Of a stretch of DNA of 64,000 nucleotides, positions 1-64,000 are shown in pieces. The position numbers and the translations under genes were made by a program. Every line of letters starts with the position of its first letter. Within the stretch, counting starts at the first letter, position 1. The notes beneath the pieces are model-generated. The model did no database searches, was not told the origin of the DNA, and was given only the letters and a program-made list of their open reading frames with translations. The DNA comes from Dictyoglomus sp. NZ13-RE01 (GTDB lineage Bacteria; Dictyoglomota; Dictyoglomia; Dictyoglomales; Dictyoglomaceae), in contig NIRF01000004.1 in assembly GCA_002878375.1 (NCBI GenBank), positions 62,001 through 126,000 of the forward strand, written 5' to 3'.

Positions 1-1
1 G

Positions 2-1612
2 ACTCTTACTTTGGCTCTTCTAAACAATTACAGACCAAGTATTAAGTATTTAAGCTCCATAATCCTTTTAGCATCATTAATAAGTTTCTTAATATTTCCT
101 ATGATACCAAAATCCCTTCCCTTTACTTTCAGACAAGATATAATGTCTCAAATTATCCAAAGAATATCAACTTATAGAGGCGAGATTAGAACTCCTGATA
201 ACTACACAAACTTTTACTTATATAAATTACCAGAAGGAAGAAATATTCCTCCTCTCCCATACAATCCAGAAAACTATTTTGGATTTGCTCCTTTTGTAGA
301 TTTGAGACAGAGAGGATTTCCCTCTTCAACCTTGATTTTTAGGGTCTTAACTCCATATCCTATATACCATAGGGGACTTGCCTTTGATACTTATAATGGT
401 TTTGGATGGTATCAAAGTTTAGAGGAAAAAGTAGATGTTATAAATACTGTAAATCAACCCTTTGACCTTGATAAAACCCTAAATACCGAAGAGAATTTAA
501 TAAGAGCTACATATTTTATTGAAAAAGATTTAAATAATTTAGTCTTCTTACCTTATAACTCAAAAAAGCTTTATTTTCCAGCCCCTTTTATATATAAGGA
601 TATAGAAGATGACATAAGAAGCCCCTTTGATATACCAAAAAAACTAATCTATACCTCTTTATATATGGAAAAAACTTTTTCTGCAAAAGCTCTATTAAAT
701 GCTAAAGTACCCAAAATTACTAAAAGTATGGAAAGATATCTAAATCTTCCCAATATACCAAAAAGGGTCAAAGATCTCACTCTAAATATAACAAAAAACT
801 ATGAAACTCCATGGGAAAAACTCATGGCAATAGAAAAATATTTAAAAGAAAACTATCCCTATTCCTTAGACATACCTCCTCTCAAGGATGATTTAGATGC
901 AGTAGATGATTTTCTTTTCGTAACAAAAAAAGGCTACTGTGAACAATTTGCTACTGCTTTTGCAGTTATGTCAAGAATTATTGGAATTCCATCAAGATTT
1001 GTGACAGGTTTCTCTCCAGGAAGACTTAATCCATGGACTGGTATGTATGAGATTAAAAACGACAATGCTCATGCCTGGGTAGAAGTCTACTTGGAACCTA
1101 TAGGTTGGATCCCTATAGATCCTACTCCAGAAAGCTTAAAGTTTATAGGAGAGAGAGGACTTAGTAATTTTAGCTTCTTTGGTTTAATTTTTGAATCCTT
1201 AGGAAATGTACTAAAAGGGTCCATCATATTTTTATATAAACTCTCTACTTTATATAAACTTGTTATATCTTTAACTATAATATTGCTTATAGTTTATTTG
1301 ATGATGAGAATTATTAATAGGTATAGAATGAACAAGGAAGATAGAATCTTTGAAAAGGTTATAAGAAAGTTGACAAAAGAAAAGCTTATTACCCCAGGAA
1401 ATTCTCTCTATAACTCTACAAGAAACCTCAATAAAGAAATAAGAGAATTCATAAGTGACTACTATGCTCTAAAGTTTGCTCCCCTAAATGATTTGGAAAG
1501 AAAAAGATTAAGAAATGAATTAATAAAAAAAGGTAAGATAATATTAAAAACTAAATTCTCTTCCCAGTACCCAACAAATGGTCAAGGATTAAATAAAAAT
1601 CATCAAAAGTAA
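2..1612 (+). CDS. Membrane-anchored transglutaminase-like protein (TgpA type), 5' end missing
   Basis: Reading is open from the left edge, so the gene starts upstream of the window and its N-terminal membrane helices are probably cut off. Counting from the TTG at 11, a hydrophobic helix (about 12-33) precedes an extracytoplasmic region with a transglutaminase/protease-like core. The likely triad is Cys310 (KKGYCEQFA), His354 (NAHAWVEVY) and Asp370 (WIPIDPTP). A second membrane helix (about 405-433) and a charged cytoplasmic tail follow, as in TgpA/DUF3488-DUF4129 proteins. The substrate is unknown. The 3' end overlaps the convergent gene at 1551-1991 by 62 bases. Confidence 0.85.
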   Translation, partial: TLTLALLNNYRPSIKYLSSIILLASLISFLIFPMIPKSLPFTFRQDIMSQIIQRISTYRGEIRTPDNYTNFYLYKLPEGRNIPPLPYNPENYFGFAPFVDLRQRGFPSSTLIFRVLTPYPIYHRGLAFDTYNGFGWYQSLEEKVDVINTVNQPFDLDKTLNTEENLIRATYFIEKDLNNLVFLPYNSKKLYFPAPFIYKDIEDDIRSPFDIPKKLIYTSLYMEKTFSAKALLNAKVPKITKSMERYLNLPNIPKRVKDLTLNITKNYETPWEKLMAIEKYLKENYPYSLDIPPLKDDLDAVDDFLFVTKKGYCEQFATAFAVMSRIIGIPSRFVTGFSPGRLNPWTGMYEIKNDNAHAWVEVYLEPIGWIPIDPTPESLKFIGERGLSNFSFFGLIFESLGNVLKGSIIFLYKLSTLYKLVISLTIILLIVYLMMRIINRYRMNKEDRIFEKVIRKLTKEKLITPGNSLYNSTRNLNKEIREFISDYYALKFAPLNDLERKRLRNELIKKGKIILKTKFSSQYPTNGQGLNKNHQK

Positions 1613-1991
1613 TTTTTTCACTATTATAATCATAACTCTCAATTAACCTTATTACCATTTCTCTAAACCTTTCCCACTTTAAAACTAACTTTTCATAATC
1701 CTTAGGAGTTAATTTATCTCTAACTTTTTTCAAATGATATAAACAAAGCTCTGAATAATCTATATTGTTTTTATAAAACTCCTCTTCTATTTTTCTTTCA
1801 AATTCACAAACAAAGCAATTTTCCTCTCCACTGAAATTATCCCAGCTTATAAAAGATGTATCAATAACTTTACAAACCTCTTTAAAATGTTCCTTGCAAA
1901 GAGGAGGGAAAAAATCCTTAGAAAAGCTTTTATATAAATTTATTTTTTCTCTTTTTATTTTTTCGCAAAGAGGACAATTTGGTATCTCCAA
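1551..1991 (-). CDS. Cysteine-rich protein with two CxxC...CxxH units (second half)
   Basis: The product is 146 aa if it starts at the TTG at 1989-1991. It has two units of one pattern: C6/C9 with C32/H35, and C59/C62 with C83/H86, which look like metal-binding knuckles. No signal peptide or membrane helix is seen. The start codon lies directly after, and in frame with, the TAA stop of the 192-aa gene upstream, which has the same two-unit pattern. The pair may therefore be a tandem duplication or one four-unit gene split by a stop. An AAAGGA about nine bases upstream could serve as SD. It resembles DUF6062-like proteins from memory; the function is unknown. Confidence 0.6.
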   Translation of the reverse strand: MEIPNCPLCEKIKREKINLYKSFSKDFFPPLCKEHFKEVCKVIDTSFISWDNFSGEENCFVCEFERKIEEEFYKNNIDYSELCLYHLKKVRDKLTPKDYEKLVLKWERFREMVIRLIESYDYNSEKITFDDFYLILDHLLGTGKRI

Positions 1992-2570
1992 TTAAAATTT
2001 TCCTTTCACTTTTAGCTTTTTAGAAAAAAGGTTATAGTAGTCTTTTTCCCATGGATAACTTCCATAAATATACTCTGCAGATTTTAGTGTATCCTTTTTT
2101 ATTATAGTCTCCAAAAAGGGATACCTTTCAATTATAATCCTCTCATGAGGATAACAAAATCCAAAATCCCTTTTTTTAAAAATACTAATATTCTTATCTT
2201 CTTTTAAAACCTCAGGAAGCACGGATAAATAAGTCTCTAATAATTCTTTTTCTTTTTCACAGAACATACAATTTACATCCTCTGGTAACCTCCTATTTTT
2301 TAAAGATGGTATAACATTATTTTTTATAACATCTTCAATTACTATAGCTACACCCAAAGTATCCTTAAAATTCAATAATTGTAACATATGTTCCGAACAG
2401 AATCCTCCACTCTCTCTTACTTTTTCTCTAATTTTAACATCATTTACTAATTCATAAAGGAAGTTTTCTTCAGCTCTCCATATATTTTTATTTATTAAAA
2501 AGCAGAGAGGACATCCATCCCAATATAAAGCCTCTTCCCAATCAATATAGACAAAACTCTTACTCCCCAT
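1992..2570 (-). CDS. Cysteine-rich protein with two CxxC...CxxH units (first half)
   Basis: This 192-aa soluble protein carries C20/C23 with C58/H61 and C101/C104 with C139/H142, that is, two probable zinc sites of the type CxxC...CxxH. The rest is helical and acidic. Its ATG overlaps the last 11 bases of the glycosyltransferase gene, so it is probably translated by coupling; no good SD is seen. The next gene continues in the same frame after one TAA codon. I do not recognise a characterised homologue; DUF6062-like proteins have similar knuckles. Function unknown. Confidence 0.7.
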   Translation of the reverse strand: MGSKSFVYIDWEEALYWDGCPLCFLINKNIWRAEENFLYELVNDVKIREKVRESGGFCSEHMLQLLNFKDTLGVAIVIEDVIKNNVIPSLKNRRLPEDVNCMFCEKEKELLETYLSVLPEVLKEDKNISIFKKRDFGFCYPHERIIIERYPFLETIIKKDTLKSAEYIYGSYPWEKDYYNLFSKKLKVKGKF

Positions 2571-3735
2571 ATTTTTTCTTATACCTTTTTATTATATCCA
2601 AATATCTCAAATAAACTTCATCAACAATTTTTTCCCAGTGCCTGTATATGGTCTTAAATGCATTTTCCCCAATCATCTTAAGATATTCTTTTTGAGATAT
2701 TATATCCTTTATTCTTTGAGCATAGAGATAGGGGTCATTCTTAGCTAAAAAGCCGTTATAACCATCTATTATTTCTTCCGCAGTAGTAGCCCCCTCTATA
2801 ACTAATGCTGGAAGCTTCATTGCAGAGGCCTCTTGTAATACAAGACTCGATGTGTCATATAAAGATGGAAATAGAATTAAATCTGCCCGAGCATAAAAAT
2901 ATCTTAGAAGTTCTCTATCCAAGATCATACCCGTAAAGATCACATAATCCTCCAAATTAAAAGCCCTAACCTTATCTTTTAAATAATTCTCATCTTTTCC
3001 TGTACCTATCATAAACATTTTAAACTTCATCCCCATATCCCTTAAAATCTTTAAGGAATTAACAAGCATTAATAAATTTTTTTGCAATACCATCTGTCCT
3101 ACATATAAAAATACTATTTCATCATCTTTTAACTTGTATTTGGAATTTATTCTTTCCCTATAATCTTTTATATCTTTTGGGGGAATAAATTCTGTCCCGT
3201 TTCTTACAATCTCAATTCTTCCCTTATAACCATAATCTCTTAAAGTATCAGCAGAAGAATTATTAACTGTCCAAACTTCATCCACATTATTATAAAACTC
3301 TAATATTATTTTTACACCTAATTTAGCCAAAAAGTCAGATCCTGTCGCTCTTTTAAAATCATCATAATACTTAGTATGAAAAGTAGTTACTATAGGAATT
3401 CTCCTTTTTCTTGCAATACTCAGAGCTAAAAGACCTGAGGAAAAGGGACAATGAGCATGAATAATAGAAAAAGGAATACTATTTACCCTTCTCATAAAAT
3501 CTATATCAACAAAGGGTATTCCAAACCTATAGGGAGGTCTCAAGAGGAACGGTAGGGAGAAATATCTTATTACCTCAAACTCATCTCTATCTATAAATTT
3601 GGGATATTTTGGAGTTACAACGTAAGTTTTTGCATACTTCTTATTCAGATAGTATGCATAATTTCTAACTACATTTGCTACTCCATCAACTACTGGAATA
3701 TATGAATCATTAAACTGCCCTATTACTATCTCCAT
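2560..3735 (-). CDS. Family GT4 glycosyltransferase
   Basis: The 391-aa protein has the GT-B fold of family 4. The N-terminal domain begins GQFNDSYIPVVDG, like diacylglycerol glucosyltransferases. The C-terminal domain has YVGQMVLQKNL and the sugar-nucleotide motif around FPSLYDTSSLVLQEASA, with the usual E-x7-E type acid. It probably transfers a sugar from a nucleotide donor to a lipid or envelope acceptor on the cytoplasmic face; the donor and acceptor cannot be read. An upstream in-frame TTG at 3792 exists, but the ATG at 3733-3735 is preferred: it begins the conserved region, and a perfect TATAAT lies just nine bases before it. Confidence 0.88.
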   Translation of the reverse strand: MEIVIGQFNDSYIPVVDGVANVVRNYAYYLNKKYAKTYVVTPKYPKFIDRDEFEVIRYFSLPFLLRPPYRFGIPFVDIDFMRRVNSIPFSIIHAHCPFSSGLLALSIARKRRIPIVTTFHTKYYDDFKRATGSDFLAKLGVKIILEFYNNVDEVWTVNNSSADTLRDYGYKGRIEIVRNGTEFIPPKDIKDYRERINSKYKLKDDEIVFLYVGQMVLQKNLLMLVNSLKILRDMGMKFKMFMIGTGKDENYLKDKVRAFNLEDYVIFTGMILDRELLRYFYARADLILFPSLYDTSSLVLQEASAMKLPALVIEGATTAEEIIDGYNGFLAKNDPYLYAQRIKDIISQKEYLKMIGENAFKTIYRHWEKIVDEVYLRYLDIIKRYKKKYGE

Positions 3736-3744
3736 ATGCAAGGT

Positions 3745-3750
3745 ATTATA
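3745..3750 (-). promoter_or_regulatory. -10 box of a near-leaderless promoter for the GT4 gene
   Basis: On the minus strand TATAAT is followed by only nine bases before ATG at 3735, and there is no SD. The expected start of transcription is about two bases before the ATG. No convincing -35 box is seen. Confidence 0.5.
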
Positions 3751-3816
3751 CCATAACTCTTTTAGAATTCTAATATTTGTTATATACTTCAATAGGAAAA
3801 ATTTAGGGGGACTCCT

Positions 3817-4446
3817 ATGGAAAGAGAAGAAAGAGTGAGAGAGGTTTTAAAAAGATTGAAAAAATTATACATCCCCAAAACTGCTTTAAATTTTTCAAAC
3901 CCCTGGGAACTTTTAGTTGCAACAATCTTATCCGCACAGACCACTGATGAAAGAGTAAATATGGTAACAAAAGATCTCTTTAAGAAGTATAAAAGTATAA
4001 AAGATTACGCAGAAGCCCCCTTAGAGGAGTTACAAGAAGACATAAAATCTATAAATTACTATAGAACAAAAGCCAAAAATATTAAAGCCTGTGCAGAAAT
4101 AATATTAGTAAAATATGGAGGAAAAGTCCCTGATAAAATGGATGAGTTGTTGAAATTGCCAGGAGTTGCGAGAAAAACTGCAAATGTTGTACTGACTGCA
4201 GGGTATGGGAAAAATGAGGGAATTATAATAGATACTCATGTTCACAGACTTTCTCATCGTTTAGGTTTATCCAATGAGAAGAACAGAGAAAAATTAGAAT
4301 TTGATCTAATGAAAATAGTTCCAAGAGAAGAATGGGGTAATTTTTCTTTTCTCCTTATCGATCATGGTAGGGCTATCTGCAAGACAAAAAAGCCCTTATG
4401 TGAGGAGTGTATATTAAACGATATTTGTCCCTCTGCAATTAAGTAA
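3817..4446 (+). CDS. nth: Endonuclease III (DNA glycosylase/AP lyase)
   Basis: The 209-aa length is usual for Nth. The helix-hairpin-helix LPGVARKTANVV gives catalytic Lys120, and IIIDTHVHR gives Asp139. The C-terminal 4Fe-4S loop is complete: C188-x6-C195-x2-C198-x5-C204. The enzyme removes oxidised pyrimidines and cuts the abasic site in base-excision repair. ATG at 3817 has AGGGGG six bases upstream. The gene is divergent from the glycosyltransferase and is followed after two bases by the GGDEF fusion gene, so the two are probably cotranscribed. Confidence 0.96.
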   Translation: MEREERVREVLKRLKKLYIPKTALNFSNPWELLVATILSAQTTDERVNMVTKDLFKKYKSIKDYAEAPLEELQEDIKSINYYRTKAKNIKACAEIILVKYGGKVPDKMDELLKLPGVARKTANVVLTAGYGKNEGIIIDTHVHRLSHRLGLSNEKNREKLEFDLMKIVPREEWGNFSFLLIDHGRAICKTKKPLCEECILNDICPSAIK

Positions 4447-4448
4447 TT

Positions 4449-7400
4449 ATGCTAAACATTGATGAAATAATAAATAGATACAGTATAACATATATAGATA
4501 TACCGTCAGGATCTGGAAGAACTCATCAGATCCAGCATCTATTTTCCAAATATAGTAATATTTCATTATATACTTATTACAGCTCTTATAGAACACCAAT
4601 TGGTGAATTTTTATTTACTCTTTTAAATCTTTCAGATAAAAAGAAATTATTTGAAGAAAAAGGGAAATATATTGGACCTATTCTTAGAAACTACATACAT
4701 CCAAAATTTTTCAGCTTATTGGAAGTTTACGAACCCTCCCCCTCTTTAGATTTAGAGGAGGAAATTTATAAGTTGGTTCAAATAATAGACCTACTTCTTC
4801 ATGATAAGCCTATAAAATATTGGTTTATAGACGATTGGTTACTATACTTGGATTATAACAGATTTTTTGAAATTCTTATTCCTCAAATTTCAGAAAAGTT
4901 TAATATACACTTTGTCATTACAGGAGAAAACTTACCAAAATTCAACAATATGTATACCCTACAAAAAGAAAAACCTATTGATGTAAAAGAGGTAAGTAAT
5001 TACTTTAATATAGATTATAAATCAGCAGAAAAATTAATTAATCTGGGACAATCAAACTGGAATAATATGAAACTTATTTATAAAAACAAATTTAAGAGCT
5101 TGGAGAATATTGTAAAAGAAAAATTAGAAACATTAAATGATGAAGAAAAGAAAGCCCTTTACTCTTTAACATTAATTGGGAAAACTTTTTCCGGGACCAC
5201 TATAAAGGCAGTTAAGGAACTCTATGGACCATTAGTGTTTTTCAAAAACTTTATAAAATTAGGTTTATTGAGATTTGAAAGACCAATGTGGAGATTCCCC
5301 TCTGATGATGTCTTAACAATAATTAATAGAGAGTTAAGTTCAATAAACACAAACAACGAACTCAATAAGAATCTCATTGACAAACTTATAAGCCTAAACT
5401 ATTCTGACACATGGGGAAGAATAGCTACTTTAGCGGAAAGAATAGATGATAGAAGAAGGTGGCTATATTGTAAGATAAAAGAGTTCAGATCTGTACCTAA
5501 TATTTATAAGAAGATTGAGATCTTAAAAGAAATTTTAGAAAAAGAGAAAACCAAAAAATTCTATATTAGAAAACTATTAAGATTATTGATAAATACTCAA
5601 AATTATCAAGAGGCATTAGAAATACTAAATAAAATTGAAGAGAAGACTTTATGGGAAAAAGCTCTCACTGTAAGATGTCTATCTTATCTTGGTGATTATG
5701 ATTCTGCCAAAAAAATTATAGATGAGTTTAAAGAAAGACCAAAAACAGAGTACGATACTCCTGAAATTTTAGCCCATTTTGGTTCCTATTATTTCTTAAG
5801 AAAAGAAAGCAAGAAAGGGCTAAAAATTTTAGGATCCTATCTGGAAGATATTACAAATACTATAACCTCACCCTCTTATATATCAAATTATTTAAATAGC
5901 CTTGCTCTAATGAATGCTTTAGAGAGGAAAGTTATAGATGCTGTATATTTCTTAAATTTTGCTCTCCCTTATGCAAACAAATCCCAAAATAAGTTAGTCC
6001 TTTTTAAAATCCTAAATAATTTAGGAGACTTAGAAAGATATGTTAATGGACCAAGGAATGCCCTAAAATACTCCTTAGATGCCTTCGAAATTTCTAAATC
6101 TCTTTCAAAGGAATACATACTAATTAGCTTAGAAAATCTTGTAAACACCTTATCCCAATTCTACTTATGGGATGATGTTTCAAATCTTATTCGGCAATTA
6201 AAAGCTCTATTAAAGGAAGTAAAAATTGAATATTACTACTATTTAGGTTTAAGAAGAATAGCACTAATTTATTTATTTTGTCGTAGATTCGAAGAGGTAA
6301 AGGAATTACTACCCCTTCTTGAAGAAATTGAGAAATTCCCAGAAAGTAAGGTTTTGATAAATTTAATAAAAGGCTTCTTAGGAGAAAACAATATTGAGAA
6401 CTTAGAGGAAGATATATTGAAAACAAAAGAGGATCAACTAATAACTCTATATTTAAGTCTATTGATAGAGAGGGGATTTTCATCTAAAAAGATTGTATAT
6501 GAGTACCATTCAGAATTACCCTTTTATAATTTTCTTAAGAATCTTATCCTCTTAGAAGATATTTATTCTTCCTTCTCTTATATAGACTTTATGCAGGAAA
6601 GATGGGAATATTTAGATGCTCTAAATTCTTACATAACTTTAACAGAGTACATAAAAAATATAGGGATGAAAAACTCAGAAAATCTTCTAAAAACATTATA
6701 TTTCGAGATAGTAGGAATAAGTGATCTATTAGGCTTAAAACATATCAAAGAAAAATATATACGTAACGTAAGTGAAGAATTTTCCTCCCTTCATACACCT
6801 ATAAAAATTATAGAAAATTATTTAGTTCCTGCCATAATAAACTCTCAAAATGAATCACAAGCCATAACTATAATTCATAGAGCTTTTCTTCCTTTTTCTC
6901 AAAATATATTAGTAAGAATTAAAATAGGAGAAAAAATCTTAGAAGAAGGTAACAAATTTCTAAGAGAGTCCGCTCTAAAAATTTATTACCATAAGTTCCC
7001 CTTTAGTATATATTTATATTCAAAGGATCTTATAGATAGCTCTATAATACTACTTTTAAGGAATATTCTTAATGCTTTTATTGTTTTTTGGGAAAGAAGA
7101 TATGGCATTTATGATCCCCTAACAGAGCTCTACAATAGATCCTATGGACAGAAGAAAATTGAAGAAGCTTATTATGAATATACCAGAGGAGAAAAGCCTT
7201 TTAGTATAGTCTTCATAGACATTGACTCCTTTAAGAAAATTAATGATAACTTGGGACATATATATGGAGATTTCATTTTGAAAGAAATATCAAGGATAAT
7301 AAAAAGAAATATAAGACAAAATGATATTGCAGTAAGATGGGGAGGAGATGAATTCCTGCTCTTACTAAAACGTACAAATTATGAAGATGCCGAAAAAGTC

Positions 7401-7562
7401 ATTGATAGAATTAGTAAAGAACTGAATAGAATTTCTAATCAAGAAATAAATATTAGTTATGGAATAGAGACTATGTCTCCTGAAATTAAAAACTGTGAAG
7501 AATTAATAAAGAATGCAGATTTAAAGATGTACTCTAATAAATATAAGAGGCTTTCTAATTAA
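4449..7562 (+). CDS. STAND-like ATPase with helical repeats and C-terminal GGDEF domain
   Basis: This 1037-aa protein has three parts. Residues about 1-290 look like a MalT-type STAND ATPase: a P-loop at 17-26 (DIPSGSGRTH, with Arg24 where Lys is expected), a Walker B FIDDW at 126-130 and an HFVITGE strand near 154-160. Residues about 330-800 are helical TPR-like repeats. The C-terminus is a GGDEF domain starting DPLTELYNR, with intact GGDEF at 965-969 and an RQND inhibitory site five residues before it, so it should make cyclic di-GMP and be product-inhibited. No signal peptide is seen. It probably senses a ligand through the repeats. Only two bases separate it from nth, and it meets the PfkB gene tail to tail with a four-base overlap. 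Confidence 0.85.
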   Translation: MLNIDEIINRYSITYIDIPSGSGRTHQIQHLFSKYSNISLYTYYSSYRTPIGEFLFTLLNLSDKKKLFEEKGKYIGPILRNYIHPKFFSLLEVYEPSPSLDLEEEIYKLVQIIDLLLHDKPIKYWFIDDWLLYLDYNRFFEILIPQISEKFNIHFVITGENLPKFNNMYTLQKEKPIDVKEVSNYFNIDYKSAEKLINLGQSNWNNMKLIYKNKFKSLENIVKEKLETLNDEEKKALYSLTLIGKTFSGTTIKAVKELYGPLVFFKNFIKLGLLRFERPMWRFPSDDVLTIINRELSSINTNNELNKNLIDKLISLNYSDTWGRIATLAERIDDRRRWLYCKIKEFRSVPNIYKKIEILKEILEKEKTKKFYIRKLLRLLINTQNYQEALEILNKIEEKTLWEKALTVRCLSYLGDYDSAKKIIDEFKERPKTEYDTPEILAHFGSYYFLRKESKKGLKILGSYLEDITNTITSPSYISNYLNSLALMNALERKVIDAVYFLNFALPYANKSQNKLVLFKILNNLGDLERYVNGPRNALKYSLDAFEISKSLSKEYILISLENLVNTLSQFYLWDDVSNLIRQLKALLKEVKIEYYYYLGLRRIALIYLFCRRFEEVKELLPLLEEIEKFPESKVLINLIKGFLGENNIENLEEDILKTKEDQLITLYLSLLIERGFSSKKIVYEYHSELPFYNFLKNLILLEDIYSSFSYIDFMQERWEYLDALNSYITLTEYIKNIGMKNSENLLKTLYFEIVGISDLLGLKHIKEKYIRNVSEEFSSLHTPIKIIENYLVPAIINSQNESQAITIIHRAFLPFSQNILVRIKIGEKILEEGNKFLRESALKIYYHKFPFSIYLYSKDLIDSSIILLLRNILNAFIVFWERRYGIYDPLTELYNRSYGQKKIEEAYYEYTRGEKPFSIVFIDIDSFKKINDNLGHIYGDFILKEISRIIKRNIRQNDIAVRWGGDEFLLLLKRTNYEDAEKVIDRISKELNRISNQEINISYGIETMSPEIKNCEELIKNADLKMYSNKYKRLSN

Positions 7563-8488
7563 ATTTTTTTAATCTCCACATCATTTATAAGCTCATAAAT
7601 TAATTCTGTATCATTTTCTTCTAATTCTAATTTTTTAAGCTTTACATAAGCTGTAGCTGTTGCCAATCTTAAAGCATATAAAGGATCTTTTTCTCTTTTA
7701 AAACCTACTAAGAAACCTGCCAAAAATGCATCTCCTGCCCCCCAGTTGTAACCTTTAAGAGGAGTCATTTTAGCCCAAAAAACTCCCTCATCAAAGCTCA
7801 AAATAGCCCCTCTTTCCCCTAAGGATATCAATGCGTATTTTATTCCCATTTTATTGAAATATTCTCCTGCCTTAATTAAATTTTTTCTGCTATTTAAGGA
7901 GTACCCCAAAAGCTCTTCTGCTTCCTCCTGATTTGGCTTTATAATATCTGGAGTAGACTTTAAAGCAAGCTCAAGAGCTTTCCCTCTCGCGTCTAAAACT
8001 CTAATTGCTTTATATTCTTTAGACATTTCCATAAGATCAAAGTAGATATTTTCAGAGATCGAAGGAGGAATACTACCCGATAAAACTACAATTTGTGATC
8101 TTTCTACCAGACTACAGAATTTTTCTTTTAGCTCCAAAAGGTTATTATCGTCTATTTTAGGACCTCTACCATTAATTACAGTCATAGGTCTGTTATTATT
8201 TGTTTCAACTATACCAACAGCAAATCTAACACTTCCATTAATTTTTACAAATTCATAGGGAATATTTCTTTTACTTAGTTCCTCTTCCAATATTCTTCCC
8301 GTCATTCCTCCAGAAAATCCCAGTATAAAGGTCTCCTCATTAAATATTCTTAAAACTCTTGAGATATTTATCCCTTTTCCTCCAGGAATTACCAGCTCTC
8401 TTTCAGACCTATGAACTTTTCCTAAGGAAAGTTCAGTCAGAAAAAGATGTAAATCCAAACTAGGATTTAAAGTAACTGTTAAGATCAT
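7559..8488 (-). CDS. PfkB-family 1-phosphofructokinase/tagatose-6-phosphate kinase
   Basis: The 309-aa protein is a complete PfkB kinase of the FruK/LacC branch. It has the N-terminal TLNPSLDL start, the PGGKGINISRVL glycine-rich motif (35-47) and the C-terminal WGAGDAFLAGF motif with catalytic Asp253. It should phosphorylate a phosphohexose such as fructose 1-phosphate or tagatose 6-phosphate; the substrate is not fixed by sequence. No PTS gene is nearby. Its ATG overlaps the threonine aldolase stop by four bases, with GGAG upstream, so translation is coupled. Confidence 0.88.
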   Translation of the reverse strand: MILTVTLNPSLDLHLFLTELSLGKVHRSERELVIPGGKGINISRVLRIFNEETFILGFSGGMTGRILEEELSKRNIPYEFVKINGSVRFAVGIVETNNNRPMTVINGRGPKIDDNNLLELKEKFCSLVERSQIVVLSGSIPPSISENIYFDLMEMSKEYKAIRVLDARGKALELALKSTPDIIKPNQEEAEELLGYSLNSRKNLIKAGEYFNKMGIKYALISLGERGAILSFDEGVFWAKMTPLKGYNWGAGDAFLAGFLVGFKREKDPLYALRLATATAYVKLKKLELEENDTELIYELINDVEIKKI

Positions 8489-9516
8489 AACATTTCTCCA
8501 ACAACTTTTTCTATTATTTCTATAGCATCATCAATATCCTTTGTAGAAATATCTTTATGGGTAACAAAACGCAGAGTGTTTTCATCAAAACTCGTAGCTA
8601 ATAAACCATAATTTTTAAATTTTTCTAAATACTCTTGAGCTTTGATATTATTCTTTATTCTCACCTTCAAAATATTTGTATCTGGTTCCTCTATCTCAAA
8701 GATAGGTATGTTTTTCAAATAATTATAAAGCTTTTTAGCGTTCTGATGATCTTCTATCAATCTATCAATCATCTTATCTAAAGCAATTAGTCCACAAATT
8801 GCAACAATCCCCGCCTGTCTTAACCCCCCACCTAATCTTTGTCTTTTTCTTCTTGCCTCCTCTATGAATTCCTTTGAACCTACTAATAAAGAGCCCATTG
8901 GACAAGAAAGTCCCTTTGAAAGACAAAACATTACAGAATCTGCATACTTTGCAATCTCCCTTGCAGGTACTCCTAATGCTATACTTGCATTAAATATCCT
9001 TGCCCCATCCAGATGAATAGGGATGTTATATTCTCTGCTTAACTCATATACTTCTCTCATATATTCAAGGGGTAAAACTTTCCCCCCAGCTCTATTATGA
9101 GTATTCTCAAGTACAATTAAACTTGTTTTAGGGAAAACTCTTCCTAAAGGTCTTATAGCTTTTTTAATATTCTCTATTGGCATGATACCATTCTCACCTA
9201 TTATAGGAAAGGATTGTACCCCTGCATTAGCAGAAATACCACCAGCCTCATAATAAAAAACATGGGACTCCGCCTCTAAGATAATTTCCTCGCCTGGCTT
9301 TGTCCAAGTTAATATTGCAGTTTGATTTCCCATAGTTCCAGATACAACAAATAAACCTGCTTCCTTTCCCAGAAGTTCTGCTGCCTTTCTCTCTAACTGG
9401 TTTACTGTAGGATCCTCTCCATAACCATCATCGCCCACCTCAGCGTATAACATAGCTTTCCTCATCTCTTCTGTAGGTTTTGTTACAGTGTCACTCCTTA
9501 AATCTATATACCTCAT
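8485..9516 (-). CDS. ltaE: Low-specificity L-threonine aldolase (PLP-dependent)
   Basis: The 343-aa length and motifs match the family: start IDLRSDTVTKPTEEMR, then GDDGYGEDPTVNQLE, HLDGARIFNA, and the PLP lysine in FCLSKGLSCPMGSLL. It cleaves L-threonine or allo-threonine to glycine and acetaldehyde in the cytoplasm. ATG has GGAGG seven bases upstream. It is first in a two-gene unit with the PfkB kinase and divergent from the TPR gene at 9566. Confidence 0.94.
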   Translation of the reverse strand: MRYIDLRSDTVTKPTEEMRKAMLYAEVGDDGYGEDPTVNQLERKAAELLGKEAGLFVVSGTMGNQTAILTWTKPGEEIILEAESHVFYYEAGGISANAGVQSFPIIGENGIMPIENIKKAIRPLGRVFPKTSLIVLENTHNRAGGKVLPLEYMREVYELSREYNIPIHLDGARIFNASIALGVPAREIAKYADSVMFCLSKGLSCPMGSLLVGSKEFIEEARRKRQRLGGGLRQAGIVAICGLIALDKMIDRLIEDHQNAKKLYNYLKNIPIFEIEEPDTNILKVRIKNNIKAQEYLEKFKNYGLLATSFDENTLRFVTHKDISTKDIDDAIEIIEKVVGEML

Positions 9517-9530
9517 TTTTAACCTCCATC

Positions 9531-9559
9531 TTTAAATTTAATACTGTTGATATTATAAT
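9531..9559 (+). promoter_or_regulatory. Leaderless promoter for the TPR gene
   Basis: TTTAAA (9531-9536), a 17-base spacer and a perfect TATAAT (9554-9559) stand six bases before ATG at 9566. The expected +1 is the A of the ATG itself. No SD is present. Confidence 0.6.
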
Positions 9560-9565
9560 TAATAT

Positions 9566-10150
9566 ATGCTTAATAATGTAGATGATATTTTAAGAAAAGC
9601 GGACGATTATAAGCTTCAAGGAAAGCTTTTTAAAGCTATTAGCTTATATGAGAAACTTCTTCAAGAGCTAACAGACTTTGAACTTTCTCAATGGATTAGA
9701 ATTACATTAGCAGACCTTTATGTATGGGTAAAAAACTTTGAAAAGTCTATCGAACTTCTTAATGAGACTATTGCCTTAGAACCTGATAATTCTTTATATT
9801 ATTATTTGCTTGCCTTTACTTATCTTAGTGCAGGTAGTTACGAATTATCAAAAAAATATTTTAATAAAGCCATAGAATTAAACCCTGAGAATCCTGAATA
9901 CCTAAGAGGACTTGCATGGAGTGAATACTTAGCAGGTAATCTTGAAATAGCAGAAAATTTATTAAGAAAGGTTTTAGAAATGGATGCAGAGAATACCGCA
10001 GCTATTGATAATCTCATTGAGGTCTTTATTAAAGAGGGAAAATTAAAAGAAGCAGAGGAGCAAATCAAAAGATTCAGAAACTTAGATCCTAAAGATTGGC
10101 AAATCTTCCAAAGAGTTCAACAATTGAAAGAAAGAAGGGAGAGTTTATAA
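9566..10150 (+). CDS. TPR-repeat protein
   Basis: The 194-aa soluble protein is built of about five tetratricopeptide repeats, with clear units such as ALEPDNSLYYYLLAFTYLSA, then NPENPEYLRGLAWSEYLAGN, with ELAENLLRKVL-type second helices. TPR proteins scaffold protein complexes; the partner is unknown. There is no signal peptide and no SD before the ATG; a TATAAT six bases upstream suggests a leaderless mRNA. Its stop codon lies inside the palindromic terminator shared with the convergent ftsH gene. Confidence 0.85.
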   Translation: MLNNVDDILRKADDYKLQGKLFKAISLYEKLLQELTDFELSQWIRITLADLYVWVKNFEKSIELLNETIALEPDNSLYYYLLAFTYLSAGSYELSKKYFNKAIELNPENPEYLRGLAWSEYLAGNLEIAENLLRKVLEMDAENTAAIDNLIEVFIKEGKLKEAEEQIKRFRNLDPKDWQIFQRVQQLKERRESL

Positions 10151-10158
10151 ACTCTCCC
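10137..10158 (-). terminator. Perfect palindrome between TPR gene and ftsH, terminator of ftsH
   Basis: GGGAGAGTTTATAAACTCTCCC is a perfect 22-base palindrome covering the TPR stop codon and ending one base before the ftsH stop. On the minus strand it is followed by TTCTTTCTTTC, which suits termination of the tRNA-tilS-ftsH transcript. The T tract on the plus strand is poor. Confidence 0.7.
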
Positions 10159-11976
10159 CTAAGAAACAATTTCTTCCTTTTTAAACTCCTTTAAAAACTT
10201 ATCTATTTCTTCTCCTTCCAAGGTCTCCTTTTCAATGAGCATCTTAGAAAGAGCTCTAAGCTCCTCCTCATGAGATTTCAAAATATTCATAGCCTTATTA
10301 TAGGCAGAATCTACAATTTTTTTGATTTCTTCATCAATAATCTTTGCAGTGTCTTCACTAAAATTCCTAATTTGCATTAGATCTTTTCCAAGAAATACTT
10401 CTGAATGCTGATCCCCTAAAGAAAGATTCTTCAATCTCTCACTCATTCCAAAATCACAAACCATTTTACGTGCAATTTCCATAGCTCTCTTAAGATCATC
10501 TGCTGCTCCTGATGTGGGTTGTCCAAAAATTAGCTCCTCTGCAGCTCTTCCCCCAAGCAAAACTGTAATTTCTGCTTCTAACTCTTCCTTAGTTAATAAA
10601 TATCTGTCTTCTTCTGGCACCTGTAATGTATATCCTAACGCAAGTCCTCTTGGTATAATTGTAACCTTTTGCACAGGATTTGCTTTAGGCAAAAGCTTTG
10701 CCACTAATGCATGCCCTAATTCATGAAAAGCTACAATTTCTTTCTCACTACTTCTTATAATTCTACTTCTCTTTTCAGGTCCTGCAATTACCTTTTCAAT
10801 TGCTTCCTCAAAATCCTGCATAGTTATCTCTTTTCTATTTCTCCTTGCAGCTAAAATAGCAGCTTCATTTACCAGATTAGCCAAGTCCGCTCCTACAAAA
10901 CCAGGAGTATTCTTAGCTAAAATGTCAATGTTAACATCACTTGCTATAGGCTTTCCTCTCATATGAACTTCTAAAATTTTCTTTCTCCCTTCTAAATCTG
11001 GTCTATCCACTACTACTCTTCTGTCAAATCTTCCAGGTCTAAGTAATGCAGGGTCTAAAATGTCAGGTCTATTAGTTGCAGCAATCACTATCACATTTGT
11101 ATTTTCATCAAAACCATCCATTTCTACCAATAATTGATTTAAGGTTTGCTCCCTTTCATCATGTCCACCACCAAGACCTGCTCCTCTATGTCTTCCCACT
11201 GCATCTAACTCATCTATAAAAACTATGGATGGACTTAACTTTTTAGCCTGGTTAAACAAATCTCTTACTCTTGCTGCACCAACACCCACAAACATCTCTA
11301 CAAACTCTGAACCACTAATAGATAAAAATGGAACATTAGCTTCTCCGGCTACTGCTCTTGCAAGTAGAGTCTTCCCTGTACCTGGAGGACCTACCAATAA
11401 TACTCCCTTTGGTATCCTTGCACCTAACCTTCTAAACTTTTGAGGATTTTTTAAGAACTCTACTACTTCTTTTAGTTCTTCTTTTGCCTCATCTGCTCCT
11501 GCCACATCTGCAAAAGTAACCTTTGGTTTATTATCTAAGAAGATTCTTGCCCTACTTCTACCGAAGGAAAATGCCTGATTATTGCTTCCTTGAAGTTGTC
11601 GCAATAAAAACCACATAAAGAAAAAGAAAAACAGATATGGTCCAAAACCCAGCAGTAAATTTATCCATAAAGGAGTACTCTCTGGGGGCTTTACCTCAAT
11701 TTCTACATCATGAGCAACCATTTTTTCTATTATATTAGAATCCTGAATAGGTAAAGTAGTTGTAAACTTAGTTCCATCCTTAAATACACCTTCAATTTGA
11801 CGATCATTTATAGTAACCTTTGCTACTTCGCCTCTCTCAACACTCCTAAGAAAAGCAGAATAATTTATCTCTATTTGCCCCTTATTGGTACTTAAAGGTG
11901 GGTTTATAAAGGTATAAATTAATATTATAATTAAAAGTAGAAAAATTAATCTTTGCATAATATTTTTTAACCTCAA
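10159..11976 (-). CDS. ftsH: ATP-dependent zinc metalloprotease FtsH
   Basis: The 605-aa protein is a complete FtsH. Two N-terminal membrane helices (about 9-26 and 104-124) flank the small extracytoplasmic domain. The AAA domain has Walker A GPPGTGKT (196-203), Walker B IVFIDE (251-256) and a second region of homology (about 301-319). The M41 protease has HELGH (418-422; HEAGH is the usual form). It degrades membrane and regulatory proteins. The TTG start at 11976 has AGGAGG seven bases upstream; an in-frame ATG 18 bases further in is less well placed. It overlaps the tilS stop by four bases. Confidence 0.97.
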
Positions 11977-13352
11977 TTCTTAACCTCCTTTTCTACTTTG
12001 ATAGATAACACTTTTTTTGTATTTTCATCGATTTTTGCCACATCACTTCTTGCAAGTCCCACTATCCATAAAAGCTCACCATCCCCAAATACTAAAGGGA
12101 TAGAATCCCTCTTATATTTTGGTATCTTTTTATCCACAAAGAAATCCTGTAACTTTTTACTTTTTCCCTCCAATCCAAAGGGCTTAAATCTATCTCCCTT
12201 TTTCCAATTTCTAATTATTAGTTTATCCAGTTTTATTTTATCATAATCAAAATATACATGAAATGGATTATCAAATTTTATATTTTTGACGGTATCCACG
12301 TTAAAAACTTCCGCAATAATAACATCTCCATTTGGAAGCCTCACTCTTCCTGGTATTTCCAAGGTGAAATAAAAATCGGTTGATACCTCTTCCCTTTTTA
12401 TAATTAACCTATCTGTTTTATAAATCTCTATAATATCAAACTTTCCAATATATCCATGTTTTTTCATATCTATAGATTCTATTATCTTTATCTGAGCCTC
12501 AATTGAAAACTCCTTTCCTAAATCACTTAGTATATGATTTAAAACCCTAAGTCTTATTGGAAAGTCTATTTCATCCCAAAGAGGTAAATCAATCTCAAAA
12601 GCATCTTCTGTTCTCCTAATTTTTTCTAAATAAGTATGAGAAATTTTTTCTAAATACTTATCCTCCTCTTCTGCTATTTTCTTCTGAGTTATTAAACTAT
12701 TAGGAAATTGATTAGATATATCTTTTAGAAATGGAATTAACTGCCATCTAACAATATTTCGTAGGGTAATTGGAAGTAAATTTGTAAAATCGTCATAATA
12801 TTTTATATTATTCCTTTGACAATATTCTAAAATTTCAGCTTTAGAGGTATTCAAAAGAGGTCTTATAATCTTCCCCCTTCTTACTGGAATTCCAACAAGT
12901 CCTCTTAAACCTAATCCCCTCAGAAAATTCATAATAATTGATTCAATCACATCATCCAATGTATGTCCTAAAGCAATCTTATCTATATTTTTCTCCTCTG
13001 CCAAATTTTCTATCAATTTATATCTTTCGTCTCTCAAATCTTTTTCTTTAAAAGATCTCTTTTTGATCTCTAAGATATATAAAGGAACCCTTTTTTCTTC
13101 CGCAAATCTCTTTATATTTTCTTTTTCAATATAAGTATCACTTCTAACAAAATGCTCCACATATACAAGATTAAGGGAAAGATTTAAAATTGGGGAGATA
13201 TTATAAAGAATTTGTGTCAATGCAAAGGAATCACTTCCACCTGAAATTCCAATAAGGACGCTATCCCCAGGTTCTAAGAGATTTTCCTTTTTAACAAACT
13301 CTAAAACTTCTTTTTCTAATTTATCTAAATTATTTATTTCTTTCACTGGCAT
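11973..13352 (-). CDS. tilS: tRNA(Ile)-lysidine synthetase
   Basis: The 459-aa enzyme has the N-type PP-loop [10 protein letters not shown] (about 34-43), a TilS middle domain and a C-terminal TilS domain ([16 protein letters not shown]). It converts C34 of tRNA-Ile(CAU) to lysidine, so that the tRNA reads AUA and is charged with isoleucine. The ATG at 13350-13352 uses as its A the last base of the CCA end of an upstream tRNA. There is no SD. A GTG two codons in is the only other nearby start. Downstream, ftsH overlaps by four bases; tilS-ftsH linkage is common in bacteria. Confidence 0.95.
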
Positions 13353-13427
13353 GGTGGCGGTGCAGGGATTCGAACCCTGGACACCACGGTTATGAACCGT
13401 GTGCTCTAACCGCTGAGCTACACCGCC
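13352..13427 (-). tRNA. tRNA with CAT anticodon, probably elongator tRNA-Met
   Basis: The minus strand folds into a 76-base cloverleaf with encoded CCA: acceptor GGCGGTG/CACCGCC, D arm GCTC/GAGC, anticodon stem CACGG/CCGTG with loop TTCATAA, and T arm CAGGG TTCGAAT CCCTG. The 1-72 pair is G-C, so it is not initiator tRNA. CAT could mean Met or the TilS substrate Ile2. The acceptor has G4 and G5 rather than the C4 and C5 I recall as TilS determinants, so Met is favoured. The last base of CCA is the first base of the tilS ATG. Confidence 0.93.
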
Positions 13428-13439
13428 TGCTTTTTGTGT

Positions 13440-13445
13440 ATTATA
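13440..13445 (-). promoter_or_regulatory. -10 box for the tRNA-tilS-ftsH transcript
   Basis: TATAAT on the minus strand, 12 bases before the mature 5' end of the tRNA. The -35 region (TTGTGT at 18 bases spacing) is weak. Confidence 0.5.
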
Positions 13446-13485
13446 ACATAAAATTATTTATTAACACAAGTTAGAGCATATAAAA

Positions 13486-15198
13486 CTACTTCTCTCCTCT
13501 CACCTCATCCCTTATCTTAATTAGCTCCTTCATTACATGATATAAATTATAGTTTGCATTCTTAGTTCCAAAAATATCATGTAACTCCTTATATAACTTA
13601 TACAATCTATTATAGATTTCATGATTTTTGCTGTCTGGTTTATAAACTTCAGGTTTAGTTCCACACATAGCTTCTTGAGCCTCTTCTACTTTACTATATC
13701 CTCCTTTATCTTTACCTGCAGAAACTGCCCCAAAAATAGCAGCCCCAAGAGCAGGTGTTTGTGAAGATCGTGATATTTTAATATTCCTTCCTAATACATC
13801 AGCATATATTTGCATGACAAAAGGATTTTTTTCTGCTATTCCTCCGCAAGCTATTATCTCATTTACTTTCACTCCATATTCTTCAAATCTTTCCATTATT
13901 ACCCTTGCTCCAAAGGCTGTAGCTTCCACTAAAGCTCTATAAATTTCTTCGGGTTTTGTATGTAAAGTTTGTCCAATAAGAAGCCCCGTAAGTTTTGCAT
14001 CGACCAAAACAGTTCTATTACCATTATTCCAATCTAAAGCCAAAAGTCCGCTTTCCCCAGGCTTTAATTTTCTTGCCTTTTCAGTAAATATATAATGAGC
14101 ATCCTTTTTATCGGTAAGTTCTCCATAATAATCGATAGGGGTAAAGTATTTCACAAACCAATTAAATATATCCCCCACTGCAGATTGCCCAGCTTCCAAA
14201 CCAAAGTAACCCGGCACAATAGAACCATCAACTATTCCACAAAGTCCAGGAATATCTGGTAAATTTTCACTATTAGGCACTATCATCATATCACATGTGG
14301 ATGTTCCAATGACTTTTACTAAAATACCTGGCTTTATTCCAGCTCCTACAGCCCCCATATGGGCATCAAAAGCTCCCACACTAACCACCACATCAGTAGG
14401 TAAATTAAATTTTTTCGCATAATAAGGGGATATATTTCCAAAGGGTGTATCCGCAGTATAAGCAGTATCATATAACCTATCCCTTAATTCTGCCAACTTT
14501 GGATCAAGTTCCCTTAGAAAATCTTTACTCGGTAATCCTCCCCATTCTTTGTTAAACATTGCCTTATGACCCGCAGCACAGATACTCCTCTTAATATCCT
14601 CAGGTCTCTGTTTTCCAGTAAGTACTGCTGGCACAAAATCAGCAAGCTCTACCCAGCTATAAGCAGAATCAAATACTTTTGGATCTACCCTTAAACAATG
14701 CAAAATCTTAGAGAAAAACCATTCTGAAGAATAAACACCCCCATATTTCTTTAAATAGGGCTCATTTCTTCTCCTGGCAAGTTCTGTTATTTCTTCAGCC
14801 TCTTCATGGCTGGAGTGGTCTTTCCAAAGCCATGCCATAGCATTTAAATTATCTTTAAATTCCTCATGAAAAGCTAATGGTACTCCTTCTCTATCTACTG
14901 GAATTGGAGTACTTCCTGTAGTATCAATTCCTATTCCAATAACATCCTTTCTATTGAAACCCTTTACTTTCCTTTCAGCATCTTTTAAAGCTTCTTCTAT
15001 GGATACTTCTAATCCTTTAATGTAGTCTGCAGGATGTTGTCTTGCAACATTAGGATTTTTAGGATCTAATAAGATACCTTCTTCTCCATTCTCATAATTA
15101 AAAACATAAGTCCCTACCTCTTCACCTGTAGAAATATCAACAACTAATGCTCTTACTGAATTTGTCCCATAATCCAATCCAATAGCATATTTAGGCAT
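13486..15198 (-). CDS. araB: Ribulokinase (FGGY family)
   Basis: The 570-aa length and sequence match AraB rather than xylulokinase. It starts AIGLDYGTNSVRALVVD, has GIGIDTTGSTPIP, the GAFDAHMGAVGAG region with the catalytic Asp, VIGTSTCDMM and the FGGY-like ACGGIAEKNPFVMQIYADV. It phosphorylates L-ribulose in arabinose use. ATG has GGAGGTG upstream. It follows the two sugar permease genes with a 26-base gap, so the operon imports and phosphorylates a pentose. AraA and AraD are not in the window. Confidence 0.92.
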   Translation of the reverse strand: MPKYAIGLDYGTNSVRALVVDISTGEEVGTYVFNYENGEEGILLDPKNPNVARQHPADYIKGLEVSIEEALKDAERKVKGFNRKDVIGIGIDTTGSTPIPVDREGVPLAFHEEFKDNLNAMAWLWKDHSSHEEAEEITELARRRNEPYLKKYGGVYSSEWFFSKILHCLRVDPKVFDSAYSWVELADFVPAVLTGKQRPEDIKRSICAAGHKAMFNKEWGGLPSKDFLRELDPKLAELRDRLYDTAYTADTPFGNISPYYAKKFNLPTDVVVSVGAFDAHMGAVGAGIKPGILVKVIGTSTCDMMIVPNSENLPDIPGLCGIVDGSIVPGYFGLEAGQSAVGDIFNWFVKYFTPIDYYGELTDKKDAHYIFTEKARKLKPGESGLLALDWNNGNRTVLVDAKLTGLLIGQTLHTKPEEIYRALVEATAFGARVIMERFEEYGVKVNEIIACGGIAEKNPFVMQIYADVLGRNIKISRSSQTPALGAAIFGAVSAGKDKGGYSKVEEAQEAMCGTKPEVYKPDSKNHEIYNRLYKLYKELHDIFGTKNANYNLYHVMKELIKIRDEVRGEK

Positions 15199-15224
15199 GT
15201 TAGCACCTCCGTAAATTATAATTT

Positions 15225-16079
15225 TTAATATTTTACTGCGCCAAAAGTTAATCCTTTAAGTAAATATCTTTGCATTGTAAAAGAAAATACTATTACAGGA
15301 ATCATAGTAACCAAGCCAGCAGCAGCTAAAGGTCCCCAAGCTATTCTAAAACCAGTAATATATCTTCCTAAGAAAATAGGCAATGTTTGAGATCTTGGAC
15401 TGCTGGTAAGTATTAACGCAATTAGAAATTCCCCCCAACTCATTATAAAAGCTAATGTTGCCATAGCAGCAATACCAGGGGCACTTAATGGCAATATAAG
15501 GTATAAAAAAGTTTTCCAAATAGAAGCTCCATCAATATATGCTGCTTCATCCAATTCTTTTGGTATTCCATTGAAAAATGATATAAGAACCCAAGTACTA
15601 AAAGGAATAGTAAATACTAAGTGCATCAATATGACTGCCCACCAGGTATCTAATAACTTCAGATTTCGAAAAAGAATATAAATAGGTAAAACTGTAGAAA
15701 TTGGTGGTAACATCCTTATTGATACAATCCACGAGGCAAGCCTTCTGCCCCCAGTCTTAAATCTTGCAATAGAATAAGCAGCAGAAGCGGATATTATAGT
15801 ACAAAACAGAGAAGTAAATAAAGCAATTATCAAACTATTTTTTAAATAAGGAACAATATTTTCTATGGAAGAGCTCAAACTTCCCTCAAATCCTCTTGCT
15901 TGTCCAGTAAAGTTTTCTAACGTTAAAGATCTTGGTATTAAAACAGGTGGCCAAGAGAACCAATCTTGAGAATGTTTAAATGCAGTTGTTACTAACCAAT
16001 AAACAGGGAAAAGAAAGAAGAATAGAATAATTATTAATAGAATCCACTTTAAAAAAGAGATAATAATCTTTCTCAACAT
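15225..16079 (-). CDS. Sugar ABC transporter permease, MalG type
   Basis: The 284-aa inner-membrane protein has six helices and the permease coupling motif ELDEAAYIDGASIWKTF (EAA loop). It belongs to the CUT1 carbohydrate family. A longer in-frame start at 16112 exists, but ATG at 16079 has AGGAGG seven bases upstream and is preferred. It pairs with the MalF-type permease upstream (11-base gap). The ATPase is not in the operon, which is usual for CUT1 systems sharing one MsmK-like ATPase. Confidence 0.93.
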   Translation of the reverse strand: MLRKIIISFLKWILLIIILFFFLFPVYWLVTTAFKHSQDWFSWPPVLIPRSLTLENFTGQARGFEGSLSSSIENIVPYLKNSLIIALFTSLFCTIISASAAYSIARFKTGGRRLASWIVSIRMLPPISTVLPIYILFRNLKLLDTWWAVILMHLVFTIPFSTWVLISFFNGIPKELDEAAYIDGASIWKTFLYLILPLSAPGIAAMATLAFIMSWGEFLIALILTSSPRSQTLPIFLGRYITGFRIAWGPLAAAGLVTMIPVIVFSFTMQRYLLKGLTFGAVKY

Positions 16080-16090
16080 AAATCTTCCTC

Positions 16091-16969
16091 CTAAAGTTCT
16101 AATAATTCCCATAGACGCATAGTTCTAATTAATATAGTAGTTAAGATAGTAATTACTACCAAAAGTAGTACACTTAAAGCTGAACCATATCCTACATCCC
16201 ATCCAAAAGAAACACTCACTTTGTAAATATAAAAACTTATACTATGGGTAGCATAACCTGGTCCTCCAAAAGTTGTCATATAAACTATATCAAATAGTTT
16301 CAAGATATCTACAAGTCTAAGAATAATAAGAATCCAAAACAATGGTTTTAACATTGGAAACTCTATATGTCTCAAGATCATCCATCTATTTGCCCCATCA
16401 ACTTTTCCTGCTTCTATTAAGTCTTGAGGAATCGTTTGAATTCCCGCATATAATACCAGGAATATAAAAGGAGTCCATTGCCATATATCCATTATTATAA
16501 CAGCTACTTTAGAATAAAAAGAACTTCCTAACCAAGGAATTTTATCAATATTTAATAAACTTAGAAAATAATTAACAGGACCATATTCTACATTAAATAG
16601 CATTTTCCACATAACTCCTGCTACAACTGCAGGAACCATCATAGGTATTAACAGTACACTTCTTACAAATTTTTCTCCTATAAGATTCTGAATAAATATT
16701 GCTATAAAGGTTCCTAATAAAATTTCAATAGGTAATGCCACTAAAACCAAAGTTATGGTAAAACTCAATGATGACTTTACACCTTGATCTTTGAATACAT
16801 TTATATAATTCTCAAGCCCAATGAAATAAGGAGGTTTCCATTCTAACAAATTATAATGATGAAATGACATAAAAAGCATGTATAAAAAGGGAAAAATCGT
16901 AAGAAAAACGAAGAAAAGAATTAAAGGAAGAACCATTAATATGGCAGATTTTTTAATTGTTTTTTCCAA
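16091..16969 (-). CDS. Sugar ABC transporter permease, MalF/UgpA type
   Basis: The 292-aa protein has six membrane helices and the coupling motif DLIEAGKVDGANRWMILRHI. The open frame extends to 17050, but TTG at 16967-16969 has AAAGGGGG seven bases upstream and starts just before the first helix, so it is preferred. It forms the heterodimeric channel with the MalG-type partner. A strong hairpin lies between it and the binding-protein gene upstream. Confidence 0.92.
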   Translation of the reverse strand: MEKTIKKSAILMVLPLILFFVFLTIFPFLYMLFMSFHHYNLLEWKPPYFIGLENYINVFKDQGVKSSLSFTITLVLVALPIEILLGTFIAIFIQNLIGEKFVRSVLLIPMMVPAVVAGVMWKMLFNVEYGPVNYFLSLLNIDKIPWLGSSFYSKVAVIIMDIWQWTPFIFLVLYAGIQTIPQDLIEAGKVDGANRWMILRHIEFPMLKPLFWILIILRLVDILKLFDIVYMTTFGGPGYATHSISFYIYKVSVSFGWDVGYGSALSVLLLVVITILTTILIRTMRLWELLEL

Positions 16970-16997
16970 AGCTAAACCCCCTTTAAAAGAATATAAG

Positions 16998-17018
16998 AGG
17001 GGGGAATTACTCCCCCCT
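16998..17018 (-). terminator. Intra-operon hairpin between binding-protein and permease genes
   Basis: AGGGGGGA/TCCCCCCT with a five-base loop lies just after the stop of the binding-protein gene; on the minus strand TCTTATATTCTTTT follows. It probably acts as a partial terminator or RNA-end protector that keeps binding-protein mRNA in excess over permease mRNA. Confidence 0.6.
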
Positions 17019-17025
17019 TGCTTAC

Positions 17026-18366
17026 CTATTTTTTCAAGATCTTCATCCACTCATCTGCTATCTTATTTAGCTCTTCCACTGTATTTGGTCTTTCACCAAG
17101 AAGAATCTGTGAAAATGCTCCTACAGTTATATCTTCAAGTTTAGGCTCTTCAGGTATTCTGGGGCGATGGGATTGTGTCTTTATAGTCTCTAAGAATACA
17201 CTAACTCTTGGATCAGCCTTTCTAACTTCTGGATCCCTTACAGTAGAAAGTCTTGAAGGTGCAACTCCAAATTTCATGAACTTAATTTTATCATTTTCTT
17301 TGTTTGTTGCAAACTGTATGAATAGGAAAGCTTCTCTCTTATTTTTACTTGCTATATTTAAGCCTAAAGCCCAATTTCCACTCACAGATCTTCCACTTGG
17401 CATCATTGCTACTCCAACCTTTTTATCAAATGGTTGCAGGGCTGGTGCAACCTTAAAGTTTGCCCAAACTCCTGTCCATTGAGGCACCATAGCCACTGTT
17501 CCTTTTGCAAAGTATTCCAATGTCTCTCCATAATCTGAGCCCAAAGGATCAGGAGAATATGGCATTAGAGCTTTCATCATTTCTAAGGCTTTTACCCCTT
17601 CAGGAGAATTAAATGCAGGCTTTTTGTCAGCTGTAAAGTAATCTCCATAATCTAAATCTACTTCTCCCCACTTTTTAATTCCTTCAGGACTTCTTCTATA
17701 TGGTGCAAAGAAAAGTAAATACATGTAGAATAAAGTGTGGGTTCTTGGGAACATCAAAGCAATTCCATAATCTGTAGGAGAATTAGGGTTAAACTTCTTT
17801 GTGAAGAATTTTGCTACATCAATAGTTTCCTCCCATGTAGTTGGAACTTTTAAAGTCTTCCCTGTCATTGCCTTAAATTGTGCTTTAAGCTTTGCATCAT
17901 TAAATAAGTCTTTACGATAATAGAATAACATAGTATTGCAGTAGAAAGGAATTCCAATATTCTTTCCTGCCCATATTCCTGCTATGTGCCAAATGGTAGG
18001 ATCAAAATCTTTTGGATCCCATTTAGGATCTACTAAATCAGGATTTTGCTTTCTAAATTCTTCTAAATCTACAAATCCAGGAGCTACTGCACCAGCAGTC
18101 ATTACATCCCAAGTTGCCACATCAAAAGCTCCAGTCTTAGTAGCTACATCCGCCAGCATCCTTGGATAAAGTACTTCCCATGAAATTGGTGTTACCTGAA
18201 CCTTAATATTAGGGTATTTTTGCATGAATCTATTTGCTATATCAGTTAAAGCATCCGCATTATCAGGTGAAGACCAAACATTTAATACAACCTCTTTTTG
18301 TGCTTGAAGGTTTGGACCAAGAATAAATATTAAGACAAACATTAAGAAAACTAAATACTTCCTCAT
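17026..18366 (-). CDS. Sugar ABC transporter substrate-binding protein
   Basis: The 446-aa family 1 extracellular solute-binding protein starts with a Sec signal peptide (cleavage likely after Ala22, in LQAQ) and has no lipobox Cys, as expected for a free periplasmic protein. It continues VVLNVWSSPDNADALTDIANRF, then ISWEVLYPRMLADVAT and the DVATWDVMTAGAV hinge region. With AraB and CUT1 permeases downstream, an arabinose-containing sugar is the likely ligand; this is inference. ATG has AGGGGG about eight bases upstream. Confidence 0.92.
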   Translation of the reverse strand: MRKYLVFLMFVLIFILGPNLQAQKEVVLNVWSSPDNADALTDIANRFMQKYPNIKVQVTPISWEVLYPRMLADVATKTGAFDVATWDVMTAGAVAPGFVDLEEFRKQNPDLVDPKWDPKDFDPTIWHIAGIWAGKNIGIPFYCNTMLFYYRKDLFNDAKLKAQFKAMTGKTLKVPTTWEETIDVAKFFTKKFNPNSPTDYGIALMFPRTHTLFYMYLLFFAPYRRSPEGIKKWGEVDLDYGDYFTADKKPAFNSPEGVKALEMMKALMPYSPDPLGSDYGETLEYFAKGTVAMVPQWTGVWANFKVAPALQPFDKKVGVAMMPSGRSVSGNWALGLNIASKNKREAFLFIQFATNKENDKIKFMKFGVAPSRLSTVRDPEVRKADPRVSVFLETIKTQSHRPRIPEEPKLEDITVGAFSQILLGERPNTVEELNKIADEWMKILKK

Positions 18367-18455
18367 GGTATTTACCCCCTATTTAAGATTTTTTGAGGCT
18401 TAAGGAAGAAGATTAAAGGAGAAATCACCTCCCTTTACTAAAAACTTTACTAAGG

Positions 18456-18484
18456 ATTTTAACACGAATAAATTGAATTGTCAA
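18456..18484 (-). promoter_or_regulatory. Promoter of the sugar importer-araB operon
   Basis: On the minus strand TTGACA (18479-18484), a 17-base spacer and TAAAAT (18456-18461) form a near-consensus sigma-70-type promoter. Transcription should start near 18449, leaving a leader of about 80 bases. Its -35 box lies six bases from the -35 box of the divergent lacI-type gene. Confidence 0.7.
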
Positions 18485-18490
18485 TAAATA

Positions 18491-18519
18491 TTGTCAATTT
18501 TGAAAAAATAAGTTATAAT
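18491..18519 (+). promoter_or_regulatory. Promoter of the LacI-family regulator
   Basis: TTGTCA (18491-18496), a 17-base spacer and TATAAT (18514-18519). The octamer TTGTCAAT occurs twice, at 18478-18485 and 18491-18498, covering both divergent -35 boxes, so one bound regulator could control both directions. Confidence 0.7.
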
Positions 18520-18555
18520 TACACTAATTAAAAATTTTACTTAATGGAGAGGGCG

Positions 18556-19572
18556 ATGAGAAAGGAGAAATCAAAATTTGAGAGAAAAGTAACTTTAAAA
18601 GATATTGCAAGAGAAGCAGGAGTATCTATATCTGCTGTCTCTTTTGCTCTCAATAATAAAGGAGCATTAAATCCTAAAACAAAATCTAAAATTTTAAGGA
18701 TTGCACAAGAATTAGGTTACAAACCAGAGAGAGAAGTAAAAAAAACTTATACTATTGGGCTTGTAATTAGTGATGTAACAAACCCCTTTTATCCCGCCGT
18801 TATAAGGGGAGTAGAGAGTGTTATATTAAAACATGGATATAGTTTATTCTTATGTAATACTGATTACGATCCTGATTTAGGTTGTACTTCCGTGAAAAGA
18901 TTCATTGATAGGCATGTAGATGGAGTTATTATTATGACAAACAGATTAGATGATTCTGTGATAGATCTGTTAAAACTCCATGAGATCCCTGTGGTTGTAT
19001 TTGATCGAAATGTTGAAGGATTAGATGTTAGTGCACTATTAGTTGATTTCCAATCTGGTATATCTGAGGCGGTAACCCACCTTGTTAATTTGGGTCATAC
19101 TGATATTGCAATAATAACAGGTCCTCTTGACTTAGAAACTGCTCAAGCAAGACTCAGAGCCTTTAAAATAGCATTAAGCAAATATGGGCTTGAGCTTAGA
19201 AAAGATAGGATATTCGAAGGTGATTTTAAGATGAAAAGTGGAGAAGATGCAATGAAGAAAATCCTCCAATTAGATCCAAGACCCACAGCAGTTTTTGCCT
19301 CTAATGATATGATGGCAATAGGTGCATTAAGAGAGGCAATAAACCAAGGTGTAAGAGTTCCCAAGGATATATCAATTGTTGGATTAGATGATATAATTAT
19401 TGCTTCCTATGTTAATCCTCCTCTTACAACTGTTGTGTTTCCACAACACGAAGTGGGAAGTAAAGCTGCAGAATTATTACTTCGCCTAATGGAAAAGGGC
19501 GAAAAAATGGTGAGCTATATTCATACTTACTTGGTAGTTAGAGGTTCTACAGGTCCTGTAAATAAATTATAA
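18556..19572 (+). CDS. LacI/GalR-family transcriptional regulator
   Basis: The 338-aa repressor has an N-terminal HTH (TLKDIAREAGVSISAVSFALN) and a periplasmic-binding-type sensor domain (IGLVISDVTNPFYPAVIRGVE to the end). ATG at 18556 is preferred over the ATG at 18544 because GGAGAGGG lies between them at SD distance. It is divergent from the sugar importer and araB operon and most likely represses it until the pentose or oligosaccharide is present. The operator is not certain. Confidence 0.92.
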   Translation: MRKEKSKFERKVTLKDIAREAGVSISAVSFALNNKGALNPKTKSKILRIAQELGYKPEREVKKTYTIGLVISDVTNPFYPAVIRGVESVILKHGYSLFLCNTDYDPDLGCTSVKRFIDRHVDGVIIMTNRLDDSVIDLLKLHEIPVVVFDRNVEGLDVSALLVDFQSGISEAVTHLVNLGHTDIAIITGPLDLETAQARLRAFKIALSKYGLELRKDRIFEGDFKMKSGEDAMKKILQLDPRPTAVFASNDMMAIGALREAINQGVRVPKDISIVGLDDIIIASYVNPPLTTVVFPQHEVGSKAAELLLRLMEKGEKMVSYIHTYLVVRGSTGPVNKL

Positions 19573-19585
19573 TAAGGAGAAGATT

Positions 19586-19978
19586 ATGGAAGTAAAAGGA
19601 AGACCTGCTACTTGCTGGCTTGGTTTACCATCAGATTTGTTAATAGGCGAAAGCACAATAGAGCTTTTACCTGATAGGATTATTGAAAAAAGAAAAGTGT
19701 TTTTTGAGGAAAGAGAAACAGTTCTTTTTCTTTCTGAAATTGAGGGGGTAGAAATCACTCAAAAAGGAGACAAAATTTTTTCTTTCTTATTTCTTGCTTT
19801 TTTAATGGCAAGAATCTTTTCTTTAAGTTTAATCTCGCTATTCATTTACTTACTTTGGAGACCTAATTTTCTAATTATTCATGGAAAGAGTCTTCAAATA
19901 GCACTATCAATACCATCCAAAAATTTAGAACCCTATAAAAAATTTATTGAAGAGTTAATAAAGAGTAAACAAAAATAA
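19586..19978 (+). CDS. Small membrane protein, possibly bacterial PH-like domain
   Basis: The 130-aa protein follows the regulator after 13 bases, with AAGGAGA upstream of its ATG. It has a beta-rich N-terminus (STIELLPDRIIEKRKVFF, then LFLSEIEGVEI), a hydrophobic hairpin (about 66-91) and a C-terminal LIIHGKSLQIALSIPSK. The order strand, membrane, strand resembles small bacterial PH-like membrane proteins. Function unknown; the shared transcript with the LacI regulator may be incidental. Confidence 0.7.
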   Translation: MEVKGRPATCWLGLPSDLLIGESTIELLPDRIIEKRKVFFEERETVLFLSEIEGVEITQKGDKIFSFLFLAFLMARIFSLSLISLFIYLLWRPNFLIIHGKSLQIALSIPSKNLEPYKKFIEELIKSKQK

Positions 19979-20012
19979 AAGCCATGAGCTTATTTCATCT
20001 CATGGCTTTTAT
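19975..20012 (+). terminator. Bidirectional rho-independent terminator
   Basis: ATAAAAGCCATGAG and its exact complement form a 14-base-pair stem around a ten-base loop, with T-rich flanks in both directions. It ends the lacI-PH unit and, on the other strand, the RRM gene. Confidence 0.85.
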
Positions 20013-20039
20013 CTTCTTTTAAGATTTTAAGGTTTTAAT

Positions 20040-20321
20040 TTAAAATCTGTGGAAATTATTTCTTACTGGACGATCCTTCTTGGGCTTAGCCTCAGAAACC
20101 ACAATCTTTCTCCCATTAAATTCTACTCCGTTATAAGTATTAATGAGTTTTTGGGCAGTTTCTTCAGAGGTTTCTACAAAAGCAAATCCCTTTGAGCGTC
20201 CAGTGTTTCTGTCTGTAATCAATCTTACACTTTCTACTACGCCCTCCTTACTAAAAAGTTGCTGCAGATCCTCTTCTGTGGTCTGCCAAGAAAGGTTCCC
20301 TACATACAGTGTCTTAGACAA
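20040..20321 (-). CDS. RRM-type RNA-binding protein
   Basis: The 93-aa protein is one RNA-recognition motif with RNP2 LYVGNL and RNP1 KGFAFVE, followed by a short basic tail (KPKKDRPVRNNFHRF). It binds single-stranded RNA in the cytoplasm; bacterial members are linked to stress or cold responses. The frame is open to 20402, but TTG at 20319-20321 starts SKTLYVGNL, has GGAGGT eight bases upstream, and the longer version would run through a strong promoter. Confidence 0.92.
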   Translation of the reverse strand: MSKTLYVGNLSWQTTEEDLQQLFSKEGVVESVRLITDRNTGRSKGFAFVETSEETAQKLINTYNGVEFNGRKIVVSEAKPKKDRPVRNNFHRF

Positions 20322-20374
20322 TTTTTTGTACCTCCGTACTCTTAAAATTTTTCTTAGAAAACCTAAGACTTGAT

Positions 20375-20402
20375 AGTATAGCATAAAAAAATTTTTTGTC
20401 AA
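20375..20402 (-). promoter_or_regulatory. Strong promoter of the RRM gene
   Basis: TTGACA (20397-20402), 16 bases, then TATACT (20375-20380) preceded by TGC, an extended -10. The leader of about 45 bases contains a TCTTAG/CTAAGA hairpin with a five-base loop. The -35 box overlaps the stop region of the MFS gene. Confidence 0.75.
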
Positions 20403-21751
20403 AACTTTTTTATTTTTCTCAAAACATCCTCTTTAAGATTAGATAAAGACTGAGCTCTCTCTTCCTCTATCTTGGGTAAAAAGAACCTTGAAGATATAAA
20501 CCTTAATATTGCAGATAATATAAAGACGTAATGATAGCTTACCAAAGAGATATTGAGATGAGTATTCAAAATATTGTTCAAAAAAGGAGCAACATCTTCA
20601 ATAATATATCCGCCTAAAATATAGGCTAAAGCATTTCCAAATATGGCAACAAAAAAATTCAATACCGCTATATAAAAGGACCTGTTTTCATCTGGAGATA
20701 GATTTAAGGCTAAATTGTTATAACCTAAATCTATACCTGGCCAGAAAATACCAGCTAAAATTTGAATAATAATAACAATGAATAAATAATTATTTGGAGT
20801 TGTCAATAGCCATAAAAGAGGGAGAAAAGAAACAACAGAGCTACTTATTAAAAGAACAGGTTTATTTCCAAACTTATCTATAATTCTTCCCCATATCCTT
20901 ACGAAGGATATGGTAGTTAAGTTACTAATTAACTGCACATAAAGAGCTATTTCAAAAAAACTCATCTTTAGATATTTAAGCATATATATATTAAAAAAGG
21001 GTCCTGCTAAGTTTAAAGCAAAATTCCAAATTATAGCAAACATAAGAAACTTGGAAAATTTGGGATGACTTAAAGCCTTTTTAAATAGTTCTTTTATATT
21101 GCCTTCAAAATCTAAATTGCTCTTCATAGGAGGATCGTAAACATTTAAGAAGCACAGAATATCAAGAATACCAAAGATCGATGCTAAGAGAAAGACAATA
21201 GAAAAACCTTTTATACCAGGCACCAAATCCAAGAATTTTCCTATGATAAGACCACTGGTAAAAGAAACAATCGTTGCCAACATACTCCTATGACTAAAAA
21301 ATCTTCCCCTTATCTCAATAGGAACTAAATCCCCCATCCATGACATAAAAGAGACGTTTAAAAAAGCTCCACCTATAGAACTAACAATTAAGAAAAAGAC
21401 AATAACATAGAATAAGAGGCTCTTATTAGGTATGAGGAGGGGAAGTATGGCTATAAATATCCAAGGAACTCTATTAATAAAGCCACTCAATAGAAAAATT
21501 TTTTTCCTTTTTTGATACCTTTCTAAAACTAATGATGCTATAAGCTGAATGGCTCCACCAAGAACAGGCAAGGCTAACATTATTGCATAGAGAAGATCTC
21601 CAAAACCAAGTTCTTTTGCCAATCCTGCTATAGGAGCACCAACTGTAGTATTAAAGAATACTATTCCAAAGCAGACTCCTAAAATTACAAAATTAAGACT
21701 CCGCCTTAGTTCTTTATCTGTTACAAAATCAGTACTTAAAAATCTTCTCAT
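20399..21751 (-). CDS. Major facilitator superfamily transporter
   Basis: The 450-aa integral membrane protein has about twelve hydrophobic helices and the conserved loop MGDLVPIEIRGRFFSHRS between helices 4 and 5. It is a secondary transporter of unknown substrate. The sugar isomerase-like gene 21 bases upstream suggests a sugar. The ATG has no SD; instead an extended -10 (TGATATAAT) ends eight bases upstream, so the mRNA is probably leaderless. Confidence 0.88.
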   Translation of the reverse strand: MRRFLSTDFVTDKELRRSLNFVILGVCFGIVFFNTTVGAPIAGLAKELGFGDLLYAIMLALPVLGGAIQLIASLVLERYQKRKKIFLLSGFINRVPWIFIAILPLLIPNKSLLFYVIVFFLIVSSIGGAFLNVSFMSWMGDLVPIEIRGRFFSHRSMLATIVSFTSGLIIGKFLDLVPGIKGFSIVFLLASIFGILDILCFLNVYDPPMKSNLDFEGNIKELFKKALSHPKFSKFLMFAIIWNFALNLAGPFFNIYMLKYLKMSFFEIALYVQLISNLTTISFVRIWGRIIDKFGNKPVLLISSSVVSFLPLLWLLTTPNNYLFIVIIIQILAGIFWPGIDLGYNNLALNLSPDENRSFYIAVLNFFVAIFGNALAYILGGYIIEDVAPFLNNILNTHLNISLVSYHYVFILSAILRFISSRFFLPKIEEERAQSLSNLKEDVLRKIKKF

Positions 21752-21759
21752 GGAAAGAA

Positions 21760-21768
21760 ATTATATCA
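21760..21768 (-). promoter_or_regulatory. Extended -10 promoter, leaderless start of the MFS gene
   Basis: TGATATAAT on the minus strand ends eight bases before the ATG. The intervening bases are TTCTTTCC and contain no SD. No good -35 box is seen, as is allowed with an extended -10. Confidence 0.55.
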
Positions 21769-21772
21769 CATA

Positions 21773-22564
21773 TTAAAAAACTTGTTCTAATATTTCCTTC
21801 GTCTTTGTAAATAAAAGAATAGATAAATCCTTAGCTGGTAACTTTTCATATTCTAATCTCTTAATCTCTGGAACTATATAGTTATTGAAACCACCCTCCT
21901 TAATCTGGGATAATATACTTACTAATGGTATGACCCCATCTCCAGGAAGAACTTGGTTCGTTTCTTTCAAATAATACTTTGGAATATTCTCAGCATCCTT
22001 TAAATGGATAAACATAATTTTGGAAAGATCTTTATCCCTGAATACATCCATCTCTTCATTAGAAACATAAAAGTGAAAAGTATCCAGAAGAAAAGTAAGA
22101 TTTGGAATTTCTTTATAGAGCTTCCAAGCTTTACCAAAAGTATTTATTAAAGAGAATGCATCAATTCTTAATGTTAAAAGCATATTTTCGGGAAGTAAAT
22201 TTAATATTTTTTTGATATTTTCTGCAAAAGTAGAGACAGACAGATTAAAACTTAGCCATTCAGGTTTTTTACCTGGATTTATTAAAAGGTATGGAATATT
22301 CAATTTTTCACTTAAGGAGATGAGATCTTTCCAATCTTCCTCATTAAACTTTTCTACCTCTAATCTTCTATTATGATTTATTAATATAGGATTGATATTG
22401 GCTTTTTCTAAATTTTCTTTTAAAGCGGAGATGCTTTTATTTTTTAAGTAACTATTTATCTTTTCCTCTGTAAGCTCTATAAACTTGCAATACTGTTTTG
22501 CAAGTTCTAATTCCTCCTCTATAGATAGAGAAGAAAAAGTAAAGCTACTCCATACAAGTTCCAT
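21773..22564 (-). CDS. Sugar phosphate isomerase/epimerase-like TIM-barrel protein
   Basis: The 263-aa AP-endonuclease-2 / xylose-isomerase-like barrel has ELVWSSFTFSSLSIEEELELA at its start, then LLDTFHFYVS, MFIHLKDAENIP and LPGDGVIP with the metal ligands usual for the family (Asp, His, Glu). It probably isomerises or epimerises a sugar or inosose; the substrate cannot be told. ATG at 22562-22564 is chosen because GGAGGG lies six bases before it; upstream ATGs have no SD. Confidence 0.8.
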   Translation of the reverse strand: MELVWSSFTFSSLSIEEELELAKQYCKFIELTEEKINSYLKNKSISALKENLEKANINPILINHNRRLEVEKFNEEDWKDLISLSEKLNIPYLLINPGKKPEWLSFNLSVSTFAENIKKILNLLPENMLLTLRIDAFSLINTFGKAWKLYKEIPNLTFLLDTFHFYVSNEEMDVFRDKDLSKIMFIHLKDAENIPKYYLKETNQVLPGDGVIPLVSILSQIKEGGFNNYIVPEIKRLEYEKLPAKDLSILLFTKTKEILEQVF

Positions 22565-22686
22565 ATTTCCCTCCATATTTGAGTTTTTTATAACTAACTT
22601 AAATTTTAGCACAAACTTGCTTGAAAAAATAAACTATGTTAAACTTATCCGAGTAAAAAATAAAGAAGGAGGTAAGAGAAGAAAAA

Positions 22687-22872
22687 ATGAGAAAACCAGA
22701 AGAAATAAGACAATTAATTCAAGAATTGAGTGATTACAGACATTCTAAATTATTAGATAGCTTTGGTCCAGAGTATATCAGAAGAGAAGTAGCTCAAAAA
22801 CTAATATTTATTTTGAGATGGGTGTTAGAAGATTCATCAGTCAATATCAATTTGAAAAAAGAAAAAGAGTAA
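22687..22872 (+). CDS. Small conserved-looking protein of unknown function (61 aa)
   Basis: A 61-aa charged, mostly helical protein (RKPEEIRQLIQELSDYR, then REVAQKLIFILRWVLED). It has no Cys, signal peptide or membrane helix. GGAGG lies 13 bases upstream of ATG, rather far. It is first in an apparent operon: a second small gene follows after 16 bases, then a D-aminopeptidase and NrpR. Not recognised. Confidence 0.6.
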   Translation: MRKPEEIRQLIQELSDYRHSKLLDSFGPEYIRREVAQKLIFILRWVLEDSSVNINLKKEKE

Positions 22873-22888
22873 TTTAAGGAGGGTTTCC

Positions 22889-23158
22889 TTGGGAAATAGA
22901 TCAAATAAGTTTGATTGGGAAGAGAAATTAATATCTCTATATTATTCTGCTTTAGAAGAATATATAGAGGAAATATCTATATCTCCTAAGTTGAAGGAAG
23001 ATTTAGAGTTTGAAGAATTAGACAATAATGACCTACTAATTTTAGCAGAATTTTTAGCAACATTAACAAAAGTCTTTCTAAAACAGCAAGGCTGGCTAAG
23101 GAACATAGAAGAAGATCAGTGGGATTTCCTATTTCCTCCATCTCAATATCTCCAATAG
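22889..23158 (+). CDS. Small acidic protein of unknown function (89 aa)
   Basis: An 89-aa acidic, helical soluble protein with a TTG start and AAGGAGGG at SD distance. Features are FDWEEKLISLYYSALEEYIEE, LAEFLATLTKVFLKQQGW and a C-terminal DFLFPPSQYLQ. It lies between the 61-aa gene and the D-aminopeptidase (14-base gap). I do not recognise it. Its good SD and operon placement make it a likely real gene. Confidence 0.65.
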   Translation: MGNRSNKFDWEEKLISLYYSALEEYIEEISISPKLKEDLEFEELDNNDLLILAEFLATLTKVFLKQQGWLRNIEEDQWDFLFPPSQYLQ

Positions 23159-23172
23159 GGAGGTAACAAAAA

Positions 23173-24006
23173 TTGAAAGTTTTTGTCTCTGTAGATATGG
23201 AGGGATGTAGTGGTATTTCTTCTACAGAGTATGTCATATCAGGAAAGGAGCTATACGAAGAAGGCAAAAAGTTAATGCTTCATGATACATTAGCTGTTGT
23301 TCAAAAAGCTATAGACTTAGGGGTAGATGAAGTTATAGTTAACGATTCTCACGCCAATATGACAAATTTATTAGTTAGTCAGTTTCCAGAGAAAGCAAGA
23401 GTTATAATCGGCTCTCCTAAACCTTTAAGTATGCTTGAGGGCATTGAGGGCTGTGATATTGCTTTCTTTGTAGGATATCACAGCCCTGTAGGTTCTCTTA
23501 ATGCAATAATGGATCATACATATTCCGGAGCTTCTGTTTATAATATAAAGGTTAATGACATTCCTGCTAGTGAGATCTTAATCAATGCACTCGTAGCAGG
23601 TTATTTCAATGTTCCTGTCGCTCTTGTAAGTGGCGACGACAAAACCGTTAAACATGCCAGTAATCTACTAAAAAATGTAGTAACAGTAGAAGTAAAAAAG
23701 GCTTTGAGTAGAACTTCCGCTATTTGTTTACCCTTATCAGAGACAAAAGCTCTACTTCAAAAGGGAGTAGAGGAAGCCATTAATCTTTATAGAGAAAACA
23801 AAGATTATTTTAAACCTTTTAAATTGAATCCTCCTTATAAATTTGAAATAGAGTTTGTAAACAGTCAAATGGCAGATGCTGTCTCTATTCATCCCGATGT
23901 AAAAAGATTAGATGGAAGAAGGGTTACTTTTCAGAGAAATGATTTATTAGAAGCATACAATCTATTTAGAATACTATTAATAATAGCAAGAAATGGTATA
24001 TTCTAA
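23173..24006 (+). CDS. dppA: D-aminopeptidase, M55 (DppA) family
   Basis: The 277-aa protein keeps the M55 site: Asp8 and Glu10 (VSVDMEG), His60 (NDSHANM), His103 (GYHSP), His115 (DHTYSG) and Glu134, closely matching DppA of Bacillus from memory. It is a zinc enzyme that releases N-terminal D-amino acids such as D-Ala from short peptides, and would recycle peptidoglycan-derived dipeptides. TTG start with GGGAGGT eight bases upstream. Its stop overlaps the start of the NrpR gene by one base. Confidence 0.92.
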   Translation: MKVFVSVDMEGCSGISSTEYVISGKELYEEGKKLMLHDTLAVVQKAIDLGVDEVIVNDSHANMTNLLVSQFPEKARVIIGSPKPLSMLEGIEGCDIAFFVGYHSPVGSLNAIMDHTYSGASVYNIKVNDIPASEILINALVAGYFNVPVALVSGDDKTVKHASNLLKNVVTVEVKKALSRTSAICLPLSETKALLQKGVEEAINLYRENKDYFKPFKLNPPYKFEIEFVNSQMADAVSIHPDVKRLDGRRVTFQRNDLLEAYNLFRILLIIARNGIF

Positions 24007-25001
24007 TGAGTAAAGATATAGAAAGAAAATTAATTGCCATATTAGAAATCCTTAACTCTTCCTCTATTCCTATTGGGGCTACATATATATCAAATAAGCT
24101 CCAAGAAAAAGGCATTTATTTAAGTGAGAGGGGGGTAAGGTACCATTTAAAAATAATGGATGAGAGAGGACTTACCAAGGTTATAGGAAAAGAAGGAAGA
24201 GTCATCACTGAAAAAGGTAAAGAAGAATTAAAAAATGCATTAATCTCTGATAAGATTGGTTTTATTAACAGTAAAATTTCCACATTAGCTTTTCAAACCA
24301 CAATCGATATAAGCAATGGAAAGGGTAATGTAATCTTAAACATATCTTATATTCCAAAGGCAAAACTAAAAAAAGCATTAAGTATAATGAAAGAGGTTTT
24401 TGACAAGGGATATGGGATTAGTGATAGAATAGCAATATTTGACAAAGAGGAAGAGGAAATATTTCCAGGAATAATAGTACCAGAGAAAAAGGTAATTATC
24501 GGAACAGTATGTAGTGTAACTTTACATGGTATTTTAATTAAACATGGAATTCCAGTAGAAGCAAAATTTGCTGGAATATTAGAGATTGCGGATAATGAGC
24601 CCAAAAGATTCTTAGAGATTATAACTTATGAGGGAACTACTTTAGACCCGTTAGAAATATTTATAAGAAGTAAAATGACTTCAATACTATCCGCTGTCAA
24701 AACGGGAAATGGTAAAATATTAGCAACTTTAAGAGAAATACCTTCCATTGCTACAGAAAAGGTAGAGGAAATTATAAATAAAATAAGGGAAATTGGCTTT
24801 CAAGGGACAATATTTTTAGGAAAACCAAGCCAAGAAACCTTAGGAATCCCTATTCCTTTAGGAAAAGTTGGTTTAGTTATTGCAGGTGGACTAAATCCCT
24901 TATCTGCTGTGGAAGAAGCTGGAATACCTGCTGAAAATAGAGCTATGGGAATAATATATGACTATTCTAAATTAACCTCTATAAAAGACTTTCTTTCCTA
25001 A
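24006..25001 (+). CDS. NrpR-family transcriptional regulator (archaeal type)
   Basis: The 331-aa protein has an N-terminal winged helix (LIAILEILNSSSIPIGATYIS, SERGVRYHLKIMDERGL) and one NrpR/DUF128 regulatory domain (about 90-325) with the conserved LREIPSIA and GGLNPLSAVEEAGI. In methanogens NrpR represses nitrogen genes and responds to 2-oxoglutarate; bacterial copies are less well known. The start overlaps the dppA stop (TAATG), so it may control this peptide operon. It ends in a 23-base convergent overlap with bioY. Confidence 0.87.
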   Translation: MSKDIERKLIAILEILNSSSIPIGATYISNKLQEKGIYLSERGVRYHLKIMDERGLTKVIGKEGRVITEKGKEELKNALISDKIGFINSKISTLAFQTTIDISNGKGNVILNISYIPKAKLKKALSIMKEVFDKGYGISDRIAIFDKEEEEIFPGIIVPEKKVIIGTVCSVTLHGILIKHGIPVEAKFAGILEIADNEPKRFLEIITYEGTTLDPLEIFIRSKMTSILSAVKTGNGKILATLREIPSIATEKVEEIINKIREIGFQGTIFLGKPSQETLGIPIPLGKVGLVIAGGLNPLSAVEEAGIPAENRAMGIIYDYSKLTSIKDFLS

Positions 25002-25506
25002 ATCTATCTAAGTACTTAGAGACCAATAAAGCCAGAATACCTTTTAATATATCTAAAGGTAAGAAAGGTAAAACCCCTAAGATTAAAGCCTTTTTATAGC
25101 TAATTTTCAAGAAAAACATTAACCAAATACTCCCTAAAAGATATATAATCAACAATCCCAAAATAATCCAAAAAAGCTTATAAATTTCTTTTCCCTTATT
25201 AGTAAAGATGGAAATAACAGGAGAAGATATTAGAAATCCCCAAAGATATCCTCCTGTAGCCCCAAATAAAACACTTATTCCACCCCTTCCTCCAGCAAAA
25301 ACAGGAAAACCAATGGCTCCTAATAAAAGATAACCTAAGATTATTAGAAAACTTTCCCATGGTTTAAATAACATAGAGATAAGAAATAAGAAAAAAACCT
25401 GTAAAGTAAAAGGCACATTAGTAAATGGGAGAGGTAAACTAAGATAACTTCCAATGATCATTAAAGATATACTTATAGCGAAAAAAGTAATCTTTTTAGT
25501 TCTCAT
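24979..25506 (-). CDS. bioY: Biotin transporter substrate-binding subunit BioY
   Basis: The 175-aa membrane protein has about five to six helices and the BioY signatures SLPLPFTNVPFTLQVFF, GFPVFAGGRGG and GATGGYLWGF. It is the S component that captures biotin and works alone or with the ECF energising module, which is not in the window. It overlaps argH by four bases and is last in the argG-carAB-argH operon; biotin is not otherwise tied to these genes. Confidence 0.94.
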   Translation of the reverse strand: MRTKKITFFAISISLMIIGSYLSLPLPFTNVPFTLQVFFLFLISMLFKPWESFLIILGYLLLGAIGFPVFAGGRGGISVLFGATGGYLWGFLISSPVISIFTNKGKEIYKLFWIILGLLIIYLLGSIWLMFFLKISYKKALILGVLPFLPLDILKGILALLVSKYLDRFRKESLL

Positions 25507-26939
25507 AAATACTCAAGAAGGACTTCCAATCTTGGAAGTTTATTTTCTATATCCTTCCATATCTTTTCTTTTTCCTTTAAATAATCCTCTTTCCTTTGGA
25601 TAATCTTTTTATTGATCTCAGGGTTTGGACTTCCGATTGTTTTCTTAGAATAAATACTAAATTCTGGTGAAAAAATCCTCTTCACATCCTCTTCAAAATA
25701 CAAAGAAAATTGTCTCCATTCTTCAAGACTTAAATCTCTAAAATCTTTATTATTCTTCTCACAATACTTGACAATACTTCCTACGATTTTATGGGCTTCC
25801 CTAAAGGGTACCCCCTTCATAACTAAATATTCAGCCACATCTGTAGAGAAAAGAAAGGGATTATTAGCAAGCTGAAACATTCTTTCTTTGTTAAAACGTA
25901 AGTTAGGAAGAAACTCCGTCCATACCTTCAAAGCTATTTTGATTTGATCTAAAGCATCAAAAAAACTCTCTTTATCTTCTTGCAAATCCCCATTATAGCT
26001 TAAAGGTAATGCTTTAATAGTAGTCATGAGCCAAAAGAGGTCTCCTAATAGCCTTCCTGTTTTTCCCCTTGTATGTTCACAAAGATCTGGGTTTCTTTTA
26101 TGAGGAAGTAAACTACTTCCAGTAGAGAAAGCCTCTGGTAGCTCTACAAAAGAAAATTCCTTACTTGACCAGAGTATTATTTCCTCTGCTAACCGTGATA
26201 AATGCAAATATGTTAATGCTATAAAGAATAAAAATCCTAAAACAAAATCTCTATCCGAGACTGCATCGAGACTATTCTCAGCTATTTTCGAAAAAGAGAG
26301 CAAATTTGCAGTATATTCTCTATCTAAAGGAATATTACTTCCAGCAAGGGCACCACATCCAAGAGGCATGACATCTATTTCTTTAAATACAGCTTCTAAT
26401 CTTTCCAAATCTCTGTAAAACATTTCAAAATATGCTAAAAAATAATGCCCTAATGTAACTACCTGAGCATGCTGTAAATGAGTGTAACCAGGCATTACTA
26501 AATCTATATTAACTCTTGAAAGATTCAGGAGTTCTTTAAGTAACATAATTAATAGTCTTGCCACTTCACAGGACTGTTCTCTTAGATAAAGTCTCATATC
26601 GAGTGCTACTTGATCATTTCTACTTCTTCCTGTATGAATCTTCTTCCCTAAATCTCCTATAAGTTCTGTTAGATTTTCCTCCATAAAAGTATGTATATCT
26701 TCCGATCCACCTATTTTCCCTTCATCTTCTAATAAACTACCATATAGTTTTAAGATAGCTTCCTTAAGTCTTTTCCCTTCTTCTTCAGTAATAATTCCAG
26801 ATTTCTTTAGGTTTAATAAATGTGCTACAGTCCCTAAAAGATCTACTTTCCATAATCTACGATCAAAAGGCAAAGAATAGGAGAAAATTTTAAAATTTTC
26901 ATTTAATGGTTGTTCCCAACGACTCTCCCAAAGTGCCAT
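25503..26939 (-). CDS. argH: Argininosuccinate lyase
   Basis: The 478-aa enzyme starts [10 protein letters not shown], has [13 protein letters not shown] (about 102-114) and the fumarase-family signature [12 protein letters not shown] (274-285; GSSxMPxKxN is common, so two positions are variant). It splits argininosuccinate to arginine and fumarate. ATG at 26937-26939 is preferred over the frame start at 26993: AGGAG lies seven bases upstream and the family begins here. The gene start overlaps the end of carB by 41 bases. Confidence 0.96.
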
Positions 26940-29900
26940 AAGATAGCTCCTCTTCAAAGTAATCTTGAATGGCTCTATACTCAATTTCTCCATCTAATCG
27001 CTTTATCATTTCAAGTACAGCATAAAAGGTATCCTCAACCACAATACATGGAATTCCAAGGTCAAAGCAGGCTCTTCTCCAAGCTTTATCATCCTTTCCA
27101 ATACTCACAACTAAATCAAATTTTTCATTCGTTAAGGTATGAAGTTCATCCTTTATTATTGGAATTGAAATAAATAGTTCGTCTTTAATATCACTTTCTA
27201 TCATATACAACTTATAGCCTCTTTTTAGTAGTTCCTCCCAATCCGCATTAAAGTATGTAGTTACCAAAATTTTCCCACCGTTTAAGGGAATTTTTAAACC
27301 ACTTGCTAACAGAGCTTTAAAAAGTGCTTTCTCCCATTTATAGTCAATTCCCATTACCTCACCTGTAGACCGCATTTCTGGACCTAATTCTATCTCTGCA
27401 GATTTAATTTTAGTAAATGAAAATACTGGTGCCTTAATAGCATAATGTTTAGGTGGTGGATACAGTCCGGGCTCTACATTAAAATCCTTTATTTTATAAC
27501 CTAAAGAAATCTTCGTTGCCCATTTAACTAAAGGCAATTTCAAAGCTTTACTCAAAAAGGGAACAGTCCTTGATGCCCTTGGATTTGCTTCCAATACAAA
27601 AACATTTTCATTTCTATCTATTACAAACTGAATATTTAAAAGTCCTCTTACCTCTAATGCTAATGCTATTTTCTTAGAATAATCCACTATCTTCTCCTGT
27701 ACTTCTTTTGACAAGGAGTATGGAGGAAAAACTGCAGTGCTATCTCCTGAATGAATTCCAGCCTTTTCTATATGCTCCATAATTCCAGGAATAAAAACCT
27801 CTTCACCATCACACAAAAGATCAACTTCTGCCTCTTTCCCTAATATAAACTGGTCCATCCAGAGAGGTAGAATAAGATCTCTCCTTTGAAAATAACTTTC
27901 TAATTCTTGAATGTTACTTATTATATGCATCGCTCTTCCACCCAAAACGTAAGAGGGTCTCAATAAAACTGGAAAACCTATTTCTTTTATAATATCCTTC
28001 GCTTCCTTCAAACTTCTAATATAAAATCCTTTTGGTCTTGGAATCTTCAACTTTTGTAAAACTTTATCAAATTTTTCCCTATCCTCCGCAAGATCTATAC
28101 TTCTCTGAGATGTTCCTAATAGAAAGAAGCCTCTATTAACTAAGTTCTTTGATAAATTTATAGCGGTTTGACCTCCAAATTGGGAAAGAAAACCTAAAGG
28201 TTCTTCTTGAATCATTATATTTGTTATATCCTCAGTAGTTAGCGGTTCAAAGTATAGTCTATCGGATACATCAAAATCAGTACTTAATGTTTCTGGATTA
28301 TTATTAATCATAACAGATATTAGACCTTCCTCTTTTATTGCTTTTACCGCTTGCACTGTACAATAATCAAATTCTATTCCCTGCCCAATCCTAATTGGAC
28401 CACTTCCCAAAACTACAACAGACTTTTGCTTACTCTTTGTGATTTCATTTTCTTCTTCATAAGTAGAATAGTAATAGGGAGTTTGAGCAGAAAATTCTGC
28501 AGCACACGTATCTACAATTTTATATACTGGATAAATATTGTGTACTTTTCTATACTTATAAATCTCATCTTTGGTAGCCTTTAAGATACAAGATAAATCA
28601 TAATCTCCGAAACCTAAACTTTTCAAATATCTTAATTCTTTTGGTGTAATATCCATTAAACTTTTTCCTTTGTATTTTTCTGCAATTTTAATAAGATTAA
28701 AGAGTTTACTCAAAAAGAACAAATCAATTTTTGAAAGATTGTGAACCTCTTCTACAGAAAGTCCCCTTTTAAAGGCTTCAGAAATTATAAAAAGTCTTCT
28801 ATCATCAGGTTTGGCTAAATAATATCTTATCTCTTCTAAGGTTAAATAGGAAAATTTATCAGAAAAAAGTCCCAATTCAGTATCTAAGGAGCGAATAGCT
28901 TTAAGCAACGCTTCCTCAAAGGTTCTACCTAAAGCCATCACCTCTCCTGTAGCTTGCATCTGGGTGCCCAATGTTCTGTCATTGACCCTAAATTTTTCAA
29001 ATCCCCATCTTGGAATCTTCACTACAACATAATCCAAAGCTGGTTCAAAAGCAGCATAAGTTTCATTAGTTACTGGATTTTTTATCTCATCTAAGGTTAA
29101 GCCAATTGCTATTTTAGCTGTAATACGAGCAATAGGAAAACCCGTTGCCTTTGATGCTAAAGCACTGGACCTACTTACCCTTGGGTTTACCTCTATAACA
29201 TAATATTCAAGATTATTTGGATTTAAAGCAAACTGGATATTACAACCACCCTCAATCTTAAGAGCGGATATAATTTTTAAAGCGGAGCTTCTAAGCATCT
29301 GATATTCTCTATCATTAAGGGTTTGAGTAGGAGCAACCACAATACTATCTCCTGTATGAATTCCCATAGGATCAAAATTTTCCATAGAGCATATGGTTAT
29401 TACACTTCCATTTGCATCTCTCATTACTTCAAATTCAATTTCCTTCCAACCTACTACACTTTTTTCTATTAAAGCCTGACTAACGGGACTTAAGTTAAGA
29501 CTTCTTAATACAGTTTTCTCAAATTCCTCTGGGGTTTCAACTATTCCTCCACCTGTTCCTCCTAAGGTATAAGCAGGTCTTACAACTAAAGGAAAACCTA
29601 TTTTTTCAACAGCAGACCATGCCTCTTCCAAATTACGAATTATTATACTTTCTAATACAGGTTCTCCTATTTCCTCCATCTTCTTCTTAAATAGTTCCCT
29701 ATCTTCTGCAAAATTTATTGATTCTAACGATGCTCCTAATAAAGGAACTCCATATTTATTTAATGTGCCTTTTCTTGCAAGTTCCATTGCCAAGTTTAAA
29801 CCTGTTTGTCCTCCAAGGGTAGCTATAATCCCATCAGGTTTTTCTTTCTCAATGATTTTTTCTAAAACCTCTACCGTTAATGGTTCTAAATAAATTCTAT

Positions 29901-30093
29901 CCGCCATCTCCCAGTCGGTCATTATTGTTGCGGGGTTTGAATTTACCAATACAACTTCTATTCCTTCTTCTTTTAAGGCTTTACATGCTTGGGTCCCTGA
30001 ATAGTCAAACTCTGCAGCCTGCCCTATTATTATAGGACCCGATCCTATAACTAAAACCTTATTTATTCCTTTTTTCTTAGGCATCAATTCCAC
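26899..30093 (-). CDS. carB: Carbamoyl-phosphate synthase large subunit
   Basis: The 1064-aa protein has both ATP-grasp halves, each opening with VLGSGPIxIGQ-type motifs (about 14-25 and 560-570), carbamate and carbamoyl-phosphate sites, and a C-terminal MGS-like allosteric domain (about 930-1050). It makes carbamoyl phosphate from bicarbonate, ATP and the ammonia delivered by CarA. It sits four bases after carA. The product feeds both arginine (argG, argH here) and pyrimidines. Confidence 0.97.
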
Positions 30094-30097
30094 TCCC

Positions 30098-31174
30098 CTA
30101 TGTTATTAACTTTTTAAATTCCTCGAATATGAACTTAGTATCTAATGGTCCAGGAGAGGCTTCAGGATGAAATTGCACAGCTATAATTGGATAATCTTTG
30201 TGTTTCATCCCTTCTAACGTTTCATCGTTTAAATTGTAAAACCACACTTCAAAACCAGAGGGTAAAGTATCCTCCTTAACAGCATAGCTGTGATTCTGAG
30301 AAGTTATATAAACAATTCCAGTATTAACATCCTTTACAGGATGATTAGCTCCCCTATGACCAAACTTAAGTTTATAGGTCTTAGCTCCCACACTTAAAGC
30401 TAAAAGTTGAATTCCAAGACATATTCCTAATATAGGCTTTTCTAATGAAATTATTTTTCTAATAGTTTCTTGAGTATACGGTACATTAGAAGGATCTCCA
30501 GGACCATTAGATAAAACAATACCATCAGGATTATAGTTTTTAATGTCCTCAAAAGAGGTCCAAGCAGGAAAAACTTTAACCCTAAAATTACGTTTTATTA
30601 ACTCTCTTAAAATACCTTGCTTAACCCCAAAATCCAAAAGAGCTATTCTTTTTTCTCCTTCCAAATTTAACTCATAGGGGACTGTAGTTGTAACCCTCCT
30701 AACCAAATCTAAATAATTAAAATCTAATCTTTCCAGTTTCTTAGATAATATGAAGGGATCAGACTCTTTAGTAGAAATAACCGCTTTCATTGTGCCAAAC
30801 TTGCGAATTTCTTTTACTATTTTCCTTGTATCAACTTTATGAATTGCTACTATATTATTCTCAATTAAAAATTCCTTTAGCGATTTTTCACTTCTCCAAT
30901 GAAATTTGTAATCATTTAACTCTCGTGCTACAATCCCTTTACATACAGGCTTGTTACTCTCCAACATATCTGTATCTACACCATAATTTCCAATTAAGGG
31001 ATATGAAAAAACAATTATCTGATTAGCATAAGAAGGGTCAGTGATAACCTGAGGATAACCAACCATGCTTGTGTTAAAAACTATCTCTCCAAAACTCTCC
31101 CCATCTGCCCCAAAACTTTCTCCTATAAAACTATGCCCTGTTTCTAAAACTAAAATTGCCTCCTTGAAGTTCAT
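30098..31174 (-). CDS. carA: Carbamoyl-phosphate synthase small subunit (glutamine amidotransferase)
   Basis: The 358-aa protein has the N-terminal CPSase domain ([18 protein letters not shown]) and the class I glutaminase with Cys252 in [11 protein letters not shown], and the His-Glu pair in [10 protein letters not shown]. It releases ammonia from glutamine for CarB. It lies three bases after argG and four before carB, clearly one transcript. Confidence 0.97.
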
Positions 31175-31177
31175 TAT

Positions 31178-32371
31178 TCACTCTCCTTTTTTATCCCCCT
31201 TTTGGGCATAAAGATAGGATGGTAATCCAAATAGTTTTATAAAGCCAACCGCAGATTCAACGGAGAAAGAGCTCTTTTTCTCATAAGTTGCCAGATCAAG
31301 TTCATACAAGGAATATGGAGAATACTTACCTACAATTTCAAAATTCTTATACTCCAACTTAATTCTAACTTTACCTGTAACCCTTTCTTGAGTTTTTTCA
31401 ATGAAGGATTGCAAGGCTTCTCTTAGTGGATCAAACCATAGACCATAGTAAACTAATTCTGCATACTTATCTTCAATGAATTTCTTAAAGTGTACAAGCT
31501 CTCTATGATGAACTAAACTTTCTATAGCAGAATGAGCCTTTATAAGGATAATTGCTGCAGGCGCCTCATAAACTTCTCTGGTTTTTATTCCAACTAATCT
31601 ATTCTCAATATGGTCTATTCTACCAATCCCATACTCTCCTGCTATCTTATTTAAATTTTCAATTATCTTTAAAGGAGACTTTTTTTCTCCATCCAATTCA
31701 ATAGGGACTCCCTCTTCAAAGCCTATCTCTATATATCTTACTGGAAGATCAGGTTTAATTTTAGTCCAAACAAAAACATCCTCAGGAGGTTCCTTCCAAG
31801 GGTCCTCCAAAATACCCCCTTCTATACTTCTTCCCCATAGGTTCTCATCTATACTATATGGATTTTCTTTCGTCACAGGAACAGGAATATTATTTTTCTT
31901 GGCATACTCAATTTCCTCTTCTCTTGTAAAATTCCACTCTCTTACAGGTGCAATAACTTCAAGATCAGGTGCTAACGATTTTACTCCTAAATCTAATCTC
32001 ACTTGATCATTTCCTTTCCCAGTACAACCATGAGCTACATATTTCGCATTATTTTCTCTTGCTACCTTGACTAAATATTTTGCAATTAATGGGCGAGAAA
32101 GAGCAGTGGCAAGAGGATACTGAGACTCATAGAGAGCATTTGCTTTTAAAGCTGGAATTATATAATCCTTTACAAATTCTTCTTTAAGATCCCAAACATA
32201 AGCCTTTTTAACTCCTAAATTTTCAGCCTTAGTTTTTATCTCTTCTAAGTCCACTTTTTGTCCTATATCAACAGTTAGAGTAATTACTTCCATATTGTAT
32301 TTTTGATTAAGCCATTTTATTGCTACAGATGTATCTAAGCCTCCAGAATATGCTAACACAACCCTTTCCAT
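31178..32371 (-). CDS. argG: Argininosuccinate synthase
   Basis: The 397-aa enzyme has the N-type ATP motif AYSGGLDTSVAIKW, the HGCTGKGNDQVR motif and the SIDENLWGRSIEGG motif. It joins citrulline and aspartate. ATG at 32369-32371 has AGGAGG seven bases upstream and is preferred over the longer frame from 32401, which would overlap a perfect TATAAT. First gene of argG-carA-carB-argH-bioY. Confidence 0.97.
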   Translation of the reverse strand: MERVVLAYSGGLDTSVAIKWLNQKYNMEVITLTVDIGQKVDLEEIKTKAENLGVKKAYVWDLKEEFVKDYIIPALKANALYESQYPLATALSRPLIAKYLVKVARENNAKYVAHGCTGKGNDQVRLDLGVKSLAPDLEVIAPVREWNFTREEEIEYAKKNNIPVPVTKENPYSIDENLWGRSIEGGILEDPWKEPPEDVFVWTKIKPDLPVRYIEIGFEEGVPIELDGEKKSPLKIIENLNKIAGEYGIGRIDHIENRLVGIKTREVYEAPAAIILIKAHSAIESLVHHRELVHFKKFIEDKYAELVYYGLWFDPLREALQSFIEKTQERVTGKVRIKLEYKNFEIVGKYSPYSLYELDLATYEKKSSFSVESAVGFIKLFGLPSYLYAQKGDKKGE

Positions 32372-32400
32372 TATCTTTCCTCCTTCTGGATATTTTGACA

Positions 32401-32406
32401 ATTATA
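32401..32406 (-). promoter_or_regulatory. -10 box of a candidate argG operon promoter
   Basis: A perfect TATAAT lies between pheA and argG, 29 bases before the argG ATG. The -35 region is poor (ATGCAA at 17 bases). It would let the arginine and carbamoyl-phosphate genes be expressed apart from pheA. Confidence 0.4.
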
Positions 32407-32428
32407 CAACAAAGATTTTAAAATTGCA

Positions 32429-33508
32429 TTAAAAATCATTTTCCGCCTCAGGATAAGAACCCAATATCTTTATAGACAAACATTCATCTTTTAAAAGATC
32501 TAATGCTTTCTGAACTCTTTTCTCCTCTATATGCCCTTGAAAATCAACAAAAAATAAATATTGAAAAGGCAAAGATTTCACTGGACGGGACTGAAGAAGA
32601 GTCATATTAATTCCTAAATCATGAAAAGGCTTTAATGCTCTAAAAAGTGCTCCTGCTTGATGCTTAACTGTAAATATAATAGATGTTTTATCTTTCCCAG
32701 AAGGACTAACTTTATGTTTTCCTAAAACAAAAAAGCGTGTTCTATTAAACCAATTATCCTGAATATTACGAGCCAATATATTTAGCCCCAAAATCTCTCC
32801 TGCCAAAGAGCTTGCAATAGCTGCTCCCATAGGGTCCTTTTTAGCAAGAATAGCCCCATAAGTAGTGCTATTAGTAGGAATTTCCTGAACCTTAGGAAGA
32901 TTCTCTCGTATCCATTTTCTGCATTGTGCCAATGCTTGTGGATGTGAATAGATCCTTTCTATTTTATCAATGTTATCTAATGTAGATAAAAGACAATGTT
33001 GCACTGGCACATAAACTTCCCCAACCACCTTTAACGTAGTCTCTACAAGCAAATCCATAGTAGAACCAACTGTACCCTCCATAGAGTTTTCTATGGGAAC
33101 AACTCCGTAGTCAATATCATTATTTTCTAAAGAGGAGAATATATTTTCCACTGAAGTGTAAGGTATAAAATTAGAGCCTTTACCAAAGAATTTAATAGCT
33201 GCTTGATGAGTAAAGGTCCCCTCAGGTCCCAAATATCCAACCTTAATTTCTTTTTCAATATTTCTGATGAAACTAATTATATCTTTGAAAATTTCAATCA
33301 AAGCCTGGGTTGGTAGAGGACCAGAATTTAGTTTTTCAATTTTCTCGAGAATTTCCTTTTCCCTGATTGGATCAAAAATAGATGCTTTATTCTCATTTTT
33401 TATTTTTCCTATTTCAATAGCAAGTTTAGCCCTTTGGTTTAAAAGATTTAGTATTTTTTCATCAATTTCGTCTATCTCCTTTCGCAGTTTCTCCAAACTA
33501 TCCTTCAT
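32429..33508 (-). CDS. pheA: Chorismate mutase-prephenate dehydratase (P-protein)
   Basis: The 359-aa fusion has an AroQ chorismate mutase (1-85, LEKLRKEIDEIDEKILNLLNQRAKLA), prephenate dehydratase (about 95-275, with NRTRFFVLG and GYLGPEGTFTHQAA) and a C-terminal ACT domain (about 280-355, LFRALKPFHDLGINMTLLQSRP) for phenylalanine feedback. It turns chorismate into phenylpyruvate. ATG has GGGGGAAATTCC upstream. It is followed by the argG operon. Confidence 0.96.
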   Translation of the reverse strand: MKDSLEKLRKEIDEIDEKILNLLNQRAKLAIEIGKIKNENKASIFDPIREKEILEKIEKLNSGPLPTQALIEIFKDIISFIRNIEKEIKVGYLGPEGTFTHQAAIKFFGKGSNFIPYTSVENIFSSLENNDIDYGVVPIENSMEGTVGSTMDLLVETTLKVVGEVYVPVQHCLLSTLDNIDKIERIYSHPQALAQCRKWIRENLPKVQEIPTNSTTYGAILAKKDPMGAAIASSLAGEILGLNILARNIQDNWFNRTRFFVLGKHKVSPSGKDKTSIIFTVKHQAGALFRALKPFHDLGINMTLLQSRPVKSLPFQYLFFVDFQGHIEEKRVQKALDLLKDECLSIKILGSYPEAENDF

Positions 33509-33536
33509 GGAATTTCCCCCTTCAATTTTTCCCTAA

Positions 33537-33565
33537 ATTTTAAAAAATAAAAAGGAAAATTACAA
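33537..33565 (-). promoter_or_regulatory. Promoter of pheA
   Basis: On the minus strand TTGTAA (33560-33565), 17 bases, TAAAAT (33537-33542). The start of transcription would be near 33530, giving a 20-base leader with the SD. Confidence 0.55.
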
Positions 33566-33581
33566 GATAGATTAATTTTTC

Positions 33582-33610
33582 TTGACAAAAAAAATATTAA
33601 ATTATATCTT
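33582..33610 (+). promoter_or_regulatory. Candidate promoter of the uronate/galactan operon
   Basis: TTGACA (33582-33587), 17 bases, TATCTT (33605-33610). The leader would be about 57 bases and ends in AAGGAGG. It is divergent from the pheA promoter. Confidence 0.5.
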
Positions 33611-33673
33611 TAGGAGAGAATCGGGTTTTTAAAATTCTATTTTTTTGACTATATAAAAAAGGAGGATTAAAAA

Positions 33674-34477
33674 ATGTTTAGAAAAGTAAACTTAGAGCCT
33701 GGACTAAATCAACTAGTTAAACCTGGAGAAATGGAATTCATTGAATTTGACATTTTTAAGGGAGAAAAAGGTGATAGTTATACATTTTCCTCAAAGGACT
33801 ACGAAGTAGGAATTATTATCTTAACAGGAAGATGTAACATAAAAGTAGATGATATTTCCTATTCATCCCTTGGAGCAAGACGAAATGTATTTGATGGAAA
33901 TGCATATTCTCTATATGTTCCTAATAATAAAGAGGTAACAATAGAAGCCTTAGAAAACGTTGAAATAGCAATAGGAAAAACAAAAGTAAAAACAGATGAA
34001 GATGTAAAACTAATAAAGCCGGAAGATGTGACAGTAAGAAATGTAGGTGCTGGAAATTGGAGAAGAGATGTAAAAGATATTATTGATAAAAGAATTAAAG
34101 CAAAAAGATTACTTATTGGCGAAACTATTAATCCACCAGGAAATTGGTCCAGCTATCCACCTCACAAACATGATAAAGACAACTATCCTTATGAGGTAAG
34201 AATGGAAGAAGTATATTTCTATAAATTGAATCCATCTCATGGTTTTGGACTCCAAAGAGTGTATACTCAAGAAGGGGATATAGATAATGTTTATTTAATA
34301 GAAGATAATTCTTTACTAATGATAAAAAGAGGATATCATCCTGTAGTAGCAGCACCAGGATATCAACTATATTATCTATGGATTTTGGCTGGAGATACAA
34401 GGGAACAATTAATGGCAGACGATCCAAAACATCAATGGATTAAGTATGTGGAGAAGATTTTAAGAGAACTAAAATAA
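33674..34477 (+). CDS. IolB/KduI-type isomerase (5-deoxy-glucuronate isomerase homologue)
   Basis: The 267-aa double-cupin protein matches IolB along its length. Metal-site residues lie in PPHKHD (His164, His166), the following EEVYFY (Glu179) and a late His222. IolB isomerises 5-deoxy-glucuronate in inositol breakdown, but no other iol gene is here. The neighbours are a GH4 uronidase-like enzyme and KDPG aldolase, so an uronate isomerase role is plausible; this is inference. AAGGAGG precedes ATG, and the gene leads a five-gene unit. Confidence 0.85.
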   Translation: MFRKVNLEPGLNQLVKPGEMEFIEFDIFKGEKGDSYTFSSKDYEVGIIILTGRCNIKVDDISYSSLGARRNVFDGNAYSLYVPNNKEVTIEALENVEIAIGKTKVKTDEDVKLIKPEDVTVRNVGAGNWRRDVKDIIDKRIKAKRLLIGETINPPGNWSSYPPHKHDKDNYPYEVRMEEVYFYKLNPSHGFGLQRVYTQEGDIDNVYLIEDNSLLMIKRGYHPVVAAPGYQLYYLWILAGDTREQLMADDPKHQWIKYVEKILRELK

Positions 34478-34489
34478 AGGGGGGAAATC

Positions 34490-35902
34490 ATGGCAAATAT
34501 AAAAATTTCCTTTGTAGGGGCAGGTAGTGTCAGATATACATTGAAACTGTTAGGTGATATTTTTAAAACCAAAGAACTTTTTGGAGTTACCATATCTTTA
34601 ATGGATATAGATGAAGAAAGACTTAATGCCACTTATGTATTAGCTGAGAAATATAGAAAAGAGCTTTCAGCAGATGTAAAAATCGAAAAAACACTAAGTT
34701 TAGAAGAGTCTATTGATTCTGCAAGTTTTGTAATAAATACAGCTTTACACAGAGCAAAAGGGCATGAAGATGGATATGTACAGTATGAAATAATGAGAGA
34801 AATAGGAGAGAAACATGGATATTATAGAGGTATAGATAGCCAAGAATTTAATATGGTTTCTGATTATTACACTTTATCTAATTTTAACCAATTAAAACTT
34901 TCTTTAGATATTGCAAAAACCGTTGAAAAATTATCTCCAAAGGCTTATCTTCTTCAAACCGCTAATCCAGTGTTTGAAATCACACAATTAGTAAGCAGAG
35001 AAACAGATGTAAGAATTATTGGAATATGTCATGGTTTTCATGGGGTTTATGAGGTTATAAATACTTTGAACTTAGATCCCAATAAAGTAGACTGGCAAAT
35101 AGCAGGAGTAAATCATGGCATTTTTCTAAACAGATTTTTATATAATGGAGAAAACGCATACAAAATTCTGGACCAATGGATAGAAGAAAAATCCCATGAA
35201 TGGGAACCAAAAGATCCCTGGGATTTACAACTTAGTCCTTGCGCCATAGATATGTACAAATTTTATGGAATGCTCCCTATTGGAGATACGGTAAGAAATG
35301 GCACATGGAAATATCACTACAACCTTGAAACAAAGAAAAAATGGCTTGGGAAATTTGGTGGTATAGATAATGAGGTAGAAAGACCCAAATTTTATGAACA
35401 ACTTAGAGCCTTAAGAAGAAGTGGACTTCAACTTGCAAAACAGATTTTAGAAAACCCTAATATTAATTTAACAGAAATTTTGCCTATTGAATTCTCTAAA
35501 GATAAATTGAGTGGGGAACAACAGATTTTATTTATAAATGCCATAGTTAATAATAAAGAAAAAAGATTATTTTTGAACATTCCTAATAATGGAACAATAT
35601 CTGAATTGCCAAAGGATGTTATAGTAGAGGTACCTTGTATAGTCAACAAAAATGGTATATTCCCTGAAAAAATTGAGCCAGATTTAACAGAGAGAATCAA
35701 AAAAATGTATTTATTGCCAAGAATATTAAGAATGGAATGGGCACTTCATGCTTTCAAAACTGGAGATCGTAGAGTCTTAGAAGAAATATTAATAAGAGAC
35801 CCTCGGACAAAGTCCTATGAACAGGTAAAAAACGTAATTGATGAAATATTAAGTCTGCCTTTTAACGAAGAGATGAGAAAACATTATCAAAAGGAGGAAT
35901 AA
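34490..35902 (+). CDS. GH4 glycosidase, alpha-glucuronidase or galacturonidase-like
   Basis: The 470-aa NAD- and Mn-dependent glycosidase has the N-terminal Rossmann start ISFVGAGSVRYT, the TANP motif, the metal ligands Cys180 (in CHGFHG) and His209 (GVNHG). The CHG form and lengths suit the uronidase/alpha-galactosidase side of GH4, unlike the 6-phospho-glucosidase type. It would cut a terminal uronic acid or galactose from an oligosaccharide in the cytoplasm. GGGGGGAA SD; 12 bases after the IolB-like gene. Confidence 0.85.
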   Translation: MANIKISFVGAGSVRYTLKLLGDIFKTKELFGVTISLMDIDEERLNATYVLAEKYRKELSADVKIEKTLSLEESIDSASFVINTALHRAKGHEDGYVQYEIMREIGEKHGYYRGIDSQEFNMVSDYYTLSNFNQLKLSLDIAKTVEKLSPKAYLLQTANPVFEITQLVSRETDVRIIGICHGFHGVYEVINTLNLDPNKVDWQIAGVNHGIFLNRFLYNGENAYKILDQWIEEKSHEWEPKDPWDLQLSPCAIDMYKFYGMLPIGDTVRNGTWKYHYNLETKKKWLGKFGGIDNEVERPKFYEQLRALRRSGLQLAKQILENPNINLTEILPIEFSKDKLSGEQQILFINAIVNNKEKRLFLNIPNNGTISELPKDVIVEVPCIVNKNGIFPEKIEPDLTERIKKMYLLPRILRMEWALHAFKTGDRRVLEEILIRDPRTKSYEQVKNVIDEILSLPFNEEMRKHYQKEE

Positions 35903-35906
35903 AAGC

Positions 35907-36551
35907 ATGAGTAGATTTCAAACATTAGATAAAATTATTGATTGTGGGGTTGTTGCAGTTATTAGAGTGGATTCTTCAGATGAACTTTTAAACATTGCAA
36001 AAGCCTTAAAAGATGGTGGTGTTATTGGAATAGAATTAACAATGACTACTTCTGGAGCTTTAAATATACTTCCAGAGATAAAAAAACAAATGGGGAAAGA
36101 AATTGTTTTAGGAGTGGGAACAGTACTTGATCCAGAAACTGCAAGAATGGCAATCCTCGCTGGAGCGGATTTTATTGTCTCACCTATTTTAAAACCTGAG
36201 ATAATCAAAATATGTCATAGCTATGATAAAGTTGTAATTCCTGGAGCATATACTCCCACAGAGATACTTAGAGCATGGGAAGAAGGCGCAGACGTTGTTA
36301 AACTTTTTCCAGCGGAAAGTTTAGGTCCCTCTTACATTAAAGCAATACATGGACCAATGCCATATATAAGAATATCCCCCACAGGAGGAGTTAGTTTAGA
36401 GAATGTAGGTGAGTTTATTAAAGCAGGAGCCTGCTTCGTGGGAGTAGGAGGAAACCTGGTAGATAAAAAAGCAGTTAAGGAGCAAAAGTTTGAAATTATC
36501 ACTCAAACAGCAAAAGCCTTTGTAGAAGAGGTTAAAAAAGCAAGAATTTAA
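35907..36551 (+). CDS. eda: KDPG/KHG aldolase
   Basis: The 214-aa class I aldolase has Arg20 (VIRVDS), Glu43 (IELTMTT), GVGTVLDPE, and the Schiff-base Lys132 (VVKLFPAES), followed by the phosphate-binding SPTGGV. It splits 2-keto-3-deoxy-6-phosphogluconate into pyruvate and glyceraldehyde 3-phosphate, the last step of uronate breakdown. It has AAAGGAGG at SD distance, four bases after the GH4 gene. Confidence 0.94.
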   Translation: MSRFQTLDKIIDCGVVAVIRVDSSDELLNIAKALKDGGVIGIELTMTTSGALNILPEIKKQMGKEIVLGVGTVLDPETARMAILAGADFIVSPILKPEIIKICHSYDKVVIPGAYTPTEILRAWEEGADVVKLFPAESLGPSYIKAIHGPMPYIRISPTGGVSLENVGEFIKAGACFVGVGGNLVDKKAVKEQKFEIITQTAKAFVEEVKKARI

Positions 36552-36586
36552 TTTAAGAATATATGTCTCTTTTACTAAAGGTATCC

Positions 36587-38470
36587 ATGCCAAAAAATTT
36601 TTGCAAAAAATTATTAATCACTATTGTTATGCCATTAATTTTTGGTATAATACTCTCAATTATGCCTGGTATTTCAGAAGAGAGAGTTATTGTTAATCCC
36701 ATAAAAAATTTGCCTCCAGACTTCATAAGAGGCATGGATGTATCAATGTTATATGAGATCGAAGCTCATGGTGGTAAATTCTATGATAATGGTGTAGAAA
36801 AAGATGCATTGCAAATTTTAAAAGATCACGGAGTAAACTGGATCAGACTTCGAATATGGAACGATCCTAAAGATGAAAAGGGAAATCCACTTGGTGGAGG
36901 AAACTGTGATTATATAAAGATGACTGAAATCGCCAAAAGAGCAAAAGCATTGGGAATGAAGGTACTCATTGACTTCCATTATAGTGATTGGTGGGCTGAT
37001 CCTGGAAAACAAAACAAACCAAAAGAATGGGCAAACCTAAAAGGTTCTGCTTTAACAAAAGCTGTTTCAGATTTCACCTATAAAGTTCTAAAATACATGA
37101 AGGATAACAAAGCTCTTCCTGATATGGTTCAAATTGGGAATGAAGTTAACAATGGATTTTTATGGTCTGATGGAAAATTAATAGGAGAAAATGTAGGAGG
37201 CTTTGATGAATTCATTAAACTCTTTAATGCAGGAGCAAGTGCAGTAAGAAGGATAGATAAAAATATTAAAGTTGCAATACATTTAGCAGAGGGTGGAAAT
37301 AATGCGCTATTCAAGTGGTTCTTTGGGAACATTATGAGTAGAAAAAATAAATTAGATTTTGATGTAATTGGAGTTTCTTACTATCCTTATTGGCATGGTA
37401 CCCTTGAAGAGCTAAGAACAAATCTAAATGACATTGCTCAATGGTTAGGAAAAGAAATTGCTATTTTTGAAACGGCTTACCCTTGGACCTTACAAGATGC
37501 AGATGGACATTCCAATATATTTGGTCCTGGGATGGAAGAGCAAGGAGGATATAAAGCTACAATCCAAGGACAGGCTTTAGCAATAAGAGACATTATGGAA
37601 GTAGTATCTCAGATACCAAATAATAAAGGCTTAGGCATATTTTATTGGGAGGGTTGTTGGATTCCTGTGAAAGGAGCAGGATGGAAAACAGGTGAAGGAA
37701 ATCCATGGGAAAATCAAGCCCTTTTTGATTTTAATGGAAATGCCTTACCCTCCCTTGATGTATTTAATCTTGTATATGGTAGTAGTTATTATAAGCCTGA
37801 GTTTAAAGAAGTTTTGTCTTCTATAAATATTAAGGTCTCTACAGGAGAAATACCAAAACTTCCTAATAAGGTAAAAGTCCTCTTTAGTGATGACTCTATT
37901 AGATCCTTGGAAGTTAAGTGGGAAGAGATAAAAAGTGAGCTTCTTTCAACTCCTGGAAATTTCAAGTTAAAAGGGACTATTGAAGGAATAAATGCCAATA
38001 TTTATGCAGATATTACCGTTATTGGGGAAAAGAACTATATCCAAAATCCAAGTTTTGAATCAGGAAGTCTTGAGCCTTGGAAAGTAATTGGCGATGTATC
38101 CGCCGTTAAAGTAGCAAAGGCAAGTCCTCCTCAAAATGCAAAATCTGGGGATTTTGCTTTAAACTACTGGTTAGATAAACCTTTCAAATTTGAGCTTTAC
38201 CAGATAGTGAAAGGCTTAAAACCTGGAAAATATAGAGTAAGCTTATGGATACAAGGGGGAGGAGGAGAAAACTTAGTACAACTTAAAGTAAGTGGATATG
38301 GTGGAGAAGACAAAGCTGTCAACATAGTTAATACAGGATGGCTAAAATGGAGTAATCCCACAATTAAAAATATTGACGTGACCACAGGAGAAATAAGGAT
38401 TAGTTTAATAATAGATGGAAATACTGGAAACTGGGCATGGGTGGACGACTTCGAACTAAAGGAAGAGTAA
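36587..38470 (+). CDS. Secreted GH53 endo-beta-1,4-galactanase with Ig-like and carbohydrate-binding domains
   Basis: The 627-aa enzyme starts with a signal peptide (KNFCKKLLITIVMPLIFGII). The GH53 domain (about 42-400) has the acid/base Glu186 in IGNEVNNG and the nucleophile Glu295 in IFETAYPW. A bacterial Ig-like linker (about 415-490) and a CBM61-like galactan-binding domain (about 495-625) follow. It cuts beta-1,4-galactan, a pectin side chain, outside the cell. ATG at 36587 has AAAGGT upstream; the ATG at 36563 has no SD and gives an odd extension of the signal. Confidence 0.93.
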   Translation: MPKNFCKKLLITIVMPLIFGIILSIMPGISEERVIVNPIKNLPPDFIRGMDVSMLYEIEAHGGKFYDNGVEKDALQILKDHGVNWIRLRIWNDPKDEKGNPLGGGNCDYIKMTEIAKRAKALGMKVLIDFHYSDWWADPGKQNKPKEWANLKGSALTKAVSDFTYKVLKYMKDNKALPDMVQIGNEVNNGFLWSDGKLIGENVGGFDEFIKLFNAGASAVRRIDKNIKVAIHLAEGGNNALFKWFFGNIMSRKNKLDFDVIGVSYYPYWHGTLEELRTNLNDIAQWLGKEIAIFETAYPWTLQDADGHSNIFGPGMEEQGGYKATIQGQALAIRDIMEVVSQIPNNKGLGIFYWEGCWIPVKGAGWKTGEGNPWENQALFDFNGNALPSLDVFNLVYGSSYYKPEFKEVLSSINIKVSTGEIPKLPNKVKVLFSDDSIRSLEVKWEEIKSELLSTPGNFKLKGTIEGINANIYADITVIGEKNYIQNPSFESGSLEPWKVIGDVSAVKVAKASPPQNAKSGDFALNYWLDKPFKFELYQIVKGLKPGKYRVSLWIQGGGGENLVQLKVSGYGGEDKAVNIVNTGWLKWSNPTIKNIDVTTGEIRISLIIDGNTGNWAWVDDFELKEE

Positions 38471-39240
38471 TAAGAAAGATAAATTTTTTTAATAGAACAC
38501 TATGGCAAATAATTAGTACCTTAGTCATAAATTCATATTATCTGGCGCCAATAGGGAAGTATATTCCAATTCCTGTTCTTAATTGTTATTCCTGTCCTTT
38601 AGCAAATTTTGCCTGCCCTATTGGCACCCTTCAACATTTTATTGTAATAAGAGAATTTCCATTTTTACTTATTGGGATTCTGATCCTTGGGGGAGTATTA
38701 TTAGGAAGGTATTTTTGTGGCTGGATATGTCCTTTTGGCTTTTTTCAAGATCTATTATACAAAATTCCAAGTAAAAAAATTGTTATAAGCAATAAATTTG
38801 CTTTTGTAAGATGGATAATTCTAATTGTTTTAGTAATTTTAGTACCATATTTTACCTTAGAACCGTGGTTCTGCAAGCTTTGTCCAGCAGGTACGTTAGA
38901 AGCTGGAATTCCACAAATACTACTAAATGCAAGCCTCAGAAGTTTGGTGGGCACATTATTTGCTTTTAAAGTTTTTCTATTATTACTACTAATCCTGTCA
39001 AGCATATTTATATCAAGACCCTTTTGTAGATTTATATGTCCATTAGGGACAATCCTTTCTATTTTCAATAAGATTTCCTTTTATCATTTAGAAATAAAGC
39101 CTACTTGTCCCAAGTGTGGACTTTGCAAATCAAAATGCCCTATAAATATTGAGGTTTATAAAACCCCAAATTCGCCTGACTGCATACGCTGTCTCGAGTG
39201 TAGAGACTGTGGCAAAGTAGACTGGAAGTTTAAATCCTAA
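38437..39240 (+). CDS. NapH-like membrane 4Fe-4S polyferredoxin
   Basis: The 267-aa protein has about five membrane helices and NapH/CcoG-type cysteine motifs at membrane edges: GWICPFGFFQD, FCKLCPAG and FCRFICPLGT. Two ferredoxin-type clusters end it: CPKCGLCKSKCP and CIRCLECRDC. It should pass electrons through or along the membrane. The start lies 34 bases inside the galactanase gene, with only a weak SD, so it may be coupled. Why it follows a galactanase is not clear. Confidence 0.8.
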   Translation: MGGRLRTKGRVIRKINFFNRTLWQIISTLVINSYYLAPIGKYIPIPVLNCYSCPLANFACPIGTLQHFIVIREFPFLLIGILILGGVLLGRYFCGWICPFGFFQDLLYKIPSKKIVISNKFAFVRWIILIVLVILVPYFTLEPWFCKLCPAGTLEAGIPQILLNASLRSLVGTLFAFKVFLLLLLILSSIFISRPFCRFICPLGTILSIFNKISFYHLEIKPTCPKCGLCKSKCPINIEVYKTPNSPDCIRCLECRDCGKVDWKFKS

Positions 39241-39267
39241 AGAGAGGGGATGAATCCCCTCTCTTTT
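39239..39267 (+). terminator. Terminator of the uronate/galactan operon
   Basis: AAAGAGAGGGGA and its complement make a 12-base-pair stem with a four-base loop (TGAA), ending in TTTT, starting at the stop codon of the polyferredoxin gene. Confidence 0.85.
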
Positions 39268-39318
39268 ATAGATAACCCCTAAGGGGGATTTTATCTAATC
39301 TTTAGATGAAAAATTTTT

Positions 39319-40512
39319 CTATTTTATTTCATAGACCAAAATCTTATATCCATCCCCACCCATTACTAACAATATGAGATACCTGTTATCATAAGTCCAT
39401 TCCATTTTTTCTAAGAAATATTCATTATCTAAGCTTATATTTCTTCTCTGCTCCTTCATTAAAGAACGGATAACAATCTCTTTTGTGGGAGCAAGAAAAT
39501 GCTCACCTAAGGAATAAACTAAAAACTTTTCATCAAAAGAAAAAACTGGGTGAGAGCCCCTGACATTTAATATTAACCTTTTATCATTTATGGTAAAAAT
39601 ATTAATTTCACTATTTTCCTCAATAGCAATGAGGTTTTCCAAAGGACTTATAACAGGATTACCAATTGCAGGAAAAGAAGCAATCTCTTTAAGGTTAGAT
39701 AAATCAATAAGCACAACTTCTTCTTTTCCATCTAAGGAAAAAACAAAGTATTTATCATTTTTGGAGAGATTATAAGCAATAATTCTATCCTTTTCATAGA
39801 AATATTTCAAATCTTTACCACTTCTTAAATCCTTTATTATTAAAGCATAACTCTTTTTATTACTTGCCATAATAGGGTTTATGATAAAAAGATATTGATC
39901 TTTACCACTCATCAAGAAGTCGAACTCTGAATAATCCTTTTTAGTACTAATAGTGTATAATCTCTCCATCTTAGGATAGGTTATCACATTGTACTCATAC
40001 CACTCATCTAACAAAAGAAACCCTCCTAATAGGTAATTCATTATATGTACCTTTTCAATGAGAAAATTTCCTGAAGGAGAAATAATAATATCTTCTATAC
40101 TTTCTATCTTCTCTGTAAATACATAGCTTTTTGTATTTACCACATTCTCTTTGTTATAAGGTAAAGGAGAAACAGTTTTCTTTGTAATGTTATAAATTAA
40201 TGCATAAGGTTCGTTATTTACCACAAAAATTCTTTCAGGATCTAAAAAATGAAAATTTGTTATGGATATATTATCAGCATCTTTAGCCTTTTCGGATCTA
40301 ACCTTTAACCTAACTAATTCCTTATTATCTTTTAAAGATACTAAAACAAGAGTGTCTTTCTGAGAAAAAGCTAATACGCTACCCAAAATTTCAAAAAAGT
40401 TTACGGAGTCACTTCCTATTTTAATAGTCTTTATAAAGTTAATGCCAAATTCTTGTGAAAAAGAAAGGGAACAAAATAGCATGAAGAAAGTAAATACCCA
40501 AAATCTTTTCAT
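39319..40512 (-). CDS. Secreted beta-propeller-like protein of unknown function
   Basis: The 397-aa protein begins with a signal peptide (KRFWVFTFFMLFCSLSFSQ). The rest is beta-rich, with repeated blade-like phrases such as ISPSGNFLIEK, SKNDKYFVFSLDGKEEVVLIDL, FDEKFLVYSLGE and YDNRYLILLVMGGDGYKILVYE, like TolB/WD40-type propellers. Probably periplasmic or surface bound. It follows the two ABC exporter genes after 33 bases, with AAAGGAGAA upstream, so it may take part in the export function. Not recognised. Confidence 0.75.
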   Translation of the reverse strand: MKRFWVFTFFMLFCSLSFSQEFGINFIKTIKIGSDSVNFFEILGSVLAFSQKDTLVLVSLKDNKELVRLKVRSEKAKDADNISITNFHFLDPERIFVVNNEPYALIYNITKKTVSPLPYNKENVVNTKSYVFTEKIESIEDIIISPSGNFLIEKVHIMNYLLGGFLLLDEWYEYNVITYPKMERLYTISTKKDYSEFDFLMSGKDQYLFIINPIMASNKKSYALIIKDLRSGKDLKYFYEKDRIIAYNLSKNDKYFVFSLDGKEEVVLIDLSNLKEIASFPAIGNPVISPLENLIAIEENSEINIFTINDKRLILNVRGSHPVFSFDEKFLVYSLGEHFLAPTKEIVIRSLMKEQRRNISLDNEYFLEKMEWTYDNRYLILLVMGGDGYKILVYEIK

Positions 40513-40545
40513 TATTCATTCTCCTTTACCCACTATTTATAAATA

Positions 40546-42513
40546 TTATACTTTCACATTTAAATTTTGTAATTGGTATAAATGATAATAGAGTCCCTTT
40601 TGCCTGATGAGTTCCTGATGATTTCCTTTTTCTACAATTTTCCCTTTATGAAGTACATATATTGTATCAACATTTTTAATAGTAGATAGTCTGTGAGCAA
40701 TTATGATACTAGTCCTTCCACGTATTAACTTTTCTAAAGCATCCTGAATTAGTCTTTCTGTTTCTGTATCAATGTTTGCTGTTGCCTCATCCAGTATTAA
40801 AATTTTTGGATCAAAAACCAAAGCTCTTGCAAAAGCAATAAGCTGTCTTTGACCTGCAGATAAAGTAGCTCCTCTCTCCTGTACAGGTGTTTTATATCCT
40901 TGAGGTAGCTTAAGAATGAAATCTTCTGCATTTACTAATCTTGCAGACTCCCTTACCTTCTCCTCAGGTATATCATCTCTATTTAGTCTAATATTGTGAA
41001 GAATATCCGTAGCAAAGAGATGCACATCCTGAAGAACAATACTTATATTTTTGCGTAGATCCTCCAAACTTAAATCTTTAATATTTATGTCATCAATCAA
41101 TATCTCTCCTTTTTGAATATCATAAAACCTTGTTATCAAGTTTATTATAGATGTTTTACCTGCTCCAGTGTGTCCCACAAAAGCCACCTTTTCTCCAGGC
41201 TCAATAACAAAAGAAATATCCTTCAAAACCCACTCTTTATCATATGCAAACCACACATTCCTAAATTCTACCTTTCCTTTTACCTTATTCAATCTAATAG
41301 GATTTTTAGGAGATTTTATCGTTATTGGCTCATCTAAAAGCATAAATATCCTTTCTGAAGATGCCATAGCATTTTGTAATATATCATACTTTTCTGCTAA
41401 ATCCTGAATAGGTCTAAAAAATGTATCTAAATAAGAGATAAACAAGAAAAGCATACCAAAACTGATCTCATTCCTTAATATCTGCAGACCACCTGAATAT
41501 ATCAAAAATGCAGTAACAAAACTACCTAAAGCACTTACTAAAGGACGAAAAACAGCATTTACAAAAATAAACCTTAATTGTGCTCCTAATAAAGCATTAT
41601 TTATAACCCTAAATTCCTTTTCATTTTCTAACTCTCTGGAAAAAAGCTGAGTGATTTTTATTCCTGATATATGCTCCGCAAGATATGCATTAATCCTTGC
41701 CAACTGAATTCTAAAATCTCTATAAGCTTTTCTGGCATACTTTCTAAAAATAAAGCTCATATATCCCACTATAGGAAGAGATAAAACTACAATAGATGCA
41801 AGCTTCCAATTTAATATAAACATAAAAATGGATAGCCCTAAAATAAGAAATACATCTACAACCACACTGGTTATAACAGAATTGTACATCTCCTGAAGAG
41901 TCTCAGGATCATTAGCAATTCTTGTGACAATCCTTCCTACAGGATTTCTATCAAAAAAACTTACAGGAAGCCTTAGAACATGTGAGAATATGTCTTTTCT
42001 AAGATCATAAATAATTTTCTGAGAGGTTAACTGGAGTATATAAACCTGAATATAAGTTAAAAGAAAAATTAGTATTATTACAAGAAAGTATAAAAGGGCA
42101 GATTTTTTTAAATAGTTAAAGTCCCATGCCCTTAATATTTTTCTATCCCTATATGACATTTTGTTTAGATCCTTTTCAAGAATATAAAAATCTTTATCTA
42201 ATCTCTTTATAGGATAATTCCTTACTAAGTAATCCCAGTCTTTATTACTAATAAAAGATCTTCTATTTCCATTAATGATATAAACCTTTTCCTCTTTGCC
42301 ATTTAAATTAATGGTTACAAAGGGATTTATACTATTATCAATAGCACCCTTCACTATATAAGGATTAATTAATTTTAATAGAGTTAGAATTAATATAAGA
42401 ATGAGAGCAAAAATTATACCTTTAAAATGAGGCTTTGCGTATCTTAAGAGTCTCCTCATTAAACGTGCATCATAAGCCTTACCCAATATTTCCTGCTCAT
42501 CCAAGTAATTCAT
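40546..42513 (-). CDS. ABC exporter, canonical ATPase half of a heterodimer
   Basis: The 655-aa membrane/ATPase fusion has Walker A GHTGAGKTS, signature LSAGQRQ (LSGGQ is canonical), Walker B ILILDEATANID with the catalytic Glu, and switch His in IIIAHRLS. Compared with ordinary exporters it has about 75 extra residues between helices 1 and 2 (about 62-138), facing outside. With the 585-aa partner it matches the TM287/288-type heterodimeric multidrug or lipid exporter. Its ATG overlaps the partner's stop by four bases. Confidence 0.92.
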   Translation of the reverse strand: MNYLDEQEILGKAYDARLMRRLLRYAKPHFKGIIFALILILILTLLKLINPYIVKGAIDNSINPFVTINLNGKEEKVYIINGNRRSFISNKDWDYLVRNYPIKRLDKDFYILEKDLNKMSYRDRKILRAWDFNYLKKSALLYFLVIILIFLLTYIQVYILQLTSQKIIYDLRKDIFSHVLRLPVSFFDRNPVGRIVTRIANDPETLQEMYNSVITSVVVDVFLILGLSIFMFILNWKLASIVVLSLPIVGYMSFIFRKYARKAYRDFRIQLARINAYLAEHISGIKITQLFSRELENEKEFRVINNALLGAQLRFIFVNAVFRPLVSALGSFVTAFLIYSGGLQILRNEISFGMLFLFISYLDTFFRPIQDLAEKYDILQNAMASSERIFMLLDEPITIKSPKNPIRLNKVKGKVEFRNVWFAYDKEWVLKDISFVIEPGEKVAFVGHTGAGKTSIINLITRFYDIQKGEILIDDINIKDLSLEDLRKNISIVLQDVHLFATDILHNIRLNRDDIPEEKVRESARLVNAEDFILKLPQGYKTPVQERGATLSAGQRQLIAFARALVFDPKILILDEATANIDTETERLIQDALEKLIRGRTSIIIAHRLSTIKNVDTIYVLHKGKIVEKGNHQELIRQKGLYYHLYQLQNLNVKV

Positions 42514-44267
42514 TGAAAGTCTTCCTCCAATCTCGATTCCAATCTTTGCTCTTCATATAATTTGGCATAAAATCCACCAATTTTCATTAGCTTCTCATGA
42601 TTTCCTCTCTCAATTATTCTTCCTTCTTTTAAAACCAAAATCTCATCAGCATCCTGAATAACAGAGAGCCTTTGGGCAATGATAATTAAAGTTTTGTCTT
42701 TTCTAATATCTCTTAAGTTTGCCAGAATCCTTTTCTCTGTATGAGCATCCACAGCAGATAAAGCATCATCTAAAATCAATATGGATGGATTTAATGCCAA
42801 AGCTCTTGCCAAAGAAATTCTTTGTTTTTGACCTCCTGATAGTGTAATTCCTCTTTCACCCACCATGGTTTCTAATCCCTGAGGGAAATCTTTTAGATCA
42901 TCATCCAAAGCTACTATCTCAATCAATTTTTTTATTTCCTCATCAGATATATTTGGATTCCCAAAACGTATATTATTAGCAATAGTATCAGAAAATAGAA
43001 AACTGTCTTGGGGAACAAAACCTATACTTTTTCTAAGACAACTCAAAGACAATTTTTTTATAGGTATGTCATCAATATAAATCTCTCCCTTTTGTATATC
43101 AAATAGACGAGGAATTAAATTAACAATGGTAGTTTTTCCAGAACCTACAGGACCTGTTATACCTAAAATTTTGCCAGGATAAACTTCAAAATTTATGTCC
43201 TCTAATACCCATCTATTACTACCATGATATTTAAAGTAAACATGCTCAAATTTTATTTCTCCAATTATTTTTTCCTTATAAATAGAATCCTTGCTATCTC
43301 TAATCTCAGGTATCTCATCTAAAACTTCACTTATACGCTCTAAGGAAGCTCTTCCTCTTTGTAATGTATTGACTACTTGCCCTATTGCCATCATAGGCCA
43401 TATAAGAAGCCCTATGTATCCATTAAAGGCAATAAAATCTCCTAAAGTAATATCACCTGAAAAAACAGCCATTCCTCCAAAATAGAATATGATAAGTACA
43501 CATAAACCTGCCAAGAACTCTATAGATGGATACATAAACCCCCAAACTCTAACTAATCTAATATTTTTCTCCAATAAATCCTTAGCTTTATTTAGAAAAT
43601 TTTTCAATTCTCCTTCTTCTTGCACATAAGCTTTTACAACTCTTATACCTGCCACTGTTTCTTCCGCCTTATCTGTTAATATAGCAAAACTTTCTTGAAC
43701 ATCTTTAAACCTTTGATGAGTTATTCTACCAAAAAAGCTCATAGAGAAGGTAATGAGGGGAAGAATTAAAGCTAAGTATAATGTAAGTTTTACATTAATA
43801 CTAAATAGAAAAAATAAGCTGATTATACCCATAAATAAGGAATCAAAAAACATTACTACTCCAAAACCAAACATTTCTCTAACTGCATTGAGATCGTTTG
43901 TAGCTAAAGCCATAAGTTCTCCTGTTTTGTGGTAATTAAAATAATTCACAGATAATTTTTGTAGATGAGAAAAATATTTATCTCTAATCTTAGCTTCTAA
44001 TTTTCTTGAGGTAGGGATTATAGACATCCTCCAAAAGAATCTAAATAAAGCGGTTAATAATGCAAAAAGAATTAGTATAAAAGAATATATGATGATTTCT
44101 TTTACTCCTAATAAACCTTTCCTTAGATTATCAACACCCCATCCTAAAAACCTTGGAGTTATAAGTTGAAAAATATCTGCTAATAAGAGACAGATTATCC
44201 CTCGAGTATAATCCCACTTATGTTCCCACAAAAACTTTTTTATATGTCTCAATAAAGGCTTCTTCAT
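42510..44267 (-). CDS. ABC exporter, degenerate-site half of a heterodimer
   Basis: The 585-aa protein has six membrane helices, Walker A GPVGSGKTT and an intact signature LSGGQKQ. Walker B ends in LDD (ILILDDALSAVD), so the catalytic Glu is Asp, and the switch His is Gln (IIIAQRLS). This is the usual pattern of the degenerate partner (TM287-like). The substrate is unknown. The ATG has no SD; a TAAAAT ends 11 bases upstream, pointing to a very short leader. First gene of a three-gene unit. Confidence 0.93.
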   Translation of the reverse strand: MKKPLLRHIKKFLWEHKWDYTRGIICLLLADIFQLITPRFLGWGVDNLRKGLLGVKEIIIYSFILILFALLTALFRFFWRMSIIPTSRKLEAKIRDKYFSHLQKLSVNYFNYHKTGELMALATNDLNAVREMFGFGVVMFFDSLFMGIISLFFLFSINVKLTLYLALILPLITFSMSFFGRITHQRFKDVQESFAILTDKAEETVAGIRVVKAYVQEEGELKNFLNKAKDLLEKNIRLVRVWGFMYPSIEFLAGLCVLIIFYFGGMAVFSGDITLGDFIAFNGYIGLLIWPMMAIGQVVNTLQRGRASLERISEVLDEIPEIRDSKDSIYKEKIIGEIKFEHVYFKYHGSNRWVLEDINFEVYPGKILGITGPVGSGKTTIVNLIPRLFDIQKGEIYIDDIPIKKLSLSCLRKSIGFVPQDSFLFSDTIANNIRFGNPNISDEEIKKLIEIVALDDDLKDFPQGLETMVGERGITLSGGQKQRISLARALALNPSILILDDALSAVDAHTEKRILANLRDIRKDKTLIIIAQRLSVIQDADEILVLKEGRIIERGNHEKLMKIGGFYAKLYEEQRLESRLEEDFQ

Positions 44268-44278
44268 ACAATCAAAAA

Positions 44279-44307
44279 ATTTTACAAGATTTTCTTCGTT
44301 ATGAAAA
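44279..44307 (-). promoter_or_regulatory. Near-leaderless promoter of the ABC exporter operon
   Basis: TTTTCA (44302-44307), 17 bases, TAAAAT (44279-44284), then 11 bases to the ATG and no SD. The -35 box touches the terminator of the upstream gene. Confidence 0.45.
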
Positions 44308-44331
44308 GGGAGGGAATTTATTCCCTCCCTT
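44306..44331 (-). terminator. Terminator of the outer-membrane protein gene
   Basis: AAGGGAGGGAA/TTCCCTCCCTT stem with a TTTA loop, followed on the minus strand by TTTTC. It separates this gene from the ABC exporter operon. Confidence 0.75.
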
Positions 44332-44336
44332 AGAAA

Positions 44337-45395
44337 TTAAAATCCTATCTTTCCACTTAAAACTGCAGTAGTTATATTATTCGCCAATACATCATATGCA
44401 ACCCCAGCATCAATTTGCATTAATAGAAGATTAATACCAGCTCCTAAAGTATAGTAAAAGGGATTTAGATTCAAGTCAGTTATTGCTCCAGCCCTTAAGG
44501 ATAGTAAAACAAAAGGAATCTCAACACCAATATGAACTGTCTTCTCTCCCATCTCAGGATACCAAATATCTGCCAAAGCCTTAATTCCCAAAATAGGAAC
44601 TTGTGCCATTACCCCTAATCTATATTCTCTTTCTGGTAAATCTAAATTAAAATCTGTATTTTGGGAACTTGTAGAAAGCCAAGTAGAATATAAATTTTTG
44701 CCCACTAATCCTAATCTTAAAATTGGGGTAATGTTTAATAGAACCCCTGCATCCACTTTTACTCCATACCCAACCTGAGAACTCGTATAGGTTGTTCCAT
44801 TATTATAATCATAGACTTCTTTTTGCCCTCTTATTCCTGCAATATTAATTCCATATCTTAGTTTAGCAAGTCCCAAAGGAAGATTTGCAAGAGAGGATGC
44901 AAAAGTAACATTTAGGGTAGTTTGGTTATTTCCTTCCGCATGAAGGGTTGCAGTTTGTGTTGATTCAATGTTAGCATTAAAATTACCATCAAAATAATTT
45001 GTCATAGCCAAAGAAAAGTTTCTAAACCTTAATCCCCCAGAAATTCCAAGCTTTAAAGTACCATCATATTGTTGTGGAGAAGAAGGAGCTTCACCTTGAG
45101 ACAAGCTTTGGAATAAATCCAAAACCTTTCTCCAATTCTCTAAATTTTGAGGATCTAAAGGAGAAAGACTTATAGATAAATTTCCTCCTAAACCTAATAA
45201 GGAGCTTTTTTCTAATCCTGCAGGATTCCAAAGAAAGGAAAAGCTTGGATCTGATAGAGCGGTAACAGCCCCTCCAAGACCAAGAGCCCTGGAATCAAAA
45301 AGAAGTTCAGGAGAAAGATTTGGAACAATATTAGAGGCAAAAGATACTGAGAATAAAAATATTGTAACTAAGGCAAAAAGTTTGATAAGCCTCAT
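44337..45395 (-). CDS. Outer-membrane beta-barrel protein, PorV/UPF0164-like
   Basis: The 352-aa protein has a signal peptide (RLIKLFALVTIFLFSVSFAS), then the conserved start ALGLGGAVTALSDPSFSFLWNPAGL, as in PorV/FadL-like barrels, and alternating beta strands to a C-terminal aromatic residue (SGKIGF). It is expected in the outer membrane; transport or assembly roles are possible. AAGGAGGTATCAAA precedes ATG. A CRP-type palindrome lies at about -41.5 of its predicted promoter. The sequences at 49426 and 52365 are of the same broad type. Confidence 0.8.
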   Translation of the reverse strand: MRLIKLFALVTIFLFSVSFASNIVPNLSPELLFDSRALGLGGAVTALSDPSFSFLWNPAGLEKSSLLGLGGNLSISLSPLDPQNLENWRKVLDLFQSLSQGEAPSSPQQYDGTLKLGISGGLRFRNFSLAMTNYFDGNFNANIESTQTATLHAEGNNQTTLNVTFASSLANLPLGLAKLRYGINIAGIRGQKEVYDYNNGTTYTSSQVGYGVKVDAGVLLNITPILRLGLVGKNLYSTWLSTSSQNTDFNLDLPEREYRLGVMAQVPILGIKALADIWYPEMGEKTVHIGVEIPFVLLSLRAGAITDLNLNPFYYTLGAGINLLLMQIDAGVAYDVLANNITTAVLSGKIGF

Positions 45396-45431
45396 TTTGA
45401 TACCTCCTTTTTAATTTATTATTTTATTACT

Positions 45432-45437
45432 ATTTTA
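45432..45437 (-). promoter_or_regulatory. -10 box for the outer-membrane protein gene
   Basis: TAAAAT on the minus strand; the predicted start is near 45425, with the centre of the TGTGAT...ATCACA palindrome 41.5 bases upstream, the class II activator position. Confidence 0.4.
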
Positions 45438-45458
45438 CTACTATATTATGTATTTTGC

Positions 45459-45474
45459 TGTGATTAATATCACA
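45459..45474. promoter_or_regulatory. CRP-type operator between outer-membrane protein gene and pduL
   Basis: TGTGATTAATATCACA fits the CRP consensus TGTGAT-N4-ATCACA exactly. It lies between divergent genes; it is well placed to activate the minus-strand gene and could also act on pduL from about -55 to -60. Confidence 0.6.
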
Positions 45475-45568
45475 AAAATTAAGAATAAACAAATTTGGAA
45501 AAAAGTGGTAAAATATACATGGATAAATTTTTTAATAGAATGTAAAAATCTCAAGGAGGAGTTTGAAA

Positions 45569-46174
45569 ATGGAAGAAATAAAAGTACCGATTGGAGTCTC
45601 TGCAAGACATATCCATCTATCAATGGAGGATAAAGAAAAACTTTTTGGAGTTGGTTACAAATTAACCCCAAGAAATCCCTTATCACAACCTGGTCAATTT
45701 GCTTGTGAGGAAGAGGTGGAGGTAATAGGTCCTAAAGGAAGAAGTCTTAAATTAAGGATCTTAGGACCAGAAAGAAAAGCAACTCAAGTAGAAATATCTC
45801 TTACTGATGCGATTTTCTTAGGCTTAAATCCACCCGTAAGAGATTCTGGAGATATTGAAGGAACTCCAGGGATAAAGGTTATAGGTCCCAAAGGAGAGAT
45901 TGAGCTACCAAAAGGAGTTATTATTGCCTGGAGACATATCCATACTCCTACAGAAATTGCTGAAAAGTTGGGATTAGTAGACAAACAACTTGTTAAGGTA
46001 AGACTTGGTAAAGAAAGAGCCCTTATATTTGAGAATGTTCTAATAAGAGTTAGTGATAAGTTTGCCTGGGAACTACACATAGATACTGATGAGGCAAATG
46101 CAGCTATGGTCAGAACAGGAGATATTGCAACATTAATTTTAGAAGACGCAAGAGAAAAGATATTGCTAAAATAG
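45569..46174 (+). CDS. pduL: Phosphate acyltransferase, PduL type
   Basis: The 201-aa protein is two PduL beta-barrel repeats with zinc-binding SARHIHLS near the start and AWRHIHTP in the second half. It converts acyl-CoA and phosphate to acyl phosphate, probably acetyl-CoA to acetyl phosphate for ATP by acetate kinase. It lacks an encapsulation peptide and no microcompartment gene is near, so it is probably the cell's general phosphotransacetylase. ATG at 45569 has AAGGAGGAG; the in-frame TTG two codons upstream is less likely. Confidence 0.93.
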   Translation: MEEIKVPIGVSARHIHLSMEDKEKLFGVGYKLTPRNPLSQPGQFACEEEVEVIGPKGRSLKLRILGPERKATQVEISLTDAIFLGLNPPVRDSGDIEGTPGIKVIGPKGEIELPKGVIIAWRHIHTPTEIAEKLGLVDKQLVKVRLGKERALIFENVLIRVSDKFAWELHIDTDEANAAMVRTGDIATLILEDAREKILLK

Positions 46175-46204
46175 GCACCTTTATTTAAAAACAAAACATA
46201 TTAG

Positions 46205-46250
46205 CATAAAAAGGGGGGACTCAAACATCTTAGAGTCCCCCCTTTTTATG
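46205..46250 (+). terminator. Strong rho-independent terminator after pduL
   Basis: CATAAAAAGGGGGGACTC pairs with its exact complement over 18 base pairs around a ten-base loop; the 3' arm ends in TTTTTATG. Confidence 0.9.
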
Positions 46251-46293
46251 TTATAATTTTAAAATATAAAAATACAAGAAGGAGGTTTAGTGT

Positions 46294-49200
46294 ATGCGAA
46301 GGTTTTTGGGACTCCTGATATTCTTAGTATTCTTAATCTCCTTTACTTTTGCAGAATCAATTCCCCTAACCAAAGTAAAAATCATGCCACCCCATGAAAA
46401 ACTCATTGAAAAAAAGGTTAAGCTTCCTACCCTACCTGAAGTAACACCCGTGAGTATACCAAAGGGAACTAAAATTTATGGCGTAATTGAAAAAGCGGTA
46501 GCTATTGGAAAAGCCATTGTAATTCCCGTAGAGTTTACTGATAAACCAAGACAACCTGAAGATGTAATACCCTCAAACTACTTTGATATTCTTTTTAATA
46601 GTATCGGAGCAGATTGGAGCTCAATTAACCCTTATAATGTTGGAAGTGTTAAAGAATTCTACTTAGAAAACTCCTATAATCAATTCAATGTAACAGCAAC
46701 AGTCCTTCCCTGGTATACTGCCCAAAATACCTACACTTACTATATAAACGATGGAAATTATGGATTTAATGGTGGAGTATTTGTTTTAGTAAAAGAGGTT
46801 CTTCAACACGCAGTAGATTCTGGATATGATTTAAGAAATTACGATGTAGTTTTTGTTATTCACTCAGGTCAAGGTGCAGAATGGACTGGAGATCCAAATG
46901 ACATATGGTCCCATGCATCTACTGTCTATGTAAATATTAATGAACAAAAGGTCCCCATAAGATACTCTATTGAGCCCGAATATATGGAAGATTATGATGC
47001 CCAAGGAAATCCAGTAATTGTTCCTTCAACAGTGGGAGTATTTGTTCATGAAATGGGACACTCCTTTGGAGATCTTCCAGACCTTTATGATAGAGACTAC
47101 TCCTCTTATGGTCTTGGAAGATGGAGCTTGATGGCAGGAGGATCTTGGAATGGTCCAGCAGGACCTGGTGGATATGCAATAGGTGGAGGACCTTCTCACT
47201 TCGATGCCTGGAGTAAGATTCAACTTGGATGGGTAACTCCCATTATACCCACAGATAATTTAACAAACGTTATAATTCCACCTGTAGAAACAAACCCAGT
47301 AGTTTATATGCTTTGGACTGATGGACAAATTGGAGATCAATATTTCCTACTCGAAAATAGGCAAAAAATTGGATTTGATACTTATCTAAGAGGAGAAGGG
47401 CTTCTCATTTACCATGTAGATGAGAAAATGCGAGGAACCCAAAATGATAATGAATGGTATCCAGGACTTGATCCCTCAAGGCATTATTTAGTAGCTTTAG
47501 AACAGGCAAATGGACTTTGGCAATTAGAAAAAAGACTAAGTTCTGGAAATGCAGGACATCCATATCCTGGCTCCACAAATAATACTACTTTTGATGAAAA
47601 TAGCACTCCAAACAGCAAAGCTTATGGAGAAATTCCTACCACTGTTGCTGTAAGAAATATTGCTGTCTCTGGAGATGATATTACTTGTGATATTTATGTA
47701 AAATCTACTCAGGCACCTAATACTCCAAGTTTTGTAAGCCATATTGCATGGTCTGGAGATAATCCTCTTACAGTAAGACCTCTCTTTAAATGGGAAACTC
47801 CCTATGCTACAAATTACAAGCTTCAAGTTGCAACTGATCCAGATTTTACAGATTTAGTAATAGACATTAATACCCAAGATACAACATATAGACCTTCTCT
47901 TTCTGAAATGCTAAATCTTGGAACTACCTACTACGCAAGAATAAGAGCAGAAAATGCCAGTGGAACTTCAGATTGGTCTGTAAAATCCTTTACTACTCCA
48001 ACAAACTTAGAAGCACTTCTTGTTGCTGATGATGGTGGAGAATTTGGAATTGCTCCTTATTTAGAGAATGCTCTTTCTGATGCAGGAGTAACATACAATA
48101 TAATTGATGTGTTCAAGGATAGTGTAGTACCATCCGCACAATATATGGGCTCATATGATTGGGTAATGTGGGCAGGAGATTGGGGTGCAATATATGATCC
48201 TTCTGTGCAAAGTGAAATTATGACTTACCTTGATAATGGTGGGAAACTCTTTATTACAAGCCAAGACTTAGGTTGGGCATCTTCCGCAGGATATGTAAGC
48301 TCTACTTTCTACAACGGCTATCTAAAAGCACAGTTTGTACAAGATAGTACGGATATTTATTCCATAAAAGGAGTTAATGGAACAACCTTTGAAGGATTAG
48401 TCTTTAATTTAAATACTTTAAACTCTGCACAAAACCAAGCATATCCTGATGAGATTGATCCACTTTCTGGAGCTCAAGCCCTATTAGTATATAATCCAGA
48501 AGGGGTTTCTCCAATTGCTCCTGAAATTAAACTTCCAGAAAAAATTAAAGAGCAAAAAGCTCCTTTAATAGTAAATAAAGCTATAGCATCCTCTGGAACT
48601 GCTGGGCTAATATATGTAGATCCAAATAAACATTACAGAGTCGTATATTTTGCCTTTGGACTTGAAGGAGTAGACACTTCAGTTAACGAGGTAATATTAA
48701 GAAAGGTAAGAGAACTATTTCTTGATACACAGAATCCTAACCTAACATTCACAGTAACTTCATCCTTTAATCCTAATAATAATGAGACATGCAATATCAA
48801 TGGTACTGTTTCTGATGATTTAGGATATGCTTACCTCACTATTCAAGTTTATGATACTGTAAACGGAGTAAAGAATAATCTTGTTAAAACAATCACTAAT
48901 AATGTAAAAGTCAATAACGGAAGCTTCACCTATACTTGGGATGGTAAGGATGAAAGCGGAAAGGTACTTCCCAATGGAAAATATATAATTGAAGCAACTG
49001 CAAAGGATGAATTATATAACACGATAATAAAGACTGCATCTACCACTATATCTTCTAATCTACCTCTATCCTTTGCAAATGTTACTAAGTTTACAAAATC
49101 CTTCAATCCAAAAGAAGGTCCAGCGGAGATATACTTCAATATCACTCAAGATGCAAAAGTAAAGTTTGTAGTATACAACCTTGCTGGAGAAAAAGTATAT

Positions 49201-49365
49201 GAACAAGATTTAGGAGATCTTTCTGCTGGAAATTACAAGGTAGTATGGGAAGGAATAAACTGGAAAGGAATAACCTTACCAAATGGTCTCTATCTATTCC
49301 AGCTTGTAGCAAAATCCTCTCAAGGCGAAGTAAGAATAAATAGGTTTATTGGAATATTGAAATAA
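46294..49365 (+). CDS. Secreted M6-type metalloprotease with FnIII-like and sorting domains
   Basis: The 1023-aa protein has a signal peptide (1-20), a propeptide region and an M6 (immune inhibitor A-like) catalytic domain with HEMGH at 252-256. The expected Asp ligand follows in GDLPDLYD, one residue later than usual. Then come a fibronectin III-like domain (about 475-575), a Rossmann-like domain (about 577-690), an Ig-like domain (about 790-925) and a C-terminal FlgD/Por-sorting-like domain ending LPNGLYLFQLVAKSSQGEV. It probably digests proteins at the surface. AAGGAGG precedes the ATG; its own terminator follows. Confidence 0.9.
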   Translation: MRRFLGLLIFLVFLISFTFAESIPLTKVKIMPPHEKLIEKKVKLPTLPEVTPVSIPKGTKIYGVIEKAVAIGKAIVIPVEFTDKPRQPEDVIPSNYFDILFNSIGADWSSINPYNVGSVKEFYLENSYNQFNVTATVLPWYTAQNTYTYYINDGNYGFNGGVFVLVKEVLQHAVDSGYDLRNYDVVFVIHSGQGAEWTGDPNDIWSHASTVYVNINEQKVPIRYSIEPEYMEDYDAQGNPVIVPSTVGVFVHEMGHSFGDLPDLYDRDYSSYGLGRWSLMAGGSWNGPAGPGGYAIGGGPSHFDAWSKIQLGWVTPIIPTDNLTNVIIPPVETNPVVYMLWTDGQIGDQYFLLENRQKIGFDTYLRGEGLLIYHVDEKMRGTQNDNEWYPGLDPSRHYLVALEQANGLWQLEKRLSSGNAGHPYPGSTNNTTFDENSTPNSKAYGEIPTTVAVRNIAVSGDDITCDIYVKSTQAPNTPSFVSHIAWSGDNPLTVRPLFKWETPYATNYKLQVATDPDFTDLVIDINTQDTTYRPSLSEMLNLGTTYYARIRAENASGTSDWSVKSFTTPTNLEALLVADDGGEFGIAPYLENALSDAGVTYNIIDVFKDSVVPSAQYMGSYDWVMWAGDWGAIYDPSVQSEIMTYLDNGGKLFITSQDLGWASSAGYVSSTFYNGYLKAQFVQDSTDIYSIKGVNGTTFEGLVFNLNTLNSAQNQAYPDEIDPLSGAQALLVYNPEGVSPIAPEIKLPEKIKEQKAPLIVNKAIASSGTAGLIYVDPNKHYRVVYFAFGLEGVDTSVNEVILRKVRELFLDTQNPNLTFTVTSSFNPNNNETCNINGTVSDDLGYAYLTIQVYDTVNGVKNNLVKTITNNVKVNNGSFTYTWDGKDESGKVLPNGKYIIEATAKDELYNTIIKTASTTISSNLPLSFANVTKFTKSFNPKEGPAEIYFNITQDAKVKFVVYNLAGEKVYEQDLGDLSAGNYKVVWEGINWKGITLPNGLYLFQLVAKSSQGEVRINRFIGILK

Positions 49366-49370
49366 AATTA

Positions 49371-49392
49371 GGGGAGGAAAAATCCTCCCCTT
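49371..49392 (+). terminator. Hairpin terminator after the M6 protease gene
   Basis: AGGGGAGGA/TCCTCCCCT, nine base pairs, AAAA loop. The T tract after it is short (TTTC). Confidence 0.7.
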
Positions 49393-49425
49393 TCATAAAT
49401 CTATTAAGAAGGAGGATTGGAGTTA

Positions 49426-50280
49426 ATGAGGAAAGTTATCTTACTGAGTTTTATAATTGTGATTCTTCTAATATCTCAAAGTTTTGCAAGTTTTCCTCCT
49501 ATGCTTCTAAATGCAAGGGCAGTAGGATTAGGCGAAGCATACTCCGCTCTTTCCGATGATTGGGGAGCTTTAGTATACAATCCTGCAGGCTTAACCTATG
49601 TAGATAAAATTAATGTTGGTTTTACCCACTTAGAAATGCCAGAATCTTGGACAAGGGTTGAATTTTTAGGAGGAGTATTACCTCTAAACAAAATTTCCTT
49701 GGGATTTGGTGCATCTCTTAAAAGTATTGCAAACTCTGAAGAACTTTTATTTCCTTTCTCTGAAAACGCCTTCCAAGTCAGCGTAGCAAGTAAAGTTATG
49801 CCAAACTTAAGTTTAGGCGCTACTTTATATCTCTATCTAACCACATTAGATACAGGTTCTGCTCAAGGTTTTGGTGTAGACTTAGGAGCAATATACGAAT
49901 TAAATCCTAATATAAATCTTTCATTAGCTCTATATAATCCTGTTAGCTATTTAAAATGGTCCACAGGTACAGTAGAAAATGTAGAAAGAAAAGATGTAGT
50001 TTTAGGAGGAATGTTTAAATTAAATTTAGGAAATATTCCTCTTAAATTTTTAGCGGATGTTTCTCTTCTTGAAAAGATAAACTTTTTAAATAGAGTTCAT
50101 GTTGGAACAGAGGTAAATTTCCTTCCATTCTTAACTCTAAGAACAGGATATGATGGGGCAAAAGAAGGTGTAACTTTTGGTTTAGGCGTAAACTTTTCAA
50201 ATTTGAATTTTGACTATGCCTTTTTATATACTCAGGCACTAACACCTCAACATGTAATCAGCTTATCTGGAAAATTTTAA
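49426..50280 (+). CDS. Outer-membrane beta-barrel protein, PorV/UPF0164-like
   Basis: The 284-aa protein has a signal peptide (RKVILLSFIIVILLISQSFAS) and the same motif as the gene at 44337: NARAVGLGEAYSALSDDWGALVYNPAGL. The rest is amphipathic beta strands ending in SLSGKF. It is predicted to be an outer-membrane barrel. ATG at 49426 is chosen with GGAGG ten bases upstream; the TTG at 49417 would be too close to the SD. It follows the M6 protease gene, from which a hairpin separates it. Confidence 0.82.
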   Translation: MRKVILLSFIIVILLISQSFASFPPMLLNARAVGLGEAYSALSDDWGALVYNPAGLTYVDKINVGFTHLEMPESWTRVEFLGGVLPLNKISLGFGASLKSIANSEELLFPFSENAFQVSVASKVMPNLSLGATLYLYLTTLDTGSAQGFGVDLGAIYELNPNINLSLALYNPVSYLKWSTGTVENVERKDVVLGGMFKLNLGNIPLKFLADVSLLEKINFLNRVHVGTEVNFLPFLTLRTGYDGAKEGVTFGLGVNFSNLNFDYAFLYTQALTPQHVISLSGKF

Positions 50281-50282
50281 GA

Positions 50283-50308
50283 GATTGGGGGCAAATTTGC
50301 CCCCAATC
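50283..50308. terminator. Bidirectional terminator between convergent genes
   Basis: GATTGGGGGCAAA and its exact complement form a 26-base palindrome three bases after the barrel gene stop and two before the lipase stop. T-rich flanks are present on both sides. Confidence 0.8.
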
Positions 50309-50309
50309 C

Positions 50310-51068
50310 TTAATGTCTTTTTAGCCATTCATAAATAGTATTATAAAATCTTTCAGAATGTTCCTCATCCTCAAATAATTCGTGGTATCCTCCTTCAAAT
50401 TTTACTAATGCTTTATCCTGAGAGGTTAGCTTTTCAAAAAATTCTATACTTCCTTTAGGTGGTGTAATTTTGTCTGCAGTTCCTATTAATATTAAAACAG
50501 GAACTTTTATCTCTTTTGCCTTCTGATGAGCAATCTCTATATTTTTAGCCATTGAATTTCCAAGCCTAAAAGAGATCTTATCATGAACAAGAGGATCCTT
50601 TATATATTTTTCTACTGCATTCCTATTTCTTGATAATTGACTTGTGTCTAATCCATTACTTATAGTTCTATGAGGGGTAAGCTTGCTAAAAATCTCCACA
50701 AATTTTCTCAAAAAAGGAGATACTTCCACATATAATGCAGGAGAAGAAACAACTAAAGATTTTATTTTACCTCCTCTCTCCTCAACATATCTTACTGCTA
50801 TCAATCCACCAAGGCTATGTCCAAATATGTGAAATTCTCCTAAATCTTTTGTTAAATCATCAATGATACTAATTACCTCTTCAATATCTGTATCTCCCCT
50901 TATTCCATCACTTCTTCCATGACCTGGCAAATCAAAGCCTATAACACCAAAACCTAAATCCTCCAAATCTTTTATCATCTTTTCATATCTTCCTATATGT
51001 TCTCCTAATCCATGCACTATCAACACCCATCCATTCTCAGGTTTTCCTCTTCTAAAAGAGTAAATCAT
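50310..51068 (-). CDS. Alpha/beta hydrolase, monoacylglycerol lipase/lysophospholipase type
   Basis: The 252-aa hydrolase has VHGLGEHIGRYE, GFDLPGHGRSDG, the nucleophile elbow GHSLGG, the Asp in LIGTADKITP and the His in GGYHELFEDEE, a full Ser-Asp-His triad. It likely cleaves monoacylglycerols or lysophospholipids in the cytoplasm. ATG at 51066-51068 has GAGGAGGG about six bases upstream; the longer frame begins with a TTG inside that SD. Confidence 0.9.
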   Translation of the reverse strand: MIYSFRRGKPENGWVLIVHGLGEHIGRYEKMIKDLEDLGFGVIGFDLPGHGRSDGIRGDTDIEEVISIIDDLTKDLGEFHIFGHSLGGLIAVRYVEERGGKIKSLVVSSPALYVEVSPFLRKFVEIFSKLTPHRTISNGLDTSQLSRNRNAVEKYIKDPLVHDKISFRLGNSMAKNIEIAHQKAKEIKVPVLILIGTADKITPPKGSIEFFEKLTSQDKALVKFEGGYHELFEDEEHSERFYNTIYEWLKRH

Positions 51069-51147
51069 AAAAACCCTCCTCAAATCATGTTTTTAATATA
51101 TTATAAATCAAGATTAAAAAATTTTTAAAAATATTTTTCTTATATTA

Positions 51148-51156
51148 TGCTATACT
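51148..51156 (+). promoter_or_regulatory. Extended -10 promoter of the aldolase gene
   Basis: TGCTATACT, an extended -10, lies 37 bases before the ATG. No -35 box stands out. Confidence 0.45.
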
Positions 51157-51193
51157 TACTCTGAGAAATAAAATTTTAGGGAGGTTTAAAAAG

Positions 51194-52138
51194 ATGCCAT
51201 TAGTAAGTACAAAGGAAATGTTCAAAAAATGTTATGGTAAATATGCGATAGGTGCTTTTAATGTAAATAATATGGAGATATTACAAGGAGTAATAGAAGC
51301 AGCAAAAGAAGAAAAAGCCCCATTAATTCTACAGATCTCAAAAGGAGCAAGGAACTATGCAAAACTTGTTTACCTAATGAAACTTGTAGAAGCAGCTATG
51401 GAGGATGCGCCAGATATACCTATTTGTGTCCACTTAGATCATGGAGACTCCTTTGAGCTTTGTAAAGAGGTTATTGATGCTGGATTTACATCTGTTATGA
51501 TCGATGGATCTCATTTACCTTTTGAGGAAAACGTAGCATTAACAAAGAAAGTTGTAGAATATGCCCATCCAAGAGGAGTTGTTGTGGAAGGAGAGCTTGG
51601 AAAACTCAAGGGAATTGAAGAGCATGTAGTTTCTGCTGAGGACGTTTTCACAGATCCTGATGAGGCAGTAAAATTTGTAGAACTTACAGGAGTAGACTCC
51701 CTAGCTATTTCAATTGGTACAAGCCATGGAGCTTATAAGTTTAAGGGAGAACCAAAACTTGATTTTGACAGATTACAAGAGATTGCTAAGAGACTTCCAG
51801 GATTTCCATTAGTTTTACATGGTGCCTCTTCTGTTCCTCAGGATTTGGTAGAAAAAGCCAATAAATATGGTGCAAAAATTGGAGGAGCAAGGGGAGTTCC
51901 TGAAGAGATGATAAGAAAGGCAACAACCATGGGAATTTGCAAGGTTAACATCGATACTGATTTAAGACTTGCCTTAACAGCTACTTTAAGAGAGCAATTT
52001 TACCTTCATCCAGAAGAATTTGATCCAAGAAAATATTTAGGACCAGCCCGTGAAGCCATTAAAGAGGTGGTAAAGCACAAATTAAGAGATGTCCTTGGGT
52101 GTAGTGGGAAGGCGGAAGAGATTTTACAATCTAAATAA
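51194..52138 (+). CDS. fba: Class II fructose-bisphosphate aldolase
   Basis: The 314-aa zinc aldolase has CVHLDHGDSFE (catalytic Asp and zinc His), VEGELGKLKGIEE, SIGTSHGAYKF (zinc His), VLHGASSVP (zinc His) and KVNIDTDLR for phosphate. It splits fructose 1,6-bisphosphate in glycolysis; the GatY/KbaY type on tagatose bisphosphate is a close alternative, and a PfkB kinase of possible tagatose type lies elsewhere in the window. GGGAGG precedes ATG; it stands alone with its own terminator. Confidence 0.93.
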   Translation: MPLVSTKEMFKKCYGKYAIGAFNVNNMEILQGVIEAAKEEKAPLILQISKGARNYAKLVYLMKLVEAAMEDAPDIPICVHLDHGDSFELCKEVIDAGFTSVMIDGSHLPFEENVALTKKVVEYAHPRGVVVEGELGKLKGIEEHVVSAEDVFTDPDEAVKFVELTGVDSLAISIGTSHGAYKFKGEPKLDFDRLQEIAKRLPGFPLVLHGASSVPQDLVEKANKYGAKIGGARGVPEEMIRKATTMGICKVNIDTDLRLALTATLREQFYLHPEEFDPRKYLGPAREAIKEVVKHKLRDVLGCSGKAEEILQSK

Positions 52139-52141
52139 AAT

Positions 52142-52167
52142 AAAGGAGGGGATTAATCCCCTCCTTT
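52142..52167 (+). terminator. Terminator of the aldolase gene
   Basis: AAAGGAGGGGATT and its complement form a perfect 26-base palindrome followed by T. Confidence 0.85.
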
Positions 52168-52262
52168 TAAACTCTTAAACCAATCTAAACCTTTCCCCAT
52201 CAATACACCAAATCCCATTTTATCCCGTATGTTCAATGCTATATTGGAAATTGAATAATCTA

Positions 52263-52301
52263 TGTGATTAAAATCACAAAAATTCTGTGACAAATCTCAC
52301 T
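52263..52301 (+). promoter_or_regulatory. Tandem CRP-type operators upstream of an outer-membrane protein gene
   Basis: TGTGATTAAAATCACA (52263-52278) is a perfect TGTGAT-N4-ATCACA site. A second, TGTGACAAATCTCACT (52286-52301), matches TGTGA-N6-TCAC. Centres are 23 bases apart. With TATAAA at 52323-52328 and a start near 52335, the second site is at -41.5 and the first at -64.5, the classic activator positions. Confidence 0.6.
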
Positions 52302-52364
52302 GATCTTCCTTTACAAGCATTCTATAAAATAATAGAATAATATTGTTAAAAGAGGTGAAAAGGA

Positions 52365-53201
52365 ATGAAAAGATTATTTCTTACATTGATTTTTATTGCA
52401 TTTTTAATATCCATTACCTTTGCTCAAGGGAGCGATGAGTATGAAGCAAAATCCCTTGGTATGGGAGAGGTTTTTGTTACCTTAGATGGGAATGGTGAGA
52501 CTTACTTCTTTAATCCTGCTACTTTAGTCCTCAAAAAATATCCACAACTTTCTCTATCCTTTGATTATCCATACAAAGATAACCTAAATCTAAAACTAAA
52601 CTACTTCTATCCTTCTACTTCCTTTTTTGCCATCTCTGTTAATTTAATCTATGATATAGAAAATAATTCTTATAACTTTGAAAACTGGAAAGGAGGAATA
52701 GCTTTTCCTCTAACCCCAAATCTATCTTTTGGCACAAGTTTCCAATTTTTAAAAGAGGAAAATTCCCTAAAAGGAAATTTAGGATTAATGATAAATTTAT
52801 GGGGAACAATAAGAGCAGGTCTCGTAGGTTATGGATATACTGTTAAAAAGGTTTCTGACAAAGAGTATCTTTTGACATTGCCTGAGGGCTATGCTATAGG
52901 TCTAAGCCTTAAGCCTTTTAGTAGTACAAGTTTATATGTAGATTTAGTAGACGTGGTGAATTATAATAAAGAAAATAGCTGGGAATATCTAAGATTTGGA
53001 TTAGAACAATGGATAGGTAACTTTTTAGCCCTCAGATGGGGCTCTATTGGTGATATAACCAATCCATTGAATTATACTTTGGGAGTCGGATTAAGACTAA
53101 ATATATTACAGATTGACTTTGCTACTCTTTTAGGACCAATTATAAATCAACAGGAATCTAATAACCAAAAGTATAAGATAACAGGAAGTATAAGATTTTA
53201 G
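52365..53201 (+). CDS. Outer-membrane beta-barrel-like protein
   Basis: The 278-aa protein has a signal peptide (KRLFLTLIFIAFLISITFAQ), the shortened motif KSLGMGEVFVTLDGNGETYFFNPATL also seen in the other two barrel genes of the window, and beta strands ending ITGSIRF. It is probably a small outer-membrane barrel. GAGGTGAAAAGG precedes ATG. Two CRP-type sites precede its promoter. It overlaps the convergent corrinoid adenosyltransferase gene by four bases. Confidence 0.78.
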   Translation: MKRLFLTLIFIAFLISITFAQGSDEYEAKSLGMGEVFVTLDGNGETYFFNPATLVLKKYPQLSLSFDYPYKDNLNLKLNYFYPSTSFFAISVNLIYDIENNSYNFENWKGGIAFPLTPNLSFGTSFQFLKEENSLKGNLGLMINLWGTIRAGLVGYGYTVKKVSDKEYLLTLPEGYAIGLSLKPFSSTSLYVDLVDVVNYNKENSWEYLRFGLEQWIGNFLALRWGSIGDITNPLNYTLGVGLRLNILQIDFATLLGPIINQQESNNQKYKITGSIRF

Positions 53202-53782
53202 TAATCAATGCCCCATCTTGCAGGTATGCCCTTTTGATATGGGTGTTTTATTTCTCTCATTTCTGTAACAAGGTCTGCCAATTCTAAGACTTCTTTTGGC
53301 ATTCCCCTGCCTGTTAGTATTATCTCTACATGTTCTGGCTTATTCTTTAAAACGCTTAATAAATCCTCCAATGGTATTAATTTTAAATTTAATGCCCAAC
53401 TTATTTCATCTAATATTACTATATCAAAACTTCCATTTATTATTTCTTTTTTTACTCTTTCCCATCCCTTAGTGACAATCTCTTTATCTAATTCTGTAGG
53501 TCCTTCTTTTCCAATAAAACATTCTCCGCAACCAATACAAGAAATAATATTATCCCTTATCGCAGATGAAAACTTACAATCTCTACCAAATTGCCAATAG
53601 GTAAAATTTGGTAAGTATTTTGATGAAAATAACTCTCCAGTAAAACTATTTCCCTTTACAAACTGTGCAAAGAGAATTGATAAACCATGACCTATACTTC
53701 TCAAAGCCTGTCCTAAGGCAGAAGTAGTTTTACCCTTTCCATCTCCCAAATATACCTGGATAAGCCCTTTTTCTATTCTCAA
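53198..53782 (-). CDS. cobO: Corrinoid adenosyltransferase (CobA/BtuR type) with Cys cluster
   Basis: The 194-aa enzyme has the P-loop GDGKGKTTSAL (13-23), VILDEISWALN and the C-terminal HPYQKGIPARWGIDY, all typical. It moves adenosyl from ATP to cob(I)alamin or related corrinoids. It has an uncommon run of cysteines: C69 then C82, C85 and C88 (CIGCGEC), which could bind metal or an Fe-S cluster. It is the last gene of the serine operon, 11 bases after serA, a neighbour with no obvious functional link. Confidence 0.93.
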   Translation of the reverse strand: MRIEKGLIQVYLGDGKGKTTSALGQALRSIGHGLSILFAQFVKGNSFTGELFSSKYLPNFTYWQFGRDCKFSSAIRDNIISCIGCGECFIGKEGPTELDKEIVTKGWERVKKEIINGSFDIVILDEISWALNLKLIPLEDLLSVLKNKPEHVEIILTGRGMPKEVLELADLVTEMREIKHPYQKGIPARWGIDY

Positions 53783-53793
53783 TTTATCTAAAC

Positions 53794-55368
53794 CTACGCC
53801 AACTTTACATAGTAAACCTTATTTATATTCTCAATAGATTTTAACTCACTAATTACCTCTTGGGATACCTCATTATCAATGATTAAAACCATTACAGCTT
53901 CTCTTCCAATCTCCTTCCTTCCCACCTGCATAGCAGCAATATTAATATCATTCTTTCCTAAAATAGTACCAACTTTTCCTATTATTCCTGGTTTATCAAC
54001 ATGAAATACAATAAGAAGATAAGGAGCTAAATTAAGATCAATATAATAATCTTGTATTTTTACAATCCTTTCCTGTCCCCTACTCAAAGTTCCAGAAAGT
54101 TCTATTATTCCCTTTTCAGTCTTCAAGGATAATTTTAACATACTTCTATAAATTTCAGTTTCTTGGGTTCTAACCTCTTTAATTTTTAATCTTCTTTCCT
54201 TTGCTAAAGCAAGAGCATTTATTAGATTTACAGAATCCATTAATATTGGTTCTAAAAATCCCTTGACAACTGCAGACGCCAAAGAGGTCTCCAATTTCTG
54301 GGAAAGCTCTCCACATATTTGAATTTCCAACTCTTCAGGATAAAAATCCGTAATTTGAGCTAAAAATCTTCCCAACTTTTCCCCTAACTTTATATAGGGC
54401 ATAATCTCTTCGCTAATAACAATAGGTAAGTTCACTGCATTCATAACAGGTTCCCCTTTAAAATATTTTATTATCTCCTCTGCTACAATCACTGCAACTT
54501 TTTCTTGAGCCTCTTGGGTCGATGCTCCTAAATGAGGAGTTAATACTACATTATCTAAGGTAAGAAGAGGATTATCTGGATTTAAAGGTTCTTGTCTGAA
54601 AACGTCAAGGGCTGCTCCTGCAATTCTTTTTTCTTTTAATGCATTATATAGTGCTCCTTCATCTACCAATTTGCCTCGAGCACAATTAATTAAATAGGAA
54701 GATGGCTTCATTAATGAAAGCTCTCTTTCTCCAATAAGGTTTTCTGTTTCAGGAGTTAAAGGCAAATGTAAGGAGACATAATCTGCCACTTTAAGTAGTT
54801 CATCTAAAGAGGATAAAAGCTCTACTTCTAACTCCTTCGCCTTTTCAGGAGATATATAGGGATCATAGGCGACTATTCTCATTTTAAAGGCTTTAGCTCT
54901 TTTTGCAACTTCCGAGCCAATCCTTCCAAGTCCTACAAGCCCAAGGGTTTTGCCATAAAGCTCATGACCAACAAAACTTTTCCTATCCCACTTACCCTCT
55001 CTTAAAGAAAAATAGGCATGAGGGATCCTCCTGCTAAGACTTAATATAAGAGCCATGGTATGTTCCGCTGCTGCAATAGTATTTCCTTCTGGAGCATTAA
55101 TAACAAGTATTCCCTTCTTAGTGGCATACTCTACATCAATATTATCAACTCCGACCCCAGCTCTTCCAATTACTTTCAATTTTCTCCCTGCGGAGATCAC
55201 TTCTTGGGTAACCTTTGTTTCTGACCTTACTACAAGTCCAGAATATTCAGGTATAATCTTTATTAATTCATCTTTTGATATTCCAGGCTTAAAATCTACT
55301 TCAAAATATTCCTGGAGCTTTTTAATTCCTTGTTCTGCAATGGGATCAGAGATCAATATTTTTTCCAT
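53794..55368 (-). CDS. serA: D-3-phosphoglycerate dehydrogenase
   Basis: The 524-aa enzyme has the NAD-binding LGLVGLGRIGSEVAKRA, catalytic Arg/Glu/His regions (LINCARGKLVDE, LTPHLGASTQEAQ), an intervening domain and a C-terminal ACT domain (about 450-520) for serine feedback. It oxidises 3-phosphoglycerate, the first step of serine synthesis. ATG at 55366-55368 has AGGAGGGG five bases upstream; the longer frame to 55413 would overlap the aminotransferase gene. The partner aminotransferase is ten bases upstream. Confidence 0.96.
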   Translation of the reverse strand: MEKILISDPIAEQGIKKLQEYFEVDFKPGISKDELIKIIPEYSGLVVRSETKVTQEVISAGRKLKVIGRAGVGVDNIDVEYATKKGILVINAPEGNTIAAAEHTMALILSLSRRIPHAYFSLREGKWDRKSFVGHELYGKTLGLVGLGRIGSEVAKRAKAFKMRIVAYDPYISPEKAKELEVELLSSLDELLKVADYVSLHLPLTPETENLIGERELSLMKPSSYLINCARGKLVDEGALYNALKEKRIAGAALDVFRQEPLNPDNPLLTLDNVVLTPHLGASTQEAQEKVAVIVAEEIIKYFKGEPVMNAVNLPIVISEEIMPYIKLGEKLGRFLAQITDFYPEELEIQICGELSQKLETSLASAVVKGFLEPILMDSVNLINALALAKERRLKIKEVRTQETEIYRSMLKLSLKTEKGIIELSGTLSRGQERIVKIQDYYIDLNLAPYLLIVFHVDKPGIIGKVGTILGKNDINIAAMQVGRKEIGREAVMVLIIDNEVSQEVISELKSIENINKVYYVKLA

Positions 55369-55378
55369 AATTCCCCTC

Positions 55379-56524
55379 CTAACTATTGAGAAATACTTTC
55401 TCTGCAGATTCAACAGCCTTACCCCTTAATCCATCATATCCCATTTTCTCCAAAACTATCTCTAAGGAAGAAAGAGTAACAAGCACATCCGTAGGTTCTA
55501 CATATCCTACATGACCTATCCTAAATATTTTCCCTTTTAACTCACCCTGCCCTCCTGCCAAAACTACTCCAAATTCCTGTCTTAGTTTTTTTCTTAGCTC
55601 ATCAGGATTTACATTTGATGGCGGTACAACCGCTGTTACCGTGTCAGAAGCAAATTTTTCATCAGCAAGTAGGTTTAAAACACCAAGAGCCTTTACACCT
55701 GCCCTTACAGCACTACCTAAAATCTTATGCCTCTTAAAATTATTTTCCAAACCACGAGATAGAATATTTTCTAAGGCTTTTCTAAGCGCAAATACCTGAG
55801 ATACTGCAGGAGTAAAAGGAGTTGCCCCTTCTTCTAAAAATTTCTTTGCCATTTTTATATCCCAATAAAATCTTGGTAATTTTGCCCTCTCGTAATACTC
55901 CCATGCAAGAGGACTTACGCTCATCATACTAAGACCTGGAGGTGTTTCTAAGGCTTTTTGAGAAGCTGTGACAACTACATCAATATTTAATGCATCTGTA
56001 GGAAGATCTATTGCTCCAAGAGAGCTAATCGCATCAACTATAAGAAGAATATCTTTTTCTTTGACAATCGGAGCTAATTCCCTAAGATTTAAAGTAACTC
56101 CGGTGGAGGTCTCATTATGAGTTAAGAAAACACCCTTTACATCAGGATTCTCTTTTATAACTTTTTCCAATTCTTCTGGTTCTATGCCTTTCCCTGCAGG
56201 AGTTTTAATACTAACAACATTAAGTCCAAAAGCATTGCAAATCTTTGCATATCTTTCTCCAAAAACGCCACATACACCAACTATTACTTTGTCCCCTGGA
56301 GAGAAAAAGTTAACAATAGATGCTTCCATGGCTCCTGTTCCAGAGGATGTAAAGATAAAAACATCATTATTTGTTTGAAAAACTTTTTTTAAAAGTTCTG
56401 TAGATTCCAACAAAGCTTTGGAAAATTCCTGCCCTCTATGATTTACCATTTCTCTTGCCATTTCCCTTAAAACATCATTGGGAACAGGTGTAGGACCAGG
56501 TATCATTAAATACATCTTGGGCAT
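55379..56524 (-). CDS. Class V aminotransferase (serine-pyruvate/phosphoserine type)
   Basis: The 381-aa PLP enzyme starts MYLMIPGPTPVP, has FTSSGTGAMEASI, the LIVDAISSLGAIDL Asp that holds PLP and the PLP lysine in VTASQKALETPPG. It belongs to the alanine-glyoxylate/serine-pyruvate branch. Next to serA it most likely converts phosphohydroxypyruvate to phosphoserine, as in other thermophiles lacking SerC; this is inference. GGTAAATAAAT region precedes ATG with GGGAGG further up; six bases separate it from the upstream gene. Confidence 0.92.
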   Translation of the reverse strand: MPKMYLMIPGPTPVPNDVLREMAREMVNHRGQEFSKALLESTELLKKVFQTNNDVFIFTSSGTGAMEASIVNFFSPGDKVIVGVCGVFGERYAKICNAFGLNVVSIKTPAGKGIEPEELEKVIKENPDVKGVFLTHNETSTGVTLNLRELAPIVKEKDILLIVDAISSLGAIDLPTDALNIDVVVTASQKALETPPGLSMMSVSPLAWEYYERAKLPRFYWDIKMAKKFLEEGATPFTPAVSQVFALRKALENILSRGLENNFKRHKILGSAVRAGVKALGVLNLLADEKFASDTVTAVVPPSNVNPDELRKKLRQEFGVVLAGGQGELKGKIFRIGHVGYVEPTDVLVTLSSLEIVLEKMGYDGLRGKAVESAEKVFLNS

Positions 56525-56530
56525 ATTTAT

Positions 56531-57037
56531 TTACCTCCCTCTATACATTTTGCTTAACTCATAATATAAACTTACATTTCTCTTTATATCTTCAAGCTCT
56601 TCTTCTCTAACTTGACGCACTACAGCCCCAGGAACCCCTAAAACTAAAGAATTCTTAGGAATTTTTTTGCCTTGTGGAACCAATGCTCCTGCTCCAATAA
56701 TGCATCCATCCTCGATCTCTGCACCATCTAAAATAACTGCCCTCATTCCAATCAAACAATTATTACCAATCTTACACCCATGGAGAACTGCTGAGTGTCC
56801 TACAACAACACCTTCTCCCACTTCCACTGGATAACCCTTATCTACATGGATAATGACTCCCTCTTGAATGTTTGTAAAGGCACGAATATGGATTTTATCT
56901 AAATCTCCTCTCAAAACTGCAAAAGACCAAACACTTACCCCCTTTTCTAAGATAACCTCACCTATAATAACGGATTCCTCTGAAATATACGTGTCTTCAG
57001 AGATTATAGGTTTTTTACCATTAAATTCCTTTATCAC
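56531..57037 (-). CDS. Gamma-carbonic-anhydrase-like hexapeptide-repeat protein
   Basis: The 168-aa left-handed beta-helix protein has the three zinc ligands in place: His64 (IIHVD), His81 and His86 (VGHSAVLHG). It resembles YrdA/PaaY/CamH; activity as a carbonic anhydrase is uncertain for short members. GTG start with GGAAGGAG about ten bases upstream. It heads a four-gene unit with the aminotransferase, serA and cobO, behind a hairpin that looks like an attenuator. Confidence 0.9.
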   Translation of the reverse strand: MIKEFNGKKPIISEDTYISEESVIIGEVILEKGVSVWSFAVLRGDLDKIHIRAFTNIQEGVIIHVDKGYPVEVGEGVVVGHSAVLHGCKIGNNCLIGMRAVILDGAEIEDGCIIGAGALVPQGKKIPKNSLVLGVPGAVVRQVREEELEDIKRNVSLYYELSKMYRGR

Positions 57038-57057
57038 TAAATTTCCGCTCCTTCCCT

Positions 57058-57101
57058 AAAAAAATAAAGGGGACTACACCTTATATAAGGCTAATCCCTT
57101 T
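57058..57101 (-). terminator. Terminator-like hairpin in the leader of the serine operon
   Basis: On the minus strand an outer stem AAAGGG/CCCTTT and an inner stem CCTTATATAAGG are followed, after one A, by seven T. It lies between the predicted promoter and the first gene, so it can act as an attenuator. Confidence 0.6.
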
Positions 57102-57108
57102 TCTCCAT
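57091..57108 (-). CDS. Possible five-codon leader peptide (MEKRD)
   Basis: ATG GAG AAA AGG GAT TAG, with AGAGGA eight bases upstream. The stop codon lies in the first arm of the terminator-like hairpin, so a ribosome here would disrupt it. Very short, so weak by itself. Confidence 0.35.
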   Translation of the reverse strand: MEKRD

Positions 57109-57131
57109 TGAAAAATTCCTCTTAAGACTAT

Positions 57132-57160
57132 ATTCTATATAAATAATAGATAGCTTGCAA
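57132..57160 (-). promoter_or_regulatory. Promoter of the serine operon
   Basis: TTGCAA (57155-57160), 17 bases, TAGAAT (57132-57137). Transcription would start near 57125, about 88 bases before the first gene, upstream of the mini-ORF and hairpin. Confidence 0.55.
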
Positions 57161-57200
57161 TATTTTAATAAAAATTTAACATCTAAGAAGGAGGTTTAAT

Positions 57201-57965
57201 ATGTTAGAGAATAAGAAAATAGCTATTTTTAACGTGGCAAACAAAAAAAGTATAGCTTGGGCTATTGCTCAATCTGTTTTAAATTTTGGTGGAGAAGTCA
57301 TCATTGGCTATCAAAATGAAAGATTCAAGGAAAATGTTGAAGAATTAATAAAAGATCTTCCTAAAAAGCCTTTCATTGTAGAATGTGATGTATCCGATGA
57401 TAAAAATATAGAAAAAACTGTAGAGGAAATTGAAAAAAATGTTGGAAACATTGATGGTTTAGTACATTCAATTGCTTTTGCTCCCACAGAGGCTCTTAGA
57501 TCACCTTTTATTGAGACATCAAGAGAAGCTTTTAAAGTAGCCATGGAAATCAGTGTTTATTCTTTTATCGCCATGTGCAGAGCCTTTAAAAGAATTATGA
57601 ACCCATCCAGCAGTATAATCACATTAACCTATTATGGTGCTGAAAAGGTTATACCTAATTATAATATTATGGGTGTTGCAAAATCCGCCTTAGAATCCTC
57701 AGTAAGATATTTAGCCTATGAACTTGGAGAAAGTAATATAAGAGTAAATGCCATTTCAGCTGGTCCATTAAATACATTGGCCGCAAGAGGAATCTCAAGA
57801 TTTACAGATATATTAGAGTATTATAAAGAAAGAGCGCCTTTAAAAAGAAATATAGAACATATTGAAGTTGGAAACACAGCAAGTTTTCTCTTAAGTGATC
57901 TTTCTTCAGGTATTACTGGAGAAATCATATATGTAGATGCAGGTTACAATATTATGGGCGTTTAG
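57201..57965 (+). CDS. fabI: Enoyl-[acyl-carrier-protein] reductase
   Basis: The 254-aa SDR enzyme has the FabI-type cofactor loop NKKSIAWAIAQ, IDGLVHSIAFAP, the active-site Tyr and Lys in TYYGAEKVIPNYNIMGVAKSALE and the C-terminal GITGEIIYVDAGYNIMG. It reduces the trans-2-enoyl-ACP double bond at the end of each fatty-acid elongation cycle. AAGGAGG precedes ATG. It ends in a four-base overlap with the convergent FIST-GGDEF gene. Confidence 0.95.
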   Translation: MLENKKIAIFNVANKKSIAWAIAQSVLNFGGEVIIGYQNERFKENVEELIKDLPKKPFIVECDVSDDKNIEKTVEEIEKNVGNIDGLVHSIAFAPTEALRSPFIETSREAFKVAMEISVYSFIAMCRAFKRIMNPSSSIITLTYYGAEKVIPNYNIMGVAKSALESSVRYLAYELGESNIRVNAISAGPLNTLAARGISRFTDILEYYKERAPLKRNIEHIEVGNTASFLLSDLSSGITGEIIYVDAGYNIMGV

Positions 57966-59974
57966 ATTTTCTTTGTTTTCTTTTCTTTGTACATTCTTTT
58001 ATCTGCAATATTAAGCAGTTCATCTAAAGATATTGGTTTTTCGGGATTATAGAGTGAAAAACCAATACTGAAAGAGATTTGATAGGGCTTTTTACTTTCA
58101 GTATTGTATTTACTTATATTTTCATATAAGCGGGTAATAATTTTCTCGTATGCTCCTGGATTTATATCAAAACATAGGACTACAAATTCATCGCCTCCAA
58201 TTCTACCAATAATATCACTTTCCCTAAAGGTCTTCTTTAAAATATTAGCAAAATCTATTATATACAAGTCTCCCTCTTTATGTCCAAAATTATCATTTAT
58301 CCATTTCAAATTATCGATGTCTATATAGATAAGAAGAACTGTTCTATTTAGACGAGAGGCTAATTTAAGTTGCCTTTCTGCAAAAGAATAGAATCCTCTC
58401 CTATTGTATAGCCCTGTTAATTCATCTGTATAAATGAGATCCTTTAATCTTTCCTCATCCATCCTTAAAATCTTTGCCTTTTCATACTCTCTTAGTAGCT
58501 CTTCTATTTTCTTTGCAAAAATTGTATAAATTTTCTTTTCCTTCCTATTTATTGGGTATTTTTGTTCCACAAAAAATACACCTATATCTCCCTCTCCCAA
58601 AGCATATTTAAATTGAAAACTGTTTTCCTCTCTCATTCTTTCCAAGACTTCCTCCACCCTCCAAAATCCCCATGAAGAAGCAAGTTTAAAATTGTTCCCA
58701 TTTCTCAAAAGTAAGGCAAAATATTTAATATCAAAAAATCTTGAAACCTTTTCGTTGATTTCCCAAAATAGGTCTTCTTCATTTTCTGGAAGATCAAAAG
58801 AAGAAATTTCATGAAGTATAGAAAGCTCTGCTAATACTGAATATTGTTTTTCCCCTTTTTCCTCCTTTTTTAAAATACCATCACAAAGCACAGTAAAGGT
58901 TTTATTGTGGAATATAGGAACCTTTTGGAAACCTAATATCTCTCCATAAGTTAATGCACCAATACTTGGAATCTCTGATATATACTCTTTAAAAGCCCTA
59001 ATTTCCTTAGAAAAATCTTCATCTAAATAAAATTTTCTGGAAATACAATCAAAAATCATTGAAAAACTTACGTTTTCAATATTCTCCAAAACCTTAGCCC
59101 CAACATTTTTTGCTGAGTTTATAAGATCTTCTTTTGTTCCATGCATTATATATCCAACTGCATTTTTCGGAATTTTTGAAAAAAATATGATACTATCCTT
59201 TTTTCCTGTTCCTATAGGGTCTCTTATGAGATATGAACCAGAAACATTGGGAAAACCTAAAGGATTTTCAGTACTTACATTAGCAAAATCTTCATCTTTA
59301 AAATCTCCAATCCTTTCTTTATAAGTTATCCTTGCAGGCTTTCCATCAAGCTCTATTACTTCTTTATCTCTGCTTTTAGTTATAATTAAAGGGTCTCCTA
59401 TAGGTTTCCAACCATGTTCTAAAAGTACATTAAACTCTTTATCTAAAACAGCTAAAAAAACGCCTCTTCTTGAAATACCTTTATCTGTAAATCCATCACA
59501 CCCCTCCGCTATACCGCCTCCAACATACACAAAGTTAGGTCCTAAAACATTATACAAACCATTAAGAAGATATTGTGGCTCAATTTCTGTAGGATGTAGA
59601 AAGATAAAAATTGTTCCCCTCTTTATTCCTGTACTTTTAATTTTATTTCCTAAGTCTACCCCTAAAGAGAAGTCATCTAAATTCTTCTTTTCTCCCATAA
59701 AGGTTTCTACAAAAAGATCTTCGTATGAAAAATTAACTATTCCAATAGCTCTTTCATAAGATCTATCTTCTATAATTACTTCTTCACTACAAAAGCCAAT
59801 AAATTTAGAATCAGGAGCATGATCCTTAATATTCTTTATGACCTCAAGTGTTGCATAATTTTTTGTTAAAAAAGCAATAATAAGCTTTGATGAAGAAAAT
59901 GGTATAGATTTTCTTAAAGCTTCTTTACTGGCAGTTATAGCATCTTCTTGAAGAGAAAATCCTATATTAACCAT
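57962..59974 (-). CDS. FIST sensor-diguanylate cyclase (FIST-GAF-like-GGDEF)
   Basis: The 670-aa cytoplasmic protein has a FIST N domain (about 20-215), a FIST C domain (about 220-370), a GAF-like region (about 380-490) and a GGDEF domain (about 515-665) with intact GGDEF at 593-597 and an RESD inhibitory site five residues upstream. FIST domains are thought to bind small ligands such as amino acids. It should make cyclic di-GMP. AAGGGTGAT precedes ATG. It is the second GGDEF protein of the window; no EAL, HD-GYP or PilZ protein is present here. Confidence 0.9.
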   Translation of the reverse strand: MVNIGFSLQEDAITASKEALRKSIPFSSSKLIIAFLTKNYATLEVIKNIKDHAPDSKFIGFCSEEVIIEDRSYERAIGIVNFSYEDLFVETFMGEKKNLDDFSLGVDLGNKIKSTGIKRGTIFIFLHPTEIEPQYLLNGLYNVLGPNFVYVGGGIAEGCDGFTDKGISRRGVFLAVLDKEFNVLLEHGWKPIGDPLIITKSRDKEVIELDGKPARITYKERIGDFKDEDFANVSTENPLGFPNVSGSYLIRDPIGTGKKDSIIFFSKIPKNAVGYIMHGTKEDLINSAKNVGAKVLENIENVSFSMIFDCISRKFYLDEDFSKEIRAFKEYISEIPSIGALTYGEILGFQKVPIFHNKTFTVLCDGILKKEEKGEKQYSVLAELSILHEISSFDLPENEEDLFWEINEKVSRFFDIKYFALLLRNGNNFKLASSWGFWRVEEVLERMREENSFQFKYALGEGDIGVFFVEQKYPINRKEKKIYTIFAKKIEELLREYEKAKILRMDEERLKDLIYTDELTGLYNRRGFYSFAERQLKLASRLNRTVLLIYIDIDNLKWINDNFGHKEGDLYIIDFANILKKTFRESDIIGRIGGDEFVVLCFDINPGAYEKIITRLYENISKYNTESKKPYQISFSIGFSLYNPEKPISLDELLNIADKRMYKEKKTKKI

Positions 59975-60020
59975 CTTCTATATCACCCTTTTTTCTATGA
60001 TATGATAAATAATTATAACC

Positions 60021-60049
60021 TTGAAAAAGAAAAATTAAAATATTATTAT
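60021..60049 (+). promoter_or_regulatory. Promoter of the DRG-like GTPase gene
   Basis: TTGAAA (60021-60026), 17 bases, TATTAT (60044-60049). Start near 60056, giving a leader of about 15 bases without a clear SD. Confidence 0.5.
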
Positions 60050-60070
60050 AAGAATCAGAGTATTGAAACT

Positions 60071-61048
60071 ATGCCAGCTAATTTAACCCCTCAATATTTA
60101 GAAGCTGAAAAAAGATACAGAGAAGCTAAAACCCTGGAAGATAAGATCCAGGCACTAAAGGAGATGCTTGCCCTCCTACCAAAACACAAAGGAACAGATA
60201 AGATGAAGGCGGAATTAAGGAGAAAATTATCTGAACTTTTAGAGGAATACGAAAAACATCCCAAAAGAGGAGGAAAAGGCTATGACTACTATATTGAAAA
60301 AGAAGGGGCTGGGCAGGTTGTCCTTATAGGACCACCAAACTCTGGTAAATCAACATTATTTAAAAATCTAACAGGCGTACAAACATTAATTGCGGATTAT
60401 CCATTTAGTACCATTAGTCCCACTGTTGGTATGTTACCTTACGAAAACATCAACATCCAGTTAGTAGACCTTCCGCCCCTATGGGAAAATTCTGAAAATT
60501 GGGTTTTTAATATTATAAAAAACGCAGATCTTTCACTGATAGTACTAAATATTGAAGAAGATATATTGGAAAGTTATGAGAGCTTGAAAAGATTGGTTGA
60601 AGGTAAGAAGATCAAACTTGTAAAAAAGGTTATAGACAAAGACCCTTATTCACCTATAAAAGAAGTCAAGGGAATTATCTTAATTAACAAGATTGACCTA
60701 ATCTATCCTATGGAGCCAGAAGAAATAGAATTACTAAAGGAAGAGCTCAACTGTTATGTAGTTTCAGCCCAAAATGGTATAAACTTGGAAAATTTAAAGA
60801 AAATAATTTTTGAAGAATTAGAGATTGTAAGAGTCTATACAAAAAGGCCAGGATATCCGCCAAACTTAGATAAGCCCTTCATCTTACCTAAGGGAAGCAC
60901 TGTATTAGATGTAGCGGAAATGATCCATAAAGATCTTGCCAAAAATTTAAGATATGCTCGCCTATTCACTAAGGATGGAAGTGTTAAAGGTATTTTTGTT
61001 GAGAAAAATTATCAAGTAAAAGATGAGGACATTTTGGAAATTCATTAA
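60071..61048 (+). CDS. DRG/Obg-family GTPase with TGS domain
   Basis: The 325-aa protein opens MPANLTPQYLEAEKRYREA, as DRG-type GTPases do. It has a helical N-terminus, G1 GPPNSGKST (about 91-99), G3 DLPPLW, G4 NKID and a C-terminal TGS domain (about 250-325, LPKGSTVLDVAEMIHKDL). DRG proteins are typical of Archaea and Eukarya; bacterial copies are rarer. A role in ribosome or tRNA quality control is likely but unproved. The frame is open from 59948, but ATG at 60071 starts the conserved part and follows a promoter. Confidence 0.88.
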   Translation: MPANLTPQYLEAEKRYREAKTLEDKIQALKEMLALLPKHKGTDKMKAELRRKLSELLEEYEKHPKRGGKGYDYYIEKEGAGQVVLIGPPNSGKSTLFKNLTGVQTLIADYPFSTISPTVGMLPYENINIQLVDLPPLWENSENWVFNIIKNADLSLIVLNIEEDILESYESLKRLVEGKKIKLVKKVIDKDPYSPIKEVKGIILINKIDLIYPMEPEEIELLKEELNCYVVSAQNGINLENLKKIIFEELEIVRVYTKRPGYPPNLDKPFILPKGSTVLDVAEMIHKDLAKNLRYARLFTKDGSVKGIFVEKNYQVKDEDILEIH

Positions 61049-61705
61049 ATGAGATTTGAGAAATTAGAAGAAGCTCAAATAATAAACAGAGAGAGAAGAT
61101 TTAAACTATTCATACGTTATAAAAATGAAGATGTTCTTGCCTATCTTCCAAATCCAGGAAGGTTAGAAAATATTATTTTACCCGGAGCACCAGTCCTCAT
61201 CAGAGAGTGCAATAATCATAAAAGAAAAACAAAATATGAAGCAGTTTTAGGCTTTGAAGACAGCAAATTAGTTTCCTTAAATGCATCCTTAGCCAACAAA
61301 ATTTTTTTAGAAAATATCTACAGATTTCCTATAAAAGTGAAAGATCTTAAAAGAGAATTTAGATTTGGTAGGAGTAGATTTGACTTCTTAATAAATGAAA
61401 GAATATTAGTAGAAGTAAAGTCTGTAACTTTGGTAAAAAATGGCATAGGTCTGTTTCCTGATGCACCCACAGAAAGAGGAGCAAAACACATGCAAGAAAT
61501 GCAAAACTGGACCTTTGAAAAATGGGTAGTCTTTGTTGTTCAAAGAAGTGATGCAAAATTAGTTAAGCCCAATAGAGAATTAGACTTAGACTTTTATAAT
61601 GCCATTCGTGCTCTGAAGGAAAATGGAGGAGCCTTTTTTGCCTTTACTTGTAATGTTACCTATAGCGAAATAACTTTTAAAGAATTTATAAACGTAGAAG
61701 TATGA
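61049..61705 (+). CDS. sfsA: Sugar fermentation stimulation protein SfsA
   Basis: The 218-aa protein matches the family: YLPNPGRLENIILPGAPV at the start, RFGRSRFDFLI, VEVKSVTLVKNGIGLFPDAPT and GAKHMQEM, with an OB-like N-terminus and a nuclease-like fold holding the Asp/Glu/Lys residues. The exact role (DNA binding, possible nuclease) is not settled. Its ATG directly follows the TAA of the GTPase gene with no gap, so it is translated by coupling. Confidence 0.95.
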   Translation: MRFEKLEEAQIINRERRFKLFIRYKNEDVLAYLPNPGRLENIILPGAPVLIRECNNHKRKTKYEAVLGFEDSKLVSLNASLANKIFLENIYRFPIKVKDLKREFRFGRSRFDFLINERILVEVKSVTLVKNGIGLFPDAPTERGAKHMQEMQNWTFEKWVVFVVQRSDAKLVKPNRELDLDFYNAIRALKENGGAFFAFTCNVTYSEITFKEFINVEV

Positions 61706-61706
61706 A

Positions 61707-62738
61707 CTAAATACTGAATAGCTCCCTCTTCAAAAAATCAAAAGACTTTCTGCCACTAATCTCATGTCTTCCCTCAAATATATCTGTATCAAACTTTTCT
61801 TCCGCCTTTAAAAATTTATATACCTCTCTTACCTTCTCAATAGCATATATAGTTGAAGATATAGGGAAAATATCATCTTTTGTCCCATGCTCCACAAGAA
61901 AAGGTCTTGGAGCAATTAAAGAGGCAACATCATACATTTCTGCATATTTTAAAATATTTGGCACATAATTACACTCACAATGAGAAATTGATAAAATACT
62001 ATCTTTAAAAGTATTTAAATATCCACTAATAACAACCGCCTTTATTCTATCATCCAATGCAGAAGAAAAAAGAGCTGTAGTTGCCCCACCAGAAATTCCC
62101 ATAATGCCTATTGCATCTCTCCTAACCTCTTCTCTTGTTCCCAAATAATCAATACTTCTCATTACATCCCAAACCCTAAAACCAAGAAGAGTCTTACCAA
62201 GAAGTAATGCCCAAAAAGCTAATTTTCTACAAGAAGACTTGTGTTTTCCTATTTTGATAGCTTCTAACTCTCTTCTCTCTCCAAAGCCCAATTGTTCAAT
62301 AGCAAAGGTTACAAAACCCTTTTTAACTAAAGAAATGCCAAAATCTTTTTGATAACCGTCTACCACATGTCTTTCTGTTCCATCCTCCCAAATTCCTACT
62401 ATATCATCCTTTCCATAACCATGACCATGAAGAGCTATCACCGCAGGTAATGGCTTAGATATATTCTTAGGAATCAACAAATAACCTATTACACTCAAGT
62501 TTTTTGTACTATTAAATATTACCTTCTCTCTAATATAATCCTCAAATTCCTTTTTCTCTACAACTTCTCCCTCTAAGGGGACTTTTTCTAAAGGTAGTCC
62601 CAATAGTTCAAGTAATTTCTCCCTTAAATTCTTTCTCCAGTATTCCCAATCTTCAAAACTCTTTGCATTAAACTCATAAATTCTCTTTTGTTCATGGTAC
62701 AAATTCTCAAAATAATACATAGGATCAAAGTTTCTCAT
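61707..62738 (-). CDS. Alpha/beta hydrolase of the acetyl-xylan-esterase-like/abhydrolase 7 family
   Basis: The 343-aa protein has an N-terminal helical cap, then LPAVIALHGHGYG, the nucleophile elbow GISGGA, the Asp in EHGTKDDIFPI and the His in EGRHEISG, a full triad. It is a carbohydrate- or small-ester-type esterase; the substrate is unknown. ATG at 62736-62738 has GGAGG five bases upstream and is preferred over the longer frame from 62756. It is transcribed on its own behind a terminator. Confidence 0.87.
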   Translation of the reverse strand: MRNFDPMYYFENLYHEQKRIYEFNAKSFEDWEYWRKNLREKLLELLGLPLEKVPLEGEVVEKKEFEDYIREKVIFNSTKNLSVIGYLLIPKNISKPLPAVIALHGHGYGKDDIVGIWEDGTERHVVDGYQKDFGISLVKKGFVTFAIEQLGFGERRELEAIKIGKHKSSCRKLAFWALLLGKTLLGFRVWDVMRSIDYLGTREEVRRDAIGIMGISGGATTALFSSALDDRIKAVVISGYLNTFKDSILSISHCECNYVPNILKYAEMYDVASLIAPRPFLVEHGTKDDIFPISSTIYAIEKVREVYKFLKAEEKFDTDIFEGRHEISGRKSFDFLKRELFSI

Positions 62739-62820
62739 AATAGCCTCCAAAATCAAAAGGTATTGTATTTATTTTAAAACCATGTTAAAATTTTTCCAGA
62801 AGCATGGGGTAAAAAAAGGA

Positions 62821-62848
62821 AAAAAACCCTGGGAGTAACATCCCAGGG
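62821..62848 (-). terminator. Terminator of the BadF-type kinase gene
   Basis: CCCTGGGA/TCCCAGGG stem with a six-base loop (62827-62848), followed on the minus strand by at least six T. Confidence 0.85.
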
Positions 62849-62849
62849 C

Positions 62850-63830
62850 TCAAATATTTAAAGAGCTATTAAAATCGTAATCTTGTAATTTATTCCACTT
62901 TTCCCATGTAATAATTTTCCCATCCATTTCCCACGCTAAAATTCCAGCCCCCAAAACAGGAGGAGCCTTTAAAACAGATACAATAGACTTTGGTGAAAAA
63001 ATGTGAACTTTAGCAGATATGTACTCTTTCAACCAATCTGCTCCTTTGAATAAACTACCCCCAAGAACTATAGGCGTCTCCTCCTTAAACAATTCCAGCT
63101 TACTCATTAAAGCATATATAGCTCTAACAGTCTCATCTACAATCTTTTCTCCAATCCCTATAGCAACTTTATCTCCATTCTCTATAGCCTTAAAGAGATA
63201 TGGAGCAAACTCTAAGGCTTTTCTCCATTCTTCATGATGGTAGTAGAGTCTTTTAGCAAGCTCATCAAAATTCTTAGCACCAAAAAATTCTAAAGCCATA
63301 TCTTCAAGGATAGTTTTATCTCCTCTTCCATCATATGATCTGAAAGCACAGTGTAACATCTCTTGAACAACACTGGATGCTCCTCCCCAATCCCCAAAAG
63401 CATAACCTTCCCCATAAAATCTAAAGCTTCTTCCATCCCTTCTTCTTCCATAACCGTTAGTACCAGAACCCATTATTATAATAATTCCCCAAAAGTCCTT
63501 ACTTCCTGCTCTAAGAGCAATAGTTGCATCATTTTCTATACAGAATTCCTTAGCAATATTTAAAGATTTTATCTCTTTTTCAAGCATTTCAAAATCTTCA
63601 GGAAAATCCGCTCCTGCAAGTCCAAAACATGCCTTTTCAAAGCTTGTAATTCTTAAATCTCCTTTAGCACGTTCAATTGCTAAGAGCCAATTTTTCTTTG
63701 CCCCCTCCACACCAACAACCTCATAGTTTCCAGCTCCTGCCCTTCCAAGCCCAATAATATTTCCATCTTCATCTAAAATGATAGCATCAGTCTTGCTTCC
63801 ACCCGCATCCACTCCCAGATAATACTTCAT
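62850..63830 (-). CDS. BadF/BadG-family sugar kinase (N-acetylglucosamine kinase-like)
   Basis: The 326-aa ASKHA-fold kinase has the phosphate-1 loop YLGVDAGGSKTDAII, LAGADFPED, the acidic base in IENDATIALRAG, IIMGSGTNGYGRR and a C-terminal ETPIVLGGSLFKG. It probably phosphorylates an amino sugar such as N-acetylglucosamine or a related hexose. GAGGTGG precedes the ATG. It lies 12 bases after the GH4 gene, so the two likely act on one disaccharide or amino-sugar route. Confidence 0.88.
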   Translation of the reverse strand: MKYYLGVDAGGSKTDAIILDEDGNIIGLGRAGAGNYEVVGVEGAKKNWLLAIERAKGDLRITSFEKACFGLAGADFPEDFEMLEKEIKSLNIAKEFCIENDATIALRAGSKDFWGIIIIMGSGTNGYGRRRDGRSFRFYGEGYAFGDWGGASSVVQEMLHCAFRSYDGRGDKTILEDMALEFFGAKNFDELAKRLYYHHEEWRKALEFAPYLFKAIENGDKVAIGIGEKIVDETVRAIYALMSKLELFKEETPIVLGGSLFKGADWLKEYISAKVHIFSPKSIVSVLKAPPVLGAGILAWEMDGKIITWEKWNKLQDYDFNSSLNI

Positions 63831-63842
63831 TTTTCCACCTCA

Positions 63843-64000
63843 CTAAGATAACTTGGGAAAATAATCTTTATTTTCTTCTATCAATCTTTTTAAAACCTTC
63901 TCTGCTAAAGAAAGAGAGGAGATTAATGGATGTTGAGCAAGAGCCCATAACGCCTTTTTAAAAGAGCCTTCAACAGCGGATTCAATAGTTAATTCTTCGT
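63843..64000 (-). CDS. C-terminal end of a GH4 glycosidase (partial)
   Basis: The last 51 residues (EELTIESAVEGSFKKALWALA, then QHPLISSLSLAEKVL, then EENKDYFPKLS) match the C-terminus of GH4 6-phospho-glycosidases, which end in ...A..ALxxHPL...A..LL...EYLP. The rest is outside the window. It is upstream of and probably cotranscribed with the BadF-type kinase. Confidence 0.7.
   Translation of the reverse strand, partial: EELTIESAVEGSFKKALWALAQHPLISSLSLAEKVLKRLIEENKDYFPKLS

Follow-up and report, generated by a model that had tools for sequence, protein, structure and literature searches.

Two CRP-type sites lie upstream of a gene for a secreted beta-barrel protein in Dictyoglomus sp. NZ13-RE01, and we consider it likely that they belong to a class II regulon of envelope proteins under cAMP-CRP, in which the sites at barrel genes form unusual abutting pairs. 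The sites, their spacing, their conservation, the geometry of the -10 hexamers and the presence of one candidate regulator are observed. CRP is a textbook bacterial activator, mostly tied to carbon supply; in this family of thermophiles, remote from the model bacteria, the CRP regulon is predicted to concern the cell surface and to include its own predicted source of cAMP.

The analysis covered one window, a stretch of 64,000 nucleotides (G000:C4:62001-126000), and a family set of seven genomes (G000 to G006). G000 to G002 represent a sister genus of Dictyoglomus, here called g1, and G003 to G006 represent Dictyoglomus proper (g2); the G006 assembly is 72% complete. A perfect CRP-type site was defined as TGTGAN6TCACA, and the reversed pattern served as the control.

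The focal locus and its conservation

Both CRP-type sites occur where the preliminary description had placed them, and their centres are 23 bp apart (Table 1). The claimed position of these centres at -64.5 and -41.5 holds given an assumed +1 at 52335, and the TATAAA hexamer at 52323 is present. Between the barrel promoter and the upstream gene, putatively aldolase-like, stands a terminator-like inverted repeat; the aldolase-like gene is outside the regulon.

Table 1. Positions of the features discussed; plain numbers are positions in the window.
Feature	Position	Strand	Remarks
Distal CRP-type site TGTGATTAAAATCACA	52263..52278	.	Centre 52270.5; 0 mismatches
Proximal CRP-type site TGTGACAAATCTCACT	52286..52301	.	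Centre 52293.5; 1 mismatch
Putative -10 TATAAA	52323..52328	+	Centre 32 bp from proximal site, class II position
Ribosome-binding-site-like stretch aagaggtgaa	52350..52359	+	Read from sequence
278-aa secreted beta-barrel protein gene	52365..53201	+	ORF; PorV/FadL-like by fold
Class II fructose-bisphosphate aldolase-like gene, upstream	51194..52138	+	ORF; then terminator-like hairpin
Terminator-like inverted repeat aggaggggattaatcccctcct	52142..52168	+	Read from sequence
CRP-type site TGTGATTAATATCACA	45459..45474	.	Exact match
Putative -10 TAAAAT of minus-strand barrel gene	45432..45437	-	32 bp from 45459 site
352-aa barrel protein gene	44337..45395	-	ORF; member of barrel profile A5
Phosphate propanoyltransferase (PTAC) gene, divergent	45563..46174	+	PF06130, E 1.8e-76
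Hsp20-Lon/barrel shared sites	L088 2693-2731; L099 2061-2099; L093 2013-2051; L072 1501-1516		

No Pfam family matched the 278-aa protein, and its structural model reaches a mean pLDDT of only 63.8. The first PDB matches in Foldseek were a Type 9 translocon chain, presumably PorV, and then FadL, at a TM-score of about 0.4 for this low-confidence model. The PorV and FadL barrels are thus its best fold matches, but at about 13% identity they are far from it in sequence.

Orthologues of the 278-aa gene are present in all six other family genomes, that of G006 being truncated by a contig end; a scan of genome contigs with the 278-aa protein as query found no relative. Both sites are kept in front of the G001 orthologue (one mismatch each) and, in degenerate form, in front of that of G002 (two mismatches each), with the 23-bp spacing in both. 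The gene upstream in these two genomes is a divergent one, where the window has the aldolase-like gene, and the sites are kept all the same. Loss of the second, proximal site had been named as a point that would count against the original reading; the site persists with one mismatch in G001 and more weakly, with two, in G002. No site was found upstream of the orthologues in G003, G004 and G005.

The window holds another site, at 45459, which the preliminary description had grouped with the focal pair; it too is an exact match, and it has no partner at 23 bp. It is flanked by the divergent PTAC gene and by the minus-strand gene for a 352-aa barrel protein with a weak, below-cut-off match to TraF_2. 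On the PTAC side there is no -10 at class II distance; because a -10 lies 32 bp away on the opposite side, the site is assigned to the minus-strand barrel gene, which it is predicted to serve rather than the PTAC gene.

Extent of the predicted regulon

A profile search recovered six barrel genes in G000, four of which have a site upstream; the two without one are 49426-50277, in the window, and C2:41515. The former lies directly 3' of a long secreted M6-peptidase-like gene and may be in the same operon. Sites also precede a PEGA/DUF4384 gene (G000, G001, G002, G004 and G005) and Fn3-like genes (G000, G001 and G005), and lie between an Hsp20-Lon operon and a barrel gene (G000-G002 and G005). 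The suggestion that barrel proteins of this lineage form a regulon under a CRP-type activator is supported. The four G000 barrels with a site agree with it, as does a -10 position that fits a class II activator, but the scope is wider, taking in secreted proteins of the PEGA/DUF4384 and Fn3-like kinds, the cyclase operon, and pyrE or its divergent neighbour. The sites of the focal gene are missing from Dictyoglomus proper, and G002 lacks the class II -10.

Motif abundance

At up to two mismatches the window has 25 motif matches against 21.2 in shuffles, which is no enrichment, and the claim therefore depends on the strong sites. The window has two perfect sites; in 300 sequences simulated with a second-order Markov model the mean was 0.01, and not one of them contained two perfect sites or a pair. 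Across the 1.93 Mb of G000 there are six perfect sites and no match to the reversed pattern; the counts are eight and six in G001 and G002, again with none reversed, and 0, 0, 0 and 1 in G003 to G006, against 2, 0, 0 and 0 reversed. When one mismatch is allowed, the excess over the reversed pattern is weak in G000 (27 against 19), with 40 against 13 in G001 and 32 against 18 in G002. The looser pattern WGTGAYNNNNRTCACW, with W at its ends and Y/R inside, gave 10, 14 and 11 matches in G000 to G002, against 0, 0 and 0 reversed, and 1, 2, 7 and 1 in G003 to G006, against 1, 0, 0 and 1. Sites in the latter four genomes tend to mismatch at the outer bases, and almost none is perfect. Dictyoglomus proper has kept the regulator and the cyclase, and its motif or regulon looks as if it had drifted.

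Paired sites

A search for two sites exactly 23 bp apart, with up to three mismatches, returned three pairs in G000, four in G001, one in G002, none in G003, G004 or G005 and one in G006; its control gave none in any of the seven genomes. This search presumes the spacing, and the flanks were therefore scanned openly as well, over 200 bp on each side of the 37 g1 sites at up to two mismatches: all ten partners lay at +23 or -23, and none at any other spacing. Beside 13 single sites, the position at 23 bp held no weak partner (5 to 9 mismatches). Seven of the eight g1 pairs precede a barrel gene, and the remaining one precedes a gene for a secreted Fn3-like protein. In a count limited to perfect pairs across 386 genomes, pairs spaced 16-46 bp occurred in seven genomes, and the 23-bp spacing only in G001.

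A full CRP site spans 22 bp, so that sites with centres 23 bp apart abut. The fixed 23-bp pair would be a simple layout for two CRP dimers at one class II promoter. A limited search of the literature on tandem CRP spacing, to which Tebbutt 2002 reportedly belongs as a tandem-CRP study, found no paper that treats a 23-bp class II pair. For G001 and G002 we also considered that the two sites of the pair might act at -41.5 on separate divergent promoters, one each; the hexamers on the divergent side lie at 19, 26, 29 and 52 bp, and the idea is unsupported because no divergent-side -10 falls at 31-33 bp.

Promoter geometry

A -10-like hexamer was defined as a match to TATAAT at five or more of six bases, with its distance measured to the midpoint of the proximal site. 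The set comprised the 56 site-gene orientations in which an ORF begins 10-330 bp from the proximal site. Of these, 29 have such a hexamer at 31-33 bp, whereas mononucleotide shuffles (n=2000) gave a mean of 5.6, a standard deviation of 2.2 and a maximum of 15. The rows lack independence, because each orthologue enters as a row of its own, as does each side of some sites. The 31-33 bp spacing is the position predicted for a class II activator (-41.5). The distance is 32 bp at the focal promoter and 31 bp at its G001 orthologue, and the G002 orthologue has no -10 at 31-33 bp. Seven rows dropped from the set were checked by hand, with the intragenic sites G001:C10:55268, G001:C18:74745 and G002:C5:27529 left out: a -10 was found on the plus side of L090 (31 bp) and of L016 (32 bp), and none at 31-33 bp on the minus sides of L090 and L016, the plus side of L097 or the divergent sides of L002 and L003.

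Candidate regulator and cyclase operon

Each of the seven genomes encodes exactly one protein with a cNMP-binding domain (CRP/FNR-type). The 226-aa regulator matches PF00027 (1.3e-27) and PF13545 (2.5e-19). Complete copies also carry the Crp helix-turn-helix and are encoded between a divergent gene, presumably dnaA, and another that is presumably pseudouridine-synthase-like. The closest relatives of solved structure belong to the CRP family and include E. coli CRP as well as, presumably, M. tuberculosis and corynebacterial members. In all six aligned copies the recognition helix reads SRET[AT]xR, with R190, E191 and R195 invariant; CRP has the same R/E/R residues, with which it reads TGTGA. 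The cAMP pocket has E82, R91 and S92 (phosphate cassette) and N137 invariant, with Ala136 at the place of E. coli CRP T127 in all six proteins. T127 contacts cAMP and takes part in the cAMP switch, according to part of one report (PMC10127613).

A PF00211 cyclase was found in six of the seven genomes and missed in the 72%-complete G006. The operon order in G000 is FecR protein gene, CHASE2-adenylate-cyclase, GAF-HD protein. Class III cyclases use Asp for metal and Lys with Thr/Asp for base binding, together with Asn and Arg. FADIR, DKFxGD and [YF]TAIG..VNLA.R are present in the five full-length cyclases, whose key residues (Lys, Thr) appear adenylate-type. The FecR gene, which opens the operon, is preceded in all three g1 genomes by a lone site with a TATAAT 31 bp away; in G003 and G004, which do have the cyclase and the regulator, no site was found upstream of the operon at up to two mismatches. 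A further class III cyclase domain is encoded in G001 (L120, G001:C10:77396-77911), absent from the matches of the other genomes.

Proposed mechanism and alternative explanations

We propose that the focal sites are operators for the sole CRP/FNR-family protein, encoded beside dnaA and probably loaded with cAMP from the CHASE2-type class III adenylate cyclase. On the proximal site, at about -41.5, the regulator would activate, in the class II manner, a promoter with a -10 that lacks a good -35; at barrel genes in particular, a second dimer would sit on the abutting distal site, 23 bp further upstream, and would probably bind cooperatively. Outer-membrane barrels, other secreted proteins and, as feedback, the cyclase operon would make up the regulon. 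DNA binding, cAMP as ligand, activation and cooperativity are what we infer here from sequence. Several observations weigh against the model: the degenerate sites and missing -10 of the G002 orthologue, the missing sites at the focal orthologues of three Dictyoglomus genomes and at the cyclase operon of G003 and G004, Ala136 in place of T127, the two G000 barrel genes without a site, and the small excess of one-mismatch sites over the control in G000. The alpha C-terminal domain of RNA polymerase lies just upstream of CRP in class II complexes. The distal site is where this domain sits, so the pair must act by cooperative occupancy or by moving the domain, and this relation of pair to domain is the part unlike known layouts.

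The model can be extended, tentatively, to an envelope surveillance loop: the CHASE2 cyclase and FecR would read the state of the envelope, cAMP-CRP would switch the barrels via 23-bp pairs with the second dimer replacing the alpha C-terminal domain, and the single cyclase-operon site would provide feedback. We hold this extension to be possible but somewhat doubtful; if true, the cooperative switch would be reserved mostly for barrel genes.

The sites could instead mediate repression, with an upstream TATATT/TATAAT promoter driving the gene and the CRP-type protein acting as a roadblock or overlapping the start. Upstream of the distal site, G001 and G002 do have a TATAAT and the window has a TATATT, and the G002 orthologue without a class II -10 would fit; however, the regulon-wide -10 at 31-33 bp downstream of the sites is what an activator requires, and the upstream hexamers of G001 and G002 may be those of the divergent gene, though on that strand they lie 29 bp from the distal site and not 31-33. 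Repression seems to us decidedly improbable. That some other palindrome-binding factor owns the sites, above all the redox repressor Rex, seems to us extremely improbable. A Rex-type N-terminal domain is encoded in six of the seven genomes and the half sites are alike, but the Rex motif, TTGTGAA-N-TTCACAA, needs A after GTGA, whereas 38 of the 40 half-sites have T or C there and none has A; moreover, G001 has the most sites yet no Rex match. On these two grounds Rex was rejected as owner.

In a variant that overlaps with our preferred cAMP-CRP model, the regulator would respond not to cAMP but to cGMP or another ligand, or to none. The CRP family includes proteins that bind other ligands, and Ala136 for the T127 equivalent in six of six aligned proteins points in this direction; against it stand the invariant Glu82, Arg91, Ser92 and Asn137, as well as the cyclase operon, a predicted target in g1 whose enzyme has adenylate-type residues. 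We regard this variant as unlikely.

Comparison with known systems

The promoters resemble class II CRP promoters of E. coli in the TGTGAN6TCACA motif, the recognition-helix residues, the -10 distance and the absence of a good -35, and are unlike them in the abutting second site at -64.5 and the fixed 23-bp spacing. The classical maxima for E. coli CRP sites, as given in part of one source, are -41.5, -61.5 and -93.5 (PMC5957442). In Campylobacterota, by the account in part of another, a CHASE2 adenylate cyclase, a FecR protein and a phosphodiesterase share one cluster (PMC9239204). The association of CHASE2 cyclase with FecR recurs here, with an HD-domain protein joining them; unlike the cluster as presented in that part of the source, the one described here itself carries a CRP site, alongside an envelope-gene regulon. 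The Clr regulon of Sinorhizobium meliloti shares a cAMP-type CRP regulator, a FecR-domain target and a CHASE2-bearing cyclase, and differs in its motif (TGTTN8AACA), in its phylum and in that no tandem pairs are described in the portion of the paper on which we draw (PMC5498481). Neither cAMP nor CRP nor cyclase is mentioned in the main text of the genome paper on D. turgidum, and a limited search of the open-access literature found no title on CRP or cAMP in Dictyoglomus, which leaves it unproven that the subject is unpublished.

Other sites

At the divergent sites shared by the Hsp20-Lon operon and a barrel gene (Table 1), TATAAT lies at 27, 19, 19 and 26 bp on the Hsp20-Lon side. With this spacing the site would overlap the -35, and activation of the barrel gene by CRP may go together with repression of the chaperone-protease operon. 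G001 and G002 each have a site-like palindrome within a murA-like coding sequence (L130 2046-2061 and L134 2030-2045), where it may reflect coding constraint only. A perfect site of G002 (L094 1720-1735) lies between a GGDEF-like gene and an apparent tRNA-Ser gene.
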